Shown here one piece after another: positions 1 to 64,000 of a stretch of 64,000 bases of DNA. The position numbers and the translations under genes are program-made. This DNA is from Acidobacteriota bacterium. GTDB lineage: Bacteria; Acidobacteriota; Blastocatellia; Pyrinomonadales; Pyrinomonadaceae. Below the pieces are notes generated by a model. It searched no databases. It was given only the letters and a program-made list of their open reading frames with translations, and had not been told where the DNA came from. The first letter of the stretch is position 1; each line of letters opens with the position of its first letter. The DNA lies in contig QHXI01000052.1 in assembly GCA_003222895.1 (NCBI GenBank), positions 1 through 64,000 of the forward strand, read 5' to 3'.

Positions 1-567
1 CATTGCTACCGCGCCGACGAGATGGCCCAGATGATCGATATCGCGAATGAGTTTGGCTACAAGATCAGAGCGTTCCATCACGCTGTGGAAGCCTACAAGA
101 TCGCCGACCTGCTGAAAGCGAACGGCATCGGCGCGGCCGAGTGGGCCGACTGGGGTGGATTCAAGATGGAAGCGAACGATTCGATCAAAGCTAACCTTGC
201 AATTACTGAGGCTACTGGCGCGCGCGCGATGATTCACTCGGACAGTGCGCTCGGCGCGCAGCGACTTAATCAGGAAGTTGCGAAAGCGATGTACGCGGGA
301 CGCGCAGCAGGAATCAACATCACCGAGGATCAGGCGATCAAATGGTTGACTATCAATCCGGCGTGGGCGCTCGGGCTTGACGACAAAATCGGATCGCTCG
401 AAGTCGGAAAGAATGCGGACGTGGTGCTTTGGTCCGGCAATCCTTTCAGCATTTACACCAAAGCCGAAAAGGTTTGGATTGACGGTGCGCTGCTCTTCGA
501 TCGCGGCGACCCGACTGAGAAGTGGCGAACGGATTTTGAACTCGGCACCGTGAAGGAGGACAACTGA
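1..567 (+). CDS. Amidohydrolase, C-terminal part (5' end outside window)
   Basis: About 188 residues of the C-terminal half of an imidazolonepropionase-like metal-dependent amidohydrolase; the frame is open from base 1. Visible are an HCYRADE segment at the left edge, a paired His in FHHAVEAY, an HSDSAL segment where the family carries its metal-binding Asp, and a closing beta-sandwich part (GSLEVGKNADVVLWSGNPF) typical of the superfamily. The protein is probably exported like its neighbour. It lies directly upstream of a second amidohydrolase with one base between them, so the two are presumably co-translated and may act together. The substrate cannot be read from the sequence; peptide-derived or cyclic amide compounds are possible. 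Confidence 0.85.
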   Translation, partial: HCYRADEMAQMIDIANEFGYKIRAFHHAVEAYKIADLLKANGIGAAEWADWGGFKMEANDSIKANLAITEATGARAMIHSDSALGAQRLNQEVAKAMYAGRAAGINITEDQAIKWLTINPAWALGLDDKIGSLEVGKNADVVLWSGNPFSIYTKAEKVWIDGALLFDRGDPTEKWRTDFELGTVKEDN

Positions 568-568
568 A

Positions 569-1825
569 ATGCGCAGAGCGTTTCTTATTACTGCTTTCAT
601 AATCGCGGTCGCATCCTCTGCGCTGTCACAAACAATTGCCATCACCAACGGCAAAGTTTACCCCGTGAGTGGCCCGCCGATTCCGAACGGCACGGTGTTG
701 ATTCGCGATGGTGTGATTACTGCCGTCGGATCGAATCTCAACCTTCCGGCCAACGCTCAGAGGATCGACGCCACGGGAAAGATCGTCACGCCAGGATTCA
801 TCAACTCGCTCACGGAACTTGGTTTGATCGAAATCGATCAAGTTAGATCCACGAACGATTCGAGCGCCAAAGGCAGCAACAATATCGCGGCAAACTTTCG
901 CGTCTGGGACGGACTGAATCCGGCATCGACCGTTTTCGCACCGACCAGGAGCGAAGGAGTTACGACCGTTATCGTCGTGCCGCAGGGAGGACTTATTTCG
1001 GGGCAAGCGGCGGCGATTGATCTAATCAGCGGTCACGCTCCGGACATAGTGCGCCGGCCGGCAGTTGCGATGGTCGCGCAGGTAGGCAACGCCAACAGCG
1101 CCGGCACTTCAGCGCGTGGCGAATTGATCGGAAAGCTGCGCACGCTGTTCGATGACGTAATTTTTTATCAAGCGAATCGGACAAATTTTGATCGGGCGGG
1201 AACGAGGTCGTTGACCGCGAGCAAAGCTGATCTCGAAGCACTGATTCCGGTCATCGAAGGCCGCATGCTTCTGATCATTGAAGCGAATCAAATGAACGAG
1301 ATTGATGCCGCGCTCGCTCTCGCGCATGACTATCATTTGAAGCTGGCTATCGCTGGCGGCGCTGAGGCATGGCTGTCAGCAGATCGTCTCGCGACTGCCC
1401 GCGTGCCGGTGCTGACCGGGGCGATGAACAATATTCCCGACAGTTTCGCGACTTTGAATCAACGACAAGAGAACGCGGCAATCCTGCGTCGCGCCGGCGT
1501 GCCGGTGATCTTGGTCGGCAACAGCGACGACGACGAATCGCGATTCAACGCGCGCAATATTAAGTACGAAGCAGGCAGCGCCGTCGCCTATGGCATGAAC
1601 TATGACGACGCGCTGCGAGCGGTGACGTTGGCCCCCGCTGAACTGTTCGGACTGGGTGATCGAATCGGTTCGTTACAGCCGGGACGTGATGCAAATGTAG
1701 TTGTTTGGAGCGGAGATCCGTTTGAGTTCTCGACGCAAGTTGAACACGTCTTCGTTCGCGGACGCGAAGCGAAAGAGCCGAGCCGTCAGGACATGCTGAT
1801 CGAGCGTTACAAGCCGCGTCGCTAA
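569..1825 (+). CDS. Secreted amidohydrolase paralogue, lacking canonical metal ligands
   Basis: A 418-residue protein with a clear signal peptide (about residues 1-20, ending SALS-Q). The ATG follows the strong Shine-Dalgarno AAGGAGGA at 553-560. It has the amidohydrolase N- and C-terminal beta-sandwich (PGFINS; GSLQPGRDANVVVWSGDPF). However, the HxH metal motif that normally follows PG(L/F)IDxHxH reads NSLTELG, and the usual HSD near the C-terminus reads GNSDDD. So it resembles a partner or pseudoenzyme of the upstream amidohydrolase, one base away. Family assignment is firm; loss of classical catalysis is inferred from the missing ligands. Confidence 0.85.
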   Translation: MRRAFLITAFIIAVASSALSQTIAITNGKVYPVSGPPIPNGTVLIRDGVITAVGSNLNLPANAQRIDATGKIVTPGFINSLTELGLIEIDQVRSTNDSSAKGSNNIAANFRVWDGLNPASTVFAPTRSEGVTTVIVVPQGGLISGQAAAIDLISGHAPDIVRRPAVAMVAQVGNANSAGTSARGELIGKLRTLFDDVIFYQANRTNFDRAGTRSLTASKADLEALIPVIEGRMLLIIEANQMNEIDAALALAHDYHLKLAIAGGAEAWLSADRLATARVPVLTGAMNNIPDSFATLNQRQENAAILRRAGVPVILVGNSDDDESRFNARNIKYEAGSAVAYGMNYDDALRAVTLAPAELFGLGDRIGSLQPGRDANVVVWSGDPFEFSTQVEHVFVRGREAKEPSRQDMLIERYKPRR

Positions 1826-1832
1826 CAGCGTC

Positions 1833-1891
1833 AGAGTACCGACTTTAGCCGTCGTCACAAGAGAAAACCACCCAACTAAAGTTGGTACTCT
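1833..1891. repeat. Palindromic intergenic repeat, family A
   Basis: Inverted repeat with arms AGAGTACCGACTTTA (1833-1847) and TAAAGTTGGTACTCT (1877-1891), one mismatch, separated by about 30 bases. A close relative lies at 54080-54139. It sits between convergent genes, where it could also act as a bidirectional terminator, but no U-tract is present. Confidence 0.75.
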
Positions 1892-1903
1892 AACTCCTCA
1901 ACT

Positions 1904-2821
1904 TTACTTAGGCGGCTTGCGAAAGTTGTAGCGGAGCAGCACGCGCATCGGAACGCTTCGGCCGTCGCGCATCGCCGGAAAGAAGTGCATCTGTTTGACC
2001 GTGTCAATCACTGATTGATCCAAACCGTAACCGGCCCAACGCGCAATGTCGATGCGAGTGACCTCACCGCGGGCGTCAATATCGGCCAACACATCGACGA
2101 TGGCTTCCACTTCCGCAAGGGCTGCGGCCTGCGAATAGGGCGGTTTCACTCGCCGATAAGGCTGCGGCGCGCGCATGTTTTTGTCTTTGTCATCGTCGCC
2201 GTCGGACATCATTTCAATAACGGGCGGGGGAGCGTCGACAGCTGACGCGCGTCCTGCTCGTTCATCTTCAAGCGCACGGCGAATTGCATCAACGTATCGG
2301 TGACGTACTTCTTCGGATGACAAATTCTGGAGCAACTGCTTCTCGGCATCGTCAGCTGAATCGCGCCGCACGAGTGGCCGCTCCCATAGAATCAGACGGC
2401 CGGTGCGCGCGCTGACAAGAAAAATCGACGCGTAACTATCGAAGTATGCCGGGCCATTTGAAGGCAATCGCCGCACTGTTTGCGCTCCGCCTAGAAAATA
2501 AAAATCGCAGTCAATCGCGGCGCCAAGATCGCGCGCTTCCTGAACGGTGAGGTTCGTTGAGCCCTGAAACCCAATTCCGCGGGCGGCGGCTCTCGCCAAA
2601 TCTGAATCGATCAGCGTGAATTCTCTCGCGGCGTCATTGGTAAACATAGTATTTAATCTTGCGGCGACCCTGGTGCCCGTTGGCTCTGATCCAAAATCTA
2701 GGACCGCGATGCGGGTTGACGGTTCGGCATTCACAGACCAAGCAGTCGCGAGCAAGGTAAGGACGAGTCCCGGAATATTCCTTCCAACTCGCGACAAAAG
2801 ATTATTTGCAGGATAAATCAA
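1904..2821 (-). CDS. Secreted protein with TonB-like C-terminal domain
   Basis: 305 residues. After a hydrophobic signal/anchor segment (about residues 12-32) comes an alpha/beta region starting IAVLDFGSEPTG. This resembles the N-terminal fold of the CsgG/TolB-type periplasmic proteins found in lipoprotein and secretion systems. An acidic linker (DGDDDKDKN) leads to a C-terminal TonB_C-like domain with the typical pattern of conserved Gly and Asp, VIDTVKQMHFFPAMRDG and VRVLLRYNF-like strand. TonB_C proteins contact outer-membrane receptors; the combination with a CsgG-like domain is unusual. Convergent with the amidohydrolase pair. Domain calls are from pattern only. Confidence 0.6.
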   Translation of the reverse strand: MIYPANNLLSRVGRNIPGLVLTLLATAWSVNAEPSTRIAVLDFGSEPTGTRVAARLNTMFTNDAAREFTLIDSDLARAAARGIGFQGSTNLTVQEARDLGAAIDCDFYFLGGAQTVRRLPSNGPAYFDSYASIFLVSARTGRLILWERPLVRRDSADDAEKQLLQNLSSEEVRHRYVDAIRRALEDERAGRASAVDAPPPVIEMMSDGDDDKDKNMRAPQPYRRVKPPYSQAAALAEVEAIVDVLADIDARGEVTRIDIARWAGYGLDQSVIDTVKQMHFFPAMRDGRSVPMRVLLRYNFRKPPK

Positions 2822-2831
2822 GGCGGTGTTG

Positions 2832-4145
2832 CTAACTCGCTGCGGCCGTTCGATCGTGAGGCGTCGCGTGATAGAGCCGGTAAACTTCGTCTTTCACTTC
2901 GGCGGGAAAGCAGACGCGATGAAGTTCGTAGCCTTTGCGCAGGCCGCGGACCGCTTCGCTGACTTCGCTGATTTCGCGAATCGTCGGATGCGCATAGCCG
3001 TCTTCGACATAGATGCGCGTGCGCGGCTCGACGCCTTCACCCGTGTAATAGCCGTAGTAGGGAACATCGCTGGCGCGATCTTCGATGAAATAGTATTCGG
3101 GCGAAAACCCGCCGCGTGCGACAACTGAACGCGCCGCCTTCATAAAATCGTTTCGTTCGTCTTCGGGCATGTCGAGATCGATCGCTTTGAATAAGCGGCG
3201 ATTCACAAATCGATGACTGAGATCGCTCAAGACTTCATCGTCTGACTGCTGCCATTGCTTCATGTGAAAGATCACATCGGAATCGTCCATGCTGAGATGT
3301 TCCGTGATCGAAAGCGACTCGCGCCTGAGAATTTTTCCGAACGCGGTGCCTGGCACGGACCAAACGTCTTTACCCTTCGCGACTAATGCCAACGCGCGGC
3401 TCAGTGCCGATCGCAAGACAGCCTCGGCCGATCGCAGCGTGCGATGAAAGTAAACCTGGCGAAACATGTAATAGCGCGCTTGCAGATATTCTTCGACCGC
3501 GTACACACCGCGCGCGGCCACGTAGATTCGATCTGCATCTTCATCGATTTGTAGCGCATTGATAATCCATTCCAAATCGTAAAGCCCGTACTTCGCTCCG
3601 GTCATCAACGAATCTCGCAACAAGTAATCCATTCGATCGACATCAAGCTGGGACGACACAAGTTGCGCCAGCGCGGCCGGCTTAAATGTTCCGTCAATGA
3701 TTGATGCGACGCGCGCGGGCATCTCAGATGAATACGAAGTGAGCGCTGCACATAAGGAAGTTTCCGGCGACGTAACGGCGAGCATCGTCATCTGTTCGTG
3801 ATGCACGCCGAGAACTTTTTCCATCGCATGCGAGAACGGGCCGTGTCCCACGTCATGAAGCAGCGCTGCTACCCGGGCCGCGGCACGATCGTTCGCATCG
3901 ATTCTGGCTCGATCCATTAGTTGTTCGAGTACGCGCGTCATCAAATGCAGCGCGCCGAGGCTGTGCGTGAACCGTGAATGCTCTGCGCCTTGATACGTGT
4001 AGAGGCCGAGGCCGAGTTGCTTGATGCGACGTAGCCGCTGAAATTCCGGCGTATCGATCAGCCGAATCATCAGTTGTCCTTCGGCGCTGTCGTCGCGCAA
4101 CGGGATGATGTTGTGGACTGGATCGCGATAGATTCGTTGGGGCAA
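2832..4145 (-). CDS. HD-domain phosphohydrolase (COG1078, dNTPase-like)
   Basis: 437 residues. The N-terminus ([11 protein letters not shown]) is the signature of the COG1078 group of SAMHD1-like nucleotide phosphohydrolases. Metal ligands are visible: His61 (HSRFTHSLG), the HD pair at 97-98 in [12 protein letters not shown], and the later Asp in [11 protein letters not shown]. It probably hydrolyses (d)NTPs in the cytoplasm. The start is a TTG; no in-frame ATG exists nearby and the family normally begins right at this motif. It ends 10 bases from the neighbouring minus-strand gene's start, so the two may form an operon, with this gene first. Confidence 0.85.
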
Positions 4146-4581
4146 ATGGCGGAACCTGCCTACTCTGGATTGAGCTCGAAGTCTATCACAATGATTGATG
4201 CCTTCTGATGAGCTAACGCCTAGAGTAAATAGGTTAAGGCTTGGAGCCAGATCGCCGAGTTTACGGAATTTCGGACTAAAACCGAATTTTCGGATCAGCG
4301 CGAGCCGGGAAAGGCTCCAAAACGACGTATTTCGGGCTCCAAGGAAAACTCAGGCTTATGGCACCACCATTGCTTAAAACCGAGCAGAATTGAATGAATT
4401 CGCGGCGAAACAACACAGGCAAAGTCCGGTTTCCCTCGGGAATCCGCGGACTTTCAACCCGCGAAATTGGAATAATGAGGACCAACTACGCCAAGGTTAG
4501 TACTTGGGTGGTGGTCATTAGATTCAAAACAGAAAATTTCAGAGCCTCTTAACTGAGGCTATTCTTTAGGAAAGGACAGAG
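4146..4581 (+). promoter_or_regulatory. Leader region of the TonB receptor
   Basis: A 436-base gap between divergent genes that must hold both promoters. The only clear structure is a small hairpin, AGCCTC-ttaact-GAGGCT at 4543-4560, followed by ATTCTTT and then AGGAAAGGACAGAG before the receptor ATG. The hairpin-plus-T pattern just upstream of the ribosome site could be an attenuator, but it is short. I see no tRNA, sRNA or conserved riboswitch in this gap. Confidence 0.35.
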
Positions 4582-7500
4582 ATGATGAAAAAAATCTTTA
4601 TGTTCGTTATGGCCACGGCGCTGGCGTTTTTCGCTACCAGTGCGATGGCCCAGACGAGCACAACAGGTGCGATCGAAGGCGTGGTCTCCGATCCGAACGG
4701 CGCTGCGGTAAAGGGCGCCACGGTAAATGCGACCAGCCCCAATCTGATCTCACCCCGGACAGCAACGACGGGCGACGATGGACGTTACCAACTCCTCGCG
4801 CTGCCTCCGGGTACCTACAAACTTACGATAGACGCGGGCGGTTTCGCGAAGTTTGAATCAGCGGATGTCTCAGTCAATCTGGGAAGGACATCAACTACTG
4901 ACGTCAGCCTGCAACTCGCAACCTCGACTAACGTGGTTAACGTTACGTCGGGCGCCGTGGTCGACACAGCGGCCAATACCAGCGGGTCGAACGTTTCGAG
5001 TGATCAGTTTTCGAATTTCCCGACAGCGCGAACGGTCCAGGGACTTTATACGATCGCGCCGACCGTGGCTCGGTCAGGTTTGCGTGATGCCTCCGGACGC
5101 GATCGCGATCCGTCAGTAGGAGGATCTTCAGGCCCGGAAAACAACTACATTCTCGACGGCGTGAACACCAGTGACCCGGCGTTTGGCGGATCAGGTGCGA
5201 ACCTTCCTTTCGAGTTTGTTCAAGAAGTTGAAATCAAGACCGGCGCCTACGGCGCTGAGTATGGCAAGTCGACCGGCGGTATCTTCAACGTCATCACCAA
5301 GAGCGGTGGCAACGAAGTTCACGGCGATGGATTCGGCTACTTCACCACCAAAGGCTTGGTGCGCAAGACCAACGAGTTTCCATTCGTCGGTTCGGCGCCG
5401 AATGGTTTTTCTGAGATCGACGCCGGTATCGATATTGGCGGTCCGATCAAGAAAGATAAAATTTGGTTCTTTGGAGCCTTCAATCCGCAACAGCGGAAGA
5501 ACTTTTTCCTGACTCAGGTTTTCCATGGTCCCGTAAACAACCAGATCAAAACGCCGTTCTATTCCGGCAAGATCACCTGGGCGGTCAACCAGAGGAACAC
5601 CTTTACGTTCTCTACGTTCGGCGACTTCACGAAGCAGACCGGATTCTTGTTCGGCGGCTCGGGCTTTGGCGTCAATCCGGATTCGTTCCGGGGCACGATT
5701 GAAACGGGCGGACATAACTATGTCGCTCGCATGAACTCGGCTATCAGAACGCACATGAGCGGCGAGTTCTCGTTCGGGCTGCACTTCCAAAGAGCGAATA
5801 CTCTGCCGGTGTCATCACAGCAGAGCGTGCCGTTGGTGAGCGACAACTTCGCGGTCACCAATGCTGCCGGAGCGGTACTTACACCCGTTAACACGACCGC
5901 GCGTTCAGCGACCACGCAGAACTTCGTTGCCTTTGTTGACGGTCGCAACGGCGGAACCTTGCAGCGCGTCTTTATTCGCCAGGGTTTCGGTCTGTTCTCG
6001 CATCAGGATCGCAATCGCTGGGAATTTGCAGCGAGATTGCAGAACGTCGTCGGCAAGCACACGATTAAGTATGGCCTTGAGTGGGGACGCAACATCTACA
6101 AGATCAACACGATCTCCACGGGAACGCCGATAACTTATCCGGACCCGAATGGCGCCACCGGTGGTGACGGCGATAACATCACGATCGGCCAACGCGTCAC
6201 CAATAACTTTGGTCCATGTATTGCCGTTTCGGCGACCGCCGCGCAGTGTCCGGCGGCCGCGCTAACAGCTCGCTTCAATGCTCTGATTACTGCGGGTGTT
6301 GGGCCGGCGGGCATTACGTCGGTTTCAACGGCGACTCTATCGGCTGCCCAACTCAGCGTAAACCCCATCCTGATTCTTTCCAGCGTCCGCGTCCGGGATT
6401 TCCGGCTGCAGGCGCCAGATGGGACTCACACCGATATGCAGGCGTTCTATGTTCAGGACGACTACAAATTCGCCAAGAACTGGCAATTCAACTTCGGCGT
6501 CCGTTGGGATTATGAACAGGCTATTGGTCGCGGCGGCTTTGCTTATCTGAAGCTTAACAACTGGTGGGACAACCTGGCGCCGCGACTCGGCCTGATCTGG
6601 GATTTCACTGGAAAAGGCAAGGGCAAACTGTTTGCCAACTATGCCACTTACATTGAAACGCCGGTACCCCTCGACGTAAACGTGCGAGCGGGCAGCGACA
6701 CTACTCAGACCGACCTGAACTTCAACGTTTCAACGTTGAATGGTCCGGCGGGTGCGTACGTCGTCGCCGACATCGGCAACCTCGGTGGCACCCATACGCC
6801 AATCGATGCCGGCCTGAAGCCGCAAAGCATTGGCGAATACACGGCGGGATTTGAGTATGAAGTCAAAAAGGACCTCGTGCTTGGCATCCGCGGCATTTAC
6901 CGTCATCAACGAAATGTGATTGAAGACGGTTCGTTCGACGATGGAAATAACTACTTCCTCTTCAACCCGGGCCGCAGAGGTGATGCCGCCCATGGTTTCA
7001 CCACCGAGGACTTTGCTTGTACCGGAACCGGTGGGTCGCCCACGGCAAGATGCTTTGGTCCGGCGCGCCGCTATTACCGCGCAGTTGAGTTTACCGCTAC
7101 CAAGCGATTCACCAACAACTGGCAGATGATTGGTTCGTACGTCTACTCGAGCCTGATCGGTAACTACGAAGGCCTGTTCCGCAATGACAACGGACAGTCT
7201 GACCCGAACATCACTTCGCTGTTCGACCTGGTCAGTCTGCTTGACAACACCTATGGGCGGCTTCCGAATGATCGTCCGCATCAGTTCAAGCTTGACGGTA
7301 GCTATCGCACGCCGTTCAAACTGCTGATCGGCGCATCATTCCGCGCCCAGTCCGGGATTCCATATAATCAGCTAATTCCGCATCCTGTTTACGGAAACAA
7401 CGAAGGATTTGCGGTGCAGCGCGGTACGGCTATCGTACCCACGGTCGCTGCCACCCAGCCTGGTTTCCCGAATGACGTGAACAGCATCGGTACCAACCGC

Positions 7501-7764
7501 ACGCCGTTCACCTACAACCTCGATATGAGTGCTTACTATCCCATCAAGGTGGGTGAAAAGCGCGAACTTCGATTGTCCGCAGATTGGTTCAACGTCTTGA
7601 ATTCCCAGCGTGCAATTCGCCTGGACGAGACGTTCTCGATCAATAGCGGAATTCCGGGCGTAGCGAACATCGCGGCGAACCGGTTCCCGAACCCGTTCTA
7701 CGGTGCTGGTACAATCTTCCAGTTCCCGTCGTCGCTGCGTTTGGGTGTGAAGTTCACTTTCTAA
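4582..7764 (+). CDS. TonB-dependent receptor with carboxypeptidase-regulatory domain (Oar-like)
   Basis: 1060 residues. Signal peptide about 1-23 (MATALAFFATSAMA-Q), then a CarboxypepD_reg-like beta-sandwich (about 28-115: GAIEGVVSDPNGAAVKGATV, typical of the large acidobacterial outer-membrane receptors), then a plug region (YILDGVNTSDPAFGG, VEIKTGAYGAEYGKSTGG) and a long beta-barrel that ends in the aromatic residue of VKFTF, as expected for Omp insertion. It probably imports oligosaccharides, peptides or siderophore-like compounds; the substrate cannot be predicted. ATG at 4582 or 4585; Shine-Dalgarno AAGGA just upstream. It is followed by a terminator and two TPR genes that carry the same N-terminal domain type. 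Confidence 0.93.
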   Translation: MMKKIFMFVMATALAFFATSAMAQTSTTGAIEGVVSDPNGAAVKGATVNATSPNLISPRTATTGDDGRYQLLALPPGTYKLTIDAGGFAKFESADVSVNLGRTSTTDVSLQLATSTNVVNVTSGAVVDTAANTSGSNVSSDQFSNFPTARTVQGLYTIAPTVARSGLRDASGRDRDPSVGGSSGPENNYILDGVNTSDPAFGGSGANLPFEFVQEVEIKTGAYGAEYGKSTGGIFNVITKSGGNEVHGDGFGYFTTKGLVRKTNEFPFVGSAPNGFSEIDAGIDIGGPIKKDKIWFFGAFNPQQRKNFFLTQVFHGPVNNQIKTPFYSGKITWAVNQRNTFTFSTFGDFTKQTGFLFGGSGFGVNPDSFRGTIETGGHNYVARMNSAIRTHMSGEFSFGLHFQRANTLPVSSQQSVPLVSDNFAVTNAAGAVLTPVNTTARSATTQNFVAFVDGRNGGTLQRVFIRQGFGLFSHQDRNRWEFAARLQNVVGKHTIKYGLEWGRNIYKINTISTGTPITYPDPNGATGGDGDNITIGQRVTNNFGPCIAVSATAAQCPAAALTARFNALITAGVGPAGITSVSTATLSAAQLSVNPILILSSVRVRDFRLQAPDGTHTDMQAFYVQDDYKFAKNWQFNFGVRWDYEQAIGRGGFAYLKLNNWWDNLAPRLGLIWDFTGKGKGKLFANYATYIETPVPLDVNVRAGSDTTQTDLNFNVSTLNGPAGAYVVADIGNLGGTHTPIDAGLKPQSIGEYTAGFEYEVKKDLVLGIRGIYRHQRNVIEDGSFDDGNNYFLFNPGRRGDAAHGFTTEDFACTGTGGSPTARCFGPARRYYRAVEFTATKRFTNNWQMIGSYVYSSLIGNYEGLFRNDNGQSDPNITSLFDLVSLLDNTYGRLPNDRPHQFKLDGSYRTPFKLLIGASFRAQSGIPYNQLIPHPVYGNNEGFAVQRGTAIVPTVAATQPGFPNDVNSIGTNRTPFTYNLDMSAYYPIKVGEKRELRLSADWFNVLNSQRAIRLDETFSINSGIPGVANIAANRFPNPFYGAGTIFQFPSSLRLGVKFTF

Positions 7765-7805
7765 CTAATTATTCACGGGGCTTAGTCCCCAGTGAGTTCT
7801 TTGGC

Positions 7806-7846
7806 AAGGAGAAGCGCGAGCAATTTTGCGCTTCTCCTTTTTCTTT
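7806..7846 (+). terminator. Rho-independent terminator after the TonB receptor
   Basis: Perfect stem AAGGAGAAGCGC / GCGCTTCTCCTT with a 10-base loop, followed by a T-rich run TTTCTTTT. It starts about 40 bases after the receptor stop codon. Confidence 0.9.
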
Positions 7847-7910
7847 TCCGGCCAAGGCTGCTAAATTTTCCCTCAACCCTCTACCTCGGTCGTTTCGAAA
7901 GGCTAAACCG

Positions 7911-8978
7911 ATGTCGAGTTCACGTCATAGAAGTAAACGAAACACGCATTTGCTTGGCACGCCGTTAGTAGCTCTAGTGATTACGCTCTTTGCTTTCGGC
8001 GTCGCGCGCGCGCAAATCGGCGGCGGCTTAGATCCAACCGGCACCGGGGGCCAACACTCCATCCACGGTCGAATCTATTATCCGTCCGGTCGACGCTCCG
8101 ATAGGCGTGTCATGGTCAAGTTGGAGACCTACAACTCTGGCGAGCTTTCCGTAATGTCAGATGCGAATGGTTCTTTTACTTTTTCAGGACTTATTCCCGG
8201 CAACTACGTGGTTGTCCTTGACGCAGGCGACGAATACGAGCCGGTAAGAGAACCTGTATATATTGATAGCGAGGGGAATACTTCTCGGATCGGAATCAAA
8301 CTGCCGATTGTTCCACGAAGCTATACGGTGCAGATCGCGCTTCAGCTCAAACATGGAAAGGCGTCAAAAGCAGGAGTGTTTGAGGCTACCCTGGCCAGCG
8401 TTCCTGAGGCTGCTCGTGATCACTACTTGCAAGCTCTGGAGCAGTTGAAGCTCGGTGACAACAAGAAGGCTGTGGAAGAATTGAATGCAGCGATTTCCGG
8501 TTATGACAACTTTCCGCTGGCATTGAATTTATTAGGCGTACTCTACTTGAGAAGTGGTCTGGCGGGTAAAGCAGCACAAGTCTTCGAAAAATCTACACGA
8601 TTGACCCCACAGGATTTTCCCGCCCGTTTGCATTACGGAATTGCATTGCTGAATTTGCGAAGATACGGTGACGCCGAAAAGGAGTTTAGAATCGCACTCG
8701 GAATAAATAATTCTATCGCCACAGCGCACATGTATCTGGGAATCACCTTGGCAGTTCAGCGAAAGCTCGAAGAAGGAGAGCGCGAGTTACAAACGGCGAT
8801 CGACTCCAAATCGCCTGAAGTGGCATTAGCGCATCGCTATCTGGGCGGAATATTTTTGGAGAGACGCGACTATAAGCACGCGGCCGCTGAGTTGGAGACA
8901 TACCTTAAGTTGGCTCCCAAGGCGACCGATGCTAGTGTCTTACAGCAAACAATCAAGGACTTACACTCCAGGTCCTAA
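7911..8978 (+). CDS. Secreted CarboxypepD_reg/TPR protein, paralogue 1
   Basis: 355 residues: signal peptide (about 1-34, ending GVARAQ), a carboxypeptidase-regulatory-like domain (IHGRIYYPSGRRSDRRVMVKL, then SDANGSFTFSGLIPGNY, about 45-120), and then four or so TPR units (about 160-350; DHYLQALEQLKLGDNKKAVEEL, NLLGVLYLRSGLAGKAAQVF). It is likely periplasmic or outer-membrane associated and may scaffold a complex. No catalytic motif is seen. A second gene of the same architecture follows within about 35 bases, so tandem duplication is likely. The preceding TonB receptor carries a related N-terminal domain, suggesting a functional link. Confidence 0.85.
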   Translation: MSSSRHRSKRNTHLLGTPLVALVITLFAFGVARAQIGGGLDPTGTGGQHSIHGRIYYPSGRRSDRRVMVKLETYNSGELSVMSDANGSFTFSGLIPGNYVVVLDAGDEYEPVREPVYIDSEGNTSRIGIKLPIVPRSYTVQIALQLKHGKASKAGVFEATLASVPEAARDHYLQALEQLKLGDNKKAVEELNAAISGYDNFPLALNLLGVLYLRSGLAGKAAQVFEKSTRLTPQDFPARLHYGIALLNLRRYGDAEKEFRIALGINNSIATAHMYLGITLAVQRKLEEGERELQTAIDSKSPEVALAHRYLGGIFLERRDYKHAAAELETYLKLAPKATDASVLQQTIKDLHSRS

Positions 8979-9013
8979 ATTCACTTACATTTGCTTTGAA
9001 AGGATCGGACCCC

Positions 9014-10048
9014 ATGTTTACCAGTTCTGCCATCAATTACTTATTTCGTGGTCTCATGCCCGCGGTTCTTGTCTTGGGAATTTTCATCAGTGCGTCAGCG
9101 CAGGGCGGCGTCGGCAGCACGCGTGGTCTTCCGGACGCAGCCGGCGGTCTGCACACAATCGAAGGGCACGTTTATCTTCCTTCAGGTCGACGAGTTGGCC
9201 CCGGCGTCGTCGTTAGACTCGAAGGAAACGTCAACGGATTGAAGAGCGCCGTTACCGATGCGGATGGGGCGTTCCTTTTCCGCTCGTTGCCTGCGGCTGA
9301 ATATTTGGTGGTGATAGACGGGAACACCGATTATGAAGGCGTAAGAGAATCGGTAGCCATCTATGGAAATACGGGCGGCATAGGTTTAGGTCCTGCCGGC
9401 CAAACGGTCATGCTGGACCTTCATCTCAAACCAAAGGGCAGCATGGACTCAGAGAAGATGCTGTCGCAATTTCCAAAAGCCGCCGTAGACAACTACAAAA
9501 AGGGTCTCGATGCCTCGCAGGCGGGCGACCACAAGAAGGCTGTTGAGTTATTGAAGCAAGCCGTTTCGGTGAGCCCCACCTTCGCCCCGGCGCAGAGAGA
9601 ACTCGGCAGCCAATACATGAAACTTAACAGTTTTGATAAAGCTGCTGAGACGTACGACGCTTTTTTGAAATTACAGCCTACCGATGCTTCAGCTCATTTG
9701 AATCTGGGGATCGCTCTTTACAATCTAAATAAGCTGGAGCCGGCCGAATCTCATTTGCGCGAAGCGCTCAAACAAAGCAGCTCCGGACCGATGGCGCATT
9801 ACTATCTGGGGTTAACTCTGATTAAGACAAAACGATACCCGGAAGCTCAACAAGAAATGGAAAGTGCCATTGCCAATGGCGGAGCAAATCTGGCCCAAGC
9901 GCACAAGTTCCTCGGCGGTCTTTATATAAGCGCGCACAAAAACAAGGAAGCCGCGGACGAACTCGAGAAGTATTTGCAGCTCGATCCAAAAGCAGCCAAC
10001 GCGGATCAGCTGCGAAATACTATTAAAGAGTTGCGGGGCAAACAATAA
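9014..10048 (+). CDS. Secreted CarboxypepD_reg/TPR protein, paralogue 2
   Basis: 344 residues from the ATG at 9014, chosen because AAAGG lies about 10 bases upstream; a TTG six codons earlier is possible. Signal peptide (ISASA-Q), then the regulatory-like beta domain (IEGHVYLPSGRRVGPGVVVRLEG, TDADGAFLFRSLPAAEYLV), then several TPR repeats (AVDNYKKGLDASQAGDHKKAVELL, AHLNLGIALYNLNKLEPAESHL). It is clearly a paralogue of the gene just upstream, and both are probably transcribed together up to the terminator at 10083. The role is unknown; protein-protein scaffolding at the cell envelope is the usual role of such repeats. Confidence 0.85.
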   Translation: MFTSSAINYLFRGLMPAVLVLGIFISASAQGGVGSTRGLPDAAGGLHTIEGHVYLPSGRRVGPGVVVRLEGNVNGLKSAVTDADGAFLFRSLPAAEYLVVIDGNTDYEGVRESVAIYGNTGGIGLGPAGQTVMLDLHLKPKGSMDSEKMLSQFPKAAVDNYKKGLDASQAGDHKKAVELLKQAVSVSPTFAPAQRELGSQYMKLNSFDKAAETYDAFLKLQPTDASAHLNLGIALYNLNKLEPAESHLREALKQSSSGPMAHYYLGLTLIKTKRYPEAQQEMESAIANGGANLAQAHKFLGGLYISAHKNKEAADELEKYLQLDPKAANADQLRNTIKELRGKQ

Positions 10049-10082
10049 CCGAAATTCCTCACGAGCGCGTCAATTGCCATTC

Positions 10083-10121
10083 AAAAAGGGAGAGAGTTTC
10101 GTCAGCTCTCTCCCTTTTTTG
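10083..10121 (+). terminator. Strong rho-independent terminator
   Basis: Stem AAAAAGGGAGAGAG / CTCTCTCCCTTTTTT with a 9-base loop, running into a T6 tract. It ends the TPR paralogue transcript. The A-rich 5' arm means it can also terminate transcription of ribA coming from the minus strand. Confidence 0.93.
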
Positions 10122-10151
10122 TGCGTGTGAGGATCGTTACTGGCCTTTGTC

Positions 10152-10805
10152 TTAAAAGGTTAGTAAGTGCCCCATCTTCTCTTTTTTCGTTCTTAGATAC
10201 CTGGCCGCACTTTCCGAAGATTCTACTTCGATGGAAACTCGCTCAACAATTTCCAATCCCGCTTCTTCCAGCGCTCGCAGCTTGCCTGGATTGTTCGAGA
10301 TCACTTTCACTTTGCAGAGACCAAGGTCGAAGAGCACTTCGGCGCATTGACGATAATCGCGCGCATCCACCGGAAGATCTAAACGTTCGTTCGCTTCGAC
10401 TGTATCTGCGCCCGCATCCTGCAAAGCGTACGCGCGAATCTTGTTGAGGATGCCGATGCCACGACCTTCCTGCTGTTGGTATACGACCGCCCCGCGTCCT
10501 TCTTTCTGGATCATCTGCAACGTACGGTGAAGCTGTGCGCCGCAATCGCACTTAGTTGATCCAAACACATCTCCAGTCAAGCATTGCGAATGAATCCGGA
10601 CGAGCGTCGGCACGTCAGGCCGCAGCTCGCCTTCATATAGCACGACAAATTCCTCGTCGCTGATCTTTGAACGATAACCCGCGATGCGAAAGTCGCCCCA
10701 TTCAGTTGGCAGCTTGGCTTCAGCTACGCGTTCGACAGTTAGAATACTCGGAGAGTTCGGACAAACTAGCGGCTCGACTGGTGCTTTGTTAACGGTGCAA
10801 CCCAT
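10152..10805 (-). CDS. ribA: GTP cyclohydrolase II
   Basis: 217 residues. RibA opens the GTP imidazole ring and releases formate and pyrophosphate, the first step of riboflavin synthesis. The zinc site is intact ([15 protein letters not shown]), as are the catalytic [10 protein letters not shown] loop and the closing [13 protein letters not shown] stretch. There is a 25-residue N-terminal extension, and no fused RibB domain. The ATG is preceded by GAGGAA at a good distance. No other riboflavin gene is next to it. Confidence 0.95.
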
Positions 10806-11054
10806 CAGGAATGTTCCTCGAAATTAATGTTTCGCGATTGGATAATGAAACCTGTTTTCAGGAATTATAGGAGTTGGCCACGTTGAGGACAAGTCGGCAT
10901 GCTTCCGACACCGTTCTAAGCATCCGGTAAAATGTGCCGCAGATTGTTCTCGGCGCAATCGAAAAATATTGCTGTAAACCATGGCCGCGATATAAGATAC
11001 GCGTCAGGTCAAATGCTCCGCCAAACCAGCCTCCAGAGCATGCGCCAAGCTCGA

Positions 11055-12074
11055 ATGCCGAAAAATTCAGACGATACATCGCTGCCCAAATCGTTGGACG
11101 AGATCGGAACTTTTTCCGGCCAATTTCCGCGCCGTGGCGAGTTGCGACCGGCTCTGGTTTTCCTGCGCGGCGAATTGCTTGCCGTGCCGATCCCGCTCGA
11201 TCGCGCGAAGGTCACACTGGGGCGGGCGCTCGACGCGGATATTCGCATCAATGACTCGCGGGCCTCGCGGCTGCATGCGCGCATAACGACCGAGCGCGAC
11301 GAGACAACTGGAGAGCCCCGCTACCTCCTGACAGATCTAGGGTCGACGAACGGCACGATTCTGAATGGTGAACGCGTCGATCGAGCGGTGCTGGAAGACG
11401 GAGACAAATTCGAGGTCGGCGATCAGCTAATTCGTTTTGAGATGCTCGACGAAATCGATCGCGAGTTTCAGCAACAAATTCATCGGTTACTGGTCCATGA
11501 TGAGTTGACCGGTTTGCTGACCAGCAAATCTTTTTTCTCTGAGCTGCGCCGCGAAGCCGCGCGCGCCGAAGCCGAGAAGATGCCGTTCTGCGTTTTCATG
11601 ATGGACATCGATCACTTCAAAGAAGTAAACGACACTTACGGCCATCTCGCGGGCAGCGAGACCCTGGAAGAAGTCGGCGCCGTCATCAAACAATCTTTGC
11701 GCGCGGGCGATGTTGCGGCGCGATTCGGCGGCGAAGAGTTTGCGGCTTTCCTGTTGGATGCCGATTATCCTCAAGCCTTGATTGCCGCCGAACGGGTGCG
11801 TTCGGCGATCGAACAACATGAATTCCCCGCTGCCCGTCGCGGATCAAGCAAGCAGCAGCCAACTCATCACATCAAGATCAGCATTGGCGTCGCGGCTTAT
11901 CCCGAAGATGCGCGGGATCCTATTCAGTTGATTGAGCTGGCTGATTCGGCGCTTTATCGCGCGAAACGAAACGGCCGCAACCAGGTTTGCGCGTATCGAC
12001 CAACCGCGAACAACGAAGTCGTCCGCCTGCGCCCTCGAAAATCAATGGAAAAGAAAGAGGAGGAGTCAGTATGA
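11055..12074 (+). CDS. FHA-GGDEF diguanylate cyclase
   Basis: The protein has an FHA phosphothreonine-binding domain (TLGRALDADIRINDSRASRLHARI ... DLGSTNGTILNG, about residues 45-130), a short helix and a GGDEF domain with an intact active site (FGGEEF) and a substrate-binding Asp in MDIDHFKEVND. It should make cyclic-di-GMP under control of a phosphoprotein partner. An allosteric RxxD I-site just before FGGEEF is not obvious (RAGDVAARFGGEEF). The start is uncertain: the ATG at 11055 gives a compact N-terminus, while ATGs at 11013 and 10932 are in frame. The stop overlaps the next gene's ATG (ATGA). Confidence 0.88.
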   Translation: MPKNSDDTSLPKSLDEIGTFSGQFPRRGELRPALVFLRGELLAVPIPLDRAKVTLGRALDADIRINDSRASRLHARITTERDETTGEPRYLLTDLGSTNGTILNGERVDRAVLEDGDKFEVGDQLIRFEMLDEIDREFQQQIHRLLVHDELTGLLTSKSFFSELRREAARAEAEKMPFCVFMMDIDHFKEVNDTYGHLAGSETLEEVGAVIKQSLRAGDVAARFGGEEFAAFLLDADYPQALIAAERVRSAIEQHEFPAARRGSSKQQPTHHIKISIGVAAYPEDARDPIQLIELADSALYRAKRNGRNQVCAYRPTANNEVVRLRPRKSMEKKEEESV

Positions 12075-12739
12075 CCCTTAGGCTCTGCATCATCGCGAGT
12101 GCTCTTTTGGTGTTCGCGAGTTGCGCTTCAAAAGATTCGAATTCACCGGCAAGCAGTAAGAGCCCAGGTACTTCAACAACTACCGCGAGTCCGTCGACGA
12201 ATTCGTCCGCCTCAACTCAACCGGTGAAGTCCAAAATAGACGCGTGCAGTCTGTTGACGAGCGACGACATCAAGAGCGTCCAAGGCGAAGCTTACCAGGA
12301 GGCGAAGCGATCCGACCGGCAGGATGGTGATTTCATCATTGCGCAGTGCTATTTTGCGCTGCCGACAACCGGGAATTCCGTCGTGTTGAATGTAACGGCC
12401 GCAAAAGAAGGCGGGACCACGACGGCGCGTAAATTCTGGGAGGCAACATTTGCTCGTACCGCCGAGGCGCCCTCTGCCAAGGAAAAAGAAAAAGACAAAG
12501 AGCGGAAGAAGGCAAAAGGCGGAGAGCGACGCGAAGCGGGGGAAGAAGAGTCGCCAAAGCCGGAGAAGACTGCCGGACTGGGTGAAGATGCTTATTGGGT
12601 TGGCAGCCAGATCGGTGGCGCGCTGTATGTTCTCAAGGGAGATGAATTCTTCCGCATCAGCGTCGGCGGCGCCGGCGATGCCAAGTCAAAACTGAATAAA
12701 TCAAAGACACTCGCGCAGCGCGTCCTAAAAAAGCTATAA
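12071..12739 (+). CDS. DUF3558-like lipoprotein
   Basis: 222 residues starting at the ATG that overlaps the preceding stop by four bases, with a strong GAGGAGG upstream. The N-terminus is a lipoprotein signal (LLVFAS-C). A Ser/Thr-rich linker leads to a domain beginning DACSLLTSDDIKSV with a second Cys in AQCYF, a pattern like the DUF3558 lipoproteins. The middle contains a highly charged Lys/Glu stretch (about residues 135-170). It is translationally coupled to the FHA-GGDEF gene. Function unknown. Confidence 0.75.
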   Translation: MTLRLCIIASALLVFASCASKDSNSPASSKSPGTSTTTASPSTNSSASTQPVKSKIDACSLLTSDDIKSVQGEAYQEAKRSDRQDGDFIIAQCYFALPTTGNSVVLNVTAAKEGGTTTARKFWEATFARTAEAPSAKEKEKDKERKKAKGGERREAGEEESPKPEKTAGLGEDAYWVGSQIGGALYVLKGDEFFRISVGGAGDAKSKLNKSKTLAQRVLKKL

Positions 12740-12741
12740 CG

Positions 12742-12808
12742 TATCAGTACCCGGAGCAATAGCGACGGGTCCGTGTCAAAAGCCCGACCGTGAGGAAGGG
12801 CCGCCTTA
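12742..12808. repeat. Intergenic repeat element, family B
   Basis: Contains TCAGTACCCGGAGCAATAGC followed by GTCAAAAGCCCGACCGTGAG and GAAGGGC. The second part recurs at 62629-62661 (inside a gene) and in related form at 22969 and 28783, so this is a dispersed element and not a local promoter. Confidence 0.7.
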
Positions 12809-12866
12809 CGAACTGTGCTTGACTTAAACGATCCGTGATTCTTGTGATTACCAAAGGAGATCTATC

Positions 12867-13466
12867 GTGAAAAATATCGCATCGATATTCGCCATCCTCT
12901 TCTGTTGCGTTGTTTCTGTTTTCGCTCAACAACCCACCGAACAACGCGCCGCATTGACTGAACCTGCGATGGGATTCGACGCCAAGTCATCGCCCGCGAT
13001 CGAAGCGCGTCTGCTGACGACCGTGCTGAACGGATCGCAGGACTCGCCGGTAACCAACATTCGCGTCGCGATCAAAAACACTACGACCAACTTCTACACT
13101 TACGTAACGGGTTGGGCAACGTTCTATGACGCGGGTGGCACTCGCTGCGGTGAAGGATTGTTCAAGTTGGACGCGCTGGCGCCGCAGGAATCGGCAGAGA
13201 CCGACACGCCAGGTTTGCGCTTGCGCTGTTCGCCCAGCACTTGGCGGATCGTCGCGACGAATTTGCTAACGCGGACCGCGGACATTGCCAAACCAACCGA
13301 AGTCGCACCGTCCGCGGCCCCGCCTCAAATCGTTGTTGATAGAACTCCGCCGGTGAACTTCATCATCAGCATCGACGGCGAAGAACATCCGATTCAAGTC
13401 AACAATCCGGTAGTGCTCAAGCTGGGAAATCGCAATCGCAAGATTGTGTTGAAGTCGGCACAGTAG
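12867..13466 (+). CDS. Secreted protein of unknown function
   Basis: 199 residues with a signal peptide (CCVVSVFA-Q). The GTG start is chosen because AAAGGAGA precedes it at ideal spacing. The middle (NIRVAIKNTTTNFYTYVTGWATFYDAGG) reads like an immunoglobulin-like beta domain with a conserved Cys pair (RCGEG...RLRC). The C-terminus (INFIISIDGEEHPIQVNN-like) forms a second small beta unit. I do not recognise the family. It is likely periplasmic. Confidence 0.6.
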   Translation: MKNIASIFAILFCCVVSVFAQQPTEQRAALTEPAMGFDAKSSPAIEARLLTTVLNGSQDSPVTNIRVAIKNTTTNFYTYVTGWATFYDAGGTRCGEGLFKLDALAPQESAETDTPGLRLRCSPSTWRIVATNLLTRTADIAKPTEVAPSAAPPQIVVDRTPPVNFIISIDGEEHPIQVNNPVVLKLGNRNRKIVLKSAQ

Positions 13467-13515
13467 CCGTCTCGCTTTCTGACGTTTGTCGAGCGGTCTA
13501 GCCGGCAATTTTTGA

Positions 13516-14778
13516 TTAAGTGAGCGTGGGAAGAGCCGCCGCGCCGCGCGGCATGATGTAGCCTTTTGCGGTCGACGGAGAATGTGACAACGCTGCTGCA
13601 AGCGACGCCGACGGAATCATTTTCATGCGACGCGTTTCGTGATCTGAGAGAGTGGTTATGATATGAACTCGGAACGTCTCCGTCTTTGTTATTAGCGCCC
13701 ACGCTGTCTGGCCGTTCACTTCGTAAGCTTCGCGCAAGCGTGTTTCGAGTGCTTGCGAAGTTTCAGACTCAAACCATTTCATAAAATCTGTTCGCCCCAA
13801 TCCGTCGCTGCATTCAGCGAGCAAAACGATCGTCCCGCCATCGACGCACGCTTGCGCGGCCATGTCCAGGGCCTTATGCGCCTGAATTATGTTGATGTCG
13901 TAAGGCGCACCGCCGCAACTGACAATCACGACGTCTCGCTTTTCTGAAATGCGAACCGAGTGAGTCGCATGATAATCTTCGCAAGCTCGTCGATGCGCCG
14001 AATGCCAATGTCCGGCGTAGACTCTCTCCGGATGTCCTTTCTCGTCAACGATCGCATTTATTGAAAACGCGGGCTGGATCATCTCGGCCACTCGCTCGCA
14101 GGCTTCGCTGACGGCGTTGCCGCCGAGCAAACCGGCTCCCACGCCCTGACGTCGCCCGCCGCGTTCGAAATCCAGCGCCAACATGTGCGTCGCTTCGATT
14201 GTCGTTGCCGACGCGAGTCCGGGACAAATCGATTTGCGTCCGCCGGTGAACCCCGCAAAGTAATGAAATCCCACCGCGCCCGTGATGATTACTTTCGAGA
14301 ATGTTTTCAACGCGCGATTGATTTCGATTAGAGTGCCGCGCTCCATCGTGCCGATTTGGATCAACTGCCTCGAATCCTGCGCGTCATGATCCAACGTGCG
14401 AATGCGTTGAGCAATAAATGATGTAAGCAGTTGCGTTTTTTCTTCGGGACGAACCGCGCGATGAATTCCAGTGGCAAAGATGATTGCGATATCGCCCGGC
14501 GCCGTTCCGTTTTGAATTAGACGTCGCACGAGCAAATTGATAATTTGCGCGCTGCCGGTTGCGCGCGTTGCATCGGAAACGACGATCAAAACAGTTTCGC
14601 CGGCTTCGATTAGCTCTTCTAGCGGCGGCGAATCGATTGGGTGATCGATCGCTTCATTGACGTCAGAATCAGACAACTGGGACGAGACATTCGACTGCGG
14701 CGCGAGGATATCGAAGCGCGCGGAATCATATTCACAATCTATCGATGATTGCCCGTAACCGAGTTGAATTATCGGCAT
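13516..14778 (-). CDS. larA: Nickel-dependent lactate racemase family protein (LarA)
   Basis: 420 residues. Key LarA residues are present at nearly the positions known for Lactiplantibacillus LarA: His106 (GIHR), His172 (FHYFAGFTGGRK), Lys182 and His198 (IEATHM), together with the DATRATGS loop. The enzyme racemises a 2-hydroxy acid using a nickel-pincer nucleotide cofactor. The cofactor genes larB, larC and larE are not nearby, so the cofactor must be made elsewhere. Substrates of LarA homologues vary, so lactate is not certain. The next gene upstream on the same strand is a CDF exporter. Confidence 0.88.
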   Translation of the reverse strand: MPIIQLGYGQSSIDCEYDSARFDILAPQSNVSSQLSDSDVNEAIDHPIDSPPLEELIEAGETVLIVVSDATRATGSAQIINLLVRRLIQNGTAPGDIAIIFATGIHRAVRPEEKTQLLTSFIAQRIRTLDHDAQDSRQLIQIGTMERGTLIEINRALKTFSKVIITGAVGFHYFAGFTGGRKSICPGLASATTIEATHMLALDFERGGRRQGVGAGLLGGNAVSEACERVAEMIQPAFSINAIVDEKGHPERVYAGHWHSAHRRACEDYHATHSVRISEKRDVVIVSCGGAPYDINIIQAHKALDMAAQACVDGGTIVLLAECSDGLGRTDFMKWFESETSQALETRLREAYEVNGQTAWALITKTETFRVHIITTLSDHETRRMKMIPSASLAAALSHSPSTAKGYIMPRGAAALPTLT

Positions 14779-14832
14779 AATATCGTCGAACTTTCGTCCA
14801 GTGGCATCAGGCTTGAAGTCTCGAGGTTCAGG

Positions 14833-15756
14833 TTAGTTATGCTGGTGCTCAGCGATTCTTTGAACACAAAACATATCATTTGGATCGCAACCCTCGACTT
14901 CCACCTGAATCGTCGTGTGGTCGATACCGAAATTGGCTTTCAGCTTTTCAGTGACAGTGCGCAAAACATTCTCACCGCTGCGCACGCTCTGTTCGTTGAC
15001 CATCACGTGGCAGCTACAGCAAATCATACCCGAGCCGATGGTCCAGACATGCAGGTCGTGAACTTCCAGGACGCCATGTACGCGCGCAATCGTCTGCTCA
15101 ACCTCGTTCATATTCATTCCGGCCGGAATTGCCTCTAACAGCACGTTGACCGATTCTTTCAGAATGCCCCACGAACTCCAAAGGATCAGAATGCCAATCA
15201 GAATAGACACCAACGGGTCAGCGATCGATGCGCCGGTAAAAGCTACAACAAAGCCGGCGCCGACAACGCCTGCTGCCGAGATTGCGTCGCCCAACATGTG
15301 CATATATGCGCTCCGCACATTGAGGTCCCTTTTCGCGTCACCTCTTAGCCATAGACTGATGACCGTATTCATCAGAATGGCAATCGTCGCGACTATGATC
15401 ATCGGCGTGCTCTGAACGGGTTGGGGATGGCGCAAACGTTCGATGGCTTCCCAGAAAACCAAAAGCGCGATCACTACCAATGAAACAGAGTTAACCAAAG
15501 CCGCGAGAGTCCCAACGCGGTGATAGCCAAACGTCCGTCGTGCCGTTGACGGTTTGAGCGCAATCCACACGCCGTACCAGGCGATAATTAGCGCAAGCGC
15601 ATCAGCGAAGTTGTGACCGGCGTCAGATAGCAGCGCCAGCGAGTGAGAAAAATAACCAGTGACCGCTTCCGCAAGAACGAAACTGAGCGTGATAATGGTT
15701 GACCAGGCCAACCGCCTTCCAGTCGGTGAACTCCCGTGATAATGAGTATGGGCCAT
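14833..15756 (-). CDS. Cation diffusion facilitator (CzcD/ZitB-like)
   Basis: 307 residues, with about six membrane helices and a C-terminal cytoplasmic metal-binding domain. Metal-binding HxxxD-type motifs are visible in helices II and V (SDAGHNFAD and HMLGDA). A His-rich N-terminus (MAHTHYHG) is typical. It exports Zn(II) or related divalent cations by proton antiport. The C-terminal domain includes several Cys (GMICCSC), unusual and possibly a metal sensor. It is not obviously linked to LarA apart from sharing its strand. Confidence 0.92.
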   Translation of the reverse strand: MAHTHYHGSSPTGRRLAWSTIITLSFVLAEAVTGYFSHSLALLSDAGHNFADALALIIAWYGVWIALKPSTARRTFGYHRVGTLAALVNSVSLVVIALLVFWEAIERLRHPQPVQSTPMIIVATIAILMNTVISLWLRGDAKRDLNVRSAYMHMLGDAISAAGVVGAGFVVAFTGASIADPLVSILIGILILWSSWGILKESVNVLLEAIPAGMNMNEVEQTIARVHGVLEVHDLHVWTIGSGMICCSCHVMVNEQSVRSGENVLRTVTEKLKANFGIDHTTIQVEVEGCDPNDMFCVQRIAEHQHN

Positions 15757-15917
15757 TAGCTGCCGCGCGTTTCAAACCATGATCCGCTTAGCGCATGTTA
15801 GCAAATGTATTTGATAGTGCACGAGTGTTACATAGCCTATCCGTGATGTTAGAATCCTGCGCTTGCTGGAGGGAAGAACGCCCAGGTCCAGGCTGAATCA
15901 GATCAAGGGAGACACTG

Positions 15918-17993
15918 ATGAAAATTCGCCGCCCCATTTTCTTCTTGCCGCTTGCGTTGGTTGTCGTACTTTACTGCCCGATGCGCGCTCACGCGCAAAA
16001 TTTCACGCTTGAACAAGTGACGAGTGCGCCGTTTCCAACTGAGCTGACAGTGTCGAATCGCGGCGACAAAATCGCGTGGGCATTCGATGCACAAGGAAAG
16101 CGGAACATCTGGATCGCCGAAGGGGCCGCCTTCGCGGCGCGGCAGATCACACACTACAACAGCGACGATGGTCAGGAGTTGACCGATCTGGTCTTCTCTC
16201 CCGACGGCAACACGATCGCATTTGTGCGCGGCGAGGGAAAGAACTCGGCCGGTGAATACCCGAATCCGAGCAGCGATCCTGCCGGCGTAAGGCAACAGGT
16301 CATCGCCGTTGACACGCGCACGGCACGAATGACGACGATCGGCGAGGGCAGCGCGCCAATTTTCAACCCGGCCGGAAATCAGATCATTTACATTCGCGAA
16401 GGAAAGTTTTGGACAACACCGACGATCGGCGGCGCTGAAAGAAAATTGCTCGAAGTCCGCGGTAACGTGAATTCACCGCGATGGTCGCCAGACGGAACCG
16501 AGTTGGCGTTCGTTTCAAATCGCGGAGATCACTCGTTTGTCTCAGTCTACGACATGCGAACGAAACAAATTCGTTTCTTATCGCCGACGGTCGATCGCGA
16601 TATCGCGCCACGCTGGTCGCCAGATGGGCAACGCATCGCCTTCATTCGTCTACTCAATATTTCAGACACTTTTTCGCTCGATCGAGAACGCACGCAACCC
16701 TGGGCTATCTTTGTTGCCGACGCGAATACGGGCGCCGCCAAACAAGCCTGGCGCTCGGGTGATCAAGAGAACGATTCGTATCCGGGAAACGCGGCTGATG
16801 ATTTCTGGCAATGGGTTGCGGGCAATCGTCTGCTGTTCCCTTCCGAGAAAGATGGGTGGATGCATTTGTATTCGATCCCGGCGGAAGGTGGAACAATCGA
16901 AGCGTTGACACCGGGCAACTTTGAAGTCGAGAACGTCGCGCTCTCGCAAGACAAATCCTTCGTCGTCTTTTCAACTAATAAGAGCGACATTGATCGACGT
17001 CATTTGTGGTGGGCCAATGTCGCCGGCGGAACACCCCGGCAAATCACTACAGGCGAAGGTATTGAGATGTACCCCGCGCTGTTCGATAACGATCGGCGCG
17101 TCGCATTCTTTCATTCAACCGCGCGCGATCCGTTTATGCCTTTCACAGCGCGCACGGAGGGATCGAATATGAAGGCGCTCGCACCGCAAGCGCTGCCGCA
17201 CGACTTCCCTGCAGCCAAACTCGTCGTGCCTGAGCAGGTGATCTTCAAAGCTGCCGATGGGACTGAAATTCACGGACAGCTATTCAAGCCGGCAAACGCG
17301 TCAGGCAAGATGCCGGCGCTGGTTTTCATGCATGGTGGGCCAATGCGGCAAATGCTGCTGGGCTGGCATTATCTTTATTACTATCACAACTCTTACGCGA
17401 TGAATCAGTATCTGGCCAACCGCGGCTACCTGGTTCTGTCGGTAAATTATCGCAGCGGCATTGGCTATGGCCGCGCGTTTCGCCTGGCTCAGCATCGGGG
17501 CGCGCGCGGTGCTTCCGAGTATCAGGATGTTTATGCCGGCGCGAAATATCTGCGCAGCCGCGATGATGTTGACAGCAAGCGCATCGGGCTGTGGGGCGGA
17601 TCGTACGGCGGATATCTGACTGCGCTGGGCCTGGCGCGCAATTCAGATGTATTCAGCGCCGGCGTAGATTTTCACGGCGTGCATGATTGGAGTGTCAGCG
17701 TTGCAGGCTTGCGCGTACCGACCGATACTGCTGAGCGCAACCGAGTCGCACGCGAGTCGTCGCCGATCTCATCGGTTGATAAATGGAAATCGCCAGTGCT
17801 ACTTATTCACGGCGACGACGATCGCAACGTCGAGTTCTCGCAGACTGTTAATCTCGTTCGTTTGCTGCGCAAAAACGGCGTTTACTTTGAAGAGATAATT
17901 TATCCCGACGAGATTCACGATTTCCTGCGTCATCAGGATTGGCTGCGCTCGTATCACGCCGGCGCAGAATTTTTCGATAAGCATCTGAAGTGA
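15918..17993 (+). CDS. Secreted S9 family prolyl oligopeptidase
   Basis: 691 residues with a signal peptide (about 1-27, RAHAQ), a WD40-like beta-propeller (repeats such as PRWSPDGTELAFVS and PRWSPDGQRIAFI) and a C-terminal alpha/beta-hydrolase domain. The catalytic triad is visible: Ser in GGSYGGY (about 561), Asp in HGDDDRNV (about 633) and His in EIHDF (about 665). It is a periplasmic dipeptidyl- or acylaminoacyl-peptidase. AAGGGAGA precedes the ATG. The stop overlaps the next GTG start (GTGA), so it is coupled to the GT9 gene. Confidence 0.93.
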   Translation: MKIRRPIFFLPLALVVVLYCPMRAHAQNFTLEQVTSAPFPTELTVSNRGDKIAWAFDAQGKRNIWIAEGAAFAARQITHYNSDDGQELTDLVFSPDGNTIAFVRGEGKNSAGEYPNPSSDPAGVRQQVIAVDTRTARMTTIGEGSAPIFNPAGNQIIYIREGKFWTTPTIGGAERKLLEVRGNVNSPRWSPDGTELAFVSNRGDHSFVSVYDMRTKQIRFLSPTVDRDIAPRWSPDGQRIAFIRLLNISDTFSLDRERTQPWAIFVADANTGAAKQAWRSGDQENDSYPGNAADDFWQWVAGNRLLFPSEKDGWMHLYSIPAEGGTIEALTPGNFEVENVALSQDKSFVVFSTNKSDIDRRHLWWANVAGGTPRQITTGEGIEMYPALFDNDRRVAFFHSTARDPFMPFTARTEGSNMKALAPQALPHDFPAAKLVVPEQVIFKAADGTEIHGQLFKPANASGKMPALVFMHGGPMRQMLLGWHYLYYYHNSYAMNQYLANRGYLVLSVNYRSGIGYGRAFRLAQHRGARGASEYQDVYAGAKYLRSRDDVDSKRIGLWGGSYGGYLTALGLARNSDVFSAGVDFHGVHDWSVSVAGLRVPTDTAERNRVARESSPISSVDKWKSPVLLIHGDDDRNVEFSQTVNLVRLLRKNGVYFEEIIYPDEIHDFLRHQDWLRSYHAGAEFFDKHLK

Positions 17994-19018
17994 CCTTCAA
18001 CCCGCGCAACATCCTCGTCATCGATTTCGGACAGCTCGGCGATGTGGTTATGAGCCTGCCCGCTCTGCGCGCCCTTCGCGAGAAATTTCCTCATGCAAAG
18101 ATGACCGTCGCGGTCGGTAAACCAGGCGGCGAGATCATCCGAATGTCCGGATATGCAGCCGAAACGATCGAGATTGATCGCGTGGCCTTGCGCGACGGAT
18201 TCAAGCCGCTCTCAATTTGGAAAGTACTTCAAATCACCAAAGACATCCGAAGGCGCCAGTTTGATTTCGTGATCGACTTGCACAGTTTTTCCGAAACCAA
18301 TCTGCTCGGGTTTTTTTCCGGTGCCCGTCAACGCTTATTTGCTCGGCGGCCCGGGCGCTCACTCGACTTTCTCGCGAACTTCAAACCCACGCCGCCGATC
18401 GATCGAAACGATCCAAAGCAGCATCTGGTCGATCGTTATCTCGATGTGCTGGCGCCTTTGGGAATCAAGAATGCTCCGCGCATTCCCAAACTTACGACGA
18501 GTCCCGAAGACGATCGCGCCATCGACATGATGTTGCGCCCGGCGAAAGCGGATGCGGGCGCGCCGCTGGTTGGCCTGTTCCCCGGCGCGGGTCATCCCGG
18601 ACGGCGTTGGCCCATCGAGCGTTTTGCGCAATTGGCCGATTCGCTGATTCGCAATGACAGTGTTCGCCCGATCGTTTTCGTGGGCCCGGAAGAGCGTCAT
18701 CTGATTCAGCAGATGCGCCCGCTGTTTCCATCGTCATCCGTCATCCTGGACAAACTTTCGTTGCCCCAATTGGCCGCCGCCCAGGCACGACTGGCCGTGT
18801 TCGTCTCAAACGATACGGGGCCGGCTCATATCGCGGCGGCAGTGGGCACGCCGGTCGTAGTGCTGATTGATGTGCCGACTCCGCATGCCTACATTCCTCT
18901 GGGAACCTCGCGATTGATGTTCAGCGAGAGCGTGATGCAAATCGAAGTTGAAGATGTTTACACGGCGACGCGCGAACTCTTAAGCGCAGATCGAACGGCG
19001 AGCTTGTTTGCAAGTTAG
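17990..19018 (+). CDS. Glycosyltransferase family 9 (heptosyltransferase-like)
   Basis: 342 residues. The N-terminus (ILVIDFGQLGDVVMSLPAL) and the VSNDTGPAH motif (about residue 273) are GT9 signatures; these enzymes add heptose to the LPS inner core. The GTG start overlaps the stop of the upstream S9 peptidase by four bases. It is followed within a few bases by the carboxypeptidase gene, making a three-gene envelope operon. Confidence 0.9.
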   Translation: MTFNPRNILVIDFGQLGDVVMSLPALRALREKFPHAKMTVAVGKPGGEIIRMSGYAAETIEIDRVALRDGFKPLSIWKVLQITKDIRRRQFDFVIDLHSFSETNLLGFFSGARQRLFARRPGRSLDFLANFKPTPPIDRNDPKQHLVDRYLDVLAPLGIKNAPRIPKLTTSPEDDRAIDMMLRPAKADAGAPLVGLFPGAGHPGRRWPIERFAQLADSLIRNDSVRPIVFVGPEERHLIQQMRPLFPSSSVILDKLSLPQLAAAQARLAVFVSNDTGPAHIAAAVGTPVVVLIDVPTPHAYIPLGTSRLMFSESVMQIEVEDVYTATRELLSADRTASLFAS

Positions 19019-19022
19019 CACG

Positions 19023-20627
19023 ATGTCAAAACGAAAAGCCACACTGCTCTTCTTAATCGTCTTAATCGCGGCAAGTATTTCAGTGCGCCTGCTGAACGGC
19101 CAACCCAAGCGCGCCGAAAAGATAAAGGCTTCTCCCGCTCCTGCGAAACAATCGACGCCCGAATCGTCAGTGGTAAAGCCGGCCGCAGACGCTGTGCTGG
19201 CCGCTGAAATCGACCGCATTCTTGGTTCAACCGATACTCAGCAAGCACGGTTCGGCATTTTCGTAACGTCGCTGAGCGACGGACACGCGATTTATTCGCA
19301 TGACAGCGACAAACTATTTGTGCCCGCGTCGAACATGAAGGTTTACACCACGGCGGTGTCGCTCGATTTGCTCGGCGCGGATTATCGCTGGCGTACTTCC
19401 GTCTACGGAGACAAGCCGGACGCGAATGGAGTCATCAAAGGCGAGGTGAGGTTGTACGGCCGCGGCGCGCCGGATTTGATTGCCAAACCGAAAGGCGACG
19501 CGCCATCAATCACGAAATTTGCGGATCAACTTTACCAATCAGGCGTTCGCGAAATCCGCGGCAACGTCATCGGCGACGCAAGTTATTTTCGCGGCGACTT
19601 GTTTGGCCTGGGTTGGCAGTGGAACGATTTGCAATGGTACTTCGGCGCCGAACCCAGCGCGCTCTCTGTCAACGAGAACAGCGTGGAAGTGACCATCGCG
19701 CCGTCTAATAAGAAAGGAAGCGCAGCCGGCGTCGTTGTCACTCCGAACGAAAACTATGTCCACTTGACGAACAATGCGAACACCGCCGATGGCGACGCTC
19801 CGACAACCATCGGCCTGATTCGCGATCTGTCGAGCAACGAAATACGAGTGTGGGGCGATTTCCCTGTTACTGGCCACGCGTTCTCCGCGTTTCTTTCAGT
19901 TCACGATCCTGCATTGTGGGCCGCGACTCTTTTCAAGCAAGCACTGATCTCGCGCGGAATCAAAGTTGGCGGCGATGTTCGCAGTCGCGATTTCCGTATC
20001 GCAGAAAACGAGAAGTTCGATCCGCCAAAATCCTCCGAGCTTGCGTATCAGGACAGCGAACCCCTCGGCGAAATCGTTCACCGGACAAATAAGGAGAGCA
20101 ATAACCTTTTCGCTGAACTGTTGTTGCGCACGGTTGGAAAAGAGCGTGGCTCGATGGCGCCCGATCCCGATCCGAAAAAGAATCAGTCGCGCGGCGACGA
20201 TCAAGCAGGAACCGCAGTCGTAAAAGCTTGGCTACAACAGAAAGGAATTTCGCCCTCGGCGATCGAGCTTCGCGATGGATCCGGTTTGTCCCGTTTGGAT
20301 CTAATCACGCCAGAGGTTACCGCTCGGCTGTTGGTTGCGATCGCCAAGACCGCGGGCGCCACGACGTTTCATGATTCGCTGCCGGTCGCGGGCAGGGACG
20401 GAACGCTCAGTTCGCGTCTGAAAAGATACGAGGGACGCATTTTCGCAAAGACCGGAACGCTGACTTATGTCCACTCTCTCTCGGGTTATGCGACGACGTC
20501 GACCGGTGAAATTTTGGTTTTTTCCATCCTCTGCAACGACGCCACCGCTGATCGGCAAACTCTCGCGGTGATTGATGAAATTGCTGGTGCGATTGCCGAT
20601 TTTGGACGTTCGCCAATGCAAAGATAG
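19023..20627 (+). CDS. dacB: D-alanyl-D-alanine carboxypeptidase/endopeptidase (PBP4, S13 family)
   Basis: 534 residues from the ATG at 19023; a TTG five codons earlier is possible, but the ATG is followed directly by a signal anchor (LLFLIVLIAASISV). The three penicillin-binding motifs are intact: SNMK (about residue 102), SNN in KESNNLFAE, and KTGT near residue 475. The insertion between the first two motifs is typical of class C PBP4. It trims or cleaves peptidoglycan cross-links in the periplasm. Third gene of a probable operon with the S9 peptidase and GT9. Confidence 0.92.
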   Translation: MSKRKATLLFLIVLIAASISVRLLNGQPKRAEKIKASPAPAKQSTPESSVVKPAADAVLAAEIDRILGSTDTQQARFGIFVTSLSDGHAIYSHDSDKLFVPASNMKVYTTAVSLDLLGADYRWRTSVYGDKPDANGVIKGEVRLYGRGAPDLIAKPKGDAPSITKFADQLYQSGVREIRGNVIGDASYFRGDLFGLGWQWNDLQWYFGAEPSALSVNENSVEVTIAPSNKKGSAAGVVVTPNENYVHLTNNANTADGDAPTTIGLIRDLSSNEIRVWGDFPVTGHAFSAFLSVHDPALWAATLFKQALISRGIKVGGDVRSRDFRIAENEKFDPPKSSELAYQDSEPLGEIVHRTNKESNNLFAELLLRTVGKERGSMAPDPDPKKNQSRGDDQAGTAVVKAWLQQKGISPSAIELRDGSGLSRLDLITPEVTARLLVAIAKTAGATTFHDSLPVAGRDGTLSSRLKRYEGRIFAKTGTLTYVHSLSGYATTSTGEILVFSILCNDATADRQTLAVIDEIAGAIADFGRSPMQR

Positions 20628-20826
20628 CTGAAACCTTCAGTATTTTTTGAGTTTTTATCTAGGTTGGCTCTGGACAAACATCAGTCAACCACCTAAGATG
20701 TTAGTGGCATTCGCCCGTGCGCGTTTGCTCTGCCTCACGTTCAAACGAACGAAGTTGCTGATCGAGCACTCCTGAATTTCGATCGCCGGTCGCACTCGAC
20801 CGCACAGCCACAACGAATGAAAGCCC

Positions 20827-21696
20827 ATGCCACTGTCTGGTGAATTGTCGGATCTGTCGCTTGCCGAGTTGATAGAATTTTTCTGCAACCAGCGAAAGAC
20901 TGGCTGCATTGAGATCAACTGCGAGAAAGGCGAAGGAAACTTTTATTTGGATTCAGGATCGCTCGTGCATGCGTCGATTGGATCTATTAGCGGCATCGAA
21001 GCCGTGTATTACGCGCTAACCCTCTCGAAGGCGTCGTTCACATTTGAACCCGCAGTTGACTCCCCGGAACGAACAATTGATCAACCCTGGGCGTCGGTCG
21101 TGCTCGAAGGATTGCGGCTGCTGGACGAAGGCATCACTCCCAAGAATCCCTTTCCGAACGGAAATGCGAAGAGCGCGCAAGCAGCTTGCCCAATCGAGAC
21201 TCGCTCCCAAAAAGCAAATCCTTCGGATTCGGTCTCCCTCTTCGATGAAGAACCGATGAAGCCTCCGTCAACTCATGTCAGCCGCAACGCGCCCTTCGGA
21301 ACACTGCTCTCTGAAAACGAATCACCGTTCTCTTATGGACCACGAAAGCTTGCCTGGATTTTCGCCGCAGTGATCCTGATGGTCGCGGTTATCGCAGTTC
21401 CGTGGGGCTGGTACGCGCGCAGCAAGGCTGCGAAGATCGCCGTTGACACAAAAGCAGCGATTGAAACTCCGGCGCCAACCGACGAACCAACTCAGTTACC
21501 GCAGGCGAGTGAATCGTCAGCAAGTCCGTCGCCGACTCCGGGAGCAAAGGAAGTTTCAGTTCAGGTTATTTACGATGAAAGCGGGCGCGTCACAGACGCG
21601 TTTGGTGGTAATGCCGAAGCTTTGAAAATCGCACGTCAGAAACGATTTCCCGCCGGCAAAGCGGGATCGGCGACGATCACCGTTCCCTCAAATTAA
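20827..21696 (+). CDS. DUF4388 domain protein with transmembrane helix
   Basis: 289 residues. Residues 1-100 match the DUF4388/PATAN-type domain (GELSDLSLAELIEFFCNQRKTG, then GSLVHASIG), found in many acidobacterial and myxobacterial signalling proteins. A linker is followed by a single membrane helix (about 176-195, LAWIFAAVILMVAVIAVPWG), a Pro/Ser-rich stretch and a short C-terminal domain (VSVQVIYDESGRVTDAFGG). Role unknown; it may link cytosolic regulation to the envelope. Confidence 0.75.
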   Translation: MPLSGELSDLSLAELIEFFCNQRKTGCIEINCEKGEGNFYLDSGSLVHASIGSISGIEAVYYALTLSKASFTFEPAVDSPERTIDQPWASVVLEGLRLLDEGITPKNPFPNGNAKSAQAACPIETRSQKANPSDSVSLFDEEPMKPPSTHVSRNAPFGTLLSENESPFSYGPRKLAWIFAAVILMVAVIAVPWGWYARSKAAKIAVDTKAAIETPAPTDEPTQLPQASESSASPSPTPGAKEVSVQVIYDESGRVTDAFGGNAEALKIARQKRFPAGKAGSATITVPSN

Positions 21697-21714
21697 GAGT
21701 CACACGGATCGAGT

Positions 21715-22929
21715 TCACACCAGCGCGAGCAACTCTTGTTCAGTTAGGACGGCAGTTGATTGCTTCGCGCGTTCGTAGATTCGATTTACGCGATCTTCGC
21801 TGGCTTCAACGCCGCGGTTTTCGAGCCAGAAGATCACGTTTGACTTGCCGCTCATCGGCCCGATTTCGATCACTTGCTTCAGACCAAATAGTCCGGCGGG
21901 AACGCCTGAGTAAATCAAATCGGCGAGTTCCGTGTCACCTTTACGATAGCTTTTGATCACAGCCGCGGCGTGAACTCCGGTCGCAGTGCGGAATGCGTCT
22001 TTGCCAAACACCGGATAATTCAAAGGAACATTCCAGCCACAAGCATCCGCCGCCTTGTCACAGTACTCGCGCAACCGCGTCAGATCGTTTTCGATCCATC
22101 CCAAGAGTTTCAAATTCACGAGCAGTTGATCCATTGGGGCATTGCCAACGCGCTCACCCATGCCGAGCGCTGAGCCGTGAATCTGATCCGCGCCGCCTTG
22201 GATTGCGGCGATCGAATTGATCACGCCGAGACCGCGATCCTGGTGACCGTGCCAGTCGAGCCGCACTGTCTCGCCCTGTTCATCGATTATTCCGCGGACA
22301 AATTTCACCACTTCGCGCGCACCGTCCGGCGTCGCATGTCCGACCGTGTCGCAAACGCAAACCGCGCGCGCGCCGCAGCGAATCGCTGTCGTGTAAAGAG
22401 CGCGCAGCGTTTCGGGATTCGCACGCGTCGTATCTTCAGTGACGAACATCACCGGCAAGCCTTCACTGACGGCCAGCGTCACGGCTTCTTCGGTTAATTT
22501 CAGAAGCTTCTCGAGTGTCCATTCTTCAGCGTAGAAACGAATCGGTGAAGAGCCGATGAAGGTACAGGCTTCGATCGCAATTCCGGCGCGCTGCGAAATT
22601 TCCGCGATGGGAATGATGTCGTTTCGATGCGTGCGGGCCGCGCAATTCGGCCTAATCTTCATTTTCTTTTCGGCAATTTCGCGCGCCATCAACTCGACGC
22701 CGGCCGCGTGCGTTCCTCCTGCGCCAGGCAAGCCAATGTCAGCAGTATCGATCCCGAGTTCGTTCATCAGGTGCAGGAGTTCAATCTTTTTTTCCACGGG
22801 AGGCTCGCACACGGACGGCGATTGCAGACCATCGCGCAAAGTCTCGTCGTCAAATCCGACGTGGCGATCGGGTTTGCGCAGTTCAGGTGCGACAGTATTC
22901 CAGTCGTAAATGAGATCAGCAACTGACAC
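21715..22929 (-). CDS. 2-isopropylmalate/citramalate synthase-like enzyme (HMGL-like)
   Basis: 404 residues, a DRE-TIM metallolyase. The first strand carries FDDETLRDG (metal-binding Asp and catalytic Arg), with later HGHQDRGLG (metal-binding His pair) and GSALGMGERVGNAP. It condenses acetyl-CoA with a 2-oxo acid, feeding leucine or isoleucine synthesis; no C-terminal regulatory domain follows, as the length is about 400 residues. So isopropylmalate, citramalate and homocitrate synthase are all possible. The GTG start is preceded by GAGGTG. No other branched-chain gene is adjacent. Confidence 0.8.
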   Translation of the reverse strand: MSVADLIYDWNTVAPELRKPDRHVGFDDETLRDGLQSPSVCEPPVEKKIELLHLMNELGIDTADIGLPGAGGTHAAGVELMAREIAEKKMKIRPNCAARTHRNDIIPIAEISQRAGIAIEACTFIGSSPIRFYAEEWTLEKLLKLTEEAVTLAVSEGLPVMFVTEDTTRANPETLRALYTTAIRCGARAVCVCDTVGHATPDGAREVVKFVRGIIDEQGETVRLDWHGHQDRGLGVINSIAAIQGGADQIHGSALGMGERVGNAPMDQLLVNLKLLGWIENDLTRLREYCDKAADACGWNVPLNYPVFGKDAFRTATGVHAAAVIKSYRKGDTELADLIYSGVPAGLFGLKQVIEIGPMSGKSNVIFWLENRGVEASEDRVNRIYERAKQSTAVLTEQELLALV

Positions 22930-22968
22930 TTTGCACCTCGTGATAATTGATCAGACTGGGAATCGTTT

Positions 22969-23061
22969 CAGAAGCCCGGCCATTAGGGAGGGCTTCTTTT
23001 GAAAACCCTTGCTAACGCGCGGGCTTCTGACACTCCAAGCTCGAAGCTTGTACTCTCAACT
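22969..23061. repeat. Compound palindromic intergenic repeat
   Basis: Two inverted copies of a family B-like unit: CAGAAGCCCGGCCATTAGGG (22969) and, on the other strand, TCAGAAGCCCGCGCGTTAGC. They are followed by CCAAGCTCGAAGCTTGTAC, itself a partial palindrome ending like family A. It fills the gap between divergent genes. Confidence 0.75.
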
Positions 23062-23090
23062 AATTTCGATTACAACAACGCCCGTCATCG

Positions 23091-23693
23091 ATGTCAACTC
23101 AAGCAAACGCCAAGTGCCCGCGGATCGAGCGGATCGCCCTGGGCTCTGATCGGGCTGCAAAGATCATGGCGGTACGCGCGGCGATCGCACGCGTTGCCGG
23201 GATCGATTCGACGTGGCGGGACGCAAACGTGGTCGCGCGATCGGTTAAGACTGAGGCGCCCGCAATGCCGCTAAACGATTGGGAGTTGATGAGTGGAGCA
23301 CGCCAACGCGCATTAGCAGTTCGCCAGATTTTGCTCGATCAGAAATTGGACGCGGATTTGTACGTCGGGCTGGAAGGCGGATTTCACTCGATCTCAGTCG
23401 AGGGCGAATGGCACACGTTCTTGCGCGGCTGGGCTTTTGTTACCAACGGTGAGCGCGAGACCTTTGGCATGTCGCCTTCGATCGAAGTGCCGGATGCAAT
23501 CGTCAAAGATGTGATCCAAGGCAAACGCGAACTTGGAATCGTGATCGATGACTTTGCCGGCATTCGCGACGTGCGCAGCAAGCAGGGCGCCTGGGGAGTT
23601 CTTTCCCGCGATCTGCTGACCCGCGCGATGAGCTTCGAAGCGGCCCTAATTGCCGCGTTCGCTCCTTTTTATAACCCAGCGCTCTACTGTTAG
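23091..23693 (+). CDS. Inosine/xanthosine triphosphatase (DUF84, YjjX-like)
   Basis: 200 residues. The DUF84 hallmarks are present: APAMPLNDWELMSGARQRA and YVGLEGG. Such enzymes remove the damaged nucleotides ITP and XTP from the pool, a house-cleaning function. The N-terminal motif (IALGSDRAAKIMAVRAAI) is normal. Twelve bases separate it from nadE, so the two are likely co-transcribed. Confidence 0.85.
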   Translation: MSTQANAKCPRIERIALGSDRAAKIMAVRAAIARVAGIDSTWRDANVVARSVKTEAPAMPLNDWELMSGARQRALAVRQILLDQKLDADLYVGLEGGFHSISVEGEWHTFLRGWAFVTNGERETFGMSPSIEVPDAIVKDVIQGKRELGIVIDDFAGIRDVRSKQGAWGVLSRDLLTRAMSFEAALIAAFAPFYNPALYC

Positions 23694-23704
23694 AATCCAC
23701 CTGG

Positions 23705-25399
23705 ATGCGCGTAACCATCGGGCAGATAAACACCACCAACGGCGATTACGAAGGCAACGTTCAGCGAATCCTCAACGCAATCGATCGAGCAAAGAGAGAT
23801 GCCTCCGATCTGATCGTTTTTCCCGAAGTTACCATCCAGGGTTACACATCGTTTGATTGGTTTCTCGATCCGGACGTAGTTCGATCGGCTCTCGATCCGC
23901 TAAACAACATTATCGAGGCAACTGAAGGTTTGACGGCGATTGTCGGAACCGTGCGACCGAACGATCAGCCGACCGGCAAGAAGCTTTACAACTCAGCGGC
24001 GGTGATTCGCGACCGACACCTACTCGGTTTTGCCGACAAGACTCTGCTGCCGGAATACGACGTGTTTGACGATCCGCGGTACTTCGAGCCTGCACGGCAG
24101 CGGCGACTGTTCGACCTGGATAAAAAGAATCTGGGGGTCGCGGTTTGCGAAGATTTCTGGAATGACAAGACATTCTGGAAGCAACGGTTGTATCCAAACG
24201 ATCCCGCGCAGGAATTGATCGAGATGGGCGCGCAATTGCTTATCTCGATCAACGCGTCGCCATTCAACAAAGGCAAAATGGGAATGCGTTGCGAAATGGT
24301 TTCACATCGCGCGCGCATGGCAAACCTGCCGATCATTTTTGTGAATCTCGTCGGCGGAAACGACGGCATAATTTTCGACGGCGCCAGCATCATCTCTGAC
24401 GCGACCGGAAAAATCATCATGCAAGCGCCGCCGTTCGAAGAATTCATTGAGACTGTCGATCTGGATTGCGGCATCCCTGACTCGCGGTGTCTACCGGGCG
24501 ATGATATCGAAACGGTGCGCGAGGCCCTCGTCCTCGGCATTCGCGACTATGCGCGCAAGAACAATTTCGCCAAAGCGCTGCTGGGATTGTCAGGTGGCAT
24601 CGATTCTGCGGTCGTTGCGGCGCTGGCGGCTGAAGCAATGGGCAAAGAAAACGTGCTGGCGGTGACGATGCCTTCGCCATACTCTTCGCAGGGCAGCATC
24701 GACGATTCGATTGATCTGAGCCGGCGGTTTGGTATTGAAAGTCGCGTCAACCCGATTAGCGATGCGTTCAACGCCTTGCGAAACCAACTTGATCTGCCGG
24801 AGCCTCACGTTGAAAACAAAAGCACGACGGAACGTGCGGTTGAGAATCTGCAATCGCGGCTGCGCGGAAACATTCTGATGACGATCTCGAACGCCGAGAA
24901 CCGTTTGCTGCTTTCCACCGGAAACAAATCCGAACTGGCATTGGGTTACTGCACGCTTTATGGAGATACGAACGGCGGGCTGGCGGTAATTGGCGATGTT
25001 TTGAAAACGGAAGTTTACGGACTTGCCCGGCTTTACAATCGCGAGCGTGAACTGATTCCTGAAACGATCATCAACAAACCGCCGTCAGCGGAACTGGCCC
25101 CGGGTCAATTGGATGAACAGTCGCTGCCGCCGTACGAGAAACTCGATCCAATTTTGCAGCTTTATTTCGAGCGGAAGCAGTCGCCAGAAGAGATCATCGC
25201 TGCTGGACACGATCGCGATTTGGTTTATGACATTCTCAATCGTGTTGAGTCGCCGGCAAATGAATTTAAGCGCCGACAGTTGCCGCCCACGCTGATTATT
25301 TCGCGTAACGCGATCGGGATCGGTCGCCGCCGGCCGATCGCGCATCGCTATCGTCGTGTGCCACAGCGAGCGAACGTCGGACGCGGCGCCTCGGATTAA
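23705..25399 (+). CDS. nadE: Glutamine-dependent NAD+ synthetase
   Basis: 564 residues. The N-terminal nitrilase-type glutaminase domain has its triad (Glu in VFPEVTIQGY, Lys in FADKTLLPEY, Cys in VAVCEDFW). The C-terminal synthetase has the ATP pyrophosphatase loop LSGGIDSAV (about residue 295) and the ending typical of the family. It makes NAD from NaAD, ammonia coming from glutamine. The C-terminal stretch (about 515-564) is Arg-rich but still fits the family's basic tail. Confidence 0.93.
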   Translation: MRVTIGQINTTNGDYEGNVQRILNAIDRAKRDASDLIVFPEVTIQGYTSFDWFLDPDVVRSALDPLNNIIEATEGLTAIVGTVRPNDQPTGKKLYNSAAVIRDRHLLGFADKTLLPEYDVFDDPRYFEPARQRRLFDLDKKNLGVAVCEDFWNDKTFWKQRLYPNDPAQELIEMGAQLLISINASPFNKGKMGMRCEMVSHRARMANLPIIFVNLVGGNDGIIFDGASIISDATGKIIMQAPPFEEFIETVDLDCGIPDSRCLPGDDIETVREALVLGIRDYARKNNFAKALLGLSGGIDSAVVAALAAEAMGKENVLAVTMPSPYSSQGSIDDSIDLSRRFGIESRVNPISDAFNALRNQLDLPEPHVENKSTTERAVENLQSRLRGNILMTISNAENRLLLSTGNKSELALGYCTLYGDTNGGLAVIGDVLKTEVYGLARLYNRERELIPETIINKPPSAELAPGQLDEQSLPPYEKLDPILQLYFERKQSPEEIIAAGHDRDLVYDILNRVESPANEFKRRQLPPTLIISRNAIGIGRRRPIAHRYRRVPQRANVGRGASD

Positions 25400-25504
25400 T
25401 CTGAAACTCAACCGACAGTTGTTTCGTCGCTTGCTCCCGTGCTTGCTCGTAAAGCAGAATGTTCGCGGCTTTCATGCCCCATCCTGAATTTCCGAAGGTA
25501 CAAC

Positions 25505-26503
25505 ATGCGAAGAGGATCGATTATTTTTTGTGCGGCGCTGATTGCATTAGTCGCCAGCGCGTCTGCTGCTCAACCACTGAATCAGCCAAAGGTCTCGGCT
25601 GATGAACAAAAAGCGGCGCAGGCGATTGCCGCCGCGACCGATTCAACTGCCAAGCTCAAAGCTGCGACAGACTTCGTCAAGAAATATCCGAAGAGCGCTT
25701 TGCGGCCGCAAGTCGCGCGCCGCTTGGCCAACCACATTTCGTCGGTCAAAGACACCGCGCAAAAAGTGACGCTGGCGCACTCCTATCAAGAAATTTTCAA
25801 AGAACCTTCCGAGCAGGAATTGATTGTGCCCATAGCCATCGAGGCGCTCACGGCCGCAAAGCGTGCCGACGACGCGTTCTCGCTCGGGACGGCGCACCTG
25901 GCGAAAAATCCCGATTCACTGGCGGTGCTGGTCCAATTGGTAGCCACCGGCACGGATGAGGCGAAGAACAAGAACGGAAAGTTCGTGGCGCAAAGCATTC
26001 AATTCGATACGCACGCGATCGAAATGATTCAAGGCAACAAAAAGCCGGCCGATGTCGATGATGCCGGTTGGACTTCTTACCAGACAGTCGTGTTGCCAAG
26101 TTTGTATCAATCGATGGGCCTGCTCAATTTGGTGAGTGGCGATCGCGCCAAAGCCCGAGCGAGTTACACGAAGGCTTCGGAACTCGCGCCTTCGGATCCT
26201 TACAACTTCGTCATGCTCGCGGGCATTGTGAATGACGAATATCAAAATGAAGTGAAGCGCTATCAGGGCATGCCCAGCGGATCTTCGCGGGATGAAGAAT
26301 TGAAGAAGGCTCGGGCACTGCTCGATGCAGTGATTGACGCTTACGCTCACGCGATTGCGCTTTCAGAAGGGAATGCTGCGCTTCAGACGGTGCGGCAACA
26401 ATACATTCAGGACTTCGAGGCTTACTATAAATATCGTCACAACAATTCAACGGCCGGCATGCAGGAACTGATTGATAAGTACAAAGCTCCGGCGAAACCA
26501 TAA
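25505..26503 (+). CDS. Secreted TPR-like protein of unknown function
   Basis: 332 residues from the ATG at 25505, chosen because a signal peptide follows at once (SIIFCAALIALVASASA-A) and GAAGGT precedes it. The rest is helical with TPR-like units (DRAKARASYTKASELAPSDPYNF). No catalytic motif is visible. It is likely a periplasmic scaffold; function is not known. Confidence 0.65.
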   Translation: MRRGSIIFCAALIALVASASAAQPLNQPKVSADEQKAAQAIAAATDSTAKLKAATDFVKKYPKSALRPQVARRLANHISSVKDTAQKVTLAHSYQEIFKEPSEQELIVPIAIEALTAAKRADDAFSLGTAHLAKNPDSLAVLVQLVATGTDEAKNKNGKFVAQSIQFDTHAIEMIQGNKKPADVDDAGWTSYQTVVLPSLYQSMGLLNLVSGDRAKARASYTKASELAPSDPYNFVMLAGIVNDEYQNEVKRYQGMPSGSSRDEELKKARALLDAVIDAYAHAIALSEGNAALQTVRQQYIQDFEAYYKYRHNNSTAGMQELIDKYKAPAKP

Positions 26504-26533
26504 CCACGCACTCTGAACACATCGTCGCATCCC

Positions 26534-27106
26534 ATGGAAGCTGAATTTACGGACGGATCAATTATGATTCGCACGTATCGCGATTCGGACGCGGACCTGC
26601 TATACGAAGCCGTGCGCGAGTCAATCTCTGAAGTGTCGAAGTGGCTGCCGTGGTGTCACGAGGAATATTCGATCGAAGAAAGCCGCGAATTTGTGTCCGC
26701 CAGAGAACTCGCCAGCCAGGGTGACGAGTGGTACAGCTTTGCGGTTGTCGACACAACCTCGCAGAAGTTTCTGGGCGGCGTTGGTCTGAACTTTATCAAT
26801 CGCGTACATCAGATGGCCAATCTCGGCTACTGGGTGCGCACGAGCGCCAGCGGGCGAGGCGTGGCGACGGCGGCGACGAGATTGGCGGCGCGATTCGGTT
26901 TTGAACAACTCGGTTTGCATCGAATCGAAATAGTTGCGGCCGTCGATAACGTGGGCAGCCAACGCGTCGCCGAAAAAGCAGGCGCGACGCGTGAAGGAAT
27001 TTTGCGCAAGCGGTTGTTAATTAACGGCACGCCTCACGACGCAGTCTTGTTTTCCCTGGTCCGCGAAGATTTGTATCCAGCCCGCCTGCGGGTAGCGGGC
27101 GGTTGA
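26534..27106 (+). CDS. GNAT acetyltransferase (RimJ/RimL-like), repeat-derived C-terminus
   Basis: 190 residues. GNAT features: motif A around NLGYWVRTSASGRGVATAAT and a later NVGSQRVAEKAG, typical of RimJ/RimL N-acetyltransferases. The last nine or so residues (PARLRVAGG) are encoded by the left arm of the palindromic repeat at 27081-27165, so the original C-terminus has probably been extended or replaced. Confidence 0.87.
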   Translation: MEAEFTDGSIMIRTYRDSDADLLYEAVRESISEVSKWLPWCHEEYSIEESREFVSARELASQGDEWYSFAVVDTTSQKFLGGVGLNFINRVHQMANLGYWVRTSASGRGVATAATRLAARFGFEQLGLHRIEIVAAVDNVGSQRVAEKAGATREGILRKRLLINGTPHDAVLFSLVREDLYPARLRVAGG

Positions 27107-27165
27107 CCTTCGACCTAATCGCACTTGCATTCACCGGTAAACCGCCCGCTACCGCAGGCGGTTCT
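27081..27165. repeat. Large palindromic repeat overlapping a gene end
   Basis: Left arm CCCGCCTGCGGGTAGCGGGC (27081-) and right arm AACCGCCCGCTACCGCAGGC (27140-), nearly perfect inverted repeats about 35 bases apart. It encodes the last residues of the upstream acetyltransferase and occupies the space before xerD. Confidence 0.85.
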
Positions 27166-27187
27166 GACCTGTGCTAATCTGAAGTCG

Positions 27188-28099
27188 ATGTCGCACCGAA
27201 CTACCAGTCGCGATTTCGTCTGCGAGTTCCTCAGCTACATTCAAGTCGAGAAAGGTCTCTCTGCCAATACGTTGCAGAGCTACGCCCGCGACATTGCGAA
27301 GCTGCAAAGCTGCGCTGAGAAAAACGGCAAGCCGATCGAAGATTTGGAGCGGAAAGATCTGCGCGAGTGGATCTCGCGGATGTCGCGCGCTGGTTTGGCG
27401 CCTGCGTCGGTCTCAAGAGCCGTCAGCGCAGCGCGCAGTTTCTATCGCTTTCTAATGCTCGACGGTCACATCAAGCGTCATCCGGCTGAAGACCTCAACA
27501 CCCCGCAGCGAATTTCATACTTGCCGCGGTTTTTGACTGAAGAAGAAATCGAAGCATTAATGGCGACGCCTGACGTCGCGACTGATGAAGGTGTGCGCGA
27601 CCGGGCGTTGCTGGAGTTGATGTATGCGACCGGCGTTCGGGTTTCAGAAGCCGTCGGGCTGCGCACGAGCGACGTGGACGTTCATTCGGGGTTGGTCGCG
27701 TGTCACGGCAAGGGCGACAAACAACGCCGCGTGCCCATCGGCAAGAGTGCGATTCACTGGTTGCAAAAGTATCTGGGCGTGCGCAAGAAACTTGGGAGCG
27801 AAGCAAAGCCGCACCTGTTTCTGCATCGTGGCCGCGCGTTAACGCGACAAGACGCCTGGGCCATCATTAAGAAGCACGCAGCGAAAGCGGGCATGCCCGA
27901 CGTCTCGCCGCACACGCTGCGGCACAGCTTTGCGACGCACTTGCTGCAGCACGGCGCCGACTCGCGTTCCGTGCAGGCCCTGCTCGGGCACAGCGACATT
28001 TCGACGACGCAGATTTACACCCACATCACCGACATGCATATGCGGAAGACTTACGATCGATTTCATCCTCGAGCCAGAGCGGCGGGTAAGGACAAGTGA
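27188..28099 (+). CDS. Tyrosine recombinase XerD-like
   Basis: 303 residues from the ATG at 27188; an upstream TTG at 27125 is rejected because that stretch is palindromic repeat. N-terminal SAM-like DNA-binding domain (about 1-95) and a C-terminal catalytic domain with all active residues: Arg (ATGVRVSE), Lys (HGKGDK), His-x-x-Arg (HTLRH), His (LGHSDIS) and Tyr (IYTHI). Size and motifs fit XerC/XerD chromosome-dimer resolution; xerC is not next door. The stop overlaps the next GTG start by four bases. Confidence 0.88.
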   Translation: MSHRTTSRDFVCEFLSYIQVEKGLSANTLQSYARDIAKLQSCAEKNGKPIEDLERKDLREWISRMSRAGLAPASVSRAVSAARSFYRFLMLDGHIKRHPAEDLNTPQRISYLPRFLTEEEIEALMATPDVATDEGVRDRALLELMYATGVRVSEAVGLRTSDVDVHSGLVACHGKGDKQRRVPIGKSAIHWLQKYLGVRKKLGSEAKPHLFLHRGRALTRQDAWAIIKKHAAKAGMPDVSPHTLRHSFATHLLQHGADSRSVQALLGHSDISTTQIYTHITDMHMRKTYDRFHPRARAAGKDK

Positions 28100-28797
28100 G
28101 TTCGGCAAAGTCCACGAGTGCGAATGAGGAGCGCCCAGCTCAGGAGCGCCCCAATCTGGAGCGCCCGCATCCTGCGGGCGGTGCGCAGGCTTCCAGCCTG
28201 CAAAGTCACCAAAAAGCGCCGGCAAGGATGCCGGGCGAACCGCAGGCAGGGATGCCTGCGCTCCAGGTCACGCGCACTTATCTTGAAATGCGCGACCGCT
28301 CTGAATTGCGCGGCGCGAAGCTCGACGATCCTCTGATTCGGATCGTGGAGCAGTGCGATTGCCCGATCGAACTCTTTCGCTTTCTCTACGTCGAGGTTGG
28401 AAAGAATTATCACTGGGTCGATCGTCTGCCATGGACTGACGAGCAAATCACGGATTACTTGACGCAACCGGAGATCTCATTGTGGTTGATGACTTATGCA
28501 GACGAGACGGCGGGATATTTTGAGTTGCGAAAGTGCGAAGACGGCTCAACTGAGATCGCTTACTTCGGATTGATCGGCAATTTTATTGGACGTGGCTTAG
28601 GGAAACACTTGCTGACGTGCGCAGTTGAGCAGGCATGGGCCGACGGTACAAATTGTGTCTGGCTGCACACGTGCACGCTGGATGACGCGGCTTCGATGCC
28701 GAATTATTTGAAGCGTGGATTTCGGCCTTTCAAAACCGAGAACTACGAAGTGGCAATTGAATCTCAAGCAGCGCAGCAACACGGTAGCCCTCCCTAA
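28096..28797 (+). CDS. GNAT acetyltransferase with repeat-derived tails
   Basis: 233 residues. The core (TRTYLEMRDRSELRG to ALRPFKTENYEVAI, about 58-222) is a GNAT enzyme (FGLIGNFIGRGLGKHLL is the acetyl-CoA motif). Residues 1 to about 57 are encoded by palindromic repeats (28124-28268) and the final PSP-like tail by the repeat at 28783-28812. The GTG start is supported by TAAGGA upstream and a 4-bp overlap with xerD; an internal ATG at 28252 would remove most of the repeat peptide but has a poor ribosome site. Confidence 0.8.
   Translation: MSSAKSTSANEERPAQERPNLERPHPAGGAQASSLQSHQKAPARMPGEPQAGMPALQVTRTYLEMRDRSELRGAKLDDPLIRIVEQCDCPIELFRFLYVEVGKNYHWVDRLPWTDEQITDYLTQPEISLWLMTYADETAGYFELRKCEDGSTEIAYFGLIGNFIGRGLGKHLLTCAVEQAWADGTNCVWLHTCTLDDAASMPNYLKRGFRPFKTENYEVAIESQAAQQHGSPP
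28124..28268. repeat. Cluster of palindromic repeats inside a gene
   Basis: Several hairpin units in series: GCCCGCATCCTGCGGGC, GCAGGCTTCCAGCCTGC, GCCGGCAAGGATGCCGGGC and GCAGGCAGGGATGCCTGC. They lie in the 5' end of the acetyltransferase gene and stay in frame. Similar units occur at 59690-59800. Confidence 0.85.
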
Positions 28798-28812
28798 CGG
28801 TCGGGCTTCTGA
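28783..28812. repeat. Family B repeat at the acetyltransferase end
   Basis: GTAGCCCTCCCTAACGGTCG followed by GGCTTCTGAC, the reverse of the unit at 22969. It encodes the end of the plus-strand acetyltransferase and overlaps the end of the minus-strand DUF190 gene. Confidence 0.7.
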
Positions 28813-29141
28813 CCCGAGCGATAGAAATGAATCTTCACCTCTTCCAGCGTCGCCATGCCTTCTTCAATTTCGTTATCGATCAGCTCTAGAAATTTTTCGA
28901 GCTTCTCGCGCGTGTCGACTATCTCGATGATGATCGGAAGGTCCTGTGACAGGCGCTCGATCTTAAAAGTGTGCAGGCGGCTGTGGGCGCCAAAACCTAA
29001 CATGCCGCGCATCACGGTCGCGCCGGCGAGCCCTTCCTCTCGCGCCTTGATCACGATCCATTCGTGCAGCAGTTTGCCGTCGTGGCGATCGCTCTCGCCG
29101 ATAAAAATGCGAAGCAAGTAACCTTCATTAGGAAGCATCAT
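28794..29141 (-). CDS. DUF190 protein, fluoride-linked
   Basis: 115 residues of the DUF190 (PII-like fold) family, with MRGMLGFGAHSRLHT and LSQDLPIIIEIVD. Such proteins are often next to fluoride channel genes. Here it follows crcB 49 bases downstream on the same strand, so it is likely part of the fluoride-inducible transcript. The last few codons overlap a palindromic repeat. Confidence 0.85.
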   Translation of the reverse strand: MMLPNEGYLLRIFIGESDRHDGKLLHEWIVIKAREEGLAGATVMRGMLGFGAHSRLHTFKIERLSQDLPIIIEIVDTREKLEKFLELIDNEIEEGMATLEEVKIHFYRSGQKPDR

Positions 29142-29163
29142 TGCGATAGACCTCCGATATGAA

Positions 29164-29186
29164 ACCGCAAGTTAAAAACTTGCGGT
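29164..29186. repeat. Small hairpin between crcB and DUF190
   Basis: Perfect inverted repeat ACCGCAAGTT-aaa-AACTTGCGGT. It may partly separate the two genes on the shared transcript, or be one more dispersed palindrome. Confidence 0.7.
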
Positions 29187-29190
29187 ACAG

Positions 29191-29574
29191 CTATCCCCAA
29201 ATCCGATATGCAACGGCGCGGCTCAGCCATACTGCGCCCAGGCACAGCACCAAATGCGCCGCAACGTTCGCAATCGCAAGAAGGTTCTCGCCTTCGCGCC
29301 ACAGATTCATCGTTTCATTACTGAATGCTGAAAACGTCGTGAAGCCGCCGAGCACGCCGATGAAGACTAGCGTGCGTGTTTCGGCCGTGAAGTAGCCGCG
29401 GGACTCAGCCAGTTGAGAAAGAAAACCGATCGCCAGACAACCGATTAAATTTACCGCGAGGGTGCCGTAGGGAAAATCAATGCTGCGGCTCAAATCCTGG
29501 ACCAAGCCGCTGACTGAGTAACGCAGGATCGTTCCGACGAAACCGCCTATGCCGGCCAGGAACATTTTGGCCAT
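29191..29574 (-). CDS. crcB: Fluoride ion channel CrcB/Fluc
   Basis: 127 residues with four membrane helices. The family signature is clear: GIGGFVGTILRYSVS near the start and GVLGGFTTFSAFSNE in the third helix. The dimer lets fluoride leave the cell. A fluoride riboswitch lies directly upstream (29600-29652), and GGGGAG just before the ATG is its ribosome site. Confidence 0.95.
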   Translation of the reverse strand: MAKMFLAGIGGFVGTILRYSVSGLVQDLSRSIDFPYGTLAVNLIGCLAIGFLSQLAESRGYFTAETRTLVFIGVLGGFTTFSAFSNETMNLWREGENLLAIANVAAHLVLCLGAVWLSRAVAYRIWG

Positions 29575-29599
29575 TAAAGTAACTCCCCACCACGAATTT

Positions 29600-29652
29600 G
29601 GTAGGAGTCATCAGCCGGCAGGCGGTTAATGGCGGACTCCATCGCCGGCTGA
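29600..29652 (-). promoter_or_regulatory. Fluoride riboswitch (crcB motif)
   Basis: On the minus strand the leader contains GGCGATGGAGTCCGCC, TTAACCGCC and CTGATGACTCCTAC, the conserved parts of the fluoride aptamer, with the GGAGTC/GACTCC helix intact. The same CTCC stretch can instead pair with the GGGGAGT ribosome site of crcB about 20 bases downstream, through ACTCCTACC against GGTGGGGAGT. So fluoride binding should free the ribosome site and switch on crcB and DUF190. The aptamer match is strong; the switch mechanism is inferred. Confidence 0.93.
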
Positions 29653-29729
29653 GTTTTAGCACAAAGCATCACGGAAGCGGAATGGGAAATTCGCTCGCCC
29701 AAGTTCTACAGCGCTGAAATTACTTCGCG

Positions 29730-31875
29730 TCACTTGGCGTTGTCGCTGAGAATGGAAGCTATCGAGGTAACGAAGTTCTCGGGTTCGATCGGCTTTGCGA
29801 CATGGATTTGGAAGCCCGCTGAAAGGGCCTGCAAGCGATCCTCGTCCGTGGCGTATGCAGTCAAAGCGACGGCCGGAATCTTCTCTGCGCGAGCATTCAG
29901 CTGCCGCAGCTTCTTTAAGAGCGTGTAGCCGTCCTCGTTAGGCATGCCGATGTCGCTTACCAAAACGTCCGGGTTCCACTCTGAAAATGCCTGCAGAGCT
30001 TCGGCGGCCGATTCGCTGCAGCGCACGTCGCTGCCACAGCGCGTGAGAATTGCGGTGAGCAGATCGCGCGCGTCTGGTTCGTCATCCACGACCAGCACAC
30101 GCAACCCATGAAGTAACTCCGGACTGTAGGTTTGAACGTCAGGCCCCTCAGAGTCAGCAGTTTCGATATTTGCGTTTTGAGTCGCTACCTGAACATTCGC
30201 CTTCAGAATCGTGATTGTGAAAGTTGTCCCGAGATTCTTACCCTGGCTCTCAACTTCGACGGTCCCCTCATGAAGATCCATCAGGTGACGCACGATAGCC
30301 AAACCCAACCCCAGGCTCAGGAGTAATTCCGATTCCTGTATCGGTCACCGAGATGCGCATGCGTGAATCCGTGCCGGTCGCATCGACGCTAACCTGGCCG
30401 CCTCGCGGCGTAAATTTGACGGCGTTGCTGAAGAGATTCCAGAAGACCTGTTGCAGACGATTCTGATCGCCAAGCACATAAGATCGCGCCGCTTCAATCG
30501 AAATATCGAAGCCGATAGATTTGGCTTCGGCGGCCGGCCGTACCGCATCAACTGCGGCCTCAATAACACTGGATAGATCGACTGGTCCCCGATCGATTTG
30601 CAGTTTGCCCGTGATGATTCGCGAGACATCCAGCAAATCGTCGATCAGTTGCGATTGCGATTTCGCGTTACGTTCTATTGTGTCGAGCGCGCGGACGGTG
30701 TCAGTGTCGTTCAGATTTTGCGATCGTAACAAGTGACTCCAACCAAGGATTGCGGTCAGCGGAGTTCGCAGTTCGTGAGAGAGTGTCGCCAGGAACTCGT
30801 CCTTGTTACGATTGGCTGCTTCAGCCTCAGCCCGCGCCGCTTGCTCGCGCACCAACAGGCGCGCACGTTCCTCTTCCGCTTGTTTGCGAACTGCCATTTC
30901 CATGCTTAGTTCGGTGGCGTGATGCTGAGCTTCAGCGTATAGAGTTGCGTTTTCGTAAGCGACGGCGACATGTGTAGCCAGATTCGAGGCCAGACGTTCA
31001 TCAGCCTCGCTGAATGAGTTCGCGCCAACTTTATTGACGAGATAGAACCACCCACTCGCCGCTGAACCCGAAATAATTTTCGTCGCCAGAAGAGAGTGTA
31101 CGGCTTCTGCTTCCTCAGCAAGCAGCAAGTCGTCGGATTCATCCAGGCGTACCGGTTGTTCGCTGGTCAGCCGATGCAGTGCTTTCTGAATCACACTCGG
31201 AATTTCTCCGTCGGAAACGAGCGGCCCTTTTGAGCTGCTGCGGAAAAAATGTCGCACGCTGTGTCCATCGTCATCGAAAATCGCGACCGTGATCTGCTCA
31301 GCATCAATAAGTGCTCGCGCAGATTCACAAAAGTTCCGTAGAACCCTTGCCGGTTCATGTTCGGCAGATAATTCGTGTCCGAGATCGATTAGCATGCGCA
31401 GCCGTTCGAGGTTCGCGTTCTCAAGCTCGCGATTTTTCTCTTCCAACAGTTCCGCTTGCCTTTTTACTTGGCGCGTCTTTTTGAAGAGCTCAACAAAGAC
31501 CGCCACTTTCGAGCGCAGGACCGCCGGATCGATCGGCTTGACGATGTAATCGACTGCGCCGAGGGAATAGCCGCGACTGAGATGGGTGTGCCCCGTCGTG
31601 TTCGCCGTCAAAAAAATTATTGGAATGTCGCGCGACTTTTCGCGCCCGCGAATCAACTCGGCAGTCTGCAGGCCGTCGATGCCCGGCATGTAAACGTCGA
31701 GCAGAACCACGGCCGCCTCGTTATCGAGTAGATAACGCAAAGCATCATCACCCGAGTTGGCGCGAATCAGGTTGCGGTCCGGCGCCCGCAGAATTGATTC
31801 AAGCGCAAGCAGATTCGTCGCGCTGTCGTCGACCATTAAAATATTTATGCGGTCTCCCGCCGTGGAATCAGTCAC
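29730..31875 (-). pseudogene. REC-GAF-histidine kinase-REC hybrid, frameshifted
   Basis: GTG start at 31875, overlapping the upstream gene by four bases. The first frame (31875-30268) gives a receiver (VDDSATNL, VLLDVYMPGIDG), a coiled coil, a GAF domain (about 165-330) and HisKA ([12 protein letters not shown], about residue 370) up to the G1 box DTGIGITPE. There the frame is lost. A second frame (30308-29730) resumes with GLAIVRHLMDLHEG, the G2 box, and a C-terminal receiver (VLVVDDEPDA, VSDIGMPNEDG). About 25 residues carrying the F box between G1 and G2 are absent, so the cause is a deletion, not one wrong base. The kinase domain cannot be intact as read. Confidence 0.85.
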
Positions 31876-34800
31876 AAGTTTTCATCCTGTCCGGAAAGCC
31901 AGACTCGCAGCAGGGAAAGCAATTGATCGATATCCAGGGGTTTCGAAATGTAATCAGAGGCGCCAACTTCCAAACAATGATCGCGATCGGCCTTCATCGC
32001 CTTGGCCGTCAGTGCGATGATTGGCAGGTTTCTAAATTTCTCCATGCCGCGAATTGCGCTGATCGCTTCATAGCCGTCCATCTCAGGCATCATGATGTCC
32101 ATCAGCACCGCTTCAACGCCGGGCGTTGCTTTCAACAGGTCGATGCCACGCTGACCATTTTCCGCGTGAACAACTTTCATGTTGTAGGACTCGAGCGCGC
32201 TGGTCAGCGCGAAGATGTTGCGTACATCGTCATCGACGACGAGCACTTTGCGTCCGGCCAGAACCGGGTCGCGTCGCGTAAGCTGTTCGATCATTCGGCG
32301 TTTCGACTCCGGCAGATTAGCTTCGACGCGATGCAGGAACAGAGCCGTCTCGGCCAGCAGACGCTCCGGCGAATCAGCTTCTTTGATGATCACCGAAGTT
32401 GCCACCCGGCGCAGATGCGTCTCTTCCTTTCGGGTCAGCTCCTTGCCCGTGTAAACGATGATCGGCAGGTCTGAATTCTCCTTCCCGGTTTGCAGTTGCT
32501 CGATCAATTCAAAGCCGGTCATATCGGGAAGTTTCAGATCGAGCACCATGCAATCGAATTTCTTATCTTTCAAACGACTGAGCGCTTCCTCTCCCGTACC
32601 CACGGCAGTAGTCCTAACGTCGCTATTGCCAATCAATTCCACGACGCTCATGCGCTGAACGTCATCATCTTCGACCACCAGCAGCTCGCGAGCGTCGCGC
32701 GCGAGGAAGTCATTGATGTTGTCGAATGTCCTGGCCAAATCGCCGTTAGTCACGGGCTTCAGCAGATGCGTGAACGCACCCTGGCGCAACGCGCGGCGGC
32801 GCTGTTCTTCGACACTGATGATATGCACGGGAATATGGCGAGTTCGCGGATCGTGCTTCAAACGATCGAGAATGGTCCAACCGTCGCGATCCGGCAGTCG
32901 AATGTCCACTGGCAAAGGCCGCGTCGTCTTCGACGATCAGCACTACGCGATCGCCCTCTTCGATTTCCATGCGATCGTCGATCACCGGCGATGGATCGTT
33001 GACCAGTAAGGCTTCGCTATTGAAGGTTTCCGCCGGCGTCCACGCCGCTTCCATTTCTTTGGACGTTCGCCTGCGGCTGATTGGCGGCGCTACTGCGCGC
33101 GCCGCTTGATATTCGCGCGGCAGGTAGAGCGTGAACGTGCTCCCTTCGCCCGGCACGCTGGTTACGCGAATCTCGCCCCCAAGCAATCTGGCAATCTCGC
33201 GACTAATTGAAAGGCCCAGGCCCGTGCCGCCGTATTTTCTACTGGTCGTTCCGTCAGCCTGTTGAAATGCTTCGAAGATAATTCGCTGCTTCTCGGCAGG
33301 AATGCCGATGCCTGTGTCGCTGACTGAGAAGGCGATGATGTCCTTCGCGCGATTTAGCGATTCGAGATAGTACTTTTCATCCCTGGCCGCCGGAGCAATT
33401 TTCAAGACGACATTGCCCTGCTCAGTGAACTTGAATGCGTTCGACAACAGATTCATCAGAATCTGTTGCAGCCGCTTGTCATCGGTAAGGATGAGCGGAC
33501 TCAAATCCTCGCTCCGCTCGATAAAGAAGCCAATGTTCTTGTCTTGCGCCAGTTGATGGAAACTGCGCTTGAGCTGATCGCCGATGTCGTCGATCAAAAC
33601 ATCAGCAACTTCGATACCCATCATTCCCGATTCGATCTTCGAGAGATCGAGAATGTCATTGATCAGCGAAAGCAAATCCGAACCGGATGAGTGAATCGTT
33701 TCTGCGAACTGCACCTGTTTCGACGAAAGATTCTCTTCTCCATTCTCTGCAAGTTGTCGCGACAGAATGAGCATGCTGTTGAGCGGCGTGCGTAGCTCGT
33801 GCGACATGTTTGCGAGAAACTCTGACTTGTATTTCGAAGTCAGCGCCAATTGCTCGGCCTTCTCTTCCATTTCCCAACGCGCTTCTTCGACTTCGCGGTT
33901 CTTGGCTTCGACTTCCGCTTTCTGCCGCGCAAGCAACGCCGCTTTGTCCTGTAGTTCTTCGTTGGTCTGGCGCAACTCTTCCTGCTGGCTCTTCAGCAAG
34001 TCTTCCGACTCGCGCAGCGATTGCGCCTGTTGCTCCAACTGCTCGTTTGTCTTCTTCAGCTCGTCCTGCTGACTTTGCAGCTCGCCTGCCAGTGACTGAG
34101 ACTGCAGCAACAGATCCTCAGTACGAGTGTTCGCTTCGATCGTGTTCAGCACGATGCCGATACTTTCGGTTAATTGATCGAGGAACGTTAGGTGTGTGTC
34201 GCTGAAGATTTGGAAGGTGGAAAGCTCGATGACGGCTTTTACTTCGCCTTCGAAAAGTACCGGCAAGACGACGATGTTATTCGGTGGCGCTTCGCCGAGC
34301 CCCGACTTTATCTGCACATAACCTGACGGGACGTTCGTTACCAGAATGCGTTCTTTCTCGAGCATGCATTGACCGACCAGGCCCTCGCCCGCATGATACG
34401 CGTTGGCCAAATTCTTTCGCTTGTTGTAGGCATAACCGCCCAAAAGCCTCATAGCCGGCTCGCCGTTGTCGCTGTTGTTCACATAGAAGACGCCCTGCTG
34501 CGCATCAACCAGCGGCGCCAATTCCGACAGGACCATCTGCGCAACGGTTTTCATGTCGCGCTGGCCTTGCAGCATGCGGGTAAAGCGCGCGAGGTTCGTT
34601 TTCAACCAATCCTGTTCGGTGTTCTTCTGCGTGGTGTCCTTGAGATTGAGAATCATCTCGTTGATGTTGTCTTTCAAAGCGGCCACTTCGCCCTGTGCTT
34701 CGACCGTGATCGATCGCGTCAGGTCGCCCTTGGTCACGGCCGTGGAAACCTCAGCGATGGCCCGCACCTGCGTCGTCAGGTTTTCGGCGAGACCGTTTAC

Positions 34801-37578
34801 GTTGTCAGTCAGGTCGCGCCAGGTTCCCGCCGCGCCGGGCACGTTAGCCTGGCCGCCGAGTTTCCCTTCCACGCCCACCTCGCGGGCCACCGAACTCACC
34901 TGATCGGCGAACGTCGCGAGCGTGTCGGTCATGTTGTTGATGGTGTCGGCCAGTTCAGCGATTTCGCCTTTGGCTTCCACCGTCAGTTTGCGTTTCAGAT
35001 CGCCGTTGGCAACCGCGGTCACCACGCGAGCGATACCGCGTACCTGATCTGTCAGGTTGCTGGCCATCGAGTTCACGTTGTCGGTTAGGTCTTTCCAGGT
35101 CCCCGCGACGCCGCGCACATCCGCCTGACCACCGAGTTTTCCTTCGGTGCCGACTTCGCGCGCAACGCGTGTCACTTCCGAAGCAAATGAATTCAACTGG
35201 TCCACCATTGTGTTGATGGTGTTCTTGAGCTCGAGGATTTCGCCCTTCACATCGACCGTGATCTTTTTGGACAGGTCGCCGTTCGCCACCGCCGTGGTTA
35301 CCTCGGCGATGTTTCGCACCTGTCCCGTCAAGTTGCTGGCCATCGAGTTCACGTTGTCGGTCAAGTCTTTCCATGTTCCAGCTACACCGGGTACGTCTGC
35401 CTGACCGCCGAGTTTTCCTTCCGTACCTACTTCGCGGGCCACGCGAGTAACTTCCGAGGCGAACGAATTCAATTGATCCACCATTGTGTTGATGGTGTTT
35501 TTGAGCTCGAGAATCTCGCCCTTCACGTCGACGGTGATTTTCTTTGAAAGGTCACCCTTCGCGACGGCCGTGGTCACGTCGGCGATATTTCTTACTTGAC
35601 CCGTAAGATTGCCGGCCATGAAATTCACGTTGTCAGTGAGGTCTTTCCACGTTCCGGCAACGCCCATCACCTGCGCCTGTCCGCCCAGTCGTCCTTCCGT
35701 ACCGACTTCGCGCGCCACGCGCGTCACTTCCGAAGCGAACGAGCTAAGCTGATCGACCATCGTGTTGATGGTGTTCTTCAATTCGAGAATTTCGCCCTTC
35801 ACATCGACGGTGATCTTTCTTGATAGATCGCCCTTCGCCACCGCCGTGGTTACGTCGGCGATGTTTCGCACCTGCGCCGTCAGGTTGCCGGCCATCGAGT
35901 TCACACTGTCGGTCAAATCCTTCCAGGTTCCCGCGACGCCGCGCACATCCGCCTGACCGCCTAGTTTCCCTTCGGTGCCGACTTCGCGCGCCACACGGGT
36001 TACTTCAGACGCGAACGCGTTGAGCTGGTCCACCATCGTATTAATGGTGTCTTTGAGTTCGAGAATTTCTCCTTTCACGTCCACGGTGATTTTCTTGGAC
36101 AAGTCACCGTTCGCCACCGCCGTCGTCACCTCGGCAATATTTCGCACCTGGCCCGTGAGGTTGCCGCCCATCAGGTTCACGCTGTCGGTCAAGTCCTTCC
36201 ACGTTCCGGCCACGCCCTTCACGTCGGCCTGGCCGCCAAGTTTTCCTTCGGAACCAACCTCGCGCGCGACGCGCGTCACTTCAGACGCGAAGGCGTTGAG
36301 TTGGTCCACCATCGTATTGATCGTGTCTTTGAGTTCGAGAATTTCTCCTTTCACGTCCACGGTGATTTTCTTGGACAAGTCGCCGTTCGCCACCGCCGTG
36401 GTTACCTCGGCAATGTTTCTTACCTGGCCCGTGAGGTTACCGGCCATGAAATTCACGTTATCGGTCAGGTCTTTCCACGTTCCCGCGACGCCCATCACCT
36501 GCGCCTGGCCGCCGAGTTTTCCTTCGGTGCCGACTTCGCGCGCCACGCGCGTCACTTCCGATGCGAACGAATTCAATTGGTCCACCATCGTATTGATGGT
36601 GTTCTTGAGTTCAAGAATCTCGCCCTTCACATCGACCGTGATTTTTTTCGACAAGTCTCCGTTTGCTACGGCTGTGGTCACTTCTGCGATGTTTCGCACC
36701 TGCCCCGTCAGGTTGCTGGCCATCGAGTTCACATTGTCGGTCAAGTCCTTCCAGGTCCCGGCGACGCCCGGCACCGATGCCTGACCGCCCAATTTTCCTT
36801 CCGTACCCACTTCGCGCGCGACGCGCGTCACTTCCGATGCAAACGAATTCAACTGGTCCACCATCGTGTTGATGGTGTTCTTGAGTTCGAGGATTTCTCC
36901 CTTCACGTCGACCGTGATCTTCTTGGATAAGTCGCCGTTGGCCACAGCGGTCGTTACTTCCGCGATGTTTCGCACCTGGGCCGTCAAATTACCGGCCATC
37001 GAGTTCACGCTATCCGTCAAATCTTTCCAGGTGCCGGCCACGCCTTTAACTTTTGCTTCGCCGCCCAACTTTCCTTCGGTACCCACTTCGCGCGCGACGC
37101 GCGTAACTTCTGAGGCGAACGAACCCAATTGGTCCACCATCGAATTGACGATTTTTACCGTGCGTAGGAACTCACCCTTCAACGGCCGTCCATCAACTTC
37201 CAACGCCATTCGTTCTGAAAGATCGCCGTTCGCGACGGCGCCGATGACGCGGGCCATTTCGCTGGTAGGCCGGGCCATGTCGTCGATAAGCAAATTCGTC
37301 GAGTCAACCAGACGCAGCCACGACCCGGCGGCTGCGGGTACTCCGGCGCGATGCATGATCTTGCCTTCCTTGCCGACCACGCGGCTCACCCGATCCATCT
37401 CCTTGGCGGTCTTGTCGCTCAATTCGATAATCTCGTTGAGCGTATCGGCAATCTTGCCGGCCTCGCCGGTCCATTCCCCTGGCAGGCGCACCGAGAAATC
37501 GCCCTTCTTAAACGCCACTAAAGTTTTCAGCAGCAGCTTGGTATTGAGTGAATCATTGGTGACGGTTTGGGTTCGCAT
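31872..37578 (-). pseudogene. Poly-HAMP giant hybrid histidine kinase, frameshifted
   Basis: The first frame (37578-32746) encodes an N-terminal HAMP-like unit, nine or so 92-residue HAMP repeats (about residues 105-930), one half unit, a GAF domain (about 990-1150), a long coiled coil, HisKA ([12 protein letters not shown], about 1258), an intact HATPase ([20 protein letters not shown]) and the start of a receiver ([12 protein letters not shown]). The frame is then lost; the second frame (32915-31872) resumes at [11 protein letters not shown] with the first receiver's Asp, followed by two more complete receivers. About 40 residues of the first receiver are missing. No membrane helix: a cytosolic sensor, resembling the fungal group III (Nik1-type) kinases. 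ATG preceded by GGAAGGAAA. Confidence 0.87.
34780..37265. repeat. Tandem 276-bp HAMP-coding repeats
   Basis: About nine tandem DNA units of 276 bases, e.g. the segment at 35171 recurs at 35447, each coding one 92-residue HAMP module ([20 protein letters not shown] ... [13 protein letters not shown]). The middle copies are nearly identical in protein sequence, with small changes (QASVPGV, QAQVMGV, QADVKGV, QADVRGV). Such near-identity suggests recent copying or gene conversion. Confidence 0.92.
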
Positions 37579-37801
37579 AGTTTCCTTCCGAATTTAATTC
37601 AGTCGTAGAGAGACGACGCCGGGACGAACTGTAAGGCCAGAAGGGCCGGCGCGCACTCGCTGTCGGGCGGCGCAAATATGCGTCGACAAAAAGGGGGAAA
37701 TTTTAGGGGAAGCCAAACGCCGTGGGGCTATCGCGTTTTGAGCATTCTATCGAGCCGGCATGAGGTCTGTAAAGCTCGTTTTTTTGAATCGCTTGCTTGA
37801 A
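37579..37801 (-). promoter_or_regulatory. Leader of the poly-HAMP kinase
   Basis: This part of the gap between the kinase and the ribonuclease E/G gene carries the kinase's leader, with GGAAGGAAACT just before the ATG. No convincing promoter boxes, RNA gene or hairpin are seen beyond that. The next stretch is a palindromic repeat. Confidence 0.3.
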
Positions 37802-37889
37802 GTCAGTACCACCCGCGTGAGCGGGTGGGATCAAGGTGGCTCCAGCGTCAACTATTATCCCATCCGCTCACGCAGATGGTACCGACTTC
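37802..37889. repeat. Palindromic intergenic repeat, family C
   Basis: Two hairpin arms: GTCAGTACCACCCGCGTGAG CGGGTGGGAT at 37802 and ATCCCATCCGCTCACGCAGA TGGTACCGACTTC ending 37889. The arms are inverted copies of one unit. Closely related copies are at 55284-55374 and 61481-61559. Located just after the end of the RNase E/G gene. Confidence 0.88.
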
Positions 37890-37892
37890 GTG

Positions 37893-40523
37893 CTAAACAA
37901 AGGCGAAATCAAACTGCTCTTGAAAGATCAGCGGGTCGCTGCTGATGTCGATCGTGCCGAGGTAATCTTCGATTTCATTCAGCACGTCGCGTTCGGATCC
38001 GCGCAGAGCTTTCGCAACTTCGGGATTCACGCGCAGCATTGCCTGCCGCGATCCTTCACCCTCTTTGGAAAGCCGTCGCGCCTGCTCAAGAATCTCGTAA
38101 CAAATCGTCTGCGGTGACTTCACCAGGCCCGCGCCCTGACAATGCTGACAAGGCGAACACAAGGTGCGTTCGAGCGATTGCTTCACGCGCTTGCGCGTCA
38201 TGATCACCAAACCAAAGTCGTTGAATGAAAGAACTTTGGTCGGCGACTTGTCGCGACGCAGAGCTTCCTGCAAAGTCTGCATCACACGCTGGCGATTGCG
38301 CCGCTCTTCCATGTCGATCAGATCGAGCACGATGATGCCGCCTAGATCGCGCAAGCGAATCTGTCGCGCAATTTCTTCGACGGCTTCCATGTTCGTGCGC
38401 GTGATCGTGTCTTCCAAACGCGTGGCGCCGCGGCCTACGAACTTGCCGGTGTTCACGTCGATCGAAACCAGCGCTTCCGTCTGATTGATGACCAGATAGC
38501 CTCCAGACTTGAGCCACACCCGCGGCTTGATCGCCTTATCGATCTCTGCTTGCACGCCGTACGCTTCGAGAATCGGCTCGTCACGCGTGTAGAGCTTCAC
38601 TTTCTTAACCATGCGCGGCTGCATGCGATTCACGAACTCGACGATGCCTTGATATTCGTCCTCAGAATCGATGCGAATCGCCGTGAAGTCCTCGGAAAGT
38701 TGATCACGCAAAATCCTCTGCACCAAATCGAGATCGCGATGGACCAGCGCCGGCGCCTTGGCTTTTTCCGCGCTCTTTCGCATGTCTTGCCACGTACGCA
38801 ATAAATATTGAGCGTCAGCGCGCAGGTCAGCTTCGCTGGCGCCAACGCCCGCAGTGCGTACGATGAAGCCCCCCGCCGGAGACTTTTCGTCGGCGTGAAT
38901 TTTTTGGATCAGTTTGCGCAAGCGGGTGCGTTCGCTGTCGGAATCGATCTTGCGCGACACTCCGAGATGCTCGACCGTCGGCATGTAAACCAAATAGCGT
39001 CCCGGCAAAGCGATGTGCGAAGTTATGCGCGCGCCTTTCTTGGCGATCGGTTCTTTCGCAATCTGTACGAGAATCTCCTGCCCTTCGCGCAGCAAATCGG
39101 TAATTGCAGGCTGACTGCGATCGTGACGAGTCGGACGTCGACGCCCGCGTGGAGCTGGGCGGCGGCCGCGGGTTTCGCTCTGCGGCGCCTCCGCTGGCAG
39201 AGCTTCAGGCTGATCGGCGACTTCTTCCGCAGGCTCGAAATGTTCATCGATCGGATCGGCCGCTTGCACTTCGTCGGGCTGATCGAGTGCTTCGGCCTCT
39301 TCGTCATGACCGTTTGCGCCGTTGCCGTCCGCGTCTGCCGCGCCTGACTCCGATCGTTTCACAGGACGACGTCGGCGCCGGCCACCGCGACGCGTCGCGA
39401 ATTCTTCGTGAGGTAGGCCGGTCGTTATGCTCGCATCGGCATCAGGAAACGCATCGACCGTGGCTTCGGTCGCTTTATCAGCGTTCGCAGTTTCAGCTTC
39501 TTCGTCTTCTGATTTTTTTGATTTGAATAATCGCCCGATCACACCGGCCTTTTTTCGACGGGTGGTTTCTTTCTTCGCTGGCGCCGAATGAGGAGGAGGT
39601 TCCGAGCTTGCGGCCTCTTCATCATCGCTCACGCGTTCGAACGAAACTGAGCGCGCGCTTTCGTCGGCAATTTCATCAATGAAAGTCCGAACATGAGCCG
39701 CTTGGATTTCCCTCGTCTTCTTTGGCGCGATTTCAGCCGCAGCCTCTTCTTCGTCAGCGATACGCTGAAAATCACCGCTTTCAGTAAGTCCTTCACCTAG
39801 CAGCGAACCAACTGGCGCGCTCGCCACGTCTTCAAGATCGAATTCGACGGCATGAACGGCGTCCATGATTCTTTCCTGAAGCCGCGCGTCCTTGAACATT
39901 TCCCCGTTCATCGCGCGCTCTTCATCATCGCTGACGCGCTCGAACGAAACGCCGCTGGTTGCAAACGGCGTGTCGATTGGTTCGGCTTGCATCGGAATGA
40001 TGCTGCGTTCTTCGACTTCCGGCGATGCCTGAGACTTCGCGCGGCTACGACCGCGGCCACCGCGTCGCCCGCGACGACGTGTGCCGGCTTCTTGTGGCTC
40101 TTCAGTTACTTCTTCGGCGGCAATCGCCGCCGGGTCGAGTTCACGCAGCGGTTCTGCGCGTTCGTGCGTCGCTTCTAGTTGCTGCTCGCGCTGCACGCGA
40201 GATAGTTCAATATGTTCCGCAGCGGCGCGCGTCGCAGCTTCCGTGTCGCCTTTCTTGGATTTGTCGACGACGATGCGCTCGAACTCGGCTTCTTCATCGA
40301 AGAAATCGGTTACGTAAAGAAACGCGTCGCGATCGAGTCCGATGTCGACAAATGCGGATTGCATGCCGGGCAGGACGCGCATCACCCGGCCTTTGTAAAT
40401 GTTCCCGACGATGCCCTGGTTCTGTTCACCGCGTTCGATATAGAACTCGGTAACGCGTTCATTTTCGACGATCGCGATCTTCTTTTCGCGACCGTTCACA
40501 CTAACAATTAACTCTCTTGACAT
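37893..40523 (-). CDS. Ribonuclease E/G with very large S1-domain insertion
   Basis: 876 residues from the ATG at 40523. The catalytic core is intact: the S1 start (GNIYKGRVMRVLPGMQSAFVDIG), DNase I-like metal site (IIVLDLIDMEERRN), and the zinc-link CSPCQHCQG. The S1 domain is split: between FLYVTDFFDEE and LLREGQEILVQI there is about 390 residues of low-complexity, acidic and Arg-rich sequence, where E. coli RNase E has a few residues. The insertion carries an RGG-like basic patch (RRGRRGGRGRSRAKS) and three copies of a FERVSDDEE-like motif. It cleaves RNA and may organise a degradosome through the insertion. Confidence 0.92.
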   Translation of the reverse strand: MSRELIVSVNGREKKIAIVENERVTEFYIERGEQNQGIVGNIYKGRVMRVLPGMQSAFVDIGLDRDAFLYVTDFFDEEAEFERIVVDKSKKGDTEAATRAAAEHIELSRVQREQQLEATHERAEPLRELDPAAIAAEEVTEEPQEAGTRRRGRRGGRGRSRAKSQASPEVEERSIIPMQAEPIDTPFATSGVSFERVSDDEERAMNGEMFKDARLQERIMDAVHAVEFDLEDVASAPVGSLLGEGLTESGDFQRIADEEEAAAEIAPKKTREIQAAHVRTFIDEIADESARSVSFERVSDDEEAASSEPPPHSAPAKKETTRRKKAGVIGRLFKSKKSEDEEAETANADKATEATVDAFPDADASITTGLPHEEFATRRGGRRRRRPVKRSESGAADADGNGANGHDEEAEALDQPDEVQAADPIDEHFEPAEEVADQPEALPAEAPQSETRGRRPAPRGRRRPTRHDRSQPAITDLLREGQEILVQIAKEPIAKKGARITSHIALPGRYLVYMPTVEHLGVSRKIDSDSERTRLRKLIQKIHADEKSPAGGFIVRTAGVGASEADLRADAQYLLRTWQDMRKSAEKAKAPALVHRDLDLVQRILRDQLSEDFTAIRIDSEDEYQGIVEFVNRMQPRMVKKVKLYTRDEPILEAYGVQAEIDKAIKPRVWLKSGGYLVINQTEALVSIDVNTGKFVGRGATRLEDTITRTNMEAVEEIARQIRLRDLGGIIVLDLIDMEERRNRQRVMQTLQEALRRDKSPTKVLSFNDFGLVIMTRKRVKQSLERTLCSPCQHCQGAGLVKSPQTICYEILEQARRLSKEGEGSRQAMLRVNPEVAKALRGSERDVLNEIEDYLGTIDISSDPLIFQEQFDFAFV

Positions 40524-40542
40524 TGATTTTCTTTCTGAGGAA

Positions 40543-40604
40543 CGCATGCATTCTGCATGCGGTGCGCGGCCATCGTTGGCGGCGCTGTCCTGCTCTTGAT
40601 TTGT
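40543..40604. repeat. Palindromic repeats upstream of RNase E/G
   Basis: Hairpin CGCATGCATTCTGCATGCG (40543-40561) followed by GCGGCCATCGTTGGCGGCGC TGTCCTGC; the second unit recurs in a gene at 51144-51171. Lies in the RNase E/G 5' leader. Confidence 0.6.
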
Positions 40605-41081
40605 AAATGGAAATCGCCGGCAGAATTTACCGGCAGTTGAGTTGAGCCTCTGAATCGCGATTGCGGCCAGAGACGCGTTCGAAATCGATCAAACCGATCG
40701 AGATCTCTCGCAGGTTCTTTTAGTACCATCTGCCCCTGCAGATGGATACAAGCTGAATTCAAATGGAAACTCCGTCGACCGCGGTTGCCACTCGGACAAC
40801 GCCAGGGAGCGGGGCGTCAGTCAATTAAGACGCGCTCTGAAACCTGGTCCGCGGTGTGTAAATGCCGTCCGTGGACGGCTTCAAAAATCTTCGCTCGACC
40901 TAATCACTGCGTATGTTTGAATTGCCGTGCATTCTGTGGGGCCGATTGCCCAACCAGGCGAGCGAAGACAGTATAACAGATTGACTCCGGCGCAACCACC
41001 ATATTCGATCGGCGAAATTGAGACGGCTTCTTTGATCTCGTTCTGAGCTAAGCTAGAATCCACGAACTAAGGGATAGAAAC
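40605..41081. promoter_or_regulatory. Divergent intergenic region with hairpins
   Basis: Together with the preceding repeat, this is the 558-base gap between RNase E/G (minus strand) and the acyl-carrier-like gene (plus strand), so it must hold both promoters. It contains the palindromes CCATCTGC-ccct-GCAGATGG (40725-40744, related to family C) and GCCGTCCGTGGACGGC (40863-40878). RNase E leaders are often structured for autoregulation, but I see no conserved motif that would prove that. Confidence 0.35.
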
Positions 41082-41390
41082 ATGCCGAACGACGAACGAA
41101 TTGCGAAAGCGGTTTATGCCGCGGTGGATGAACTAAACGAGCAACTGCCGGCCGGCGTTCATGTCGACAAGACCCTCGATGCGCCGCTTTATGGTTCGAC
41201 CGGAAAGTTGGAATCGCTCGATTTCGTGACCCTGATCATGGAAGTCGAGGAAAAGATCAACGCAGAATTTGGCACCGACATAACGATCGCCGACGAGAAT
41301 TTGCTGTCCAAAGAGAAAAGCCCTTTCTCAAATCTCGGGACGCTGATCGAATATCTGCATGATCTCCTCTCGCAGGAAGGCGCGCTGTAG
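41082..41390 (+). CDS. Acyl carrier protein-like protein
   Basis: 102 residues. The region GSTGKLESLDFVTLIMEVEE matches the phosphopantetheine attachment site of ACPs (consensus DSLD; the Ser here is in ESLDFV). The N-terminal helix is longer than in a standard ACP. It is not next to fatty acid or polyketide genes; the surface-polysaccharide operon converges on it. It may supply an acyl or aminoacyl group for glycan modification, but that is guesswork. Confidence 0.7.
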   Translation: MPNDERIAKAVYAAVDELNEQLPAGVHVDKTLDAPLYGSTGKLESLDFVTLIMEVEEKINAEFGTDITIADENLLSKEKSPFSNLGTLIEYLHDLLSQEGAL

Positions 41391-41401
41391 CTCCCCATCT
41401 G

Positions 41402-42841
41402 TCACGCGGTCGCTTGTCTTCGTCTCTTCCGCAGATACCCGCTCACCGAGTCTTTTAATTTAATCAACGTCAAGGCTGCAAAAATCGTCAGCAACGCATG
41501 CATCGGCAAACCGTAGCGAATGTGCGTGTGAATCAGCGAGCCGATCACCAGGTAGTAGAAAACCGTCGTCATGATCAGCGCAGTCAGTCTCCAGTCGCGT
41601 CGAAGCGCAAAGACAATTCCAACGACCATTAGAGGTAACAGGACGTACCTCAACACGCTCTGAAGCATTCCAACTGCGTTGACAAAGAGAGCAATCACGC
41701 CGCCTTGCGCGCTCGGCGGCAAACTCTTCTTGCTGGTGACGTTCACACCGGCGCTGCCGTAAATTCCATTCGGTTGACCGGCATACTTCATGATCGCGGC
41801 CATCCGACCCATAACAGCCCCTGCGTACCAGAACGGATGCTGCTTAATAATTGCCAGCGCTTGGCGCGTACGCGCGCGGTCGCGTTGGATTCCGTCCGGA
41901 TAATACAAACTGAAATCTGTTCCCGTGGGAATTTTGGCAGCCAAGCGTTCCTGCTCCACGACGTCGCTATCGTTAGGAGGCGCGCCGAATTCTTTCGCGC
42001 CGCGCTCAGTTTCGCCAATTCCTTCCAGGAGATTTGTTCCCGCGCCGAGGCCCGTCGGTACAAAGGCGTGAAAGGCAATCGCGTTGCGGAAGATTATCGG
42101 CGAGATAAGCAGAAGACCGCCGAGGATAACACCTCCCGTCATGATCAATCGTCGTCGCAAATTCGCGCGCACAAACAAGAGAACCGCAACCGCCCAAAAG
42201 AAGATCAGCAACATCGCATTGGCTCGCAGCCAACATGAGAGACCGATTAGCGCTCCCGCTCCGATGGCCCACGCGATGCTTCTTCGCTTGGCGGCAAGCA
42301 AGAACATCCACGTTGCGGCGAGAACGATCCAGCTTGTTGGCGCGTCGGCCAAAGGCACTGCGCCATATGTCGCTAGCAAAGGCCAAAGCGCGGCGATTCC
42401 TCCCACCCACAATCCAACTCGCCAACCGAATGCCGTGACTCCGACGCCAACTATGAGCAGCACCGCAAACGAGTCCAGTACCCACTGAAAGTTTTGAACC
42501 GTCGCCGGCGAGCGAGAGCCACTCAGTTTGTAAACAAGCGCCAGCCACAGCGGATAACCCGGCGCATAGATCGCCTTATCAGTTCGCGACGGATCGTCGA
42601 TCCAAAAAATCGACGACCGTCCGTCGAGCCATTCCTGCGCGGGAGCGTCAAACAGTCCGTAGATGCCACTGGGAAACCAGCCGGGATCGTTGAGATGCAC
42701 GCGAAGAAAATTTGCGGTCAACGCGCGGACCGCAAAGGCCAGCGTGAGGATGAAGGTCAGCACCAGGAGCCGCTGATAGAGAGCAGCTCGCGGTGTCGCG
42801 CGAGTAGATCGATCATCGTGTTGAGTTTCGGATTTGGTCAT
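41402..42841 (-). CDS. Glycosyltransferase family 39-like membrane protein
   Basis: 479 residues with about ten membrane helices (first at about 27-45). The N-terminal loop after helix 1 carries the acidic/aromatic pattern of GT39/ArnT-like transferases that use polyprenyl-phosphate sugars. Last gene of the minus-strand polysaccharide operon. It probably adds a sugar from a lipid carrier on the periplasmic side. ATG start; 33 bases after the methyltransferase stop. Confidence 0.75.
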   Translation of the reverse strand: MTKSETQHDDRSTRATPRAALYQRLLVLTFILTLAFAVRALTANFLRVHLNDPGWFPSGIYGLFDAPAQEWLDGRSSIFWIDDPSRTDKAIYAPGYPLWLALVYKLSGSRSPATVQNFQWVLDSFAVLLIVGVGVTAFGWRVGLWVGGIAALWPLLATYGAVPLADAPTSWIVLAATWMFLLAAKRRSIAWAIGAGALIGLSCWLRANAMLLIFFWAVAVLLFVRANLRRRLIMTGGVILGGLLLISPIIFRNAIAFHAFVPTGLGAGTNLLEGIGETERGAKEFGAPPNDSDVVEQERLAAKIPTGTDFSLYYPDGIQRDRARTRQALAIIKQHPFWYAGAVMGRMAAIMKYAGQPNGIYGSAGVNVTSKKSLPPSAQGGVIALFVNAVGMLQSVLRYVLLPLMVVGIVFALRRDWRLTALIMTTVFYYLVIGSLIHTHIRYGLPMHALLTIFAALTLIKLKDSVSGYLRKRRRQATA

Positions 42842-42873
42842 TTGGCCGCTCGCCCCTGCTCGCGGTTCTGAAA

Positions 42874-43680
42874 CTATTTTCGCGCAGAGATGATTACGTT
42901 CCAGCCTGCGCGGCGGCGCAATCGTCGGAACAGGCTTTCGGGCAAGAGTCGTCCCACGAACCAGAACTCTCCACGCGTGAGTTGCTCAACACTAAGCCGC
43001 ACCTCGCGAAACATCGAAAACAATCGCCGAGCTTGTCGACGACTGTAAGCCTTGACGAGAGGCCGTCCTCCGCCGGCGTTGAATTCAACGTACTTACTCA
43101 TGATTTCCGCCGGAGGATTGCCGCGCAAAAATTCTGCTCGCAGAATTCCATAACGTAGGATTACCTGGCTCAGGTAGGCCCAAGACCCTCGCTGATAAAG
43201 CATTACGCGCGCAAGTCCCCGCGGTTTTAGCACGCGATGAATCTCGCGCACAGCGCCCGCGGTGTCGGGCGTGTGGTGCAACACACCGTTTGAATAAACG
43301 ACGTCGAAGCTCTCGTCAGCAAATGGCAAGCGCTCGCAGTCCGCATTCGCAAAGTCGCCGGTCTCGCCGTACAAAGAAAGATGTCGCCGGGAAATTTCGA
43401 GTGAGCGTGGCGTGAGATCGATGCCGACGACCTGCGCTCCGCCACGCGCAAACTGCAGCAGATCCGTCCCCATGCCGCAGCCAACTTCTAACAGACGCCT
43501 ACCCGCGAATTGATCGAAGCCCATAACTTCCGGCATCCACGGCGCATATTCTTGATAACGATGCCGCTCGACTTCGTCAAAAAATTCGCGCGTGCCGACC
43601 TCGTGCTGACTGCCATACACCGCGCCGGCGGGATCGCAGCTCCACTGTTCGCGCGCGCGTTCTTTGTCGTCTCTGCTCAT
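42874..43680 (-). CDS. SAM-dependent methyltransferase
   Basis: 268 residues, class I methyltransferase fold with motif I LLEVGCGMGTDLLQFA-like (EVGCGMGTD) and VVYSNGVLHHTPDT. It lies between a GT4 gene and a GT39-like gene, so it likely methylates a sugar of the surface glycan. The C-terminal quarter is basic and contains hydrophobic parts. Close to the GT4 stop, so translation may be coupled. Confidence 0.85.
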   Translation of the reverse strand: MSRDDKERAREQWSCDPAGAVYGSQHEVGTREFFDEVERHRYQEYAPWMPEVMGFDQFAGRRLLEVGCGMGTDLLQFARGGAQVVGIDLTPRSLEISRRHLSLYGETGDFANADCERLPFADESFDVVYSNGVLHHTPDTAGAVREIHRVLKPRGLARVMLYQRGSWAYLSQVILRYGILRAEFLRGNPPAEIMSKYVEFNAGGGRPLVKAYSRRQARRLFSMFREVRLSVEQLTRGEFWFVGRLLPESLFRRLRRRAGWNVIISARK

Positions 43681-43682
43681 GA

Positions 43683-45326
43683 TTAGTCCCCCTCATTTTC
43701 CAAATGGGCGAGGGAGAAATATTCGTCAATCACGCGCTGCGCGTTTCGCTTCCATGTGTGCCGATCAATTGCAGCCTTCCGCGCGGCGACGCCTAAGCGC
43801 TCACGCAATTCACGCGACCCACTCAAACGCAGAAGCGCATCTGTCAGTTGCTGTGTATCTCCAGGTTCAACTAACAACGCAGTTTCTTCGTCCGTTAGGA
43901 CTTCTCCGATCTGGCCCAGGCGACTGGCGACGATCGCTTTCCCCATCGCCATGTATTCGAAAAGCTTTGTCGGCGAGCCAAAAAATTCTGCACCACCTTC
44001 CAGCGGAACATGCGGCGAAGCAAGGATGTCGCAAGCATCGAGCAGTTTCGGCACGCGTTGATGCGCAACCGGGCCAGTAAAGATCACTCGACCTGCGGCG
44101 TTTGTCTCGCGCAGAATATCTTCGACACGGCCGCGTAAAGCTCCACTGCCGACCAACAGAAACCGTATCTTGCGTTCAGGCGGCAGAAGCGTAATAGACC
44201 TTGCGAGTACTTCCACGCCATGCCACGGTCCGAACGTTCCGACGAAGCCAACCAGGATCTCGTCTGCTTTAATTCCGAATTCACGACGTACTTCCTCGCC
44301 GCCGATTTCTGGCTTGAATTGACCAGTGTCGACTCCGTTTGGGTTGACGATGATCTTTTTTTTATCGACACCAGCGCGCAGCAGATTCTGCCGCTCGACC
44401 TCGGCGACGACGAAGATTCGCGCCGCTGCGTCTAAATTCAAACGCTCGTAACGCGCGAGCAGATCCAATTTGCCAACGCGATCCCAGTATCGGCCGACCC
44501 AAACTTCGGAACCGTTGTACTCAAGAAATAGCGGCCGCTTCGCGCGCCGCGACGCAACCACGCCGGCCCAACCAAATCGCGCATAGCGCTGATAAATAAA
44601 ATGCGGCGCTTGCTGATCGATCTCTTTTAGGGCCTGCGCCGTGAAATGCAAATTGTTATGAATATCAAAAGCGGCGCGCGTCGTGCCGACCGGCTCCGGA
44701 CGAATGATTTTGGTTGGAAGCTTGTCTGGTTCGAGCCCCGCAATTTCATCATTGGTCACCAGCGAAACTCGCGCGCCCAGGCTCAATGCACCATCGATGA
44801 AACCGTTGATGTGACTGGCGGCGCCGCCGGCTTGAGTCGCTGGTCCGGGCGAACATCTCAAGTAAACAAGTCCTAGACCGTCGTCGACCGCTGGAAGTTC
44901 ATACGAAATTGACGAACCATCTTTGACGGCCGCTTCGAGCGTCTCCAACTCGCGGGCCGCGCGTTTCATCACGCTGGCGCTAGCCATCGCTTCCCGTGCC
45001 AGGCGCAGGGGCGCGCGCATCAAGCTAGTCATTCGCGATTCCTGACGCCAGCCGCCGTGCGAATCAAACACCACGCTGTCGCGCGCTGCGGCGAGCGCTC
45101 CCAGCATAAGGAACGCGTCCTGGCCACGTTGCCACGCCAGACGCTCAGTCGCGACCGCGAAAATCTCAGGAGACAACCCGCGCAACGCCGACACGCGCCG
45201 ACTTAATTTTAGTGATTCGATTTGCGGCCGAGTGATTTCCTCGATTACGGCCTCGGGATATTTTTGTCGCAGCGCGCCGCGCGCTCGATCGGGATCGCCG
45301 CTCAGAACCAGCAGTACAACTTTCAT
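43683..45326 (-). CDS. Glycosyltransferase family 4 protein
   Basis: 547 residues, longer than usual for GT4. The first about 170 residues are of unknown type (VVLLVLSGDPDRARGALRQ); the rest is GT-B fold with the donor-binding GFVGTFGPWHGVEVL and a terminal EX7E-type motif region (APHVPLEGGAEFFGSPTKLFEYMAMG). The ATG overlaps the stop of the upstream methyltransferase (ATGA). It adds a sugar to the growing surface glycan from a nucleotide donor. Confidence 0.87.
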   Translation of the reverse strand: MKVVLLVLSGDPDRARGALRQKYPEAVIEEITRPQIESLKLSRRVSALRGLSPEIFAVATERLAWQRGQDAFLMLGALAAARDSVVFDSHGGWRQESRMTSLMRAPLRLAREAMASASVMKRAARELETLEAAVKDGSSISYELPAVDDGLGLVYLRCSPGPATQAGGAASHINGFIDGALSLGARVSLVTNDEIAGLEPDKLPTKIIRPEPVGTTRAAFDIHNNLHFTAQALKEIDQQAPHFIYQRYARFGWAGVVASRRAKRPLFLEYNGSEVWVGRYWDRVGKLDLLARYERLNLDAAARIFVVAEVERQNLLRAGVDKKKIIVNPNGVDTGQFKPEIGGEEVRREFGIKADEILVGFVGTFGPWHGVEVLARSITLLPPERKIRFLLVGSGALRGRVEDILRETNAAGRVIFTGPVAHQRVPKLLDACDILASPHVPLEGGAEFFGSPTKLFEYMAMGKAIVASRLGQIGEVLTDEETALLVEPGDTQQLTDALLRLSGSRELRERLGVAARKAAIDRHTWKRNAQRVIDEYFSLAHLENEGD

Positions 45327-46138
45327 TTAATCGCACCCATCTGGTTCGCATCGCGGCGCCGCAGAGCAAAATACCAACCGCTCGCGAGGACAAATGGCAA
45401 TCGGTCAGCGATGCGCGCATTCCAATCGATCAGTCGCTGCGATCGCGCAACGAAGTGGCCCGCGACTGGACCAGCGAGAAAGCTGGCTGCGTCTTGCCGA
45501 AAGACACTGAGGCCCGCGTCTTTGAATAGTCGCTGCAAGCGAGGCCTGGTAAAGAATTGAAGGTGCCCACTCTCGGAATTATCAGTCGCGGACAAAACCT
45601 CGCTCTGCTTCGCGAAACGATCGACGATCTTTTGCAGGCGAAGAAACCGAAATATCCAGGAGTCAATCTCGAATTCGCCGTAGCCATTCGGCACCGTAAC
45701 AATCAGCAAACCATCGCCGCTCAACAGACGGGTCGCGCTCCGTAACATTTCTTCAGGTCGTTCCAAATGCTCAAGCACCTCGGACAAGATAACGACATTG
45801 AAAGGTTGGTCGCCGGGAATTTCAGCCACAGACTCGCAGGCGAAATCCAGATTGTCTTTCGCATTGCTCAATCGTTGAGCCTGTTCAATGGAACGCACAT
45901 CCGGGTCGATACCGAGTATCTTCAGTCGCGTATCCTGCGCCAGCGGAATTGCCAATTGCGATCCGTTGCCGCAGCCGATATCGAGAACGCGCAGTGGCTT
46001 TGATTCTTCGAAGCAGCTCCGAATTACCGCCCGCACGAAACGCAGGCGTTTCGCGTAACCCCAGATGTCTTCGATCTCGCGTGCGAACGTTTGTGCCAAT
46101 AGCTTATTTTGCGAAGGCGCGGCGCTGCAGTTTCGCAA
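45323..46138 (-). CDS. SAM-dependent methyltransferase
   Basis: 271 residues with a class I methyltransferase motif (VLDIGCGNGSQLAIP) and VVILSEVLEHLERPEEML. The start is uncertain: a TTG at 46138 overlaps the flippase end by 35 bases, and a TTG at 46099 begins after the flippase stop. Context in the polysaccharide operon points to sugar methylation. The stop overlaps the GT4 start by four bases. Confidence 0.83.
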   Translation of the reverse strand: MRNCSAAPSQNKLLAQTFAREIEDIWGYAKRLRFVRAVIRSCFEESKPLRVLDIGCGNGSQLAIPLAQDTRLKILGIDPDVRSIEQAQRLSNAKDNLDFACESVAEIPGDQPFNVVILSEVLEHLERPEEMLRSATRLLSGDGLLIVTVPNGYGEFEIDSWIFRFLRLQKIVDRFAKQSEVLSATDNSESGHLQFFTRPRLQRLFKDAGLSVFRQDAASFLAGPVAGHFVARSQRLIDWNARIADRLPFVLASGWYFALRRRDANQMGAIK

Positions 46139-47400
46139 ACAGATTTTGGAATTCGTGTATGCGCGGCGCGAACACCAACAGTGGATTGTGTCCGGTCTTA
46201 TGACTGAAATAGGCGGCCACCAAAATGAAGATCAGCACGTAACTCACGGACGAATTGATCGCCGCCGCGCGCGCCCCCCAAACAGGAACCAGCGCGAAGT
46301 TCATTCCCAGATTGATGGCCATCGTGATAAACCAGAACGCTGGAATCATCGCCGGTAATCCTGTCCCGGTGAAATGCTGGACCAACACCGACTCGAGCGA
46401 AATGAAGAAAATACCCGGCAGCATGATTAGCAATTGAATCGTTGCGTCGCCGAATCGCGCACCATAGACGAGCGGCAGCAGAAACGACAGGCCAGCCGCG
46501 GCGAGACAGACCAGCAACATAATGAAAGATGTGTGACGAGTTACATCCACGGCGTATGCGGCCGTGTCATCCTGTCGCGAGGCGACGCGCGGAAACAAGA
46601 GCGAGGCAATTACTCCCGGCAGCATGATCAAGAGAAAAGAAAACTGGGAAGCGATCGCGTAAACGCCGGCGGCCTGTGTGCCCCGAAAGTGATTGACGAT
46701 TAATAAGTCAGCGCGAAAGATTACGAAGCTCGCGAAGATCGAGACATAGAACTTGCCGCCGTAGACAAGCATTTGCTTCAGCAACGAGAAATTAGAACGA
46801 GTAGCAGCATGCTCATTCAACCGGCGCGACACGCGCACAACGAACGAAACCAACACGAGGCTCAAGACTATGGCGGCAACTGTATTGAACGAAACCAAAA
46901 TAGCCAAGCCGCGCCGCCAGATGACGAGCACCAGGACTGAATTAATCAAGATCGAGAACGACAAACGGAATCGAGATCGCGACGATAGCGATCAGATGGC
47001 CTGAAATTCCGTTGAAGATATTGGGCCTGAGATTGGCAACGGCAATCACTCCAATCGCGATTATGCTCCCCGCGGCTAAACTAAAAACAATTCCGTTGGT
47101 CCAGACCGGTCCAAGTGCGACTCGATCCTTTGCCACAAAGTAAGTTGTCGCCGAAGGGATACCGGCGCTGCCTATTTGCAAAGCGAGCGCGACCGTGACA
47201 TTCAGCACCGCTAATGCACCCGTGCCTTCGGGCCCAAGCCATCGGGCGACGATGACGCTTGAGGTCACGACGCAGCCAAGAATCAACAGACGCGTCGCGA
47301 AAGTTACGGCTACGCCGGACATTAAACTGCCGAACGCCGGTTCAATCGGCGAGGATTCAACCGCATCCGGGATGACATCGATGGCTGACTGATCGCTCAT
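46104..47400 (-). pseudogene. Polysaccharide flippase (Wzx/RfbX-like), frameshifted
   Basis: The first frame starts at the ATG at 47400, overlapping the asnB stop (ATGA), and encodes the N-terminal helices of a MATE/Wzx-type flippase (GSAGIPSATTYFVAK, NGIVFSLAAGSIIAIG) up to FVVLDLD, then stops. A second frame (46964-46104) continues with LINSVLVLVIWRRG and the remaining helices. At the junction (about 46942-46964) a segment of the chain, roughly 20-30 residues, seems missing. It would have moved lipid-linked glycan across the inner membrane. Confidence 0.82.
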
Positions 47401-49319
47401 CCGATCCAGCGGTCGTACCAGACGCTCAGATTCAGCAAGGCCCACAGGTTAGCGCTCCAATCGCGCACTTCGCGACGATGCTCGTCTGCCATGCGAGCAA
47501 TGAACTCATAATCGAAAAAGTTTCGCCTGCGCATGGTCGAGTTTAATAAAAGCGCGACCAGTTCGTCGCCTTCGGCGCCGCGAAACCATTCGCGCACCGG
47601 CGCGCCAAATCCGCGCTTCGGTTTGTAAAGCACATCGGCGGGCAGGATCGATTCCAGCGCGCGCTTGAGAATATGCTTGCCCGTATTGCCCTTCACTTTC
47701 AATTCGCGTGGCAGATTCATCGCGTATTCGATCAGGTGATGATCGAGAAACGGCACGCGTGCTTCGACCGAAGTCGCCATGGTGATCTTATCGACGCGCA
47801 TCAGCAGCAACTCCGGCAAGCGAAGTTTCAATTCGAGATAAGTCATCCGGGCGGCGTAATCAGATTGCGGCCGCGCGGTCATAATTGTTTCCTCATATTC
47901 GCGCACCACTTCATACGAGGACGTACCGTTGCGTTGCGCACGCATGGCCGGACTGAGAACGTTTCGCTTGGTTGTTTCATCGAAGATCATGAATCCGCCT
48001 TGAAACAACGACTCGCCTGCGCCCAGGCGCCGGATGAGCTCGGCCGGTAGACGCTTCTTCAGGACCTTACCAGCCAATGGTTGGGCCACCGCCGCGACTG
48101 CGCGACGGGCGATCAACGGCATGCGTTCGGCGTGGCGCCAGAACCGTTCCTGAATTAGCAGAAAGCGGCGGAACCAGTCGTAACCCGCGAATAATTCGTC
48201 TGAGCCTTCGCCCACTTGCACTACGATCGTTCCGGTGTCGCGAGCTAATTTCGAAACGTAATAAAGCGGGATGCATACGGGATCGGCAATCGGTTCGTCC
48301 TGATGAAACACCAAATCGGGAAGAAACTTCTGCATCTCTTCGCGCCCGATCATGACTTCGTGATGATCCGTTGCGAATCGTTTCGAGATTTCCCGCGCAG
48401 AGTCCAACTCGTTCAGCTCTTCGCAATCTTTGAAGCCGATCGTGAAGGTTCGCACCGGTTGCGTCATCTGCTCAGACATCAACGCGACGTTCGCCGACGA
48501 ATCCACGCCACCGGAAAGAAACACTCCGAAGGGCACGTCCGCCATCATGCGTTTTGTGATCGAATCGCGCAGGAGATTGAGGATGTTTGCTTCGTGCTCC
48601 GCTTCGCTAAGTTCGAGCGGTTGTGACGCGGGCAAAGCGTCCCAATATTGATCGAGGCGCAATTCGCCGCCGCGATCGATCGTCAGCATGTGGCCCGCGG
48701 GAATTTTGTGAATGTTACGAAAGAGAGTCTGAGGCGCCGGCGTGGTGACAAACGTCAGATAATGATAGAGCGCATCTTCGTTCACCTCGGCAGTCACCGC
48801 CGGATGTTGGAGGATTGCTTTAATCTCGGAAGCAAAGATGAAGCGCCCCTGGTGATGATAGAAGTAAAGAGGCTTGACGCCGGCCCGGTCGCGCGCCAGC
48901 ACCAGCCGCTCGCGTTCGGCGTCCCACAGCGCGATGCCGTAATCGCCTTCGAGATCGTGAACGAAATCCAGGCCGCGCTCTTCGTAGAGATGCAGGATGG
49001 TTTCCGAATCGGTCCGCGAGCGGTAAACGTGACCACGCTGCTCGAGGCCTTCGCGTAATTTGGCGTGGTTATAAATCTCGCCATTGAAGACCAGCCAGAC
49101 CCGATCCGTGCATCCGCGCATCGGTTGATGGCCGGCTGGCGAAAGATCGATGATCGACAGACGACGAAATCCAAAACCGCCGCGAGCATCGTCGAAAACT
49201 AATTCGCCCGCGTCGTCTGGACCGCGATGCGTCATTATGTCGCGCATCGACACGAGCAACTCGCGCCCGACATTGCCGCGCGTCGCACCATATTCCCAGA
49301 CTCCGCAAATGCCGCACAT
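47397..49319 (-). CDS. asnB: Asparagine synthase-type glutamine amidotransferase
   Basis: 640 residues. The N-terminal glutaminase has catalytic Cys2 (MCGICG) and MTHRGPDDAG; the C-terminal domain has the ATP loop LSGGVDSS (about residue 268) and RVPFLDHHLIEYAM. In polysaccharide operons such enzymes usually amidate a sugar acid instead of making free asparagine. The start is preceded by the repeat region at 49340-49432. The stop overlaps the flippase start by four bases. Confidence 0.9.
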   Translation of the reverse strand: MCGICGVWEYGATRGNVGRELLVSMRDIMTHRGPDDAGELVFDDARGGFGFRRLSIIDLSPAGHQPMRGCTDRVWLVFNGEIYNHAKLREGLEQRGHVYRSRTDSETILHLYEERGLDFVHDLEGDYGIALWDAERERLVLARDRAGVKPLYFYHHQGRFIFASEIKAILQHPAVTAEVNEDALYHYLTFVTTPAPQTLFRNIHKIPAGHMLTIDRGGELRLDQYWDALPASQPLELSEAEHEANILNLLRDSITKRMMADVPFGVFLSGGVDSSANVALMSEQMTQPVRTFTIGFKDCEELNELDSAREISKRFATDHHEVMIGREEMQKFLPDLVFHQDEPIADPVCIPLYYVSKLARDTGTIVVQVGEGSDELFAGYDWFRRFLLIQERFWRHAERMPLIARRAVAAVAQPLAGKVLKKRLPAELIRRLGAGESLFQGGFMIFDETTKRNVLSPAMRAQRNGTSSYEVVREYEETIMTARPQSDYAARMTYLELKLRLPELLLMRVDKITMATSVEARVPFLDHHLIEYAMNLPRELKVKGNTGKHILKRALESILPADVLYKPKRGFGAPVREWFRGAEGDELVALLLNSTMRRRNFFDYEFIARMADEHRREVRDWSANLWALLNLSVWYDRWIG

Positions 49320-49339
49320 TCAGTTATGAATCTCGCTAG

Positions 49340-49432
49340 TTCCCTCTCCCTCTGGGAAAGGTTTAGGGTGAGGGGTTTACCCTCGCGCCCTAGCTAAGTT
49401 CCTCACCCCGGCCCTCTCCCAAAGGGAGAGGG
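49340..49432. repeat. Inverted pair of CCCTCACCC-type repeats
   Basis: TTCCCTCTCCCTCTGGGAAA GG...TTTAGGGTGAGGGG (49340-49375) and CCTCACCCCGGCCCTCTCCC AAAGGGAGAGGG (49401-49432) are inverted copies of a short repeat common in many bacterial genomes. The second copy codes for the last residues of the formyltransferase. Confidence 0.85.
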
Positions 49433-50118
49433 TGGTGAAGCAAAAAGAGTTGTTCGGTTACTTCGTTGAAGAGTTTGGACATCACGTAATATCGCCGTCC
49501 AGACAAATCATTTCGTTTCCAACTCAGTTCGTTTGAGCTTAACAGAGCCACCGCGCGTCGATAAAACATCGCGTCCAGGCTGAACAGGTACTGCTTGGCT
49601 TCCGTCAGCGACTTGCAATGAGATATGTCTACTGGCTCGGACAACAAGATTCTTTCGCCGGTGTCGATGCCGGAATCGATGAAGAAAACCGAGATGCCGG
49701 CCGGTTCCCCCTGCAGCACAGACCACTCCATCACACTCCGGCCGCGATATCCCGGCAATAGCCCGATATGTGCGTTTAGAATCCCCAGCCGGAAGCTGTC
49801 GATCGTGGTTTGCCGATAAATGTTTCCGGTTTTATGCAAGCCAACATCGAGCTTCAGATTCGCGAGCCGTTCTAACGAGCGAGGATGGTCCAACGCGTGG
49901 CGCAGGATTTTCACTTTGCCTTTCAACAACAAGCTGAGCGACTTGAATCGGCGGGATTTCAGCAGCAAACGTCCTGCGTGTTTCGCCCGGTCGCGAGCGC
50001 CTGAGCGCGATGACACCGGACAAAGAATCACCACCAAGTCATGATAACCAGCACGATGAAATTCTTCATATATCGGCAGCGCTCCGGGCAGGGTGTTCGC
50101 GAGTATCGCAAGGCGCAA
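49390..50118 (-). CDS. Formyltransferase family protein, repeat-derived C-terminus
   Basis: 242 residues. The motif ILNAHIGLLPGYRGR (about residue 115) and DTGERILL are typical of 10-formyl-THF-dependent formyltransferases (Fmt/ArnA-like), which in polysaccharide operons formylate an aminosugar. The start is a TTG with GAGGAA upstream, 12 bases after the preceding stop. The last 15 or so residues (PLPLGEGRGE) are encoded by a palindromic repeat, so the natural C-terminus is unclear. Confidence 0.83.
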   Translation of the reverse strand: MRLAILANTLPGALPIYEEFHRAGYHDLVVILCPVSSRSGARDRAKHAGRLLLKSRRFKSLSLLLKGKVKILRHALDHPRSLERLANLKLDVGLHKTGNIYRQTTIDSFRLGILNAHIGLLPGYRGRSVMEWSVLQGEPAGISVFFIDSGIDTGERILLSEPVDISHCKSLTEAKQYLFSLDAMFYRRAVALLSSNELSWKRNDLSGRRYYVMSKLFNEVTEQLFLLHHPLPLGEGRGEELS

Positions 50119-50130
50119 TTGTCTGGTTCC

Positions 50131-50784
50131 TCAGAATCCGCACTGCAGCGCGCGGGCATAAAGACCAAGAAAGGAAACAACCAGCGAAACGTGACGCGCG
50201 CGCGGAACCCAGTTTGTGGGCAACAACTCATAATAGTAGTTCAGCGCATCGAGAAACCTCAAATCGTCGCTTTCCCGCGAATGCACGGCAACGAGATTCA
50301 ATTTCAAAAGCAGATCATCGGCATCGACACTCGCGATCGAACGCTCTTCGATGCGCGCGCGATCATGGACCATCAGACGCATCAGCACGTGCTCGCGGAT
50401 TTCAGTTTCCGTGGAAAGCGAGAAGTTAGGTGGCCACGAAAATCGTTCGGCGAGCAACCGAAAGCTCTTTTCAGAATCGTTTTGGCATTCCTTCAAGAGC
50501 TCAAGAAACTGTGCCGAGTCCGTTGCTGGAATCGTTGGATGGAGTTGCGCGGACGTTAATGAAATGGCACAGAGCGCTGCGATGCAGTCATGGCCGGCAC
50601 TTCCCACCGGCACGCGCTCAGTGTTGTCGTCGGGACGATCGTTAGTTGAAAGTGATTGCTGAAGGCGTTTGAGATAATCGGCCGCTTCGCCAAAAGCCTG
50701 GGGCGTTAAGCCGGCGATGCGATCGCGCACGTCAGAGAATCGCTGCCGGACGGCACCCAGAATTGCAGCCTCACGCGCGCTCAT
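50131..50784 (-). CDS. Helical protein of unknown function, polysaccharide operon
   Basis: 217 residues from the ATG at 50784, which overlaps the stop of the upstream deacetylase-like gene by four bases. It has no signal peptide and no metal or cofactor motif I recognise. It is mostly helical, with a conserved-looking C-terminal stretch (LNYYYELLPTNWVP, then LVVSFLGLYARAL). Tight coupling suggests a partner in the modification steps of the same pathway. Function unknown. Confidence 0.7.
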   Translation of the reverse strand: MSAREAAILGAVRQRFSDVRDRIAGLTPQAFGEAADYLKRLQQSLSTNDRPDDNTERVPVGSAGHDCIAALCAISLTSAQLHPTIPATDSAQFLELLKECQNDSEKSFRLLAERFSWPPNFSLSTETEIREHVLMRLMVHDRARIEERSIASVDADDLLLKLNLVAVHSRESDDLRFLDALNYYYELLPTNWVPRARHVSLVVSFLGLYARALQCGF

Positions 50785-51917
50785 TTGCCACTCGCGGTTT
50801 TGATTGCGAAACGGCCGCATTGTATGTCCGCGGCAATCTCGCTCAAGGTAACGCACTTAATGTCAGCAGCTTTCGACACGTACATCACGAAGCGTTCGAT
50901 ATGCGAAAAGTCTTGAATGTCTTTCGTGTGATTTTCGAGAATGACTGGCACTCTTTCGACCTGCGCCGCCCTCGCCCGCTTGCGAATTGAATCCAGCATT
51001 TCACGCATCAGCGAATAATCCAGCTGCGCGAGATCGGAAATTAAATGACGGCCTTTGAGATAGGGCAGCACTCCCTTTTCGTAAATCTTTTGCATCGGAG
51101 TAGCATTCGCTTGGGCCCATTCGTGACCGTAAGCGGCAACGGTCCGGCCGCCGTTCGCGGCGCTGTCCTGCGAACCCACTCGCGATTTCATCGCGCCAAT
51201 CACCTTACGCGCGTGATGCTGAAATGTTTGCCGCCGCGAGCCATAAAAATGATTTGTCGGAATGCACACGATCGCTTCCTGTTTGTCAGACACTCTTCGC
51301 GCGTCCGTCATCACGGGATAGAACGGCACAAAGTCTTCTTCGCAATTTGCATAATCGAGGTCGATCCGCCGCGTGTGATAGCGCACGCCGCCTACGATGC
51401 TCATATCGAAAACAATTCCGAATTCAGCCAGCGTGTTCAGAATGTGCGGCGATGGCGCGATGCACCACGAACCCGATCGAAACGAAACGCAGTGGTAATT
51501 CGGATCGATGGCGCGCAACAACTTTTCGAGATACTCTTTGCCGCGCGCGATCATTTGCCGGGCTGCTTCGGCAGAATATTTCAGGATCGACCAGTCGCCA
51601 TTCAATTTCCACCGGCCCTCTTGATAACGCGCATCGCTCCACTGCGGATGAATGTGCAACTGAATATCATGACCTTCACGGAGTGTTTCGCGGACCTGTT
51701 GCTCCCACTCCAAGGCCAAAGCTTTTAACTCAGGATGCTTGTCGCCGAGTTTTTTGAACGTAAGTTGCTGCATCACCTCGGCATTGAACGAGCCGCGAAT
51801 GCCGTGCGAGTTGTAAATGCGAACCAACTCGCGCATCGGGCGAAACTGTAGCTCGTGCGGATCGCCAGACCCGTCGCCGCTCAATTCCCAATCATCGACA
51901 AATGCTAAGTAGATCAT
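50781..51917 (-). CDS. Polysaccharide deacetylase-like protein
   Basis: 378 residues from the ATG at 51917; a TTG three codons upstream is less likely. The start YLAFVDDWE carries the Asp pair of the NodB fold, and DIQLHIHPQW the metal-binding His motif. Later parts (VSFRSGSWCIAPSP, NHFYGSRRQTF) fit large NodB-like enzymes of surface-glycan loci. It probably deacetylates an N-acetylated sugar. A short palindromic repeat (51144-51171) lies in frame near residue 255 (SQDSAANGGRTV) and may be an inserted loop. Confidence 0.75.
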   Translation of the reverse strand: MIYLAFVDDWELSGDGSGDPHELQFRPMRELVRIYNSHGIRGSFNAEVMQQLTFKKLGDKHPELKALALEWEQQVRETLREGHDIQLHIHPQWSDARYQEGRWKLNGDWSILKYSAEAARQMIARGKEYLEKLLRAIDPNYHCVSFRSGSWCIAPSPHILNTLAEFGIVFDMSIVGGVRYHTRRIDLDYANCEEDFVPFYPVMTDARRVSDKQEAIVCIPTNHFYGSRRQTFQHHARKVIGAMKSRVGSQDSAANGGRTVAAYGHEWAQANATPMQKIYEKGVLPYLKGRHLISDLAQLDYSLMREMLDSIRKRARAAQVERVPVILENHTKDIQDFSHIERFVMYVSKAADIKCVTLSEIAADIQCGRFAIKTASGK

Positions 51918-51970
51918 TGGCTGCAATTTGAAACTGGAAGCAAACGCAGACTGTACACGTCTTTTCGGAA

Positions 51971-54123
51971 TTACAAACTCATTTGGCCGCGCCCGATAGC
52001 CAAGCGCGTCTGTTCGTCTTCGCGATTACAAACCGGGACAATAACCCAAGTTAAGTGCATGGGAACACTTGCCTCAATCGTCCAGCACGCCGACACCGAA
52101 GAATCTTTTGCGCCGTAATCTCGTGATGAGAACCGAGCCTCTAACTCCGGTTTGACGGCCAGATCGCTCGGTATGATCAGCAATCGCGCCCCGCTCATAT
52201 TATCGCAGGCTCCGATGTTTCCATCAGGGCGCACAGAACTTTCCAAACCGGGCGCAAAGTGGAAACGAAAGGAAAACTGATGTGTTCCTGTTCCCGACAT
52301 TTCGTCTTCAAGCAACCAGTAACGACCCTGCTTGTCGAACCGAACGGTGCGACGATGAGTTACCGGCTGGGCCAATCGTTGATAGCCATAATGCTCGGCG
52401 ACTACCACGTCTGCTTCGGCGTTGCTCTCCCAATTAAGCACGCGCGGTTGGGCTTCGTTGCCGATGACAAATGGAAACTGTTCATCAATTGTGTTCTGTT
52501 CAGCGTGATCGACTTGCACAGTCGAGTGATAAGCAGTAGATCGAAACAGGTGACGCTCGCTCAAGTTCGCGGTGTAAAGATAAGTCCCCGGATCGACGAT
52601 GAACGGAACGCCGCAGGCAGAAACTTCGATGCTCAATGCGTCGTTGTGTCCGTGCGAGCCGCGGCCCTTGACGCTGCTGTCGCTCGCATTGAAGAGCAGG
52701 TACAAATCGGCGGCATTGAACCATCGGGCAACGATTCGTAATCGCGTAAGCCTGGTTCACCCAGAATCCAAAGAAGCTCTTCCGGCACCAGCGCGCTCGG
52801 AATTTCAAAACGCGGCTCTTGAAAGATCGCCGCGCCCAGCGCCAGCACGTAGCCATGATCATCGGCTGCTCGTTGAACGATCGGCATCACCTGGCCGCTG
52901 TCTGAATCTCCAATTAGCGGCGCACGTCCATCTGGCCGCAAATAAGCCGCCATGTACGCGAGCATCGCGCGCAGCTTGGTCCAATAATTCTCGGCGATCT
53001 CGACGCCGTTCAAATGACACAGCACGAACGAATAAAGAAACAACTCGACCTTCAAGCGATGGTATCCGGTGGAGGCTTCGTAATCGGCGCCGTCGGGCAG
53101 CATTTGCTTGTCCATCTCAGAGAGCAGTTCGCGCAAACCGAATTCGCGCCACTCATCAGCGGCTTGCAATTCCGGCAACAACACGCCAATCCAAAGCAGC
53201 CCCGCGACATCCGCCAGATAATGATTACTCGTAGCGAGGTGTGAGAATTCGAGATTCCGTTGAATGTGCGCGCCGTGCTGATCGAAAGTTTTGAGCAACT
53301 CTTTCAGCGCCAATTCATCCATCTGCGGCGCGCGCAGGAACAGCTCGAACGCGGTCAACAGATTCATCGCGCGCAGCGCAACTTCCATCGCGCAATTCCA
53401 ATTCACGCCGCGCGCAACCGGATTTTGTCGCCGCCAGCCCGCCAGCTGCTCGAAAAATTGGCCACTGTGTTTTGAATCGTTGGTGATTGAGTAGGCGCGG
53501 CCCAACGTTATGAAATGCGACAGCCGATTCAGATCCCAAAGGACGCGAGCATCCGAGCCGTCGTTGCGGTGCAGATTGATGTCGGCATGAAAGTCGAGCG
53601 GCCAATGGAATCCCGAAAGCGGATCGCGATTCCAATCAATCTCTTCGCTACCGAAACATTTCTCGCCAAACCCAAGCAGCGGCCAGCAATGATCGTTCGC
53701 AATTCGATTTGCTTGCGAAACCAATCGCGTAGTCTCAGCCGAATAAAGCCGTTGCTGAAGCGCGCTCGTCTTTTTTAAATCGTGAAAACCTGGAAAGAAT
53801 TTTGGCTTAACTCGCGAGCGAAAATGCGCGAGCAAGTCGGACGCTCTGATGCGCGCGAACTCTTCGCGCAAGAGCGCCGGTTGCTGATCCAATTGGCCTA
53901 GCGACGCACGCTCACGCCGCTGCAGGCTGAGTTGCCGCATGCGCCGCGTCGCTTCCAGCGCGGCCGTGCGCGCGCTGACCTCGCCGCGCAACATTCGTTT
54001 TGCCGTCGATAGAATTTTCAACCGAGGAAGGTTAAAGGGGAATACGCGAAAGGGCAAAGGTGTCCGGGCGGCAGGTGTCAGCGTACCGACTTCAGTCGGG
54101 TTTTGGGGCTGAAAAACGCCCAA
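51971..54123 (-). pseudogene. Heparinase II/III family protein, frameshifted
   Basis: The first frame (54123-52633) encodes the alpha-toroid of a heparinase II/III-like protein (NWNCAMEVALRAMNLLTAFELF, DGADYEASTGYHRLKVELF). It runs to YESLPDGS, then leaves frame. The second frame (52705-51971, visible from about 52725) continues with DLYLLFNASDSSVKG and the beta-sandwich (GSHGHNDALSIEV, with the conserved His pair). About 15-20 residues seem missing at about 52710-52725. The N-terminal about 25 residues are encoded by the palindromic repeat 54080-54139; the true start is probably near 54021 or 53994. Confidence 0.83.
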
Positions 54124-54139
54124 CTAAAGTTGGCACTCT
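54080..54139. repeat. Palindromic intergenic repeat, family A (copy 2)
   Basis: AGCGTACCGACTTCAGTCGG G and CCCAACTAAAGTTGGCACTC T, closely matching the element at 1833-1891. It separates wecB from the heparinase-like gene within the polysaccharide operon and extends into the open frame of the latter. Confidence 0.8.
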
Positions 54140-54150
54140 AACGCGCCATA

Positions 54151-55254
54151 TCAGCTCGCTCCCATCAGCGCATCCAAAATTCGATCCGCCGTTTTTCCGT
54201 CCCATAATGGCGGAATGCGCAAGTTGTTTTTGTCGGGCGGATGATCGAGCACTTCGTTAGCGGCCGCCACGATTCGCGCAGTTTGTGTTCCGGCAATTCT
54301 GTTCGTGCCCATCTCAACAGTGATCGGCCGTTCGGTGTTTTCGCGCAAAGTTATGCACGGAATTCCGAGCACTGTGGTCTCTTCCTGAATCCCGCCCGAG
54401 TCGGTCAGCACCAGACGCGCGCCGCTGAGCAATTGCAAAAAATCCAGATAACTCGCCGGATCGATCACGATCAGGCCTTTCATATTTGCCACACGCTCAG
54501 TCAGGCCGAGCTCATCGATCATCTTGCGCGTGCGCGGATGAGCGGGAAAAACGATCGGCAGTCGCTGCGAAATTCTTTCAAGCGCATCGAGGATTCGACT
54601 GAGGGCCGCGTGCTCATCAACGTTTGACGGGCGATGCAGCGTCAGGACTGCGTAGTCTTTGTCCTCGAGACCGAGATCCGCGCGCGCCGTCGATTTCCTG
54701 GCGCGCCCGAGATTCTCGAGCAGCGAATCTATCATGATGTTGCCGACAAAACGGATTCGTTCTGCCGGGATACCTTCTGACTTCAAATTCTCATCCGCAT
54801 CGGCTGAAGGTGTTAGCAGCAAGTCGGCGATCTGATCGGTGAGTACGCGATTGATTTCTTCGGGCATCGTGCGATCGCGGCTGCGCAAACCGGCTTCGAC
54901 GTGCGCGACTTTGACATCGAGCTTTGCACAAACCAGCGCGCAAGCGATGGTTGAATTCACGTCGCCGACAACTAGAACCCAATCAGGCTTTTCGTTGATC
55001 ACGCTTGGTTCGAAGGCTTGAATGACGCCGGCGGTTTGCACCGCGTGGCTTGCAGAACCGACACCGAGATCGACATCAGGATCAGGTATTTCCAAGTCCC
55101 GAAAGAACGCGTCCGACATGGCCGCATCATAATGCTGACCGGTATGAATCAGAATGGGATGAAATTCGTTTGACCGGCGCCTCATGGCGGCCACGATCGG
55201 CGCAACCTTCATGAAGTTGGGCCGCGCGCCGGCAACGATGATGACTTTGAGCAT
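54151..55254 (-). CDS. wecB: UDP-N-acetylglucosamine 2-epimerase (non-hydrolysing)
   Basis: 367 residues from the ATG at 55254; a longer upstream frame is rejected because it runs through a palindromic repeat. Family hallmarks: IVAGARPNFMKVAPI, ILIHTGQHYD, VAHVEAGLRSRDRTMPEEINR, and DSGGIQEETTVLGIPCITLRENTERPIT. It makes UDP-ManNAc, a precursor for the surface glycan. Second gene of the operon, between two repeats. Confidence 0.93.
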   Translation of the reverse strand: MLKVIIVAGARPNFMKVAPIVAAMRRRSNEFHPILIHTGQHYDAAMSDAFFRDLEIPDPDVDLGVGSASHAVQTAGVIQAFEPSVINEKPDWVLVVGDVNSTIACALVCAKLDVKVAHVEAGLRSRDRTMPEEINRVLTDQIADLLLTPSADADENLKSEGIPAERIRFVGNIMIDSLLENLGRARKSTARADLGLEDKDYAVLTLHRPSNVDEHAALSRILDALERISQRLPIVFPAHPRTRKMIDELGLTERVANMKGLIVIDPASYLDFLQLLSGARLVLTDSGGIQEETTVLGIPCITLRENTERPITVEMGTNRIAGTQTARIVAAANEVLDHPPDKNNLRIPPLWDGKTADRILDALMGAS

Positions 55255-55283
55255 TGAAGTTACAAGTGAGCCGTCGCGACGAT

Positions 55284-55374
55284 GTCGGTACCGCCCGCGT
55301 AAGCGGGTGGGATAAAGCATGCGCGGTTGACTTAATCATTGACCCCATCTGCTTACGCAGATGGTACTGACCTC
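55284..55374. repeat. Palindromic intergenic repeat, family C (copy 2)
   Basis: GTCGGTACCGCCCGCGTAAG CGGGTGGGAT and CCCCATCTGCTTACGCAGAT GGTACTGACCTC, the same architecture as 37802-37889. It lies between the bi-domain oxidoreductase and wecB and just touches the stop codon of the former. Confidence 0.88.
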
Positions 55375-57517
55375 AGACCTCGACAGGCCGTCCGGTTCGC
55401 AGCGACTCCAGAATCCGAAATGTCGCGCGCGTCGTTGTCGCGAGATCCTCGAGCGCAATTGGCGCAGGTTTGCCGTCGCGCACAACTGCACAGACGGTGC
55501 TCACTTCGTTCTTCTGGCCTTTGTCTTTATCGCGCAGGGTCGTTTTCTTTTCACGCGACCCGTCGTACGCGATCGCCGATTCGAAATCGTCAATCACGAG
55601 TGATTTGCGACCCCCGAAAATTTCGATTCGTTCTTTCGGCATCGCGCTGCTGCCTTCCGCCAGGTAAGCAATCGATCCGTTCGAGCCATCGGCGAAGCGC
55701 AACGTAACGAATACGGAATCTTCGTTAGTCACGTCAGCATTCCGACTCACGATCGCCTCACCGTAAACGCGAGTCGTCAGCGAATCGGTTAGAAAGTGCA
55801 TCAGATCGATGAAGTGACAGACCTCGCCGACGATCCGCCCGCCCTCAGCTTCGTCATTGATCCAATACCCTGGCGGAATTCGACCGGCGTTGATTCGATA
55901 ATTGATCGACAGCGGCGTTTCGGGGTTCGAGCTAAAGAATTCTCTTGCAGCGATTGCCAACGGCGAAAATCGTCGATTAAATCCCACCATTAACTGGCCG
56001 GATGAATTCGCCGCCGCCTTCAGTACTTGATTCAATTGGTCGTCATCAACAGCCAGCGGCTTTTCGACAAAGACGTGTCGTCCGCTTTTCAGCGCGCGCG
56101 CTGCCAACTCGGCATGACTGGCATGCCGCGTCGCGATCACAACTAGATTTGTTTCCTGGTCGTCGATGATTTCATCGGCGCTGGAAACTGACGATTGAAA
56201 TCCAAATTTGCTTCCGACTTCGCGCGCGCTCACACCTGACGCGGTCGCGATCGATCGAAACTGCGCGCCTTCGTTTTTGAACAGCGGCAACAGCACTCCT
56301 TTTGCATAACCACCGGCGCCAAGGAAACTTACGCGAACGGCGGAGGCCGGCGCGGATCTCTTTTCGGCAATCGGAATGCGAGTTTCGAGTCCGCGTTCGG
56401 TGTCGTACTTCAGCACGATCCCGAGATAGGGCTCTTTGACCTCTCCCGTAATCAGTTTGTACGCGCGATCTGTTTCGCTCAATTCAAAACGATGCGTTAT
56501 CAGCGTTTGCACATTGACGCGACCGTCGGCGACCAGATCGAGGAACGCTTCAATGTTGCGTCCTTCAGTCCAACGCACATAGCCAAACGGATAATCATGT
56601 CCGCGTTCCTCGTATTCAGGATCATAGCGGCCTGGGCCATACGACATCGAAATCCGAAACGTCAGTTCGCGATCATAGAAAGGCTTGCGCGGCAGTGTAA
56701 GCCCAACGGCGCCGACGACGACAACCCGGCCTTTCTGTCTCGAAATCTCGCCGGCGAGTTCAACCGGCTGATTCGATTCAGTAGCTGCGGCGATCAGAAC
56801 CGCGTCAGCGCCGCGACCGCGCGACCACCCGACGACTTGCTGCTTTGCTTCATCGGGAGCGCAGCCGGCATCTGCCCCGTTCTGTTTCGCCAGCTCAATT
56901 TTCGCCTGGTTGAGATCGACGCCGAACACGCGACAGCCGTTCGCTTTCAGCAACTGCACCGCGAGTTGTCCGATCAAGCCAAGCCCGATCACGACTACTG
57001 ATTCGCCCAACGTTGGTTCCGCCAGTCGCACGCCTTGCAACGCGATCGCTCCCAACGTTCCGAATGCCGCCGCATCGAAATCGACTTTATCTGGCAAACG
57101 CACGCAAAGATTTTTCGGTACGGACAGCACTTCGGCATGCGAAGCATAACCAACGCCGGCGCAGGCAACGCGATCTCCGACGCGAAATTCTGTTACGCCT
57201 TCACCGACTTCGATAACCGTTCCCGCCGCGCTATAACCCAGCGCATTCATCGAACCCAATTTTGAAAGGACGGCATCGACCGTATTCAAAACGCCTTCTG
57301 TTCTCGCCTTATGAATGACTTGCTTTACCAATGCCGGCTGTTCGACGGCCCGACTGATCAGGCTTTTCTGTCCTGCCTCGACCGTCAGACGCTCAGTGCC
57401 GGCGCTAATCAACGATGCCGCCGTGCGCACCAGCACAAAACCGCGTCGCGCGGTTGGCACCGGCACATCCGTCACTGAGACCGCGCCCGTTTTTAGATTT
57501 TGGAGAACTTGTTTCAC
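55373..57517 (-). CDS. Bi-domain oxidoreductase (Zn-ADH + Gfo/Idh/MocA)
   Basis: 714 residues. Residues 1 to about 350 are a zinc-type alcohol dehydrogenase-like domain (VRVGDRVACAGVGYASHAE-like, and VVVIGLGLIGQLAVQLLKA for NAD binding). Residues about 390-714 are a Gfo/Idh/MocA domain (VSFLGAGGYAKGVLLPLF, VFVEKPLAV with the EKP motif). Such fusions are typical of EPS/O-antigen operons. It probably oxidises and reduces a sugar nucleotide to make a modified sugar. First gene of the operon; the start is ATG. Confidence 0.9.
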   Translation of the reverse strand: MKQVLQNLKTGAVSVTDVPVPTARRGFVLVRTAASLISAGTERLTVEAGQKSLISRAVEQPALVKQVIHKARTEGVLNTVDAVLSKLGSMNALGYSAAGTVIEVGEGVTEFRVGDRVACAGVGYASHAEVLSVPKNLCVRLPDKVDFDAAAFGTLGAIALQGVRLAEPTLGESVVVIGLGLIGQLAVQLLKANGCRVFGVDLNQAKIELAKQNGADAGCAPDEAKQQVVGWSRGRGADAVLIAAATESNQPVELAGEISRQKGRVVVVGAVGLTLPRKPFYDRELTFRISMSYGPGRYDPEYEERGHDYPFGYVRWTEGRNIEAFLDLVADGRVNVQTLITHRFELSETDRAYKLITGEVKEPYLGIVLKYDTERGLETRIPIAEKRSAPASAVRVSFLGAGGYAKGVLLPLFKNEGAQFRSIATASGVSAREVGSKFGFQSSVSSADEIIDDQETNLVVIATRHASHAELAARALKSGRHVFVEKPLAVDDDQLNQVLKAAANSSGQLMVGFNRRFSPLAIAAREFFSSNPETPLSINYRINAGRIPPGYWINDEAEGGRIVGEVCHFIDLMHFLTDSLTTRVYGEAIVSRNADVTNEDSVFVTLRFADGSNGSIAYLAEGSSAMPKERIEIFGGRKSLVIDDFESAIAYDGSREKKTTLRDKDKGQKNEVSTVCAVVRDGKPAPIALEDLATTTRATFRILESLRTGRPVEV

Positions 57518-57871
57518 AACCTGTCGCGCAACGAAACTGTAGCAGACCGGCTCAGACTATCCTCGATCTTCGTTTGTTCAGTCAATCGCCGCGGCGCCTT
57601 CGGATTGCTTGTAACTTTCTGCAGCAATTGCGGAAATCCGCGCACCGCAAGTGAGCAACAACAACGATTTTATGCGGCCAATGGATTGACAATCGACTGC
57701 GTATTTTGTTAGTTATGCTTCGCTATTTGTAGAACAATTCAGCAAACAGCGGACGAATCGATAGCTTACTATCTCCTGCGCGTGGCTTTGGTGAGCACGC
57801 ATAGTTCTTCAAGCAGGCCTCATCGTTTTTAGGAAACTCGCAGTCAGAATTTAGCCATAGGAGACCATAAC
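57518..57871. promoter_or_regulatory. Promoter region of the polysaccharide operon and CD225 gene
   Basis: 354 bases between divergent genes, so both promoters must be here. GGAG precedes the CD225 ATG. I cannot assign -35/-10 boxes with confidence, and see no repeat, RNA gene or strong hairpin. Confidence 0.3.
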
Positions 57872-58168
57872 ATGTCGCAAAATTGGACCCCGCCCGCAGG
57901 ATCCGGCGGTTCGGCAACTGTACCAAATTACCTCGTGCCGGCGATTATCTCGATCTTTTGTTGCTGGCCGTTGGCAATTCCCGCGATCATTTTCGCCACG
58001 CAAGTTAACGGCAAAGTGGCCGCGGGCGATGTCGCCGGCGCGCAGGAGGCTTCGAAGAAAGCAAAGATGTTCAGCTTTATCGCGATTGGCATTGGATTGC
58101 TGGGTATTGTCATATGGCTGATTTTATTCGCGTTGGGAATGGCCGGGAGCATAGTGGGTAACAGGTAA
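57872..58168 (+). CDS. CD225/dispanin family membrane protein
   Basis: 98 residues with two membrane helices. The pattern VPNYLVPAIISIFCCWPLAIPAIIFATQVN is the CD225/dispanin signature, including the double Cys, shared with eukaryotic IFITM proteins. Start ATG with AGGAG eight bases upstream. Bacterial functions are unknown. A zinc-ribbon TM2 protein follows. Confidence 0.88.
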   Translation: MSQNWTPPAGSGGSATVPNYLVPAIISIFCCWPLAIPAIIFATQVNGKVAAGDVAGAQEASKKAKMFSFIAIGIGLLGIVIWLILFALGMAGSIVGNR

Positions 58169-58237
58169 TCCTGATCTAGATCCGGTTGGCCACCCATGAA
58201 CCCTTAGTGTGATACTAGGCGGATTGGCGTTAGACTT

Positions 58238-58261
58238 TCTGAAACGAAGATTCGTTTCAGA
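58238..58261. promoter_or_regulatory. Perfect 11-bp inverted repeat
   Basis: TCTGAAACGAA-ga-TTCGTTTCAGA. It could be a repressor site for the downstream TM2 gene (70 bases away) or an RNA hairpin; no U-tract follows. Confidence 0.5.
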
Positions 58262-58330
58262 GAGCGCTGGAGTTGGAGGGCGCGTGTCTTCGCTGGTCCG
58301 CCATTTTTTGATTTTTAAGCGAGAAAAATT

Positions 58331-58783
58331 TTGGCCGTTTTTTGCACAAAGTGTGGCGCGCAGAATGATGACTTCTCGCGGACGTGTCTTCACTGTCAGG
58401 CCGAGCTCCCGGTGATTAGCGGCAAGCAAACCACAGCGTACCAATCAGAGTATCAAGTGCCTTACGAACCAACCTATCAACCGATTCAGCCGCCCGCGCC
58501 GCTCTACGCTCAACCACAGACTGACGATTGGCAGAAAGCAGGCGCCGACAAAAAGATCATCGCCGGGATCTTAGGCATCGTAGTCGGAGCCTTCGGTATT
58601 CATAAATTCGTGCTTGGCTATCAAAAGGAAGGCCTGACGATGTTGCTGGTATCGATCTTGAGCTGCGGCATGCTGGCCGGCTTCATGCACGTGATCGGGA
58701 TCATCGAAGGCATCATGTACCTCACCAAGAGCGATGAAGAGTTTGTACGGACTTATGTGCATGGAAAGAAGGGTTGGTTCTAA
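58331..58783 (+). CDS. Zinc-ribbon TM2 domain protein
   Basis: 150 residues. Two CxxC pairs at the N-terminus (CTKCG, CLHCQ) form a zinc ribbon, a Pro/Tyr/Gln-rich linker follows, and then a TM2 domain (KIIAGILGIVVGAFGIHKFVLG). The start must be the TTG at 58331, because an in-frame stop lies at 58316 and no ATG or GTG comes between. Function unknown; often an envelope protein. Confidence 0.85.
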   Translation: MAVFCTKCGAQNDDFSRTCLHCQAELPVISGKQTTAYQSEYQVPYEPTYQPIQPPAPLYAQPQTDDWQKAGADKKIIAGILGIVVGAFGIHKFVLGYQKEGLTMLLVSILSCGMLAGFMHVIGIIEGIMYLTKSDEEFVRTYVHGKKGWF

Positions 58784-58815
58784 AATGACGGATACGCATA
58801 TGTTATGATCCGCGT

Positions 58816-59037
58816 ATGGAAATCAAAATGCACATCGTTTACGAGAAGGTTGACGACCTGATTCAAGCGTCAGTTGCGGAGCTGCCCGGCGCAATCTCAC
58901 TTGGCTCCAGCGTCGAAGAAGCTCGTAAGAATCTTGATGAAGCAATTGAAATGGTGCTCGAGGGAAATCGTTTGCTCACAGAAGATGGTGCGCGCGAAAC
59001 AATCACGAGCGAGGAAATTGCTTTCCGCGCGGCATGA
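58816..59037 (+). CDS. HicB-type antitoxin
   Basis: 73 residues of the short HicB form (LIQASVAELPGAISLGSSVEEARKNLDEAIE). It neutralises the HicA mRNA interferase. It lacks the C-terminal DNA-binding domain of longer HicB proteins. TATGAT just upstream could be a -10 box. The stop overlaps the expected hicA ATG by four bases. Confidence 0.87.
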   Translation: MEIKMHIVYEKVDDLIQASVAELPGAISLGSSVEEARKNLDEAIEMVLEGNRLLTEDGARETITSEEIAFRAA

Positions 59038-59218
59038 AAGAGTCGACCTAGTTCGTCACCTTGAAAGACACGGTGAGTTCGTGCGCGAAGGTAGGGAGCA
59101 TACGTTGTACATTAACCGCCAAGCTAGGAAATCGGCCACCGTCCCAAGGCATCGCGAGATTCCCAAAGGCACTGTGAGAAGTATTTGCCGCGCCCTCGGA
59201 TTGCCTTCCCCAATCTAA
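59018..59218 (+). pseudogene. HicA-type toxin, probably frameshifted at its start
   Basis: The core (DLVRHLERHGEFVREG, HTLYINRQARKSATVPRHREIP, GTVRSICRALG) is a clear HicA double-stranded RNA-binding domain including the catalytic His. The expected ATG at 59034, which overlaps the hicB stop, reads M-K-E-S-T-stop. One extra A in its AAA run would put it in frame with the HicA core. The only in-frame start here is a TTG at 59018 inside hicB with a poor ribosome site. Compared with the family, a Cys expected after HG also seems missing. So the toxin may be inactive. Confidence 0.72.
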
Positions 59219-59242
59219 TCTGTAGATTCGTCGTCAAACATC

Positions 59243-59677
59243 ATGTCGAGTTTTTATTTCGTCGAAACCGTTCCCGATCGCACCAGGCAATTGGCAATTG
59301 CGGCGACTATGTGGTTAGGACTTGCCGCCGGCGCGACGTTTCTTTTTTTCTTCAATCCGGCGCTCTCCTCAAATCAATTTTTTCCTAAGTGTCCGTTTCG
59401 CTTGCTGACTGGTTGCCAATGTCCCGGCTGCGGCTCGACGCGCGCGTTTTATCAACTTCTGCATCTCCATCCGATCGCCGCCTTCAAGTTTAATCCGTTG
59501 ATGGTGCTGACGCTGCCTTTTATCGTTTACGGCTTTCTCGGATTCACGAAGAGCGCCGTAACCGGCAAACCATACCGTCGCTTGTTCATCCCGCCGAGGT
59601 ACATGTGGGCGTGGCTGGTGCTGCTGATCTTCTTTTGGGTCTTTCGCAACACTCCTTGGTATCCGTTTGCATCGTGA
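59243..59677 (+). CDS. DUF2752 membrane protein
   Basis: 144 residues with three membrane helices. The signature CQCPGCGSTRAFY (about residue 55) is diagnostic of DUF2752, a family of unknown function common in Bacteroidota, Acidobacteriota and Actinomycetota. ATG start. Confidence 0.88.
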   Translation: MSSFYFVETVPDRTRQLAIAATMWLGLAAGATFLFFFNPALSSNQFFPKCPFRLLTGCQCPGCGSTRAFYQLLHLHPIAAFKFNPLMVLTLPFIVYGFLGFTKSAVTGKPYRRLFIPPRYMWAWLVLLIFFWVFRNTPWYPFAS

Positions 59678-59689
59678 GCTGTAGCGCGG

Positions 59690-59800
59690 ATCGCAGGCAT
59701 CTTGCCTGCGGTTCGCCCGGCATCCTTGCCGGCTCACTAAATCATTCGGGACGCGGGGCAGAGATGCCCGCGCATCGCACGCAAGATGCGTGCGCTCCTT
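59690..59800. repeat. Cluster of four hairpin repeats
   Basis: CGCAGGCATCTTGCCTGCG (59692-59710), GCCCGGCATCCTTGCCGGC (59714-59732), CGGGGCAGAGATGCCCGCG (59754-59772) and GCACGCAAGATGCGTGCG (59776-). The units match those in the acetyltransferase gene at 28124-28268. Confidence 0.88.
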
Positions 59801-59833
59801 TCACCGCGATTGTTCCGCTGTGATTCTTCTTCC

Positions 59834-59860
59834 ATTTACGATTTACGATTCACGATTTAC
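59834..59860. repeat. Heptamer direct repeat upstream of a thioesterase
   Basis: ATTTACG ATTTACG ATTCACG ATTTAC: nearly four copies of a 7-base unit, ending nine bases before the thioesterase ATG and covering the place of the promoter or ribosome site. It may affect expression by slippage. Confidence 0.65.
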
Positions 59861-59869
59861 TATCCCTTC

Positions 59870-60250
59870 ATGAACTCTGATCCCGCAATTCGCATCACGA
59901 TGCTGCCGCGCGACACAAACTCGCAGGGCACTATCTTTGGCGGCGTCATTCTCAGCTACATCGACATCGCCGGCGCCATCGAAGCTCACCGGCACACCGG
60001 CATGGATCGCTTCGTCACCGTCGCGATGCGTGAAGTCATTTTTCACGCGCCGGTATTCGTCGGCGATCTGGTCAGCTTTTATTCAGAAACGTTGAAGGTC
60101 GGCACGACTTCGATCACCACGCGGGTCGTAGTTGAAGCCGAGCGCTATGGCTCGCCCGGCGACCGCGCCCGCGTGACAGAAGCTGAGGTCGTTTACGTTG
60201 CGGTTGATAAGGCCGGAAAGAAAACGAAGATATTGGCTAACGAGACATGA
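59870..60250 (+). CDS. Hotdog-fold acyl-CoA thioesterase (YciA-like)
   Basis: 126 residues. The hotdog pattern is clear: [19 protein letters not shown] (GG(V)xxxxxD active site region) and [15 protein letters not shown]. It hydrolyses acyl-CoA. An in-frame upstream extension is rejected because it crosses the heptamer repeat; the ATG at 59870 starts a canonical N-terminus. A second hotdog enzyme lies at 60985. Confidence 0.87.
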
Positions 60251-60257
60251 TCTTCCG

Positions 60258-60869
60258 TCAGTTGGTGATCGCTATGCCGTAGCGAATCAATTCCGTCCGC
60301 AACTGCGCGGCGGCTTTGAATAGAATCGTGTTGATTCCCAGTTCGCGCGGGCATTCCAGGTTTACTTCCCGATCGTCAATGAACAGACATTCCTGGGGCG
60401 CGCGCTGGGTAATCTGTAAAACCATGCGATAGATTGCCTCGTCAGGTTTACGCAGACCGAGAAAGCACGAGCTGAAGAAAACGGAAAAGTAACGCGCCAA
60501 GCCAAACTTCTCGATCCGAAAAACATTTAGTTCAAGAATTTCATTGTTGAGCGTAGCCATGAAGTACCGGCCTGACTGCGCCAGCTCTTCGGCAAGCTTC
60601 AGCGAATCCGGCTTCGCCTGAGATTGCGCGAAGATGAAATCGCTAAACTCCTCGCGGGTGAACGAACGCGGCCGATAAAATATTGCGCGATCAAGATAAC
60701 GCTCGAGTGCGAGGCGGTTTGTCTCGATGGCGTGCGCAACCTTCTCATGCCGCTCGCTGTACTCGTCCCAATCAAGACCGAACTTCTCAGCCGCCGCGCG
60801 CCGCGAAGCGTGTCCCCAACCGTCGGTCAAGAGCACACCGCCGATGTCAAAGAAGATAGTGGTGATCAT
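60258..60869 (-). CDS. HAD-like hydrolase
   Basis: 203 residues from the ATG at 60869. The first motif is FFDIGGVLLTDG, then ATLNNEI and DDREVNLECPRELG-like motif IV. These fit HAD subfamily IA phosphatases. Substrate unknown. The upstream 14-residue extension crosses repeat DNA and is rejected. Confidence 0.85.
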   Translation of the reverse strand: MITTIFFDIGGVLLTDGWGHASRRAAAEKFGLDWDEYSERHEKVAHAIETNRLALERYLDRAIFYRPRSFTREEFSDFIFAQSQAKPDSLKLAEELAQSGRYFMATLNNEILELNVFRIEKFGLARYFSVFFSSCFLGLRKPDEAIYRMVLQITQRAPQECLFIDDREVNLECPRELGINTILFKAAAQLRTELIRYGIAITN

Positions 60870-60879
60870 TGCAGTGTCA

Positions 60880-60981
60880 TTTGGAGTGCGGTGGCAAGCG
60901 CAGCGCGACACCGCTTTGAATTATCTTGCACGCAAGGAACCAAAGCGCCGTCGCCGCTACGCTCTGCCGGCGCACTCCAAA
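60880..60981. repeat. 100-bp palindromic element (MITE-like)
   Basis: Starts TTTGGAGTGCGGTGGCAAGC and ends GCTCTGCCGGCGCACTCCAA, imperfect inverted arms of about 40 bases around an AT-rich centre. No coding capacity. Related arms are common in other environmental bacterial genomes, so it is probably mobilised by an unlinked transposase. Confidence 0.85.
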
Positions 60982-60984
60982 CCC

Positions 60985-61455
60985 TCACCAGCGATGATAT
61001 GCCGGATGACCCAGCTTCACCGCCACGAAGGTTCCATGACACGTCGCACAAACCTTGTCATGCGCGATCAACTCGCCTTCGACAACCGCGCGATCCTCGT
61101 TTGATTCGACGACGCGCGCTCGCAGCTCGACTGGTTTATCGGTTGGTGTCGGCCGCATTAGTTTGATCGTGTAATCGGCGGTGACTGTGCATGGCGGATG
61201 ATCCAATCCAGCTTTCTTCATCAGGTGATACGCCGCCGTCCAGTTGCAATGGCAATCGAGCAGTGTGCCGATAATTCCGCCGCTCAACATTCCGGGGAAT
61301 GCTTCCTGATAAGTTTCAGGATTGAAAGTCGCGACGACTTCATCACCCTGAGGAAAGCTGCGGACGTGCAAACCCCTTTCATTCGCCGGCCCGCAGCCGA
61401 AGCAGGCCATCTGCGGCGCGTAACTTTCCTGGAGACTCTTTTCGTTCAAATTCAT
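60985..61455 (-). CDS. Hotdog-fold thioesterase (PaaI-like)
   Basis: 156 residues from the ATG at 61455. The region CFGCGPANERGLHVRS, MLSGGIIGTLLDCHCNWTAAY and TADYTIKLMRPTPTDKPVEL fits the PaaI/4HBT thioesterase group. A longer upstream frame is rejected because it runs through the repeat at 61481-61559. Next to an acyl-CoA ligase, so the two may act on the same acyl-CoA. Confidence 0.85.
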   Translation of the reverse strand: MNLNEKSLQESYAPQMACFGCGPANERGLHVRSFPQGDEVVATFNPETYQEAFPGMLSGGIIGTLLDCHCNWTAAYHLMKKAGLDHPPCTVTADYTIKLMRPTPTDKPVELRARVVESNEDRAVVEGELIAHDKVCATCHGTFVAVKLGHPAYHRW

Positions 61456-61480
61456 TTGTGCTCTCTTGCTTGGGCATGAA

Positions 61481-61559
61481 GTCAGTACCATCCGCGTAAG
61501 CGGATGGATCAGGAAAGCCCCTTTATCCCACCTGCTAACGCTGGTGGTACTGACCTCAC
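61481..61559. repeat. Palindromic intergenic repeat, family C (copy 3)
   Basis: GTCAGTACCATCCGCGTAAG CGGATGGAT and ATCCCACCTGCTAACGCTGG TGGTACTGACCTCAC. Same type as at 37802 and 55284. It overlaps the last codons of the acyl-CoA ligase. Confidence 0.87.
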
Positions 61560-63163
61560 ATCTGGTGCGCGCCTCTCTCCGCTCGTAGCTGTTCCCGCAA
61601 TTTGAATCTCTGCACTTTGCCGGTGGCAGTGTACGGCAGTTCATCCACGAAGATGTAACGGCGTGGCTGCTTGAATCGCGGTAATGCAGTTTCACAGTGG
61701 TTGCGCAATTCGTCTTCCAATGTTGCGCTGGGCTCTCGCGGAACTACAAACGCGCACACACACGACAGACCATCTTTATCAAATCCTTCGACGACGGCCG
61801 TCGCGCGCACACTTCCATGGCTCATGAGCGCGCTTTCAACTTCGATCGGCGAAACCCACTGGCCCGTCGGTTTGAAACAATCATCGCTGCGCCCCATGTG
61901 CCACCAGACTCCGTCTTCGTCGCAACGATAGAGATCGCCTGTCCGCGCCCACCCGTCGACAAATGTTTCTGCGCTCAACTTCGGCCGCTGCCAATAACGC
62001 GACGCGGCGCTGCCGCCGCGAATCCAAAGGTTGCCGACCTCTCCCGTAGCTGTTGTCACGCCGTCATGATCGACTAGCCGAGCTTCATAACCTTTCAAAA
62101 GTTTCCCGCTGCTGCCATAGCGCACCTCGCCTTCATGATTCGACATGAACATGTGCAGCATCTCAGTCGAGCCGATTCCATCCAACACCTCGACACCAAA
62201 AGTCTTCTGCCATTCTTCGCCGAGTTGTGCCGGCAGAGCTTCACCGGCGGAAATGCAGAGTCGCAGAATAGACGTATCAAGAGGTGCGATGCTGTGATGA
62301 TGCTCAAGCAACATGCGAAACACGACCGGCACGCCAAAGAAGATCGTCGGTCGATAATCACTGAAGACGCGGCTCACTACTTCGGGCGTCGGTTTCTCTC
62401 GACACAGAATCGTCGTAAAGCCATTCAACAAAGGAAACGTAAATGCGTTTCCCAGACCGTAAGCAAACGGCAAACGTGAAGAAGAAAACAGCCGATCGCC
62501 ATCGCGCAACTTTAGCACTTCAGGGCAATACGTTTCGTTTGTATAAAAGATGTCGGCCTCGCTGTGCACCGCCCCCTTCGGTTCGCCGGTGCTGCCCGAC
62601 GTGTAGAGAATGAAGGCGTCCGTCTCCTTGTCAAAAGCCCGGCCGTGAGGGAGGACCTCTCTGTCTCCGAGTCTCGCCCGAGTGACCGGGAATTGGGATA
62701 ACGCCAGGCGCTGCGCGGTCGCAAGATTCTCAACCGCGATTCCGGGAATCTCGAGAGAAGCATCATCACTGCCGCGCTGAACCACAAGGATGTTTTGCAG
62801 ATCAATCAAGGGTGCGTTGTTGAGCAACGAACCCGCAGCCTGCGCTTCCACAATCGCCACACGCGCACCGCAATCTTTCAGAATGAAGAGTTGATCCTCG
62901 CGCCTAAGGGCCAGATTGATCGGCACCGCGATCGCGCCTAACGAGATGATGGCCACGAACGAAGCGATGAACTCAGGAGAATCAGCGAGCAGGATCGCGA
63001 CACGTTCACCTTCCGAGATTCCCAGCGCATTCAATCTCTCAGCAACTCGCACAGTCTCGTCGCGCAGTTCCGCATAAGTAATCTCGCGATGTTCGTAGAG
63101 AATCGCGACGCGCGAATCGCGTTCCGAGGGAAATAACCGATTGAAAAGATTCTTACCAACCAT
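61556..63163 (-). CDS. Acyl-CoA ligase (benzoate-CoA ligase-like), with in-frame repeat
   Basis: 535 residues, AMP-forming adenylation domain. The P-loop FILYTSGSTGEPKGAVH is at about 183-198, and the later WARTGDLYR motif and PYTATGKVQRFKL with the catalytic Lys are intact. It resembles benzoate-/4-hydroxybenzoate-CoA ligases, which activate aromatic acids. About residues 168-179 (DREVLPHGRAF), just before the P-loop, are encoded by a palindromic repeat at 62629-62661 and are absent from relatives; this is an inserted peptide. Confidence 0.87.
   Translation of the reverse strand: MVGKNLFNRLFPSERDSRVAILYEHREITYAELRDETVRVAERLNALGISEGERVAILLADSPEFIASFVAIISLGAIAVPINLALRREDQLFILKDCGARVAIVEAQAAGSLLNNAPLIDLQNILVVQRGSDDASLEIPGIAVENLATAQRLALSQFPVTRARLGDREVLPHGRAFDKETDAFILYTSGSTGEPKGAVHSEADIFYTNETYCPEVLKLRDGDRLFSSSRLPFAYGLGNAFTFPLLNGFTTILCREKPTPEVVSRVFSDYRPTIFFGVPVVFRMLLEHHHSIAPLDTSILRLCISAGEALPAQLGEEWQKTFGVEVLDGIGSTEMLHMFMSNHEGEVRYGSSGKLLKGYEARLVDHDGVTTATGEVGNLWIRGGSAASRYWQRPKLSAETFVDGWARTGDLYRCDEDGVWWHMGRSDDCFKPTGQWVSPIEVESALMSHGSVRATAVVEGFDKDGLSCVCAFVVPREPSATLEDELRNHCETALPRFKQPRRYIFVDELPYTATGKVQRFKLREQLRAERGAHQM
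62629..62661. repeat. Family B repeat inside the acyl-CoA ligase
   Basis: TGTCAAAAGCCCGGCCGTGA GGGAGGACCTCTC matches the intergenic unit at 12775-12808 and, more loosely, those at 22969 and 28783. It keeps the reading frame open. Confidence 0.82.
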
Positions 63164-63234
63164 GACTTAGAAAATCCGAGTTGCTTTGCCAAATCAAAAC
63201 TCTCTCAGTCTGCGGAGCAGGCGTCAGCATAAAG

Positions 63235-63311
63235 CCTGGGGTGAAGCGAAGCGAGCCCCAAGAGCAGACAAGTGAAACGAGAAGGGAGCCCGTGAAACGG
63301 GGGCGACGGCG
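63235..63311. repeat. Intergenic palindromic repeat
   Basis: CCTGGGGTGAAGCGAAGCGA GCCCCAAG and GAGCCCGTGAAACGGGGGCG ACGGCG. Two hairpin units in the gap before the epimerase-like gene. Confidence 0.7.
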
Positions 63312-63421
63312 CTACTCGATTTAAGAAAGTCGCGTCGGTCCATGCGATGTGGGAATTTATCAGACCGCCATCGCCGGTATCCCCAACAGTTTGAACTCGC
63401 CCAAAAAAACCGCCGTCCTTC

Positions 63422-63441
63422 TTTTTGAACATGTTCAAAAA
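63422..63441. promoter_or_regulatory. Perfect 20-bp palindrome, operator candidate
   Basis: TTTTTGAACATGTTCAAAAA, centred 45 bases upstream of the epimerase ATG. The symmetry and position suggest a repressor site. The GAAC-N2-GTTC core is not the GAAC-N4-GTTC LexA box. Confidence 0.55.
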
Positions 63442-63486
63442 CTGGTTTCCGAATTGCGGAATTTGGAATTGGCGGAGGCTCAAGAA

Positions 63487-63945
63487 ATGAAAATCGTAGT
63501 TCCAGTTGGATCGGGTTATGTCGGTACGTTGCTCGCCCGCGCGTTTCACGAGCAGGGTGACGAGGTTGTCGTTCTCAGTCGCACGCCGGCGAACAAGCGC
63601 TGGCGCGTGATTGCGTGGGATGGCGAAAATCTCGGCGAGTGGGCAACTGAATTTGAAGCCGCCGATGCGATCATCAATCTCGCGGGACAGAGCGTGAACT
63701 GTCGCTACACCCCGGAGAATCGCCGCATCATCACCGAGTCGCGTTTAAAATCAACGAAGGTTGTCGGTGGCCCAATGCCGCAAGAAATCTCTGCTTACAG
63801 GCCCGCAAAAATGGTCATTCTTGTGTGTGAGCACTATTCAGCGATCGACGCGCGCCCAATTCGCACGCCGCCGTTCGTCGTGATGGCACGAATCGTTGGT
63901 CCACCCGAACCAAGATCGACGCTGATCTCTTTTGGCATGCGATGA
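63487..63945 (+). pseudogene. TIGR01777-type epimerase, 3' part missing
   Basis: The ATG is chosen because GGAGG lies just upstream and VPVGSGYVGTLLARAFHEQG gives a Rossmann start. Residues 1 to about 92 match the family (DGENLGEWATEFEAADAIINLAGQS, CRYTPENRRIITESR, STKVVG). After that the sequence is unrelated (GGPMPQEISAYRPAK...). About 200 residues are missing compared with the usual length of about 300. The gene runs straight into the end of a minus-strand DUF4097 gene, so the 3' part has been lost by a deletion or rearrangement, or the contig is misjoined. Confidence 0.8.
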
Positions 63946-64000
63946 CGCTCGGTCAAGGGAACGTTCAAGGCAAAATCCGAACTGACGTTGCCATTCGTAG
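63834..64000 (-). CDS. DUF4097-like protein, C-terminal part
   Basis: Reading the minus strand from the window end, the last 54 residues are TNGNVSSDFALNVPL... and GGPTIRAITTNGGVRIGRA, a pattern of the DUF4097 beta-strand repeat (adhesin-like) family, ending with a TAG at 63834-63836. The gene's start is outside the window. It overlaps the tail of the truncated epimerase on the other strand. Confidence 0.65.
   Translation of the reverse strand, partial: TNGNVSSDFALNVPLTERHRMPKEISVDLGSGGPTIRAITTNGGVRIGRASIAE

Follow-up and report, generated by a model that had tools for sequence, protein, structure and literature searches.

Where does an RNase E hold its degradosome scaffold if neither end of the protein carries one? 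The known scaffolds of this enzyme are mostly C-terminal (or N-terminal) ones from Pseudomonadota, Actinobacteria, and cyanobacteria. For the RNase E/G of the Fibrobacteres/Acidobacteria group, a survey from 2011 gave a length of 511 aa and named no complex (PMC3071783). The question is raised by a single gene in a 64,000-nucleotide stretch of an Acidobacteriota genome, hereafter the window, to which all positions refer unless another contig is named; every feature given below lies on its reverse strand.

The RNase E/G Gene and Its Catalytic Core

The open reading frame at 37893-40523 (876 aa plus stop) encodes an RNase E/G, with a match to PF10150 of 340.6 bits (cut-off 25.5) and to TIGR00757 of 490 bits (cut-off 326). 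The frame stops at 37893 and its start Met at 40523 is kept in relatives, with a further in-frame ATG at 40547. RNase E/G is single copy in the source genome and present in 39/40 relatives, and the nearest named Acidobacteriota records are those of gp4 isolate AA25, Pyrinomonas, Chloracidobacterium, and Blastocatellia assemblies. The class of the window, one of soil dwellers, is very probably Blastocatellia. In three genomes RNase E or its motif array occurs twice (G020, contigs C1 and C63; G023, C53 and C14; G146, C33 and C45); the two pieces in G023 resemble contig-edge halves, and the two full motif arrays in G146 suggest a second copy or contamination.

When aligned by phmmer to the solved E. 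coli RNase E (2vrt/2bx2), residues 1-73 of the query correspond to residues 1-72 and residues 470-853 to residues 86-464. The first strands and the first half of S1 (residues 1-73, 40305-40523) end in the letters FLYVTD, and the second half of S1, the 5'-sensor, the RNase H/DNase I-like domain, and the small domain are encoded at 37896-39116, without a C-terminal extension. Both S1 halves and the IVRTAG segment of the 5'-sensor align to the E. coli enzyme, with an insert splitting S1. The same alignment places the catalytic loop SIDVNTG at 38445-38465, with D689 equivalent to E. coli D303, the second catalytic Asp segment LDLIDMEE at 38304-38327, and the zinc-link cysteines CSPCQHCQG at 38133-38159. 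The enzyme looks active, since its two catalytic Asp segments, its 5'-sensor segment, and its zinc-link cysteines all have aligned counterparts in E. coli RNase E. A C-terminal scaffold was sought in the source protein and none was found, the small domain being its end 190 residues after SIDVNTG (tails of 190-194 residues), and an N-terminal scaffold is likewise absent from it.

Anatomy of the Insertion in S1

The mostly disordered insert spans residues 74-469 (39117-40304) and comprises 396 aa, compared with 13 at this place in E. coli RNase E (phmmer), a net insertion of 383 residues, which bears out the long insertion splitting S1 that a first-pass annotation of the window had put at 390 residues. 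E. coli RNase E has Phe67 in its uracil pocket (PMC6538622), and the residue aligned with it here is Phe68; the insert begins six residues beyond this position. Searches of Pfam and PHROGs with the insert gave no match.

The insert opens with a predicted helical segment (residues 74-123, 40155-40304), for which AlphaFold2 gives helices at 77-89 and 94-123 and a block pLDDT of 72-83, and a basic patch, TRRRGRRGGRGRSRAK, is found at residues 148-163 (40035-40082). The FERVSDDEER motif at residues 194-203 (39915-39944) is the first of three FERV motifs and stands next to a conserved helix, GEMFKDARLQERIMDAVHAVEFDLED (residues 207-232, 39828-39905), which has an invariant Ala and Glu and which AlphaFold2 places at residues 200-230 with a pLDDT of up to 94. 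Beyond a conserved VGSLL (residues 238-242, 39798-39812; class alignment) lies the second motif, FQRIADEEE (residues 252-260, 39744-39770), and a second helix is predicted with low confidence by AlphaFold2 at residues 272-290 (39654-39710). The third motif, FERVSDDEE, occupies residues 295-303 (39615-39641). The remainder holds a second basic patch, RRKKAGVIGRLFKSKK (residues 322-337, 39513-39560), a conserved block, DASITTGLPHEEFATRRGGRRRRRP (residues 363-387, 39363-39437), in which A364, R379, and R382 are invariant in 34 sequences, a strongly acidic stretch, and finally the basic patch RGRRPAPRGRRRPTRHDRSQP at the end of the insert (residues 452-472, 39108-39170). The charge blocks alternate along the chain, with a net charge per 20 residues between -8 and +7. 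A basic RGG-like patch had been proposed at the outset and is indeed present, but as one of several (148-163, 322-337, 379-387, and 452-472) and not as a single element.

AlphaFold2 returned two helices only and no domain for residues 183-312, with the FERV motifs extended or disordered beside predicted helices. Docking motifs usually have this form. The full-length model (pTM 0.26) has a badly modelled core and displays no confident contact in cis, and because it is so poor, contacts between insert and core are not judgeable from it.

Distribution of the FERV Motifs

A strict pattern, F[EQ]R[VI]xD[DE]E, was searched in DNA with the reversed pattern as control. In the 4.77 Mb source genome it has three matches, all of them in the RNase E gene, and the control has none; the three FERVSDDEE-type motifs of the first-pass annotation thus stand at their noted places and are unique in the genome. 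Across 162 genomes of the class the strict pattern matches ~143 times and its reverse twice. Among the matches outside RNase E that were read in class genomes, the sole in-frame case in a disordered region belongs to a response regulator (L079), and the others lie either in ORFs of the wrong frame or in ordered parts of ordinary proteins. Ten further loose matches in the source genome are also out of frame or in an ordered region, apart from that in a response regulator on contig C88.

Within RNase E, 34/36 parsed class inserts carry the motif in a total of 77 copies (0.06 expected in shuffled inserts), as do 9/9 parsed inserts of named Blastocatellia, with 17 copies. Taken together, 43/45 inserts have 94 copies against ~0.07 expected, although the two sets share at least two genomes and shuffling ignores common descent, the sequences being related and the events not independent. 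The motifs are therefore neither absent nor random in close relatives, the outcome that was to have counted against them, but are kept across the class far above chance. The copies are not uniform; motif 3 is found in only part of the window's family, and one family (f7) retains only a degenerate copy of motif 2.

Conservation and Codon Constraint

Residue and codon constraint is better evidence than the shuffle counts, since it does not share their neglect of common descent. Motif 2 has an invariant R254 and D257 in all 34 aligned class sequences, and an alignment of the motif region from 30 sequences likewise shows no variation in the Asp of motif 1, the Ala and Glu of the helix that follows, or the Arg and Asp of motif 2. 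Many copies read RVSDDE, but the Ser position is free (A, V, I, M, L, T, or R elsewhere), unlike F, R, and D, which are retained. Within the genus, synonymous sites are saturated throughout, yet pN/pS stands at 0.109 in the motifs, close to the 0.097 of the catalytic core; it is 0.074 in the helix block including VGSLL, 0.133 in the RRGGRRRRR block, and 0.456 elsewhere in the insert. Random triple windows from that remaining part reach the constraint of the motifs in only 0.18% of cases. By these sequence comparisons the motifs, helices, and Arg-rich patches are under strong purifying selection. This conservation shows that they have a function, not which function it is.

S1 Insertions Across the Acidobacteriota

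Comparison of the insertion across the phylum, proposed with the original annotation, revealed S1 inserts in two classes, Blastocatellia and Terriglobia, with different motifs. In the window's class the parsed inserts measure 253-572 residues. In the Terriglobia (Bryobacterales, Acidobacteriaceae) they measure 302-789 residues, and RNase E there, as here, has a large S1 insert and no C-terminal scaffold, but with LPGES[LI]xK repeats instead of FERV. These repeats occur in 40/43 parsed Terriglobia inserts (L086-L090, L154-L196) and FERV in none, whereas the window's class has the reverse pattern, with FERV present and LPGES absent. In ten Terriglobia-like genomes the matches to the LPGES pattern are in RNase E, one stray match aside. 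Other Acidobacteriota have short S1 loops (26-107 residues) or inserts with neither motif. With inserts in two classes, each with its own repeated motif, the S1 loop is, on this sequence record, a recurrent putative scaffold site in the Acidobacteriota with class-specific motifs. Three further sequences (L091, L092, and L093) have a long N-terminal RNase E extension, not an S1 insert, with the first conserved GNxYKG lying 407-633 residues into the open frame.

Relation to Known RNase E Systems

S1 inserts of 50-150 residues have been described in alpha-proteobacteria and plants (PMC4245959), and the insert is therefore not wholly without precedent; it is a charged, disorder-prone insertion between the S1 halves and a variant of those already known, with a length of 396 residues that lies outside the described range. 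The closest likeness is to Caulobacter crescentus RNase E (Voss et al., 2014; PMC4245959; PDB 4oxp), whose insert occupies the same place in S1 and is charged, predicted to be disordered, and partly helical. However, the Caulobacter insert falls in the 50-150 range, the main scaffold of that enzyme is C-terminal, and FERV has not been reported in it. The DEAD-box helicase RhlB of Caulobacter binds a fragment of RNase E made up of S1 and the 5'-sensor (PMC4245959), and so, by analogy, there is precedent for an S1 insert taking part in partner binding. In plant chloroplast RNase E, deletion of the S1 insertion lowers activity (as cited in PMC4245959), and the insert there is shorter.

The C-terminal scaffolds of Pseudomonadota (E. 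coli, P. aeruginosa) resemble the insert in being long and disordered and in combining Arg-rich RNA-binding patches with short motifs, and the P. aeruginosa scaffold contains SLiMs, some of them repeated (PMC11964227). They differ in place, C-terminal there and inside S1 here, and the motif sequences are unrelated. Open-access papers yielded no account of a degradosome in this phylum and none of either the FERV or the LPGES motif.

A Probable Scaffold Within the Catalytic Domain and Its Alternatives

We consider it probable that the S1 insert is a degradosome-type scaffold placed inside the catalytic domain, by the RNA groove, and not at the C-terminus, with docking of partners as the function that we infer for it. 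The original suggestion of a scaffold inside S1 holds to the extent that no other place is available, the protein having neither a C-terminal nor an N-terminal scaffold; that a degradosome forms there is the less certain part. Each FERV motif would act as a short linear motif docking one partner from RNA metabolism, and repeats in two or three copies would add avidity, with 8-12 sites per tetramer if the enzyme is tetrameric like E. coli RNase E. Patches of the RRGGRRRRR type between acidic stretches may capture RNA and favor condensation. Partner and RNA would thereby be kept beside the cleavage site, and the insert would do the work of the E. coli C-terminal scaffold.

The main rival to this scaffold is that the FERV motifs act in cis, their acidic segments mimicking RNA or closing S1 so that the insert gates substrate entry to its own tetramer. 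The Caulobacter S1-insert helix enters the RNA site and its acidic residues have been proposed as an RNA mimic (PMC4245959), and the position of the insert beside Phe68 and the acidic content of the motifs would suit such a role. We nevertheless regard it as unlikely, given that three spaced copies along a chain of ~400 residues exceed the need of a gate, that Terriglobia have the unrelated LPGES in the motif's place despite a conserved groove, and that the AlphaFold2 model, itself weak, gives no confident contact in cis. The motif swap between classes and the invariant residues also bear on a second alternative, in which the insert mainly binds RNA or forms condensates and FERV provides acidic stickers with no specific protein partner. 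Generic stickers need neither a class-specific motif swap, nor an invariant Arg and Asp, nor codon constraint at the level of the core, and we hold this decidedly unlikely even though the alternating charge blocks and the invariant RRGG-type block accord with it and, in P. aeruginosa, RNase E gathers into foci through SLiMs that bind RNA (PMC11964227).

The resemblance of RVSDDEE to an acidic Ser-kinase site, and the many copies that read RVSDDE, could point to a phosphorylation switch; a Ser position that varies freely beside retained F, R, and D makes this very improbable. An artefact or a neutral low-complexity expansion might account for the fast evolution of the rest of the insert (pN/pS 0.46), but it is hardly credible and already contradicted by the presence of RNase E/G in nearly all relatives and of the insert, with its conserved islands, in named independent assemblies as well.

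Candidate Partners and a Possible Second Carrier of the Motif

The source genome encodes PNPase, at a contig edge, and a single DEAD-box helicase of the RhlE type, whose tail is short and basic; these are candidate partners of the putative scaffold, and neither is tied to the motif. An operon with a partner gene was also considered and finds no support, as the genes around RNase E comprise a histidine kinase, glycan/methyltransferase genes, and a small ORF with no Pfam match. The kinase, at 31600-37578, is a poly-HAMP (9-10 HAMP) GAF-HisKA hybrid histidine kinase that adjoins RNase E. Near 32746-32900 the reading frame shifts and interrupts the first of its receiver domains, through a lesion or else a fault in the assembly.

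FERV-like motifs also occur, in some genomes, in a response regulator with a receiver domain, a disordered tail, and a C-terminal helix. The orthologue of the source genome (L106, C88:116737-118023) has KLERITDEPDEA, while L119 has RLERVFDEPEPD, L224 (L079/L224) has FERVVDDEP and FERIYDD, and L236 has FERVMDDPEP. The strict pattern is found in 2/31 orthologues (0.01 expected), with two more in a further set. Since most orthologues lack the motif and two of the four cases came from the motif search itself, the response regulator as a second FERV carrier is suggestive only.

Implications

In its widest form the proposal is that the whole scaffold has moved into S1 in the Acidobacteriota, with sister classes wired by FERVxDDE or by LPGESxxK, and that FERV is a shared hub code by which tailed response regulators are perhaps recruited to the RNA-decay machine or compete for it. 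We advance this tentatively and with some doubt. The narrower reading, a scaffold in the RNA-binding domain, would if true place partners and RNA only a few residues from the uracil pocket, and the 9-residue peptide would then be a clear bait for finding the partner. The swap of motifs between the two classes would offer a natural experiment on partner recruitment. Overall, if the scaffold does lie within S1, its place in RNase E, and not only its motifs, would be free to evolve.
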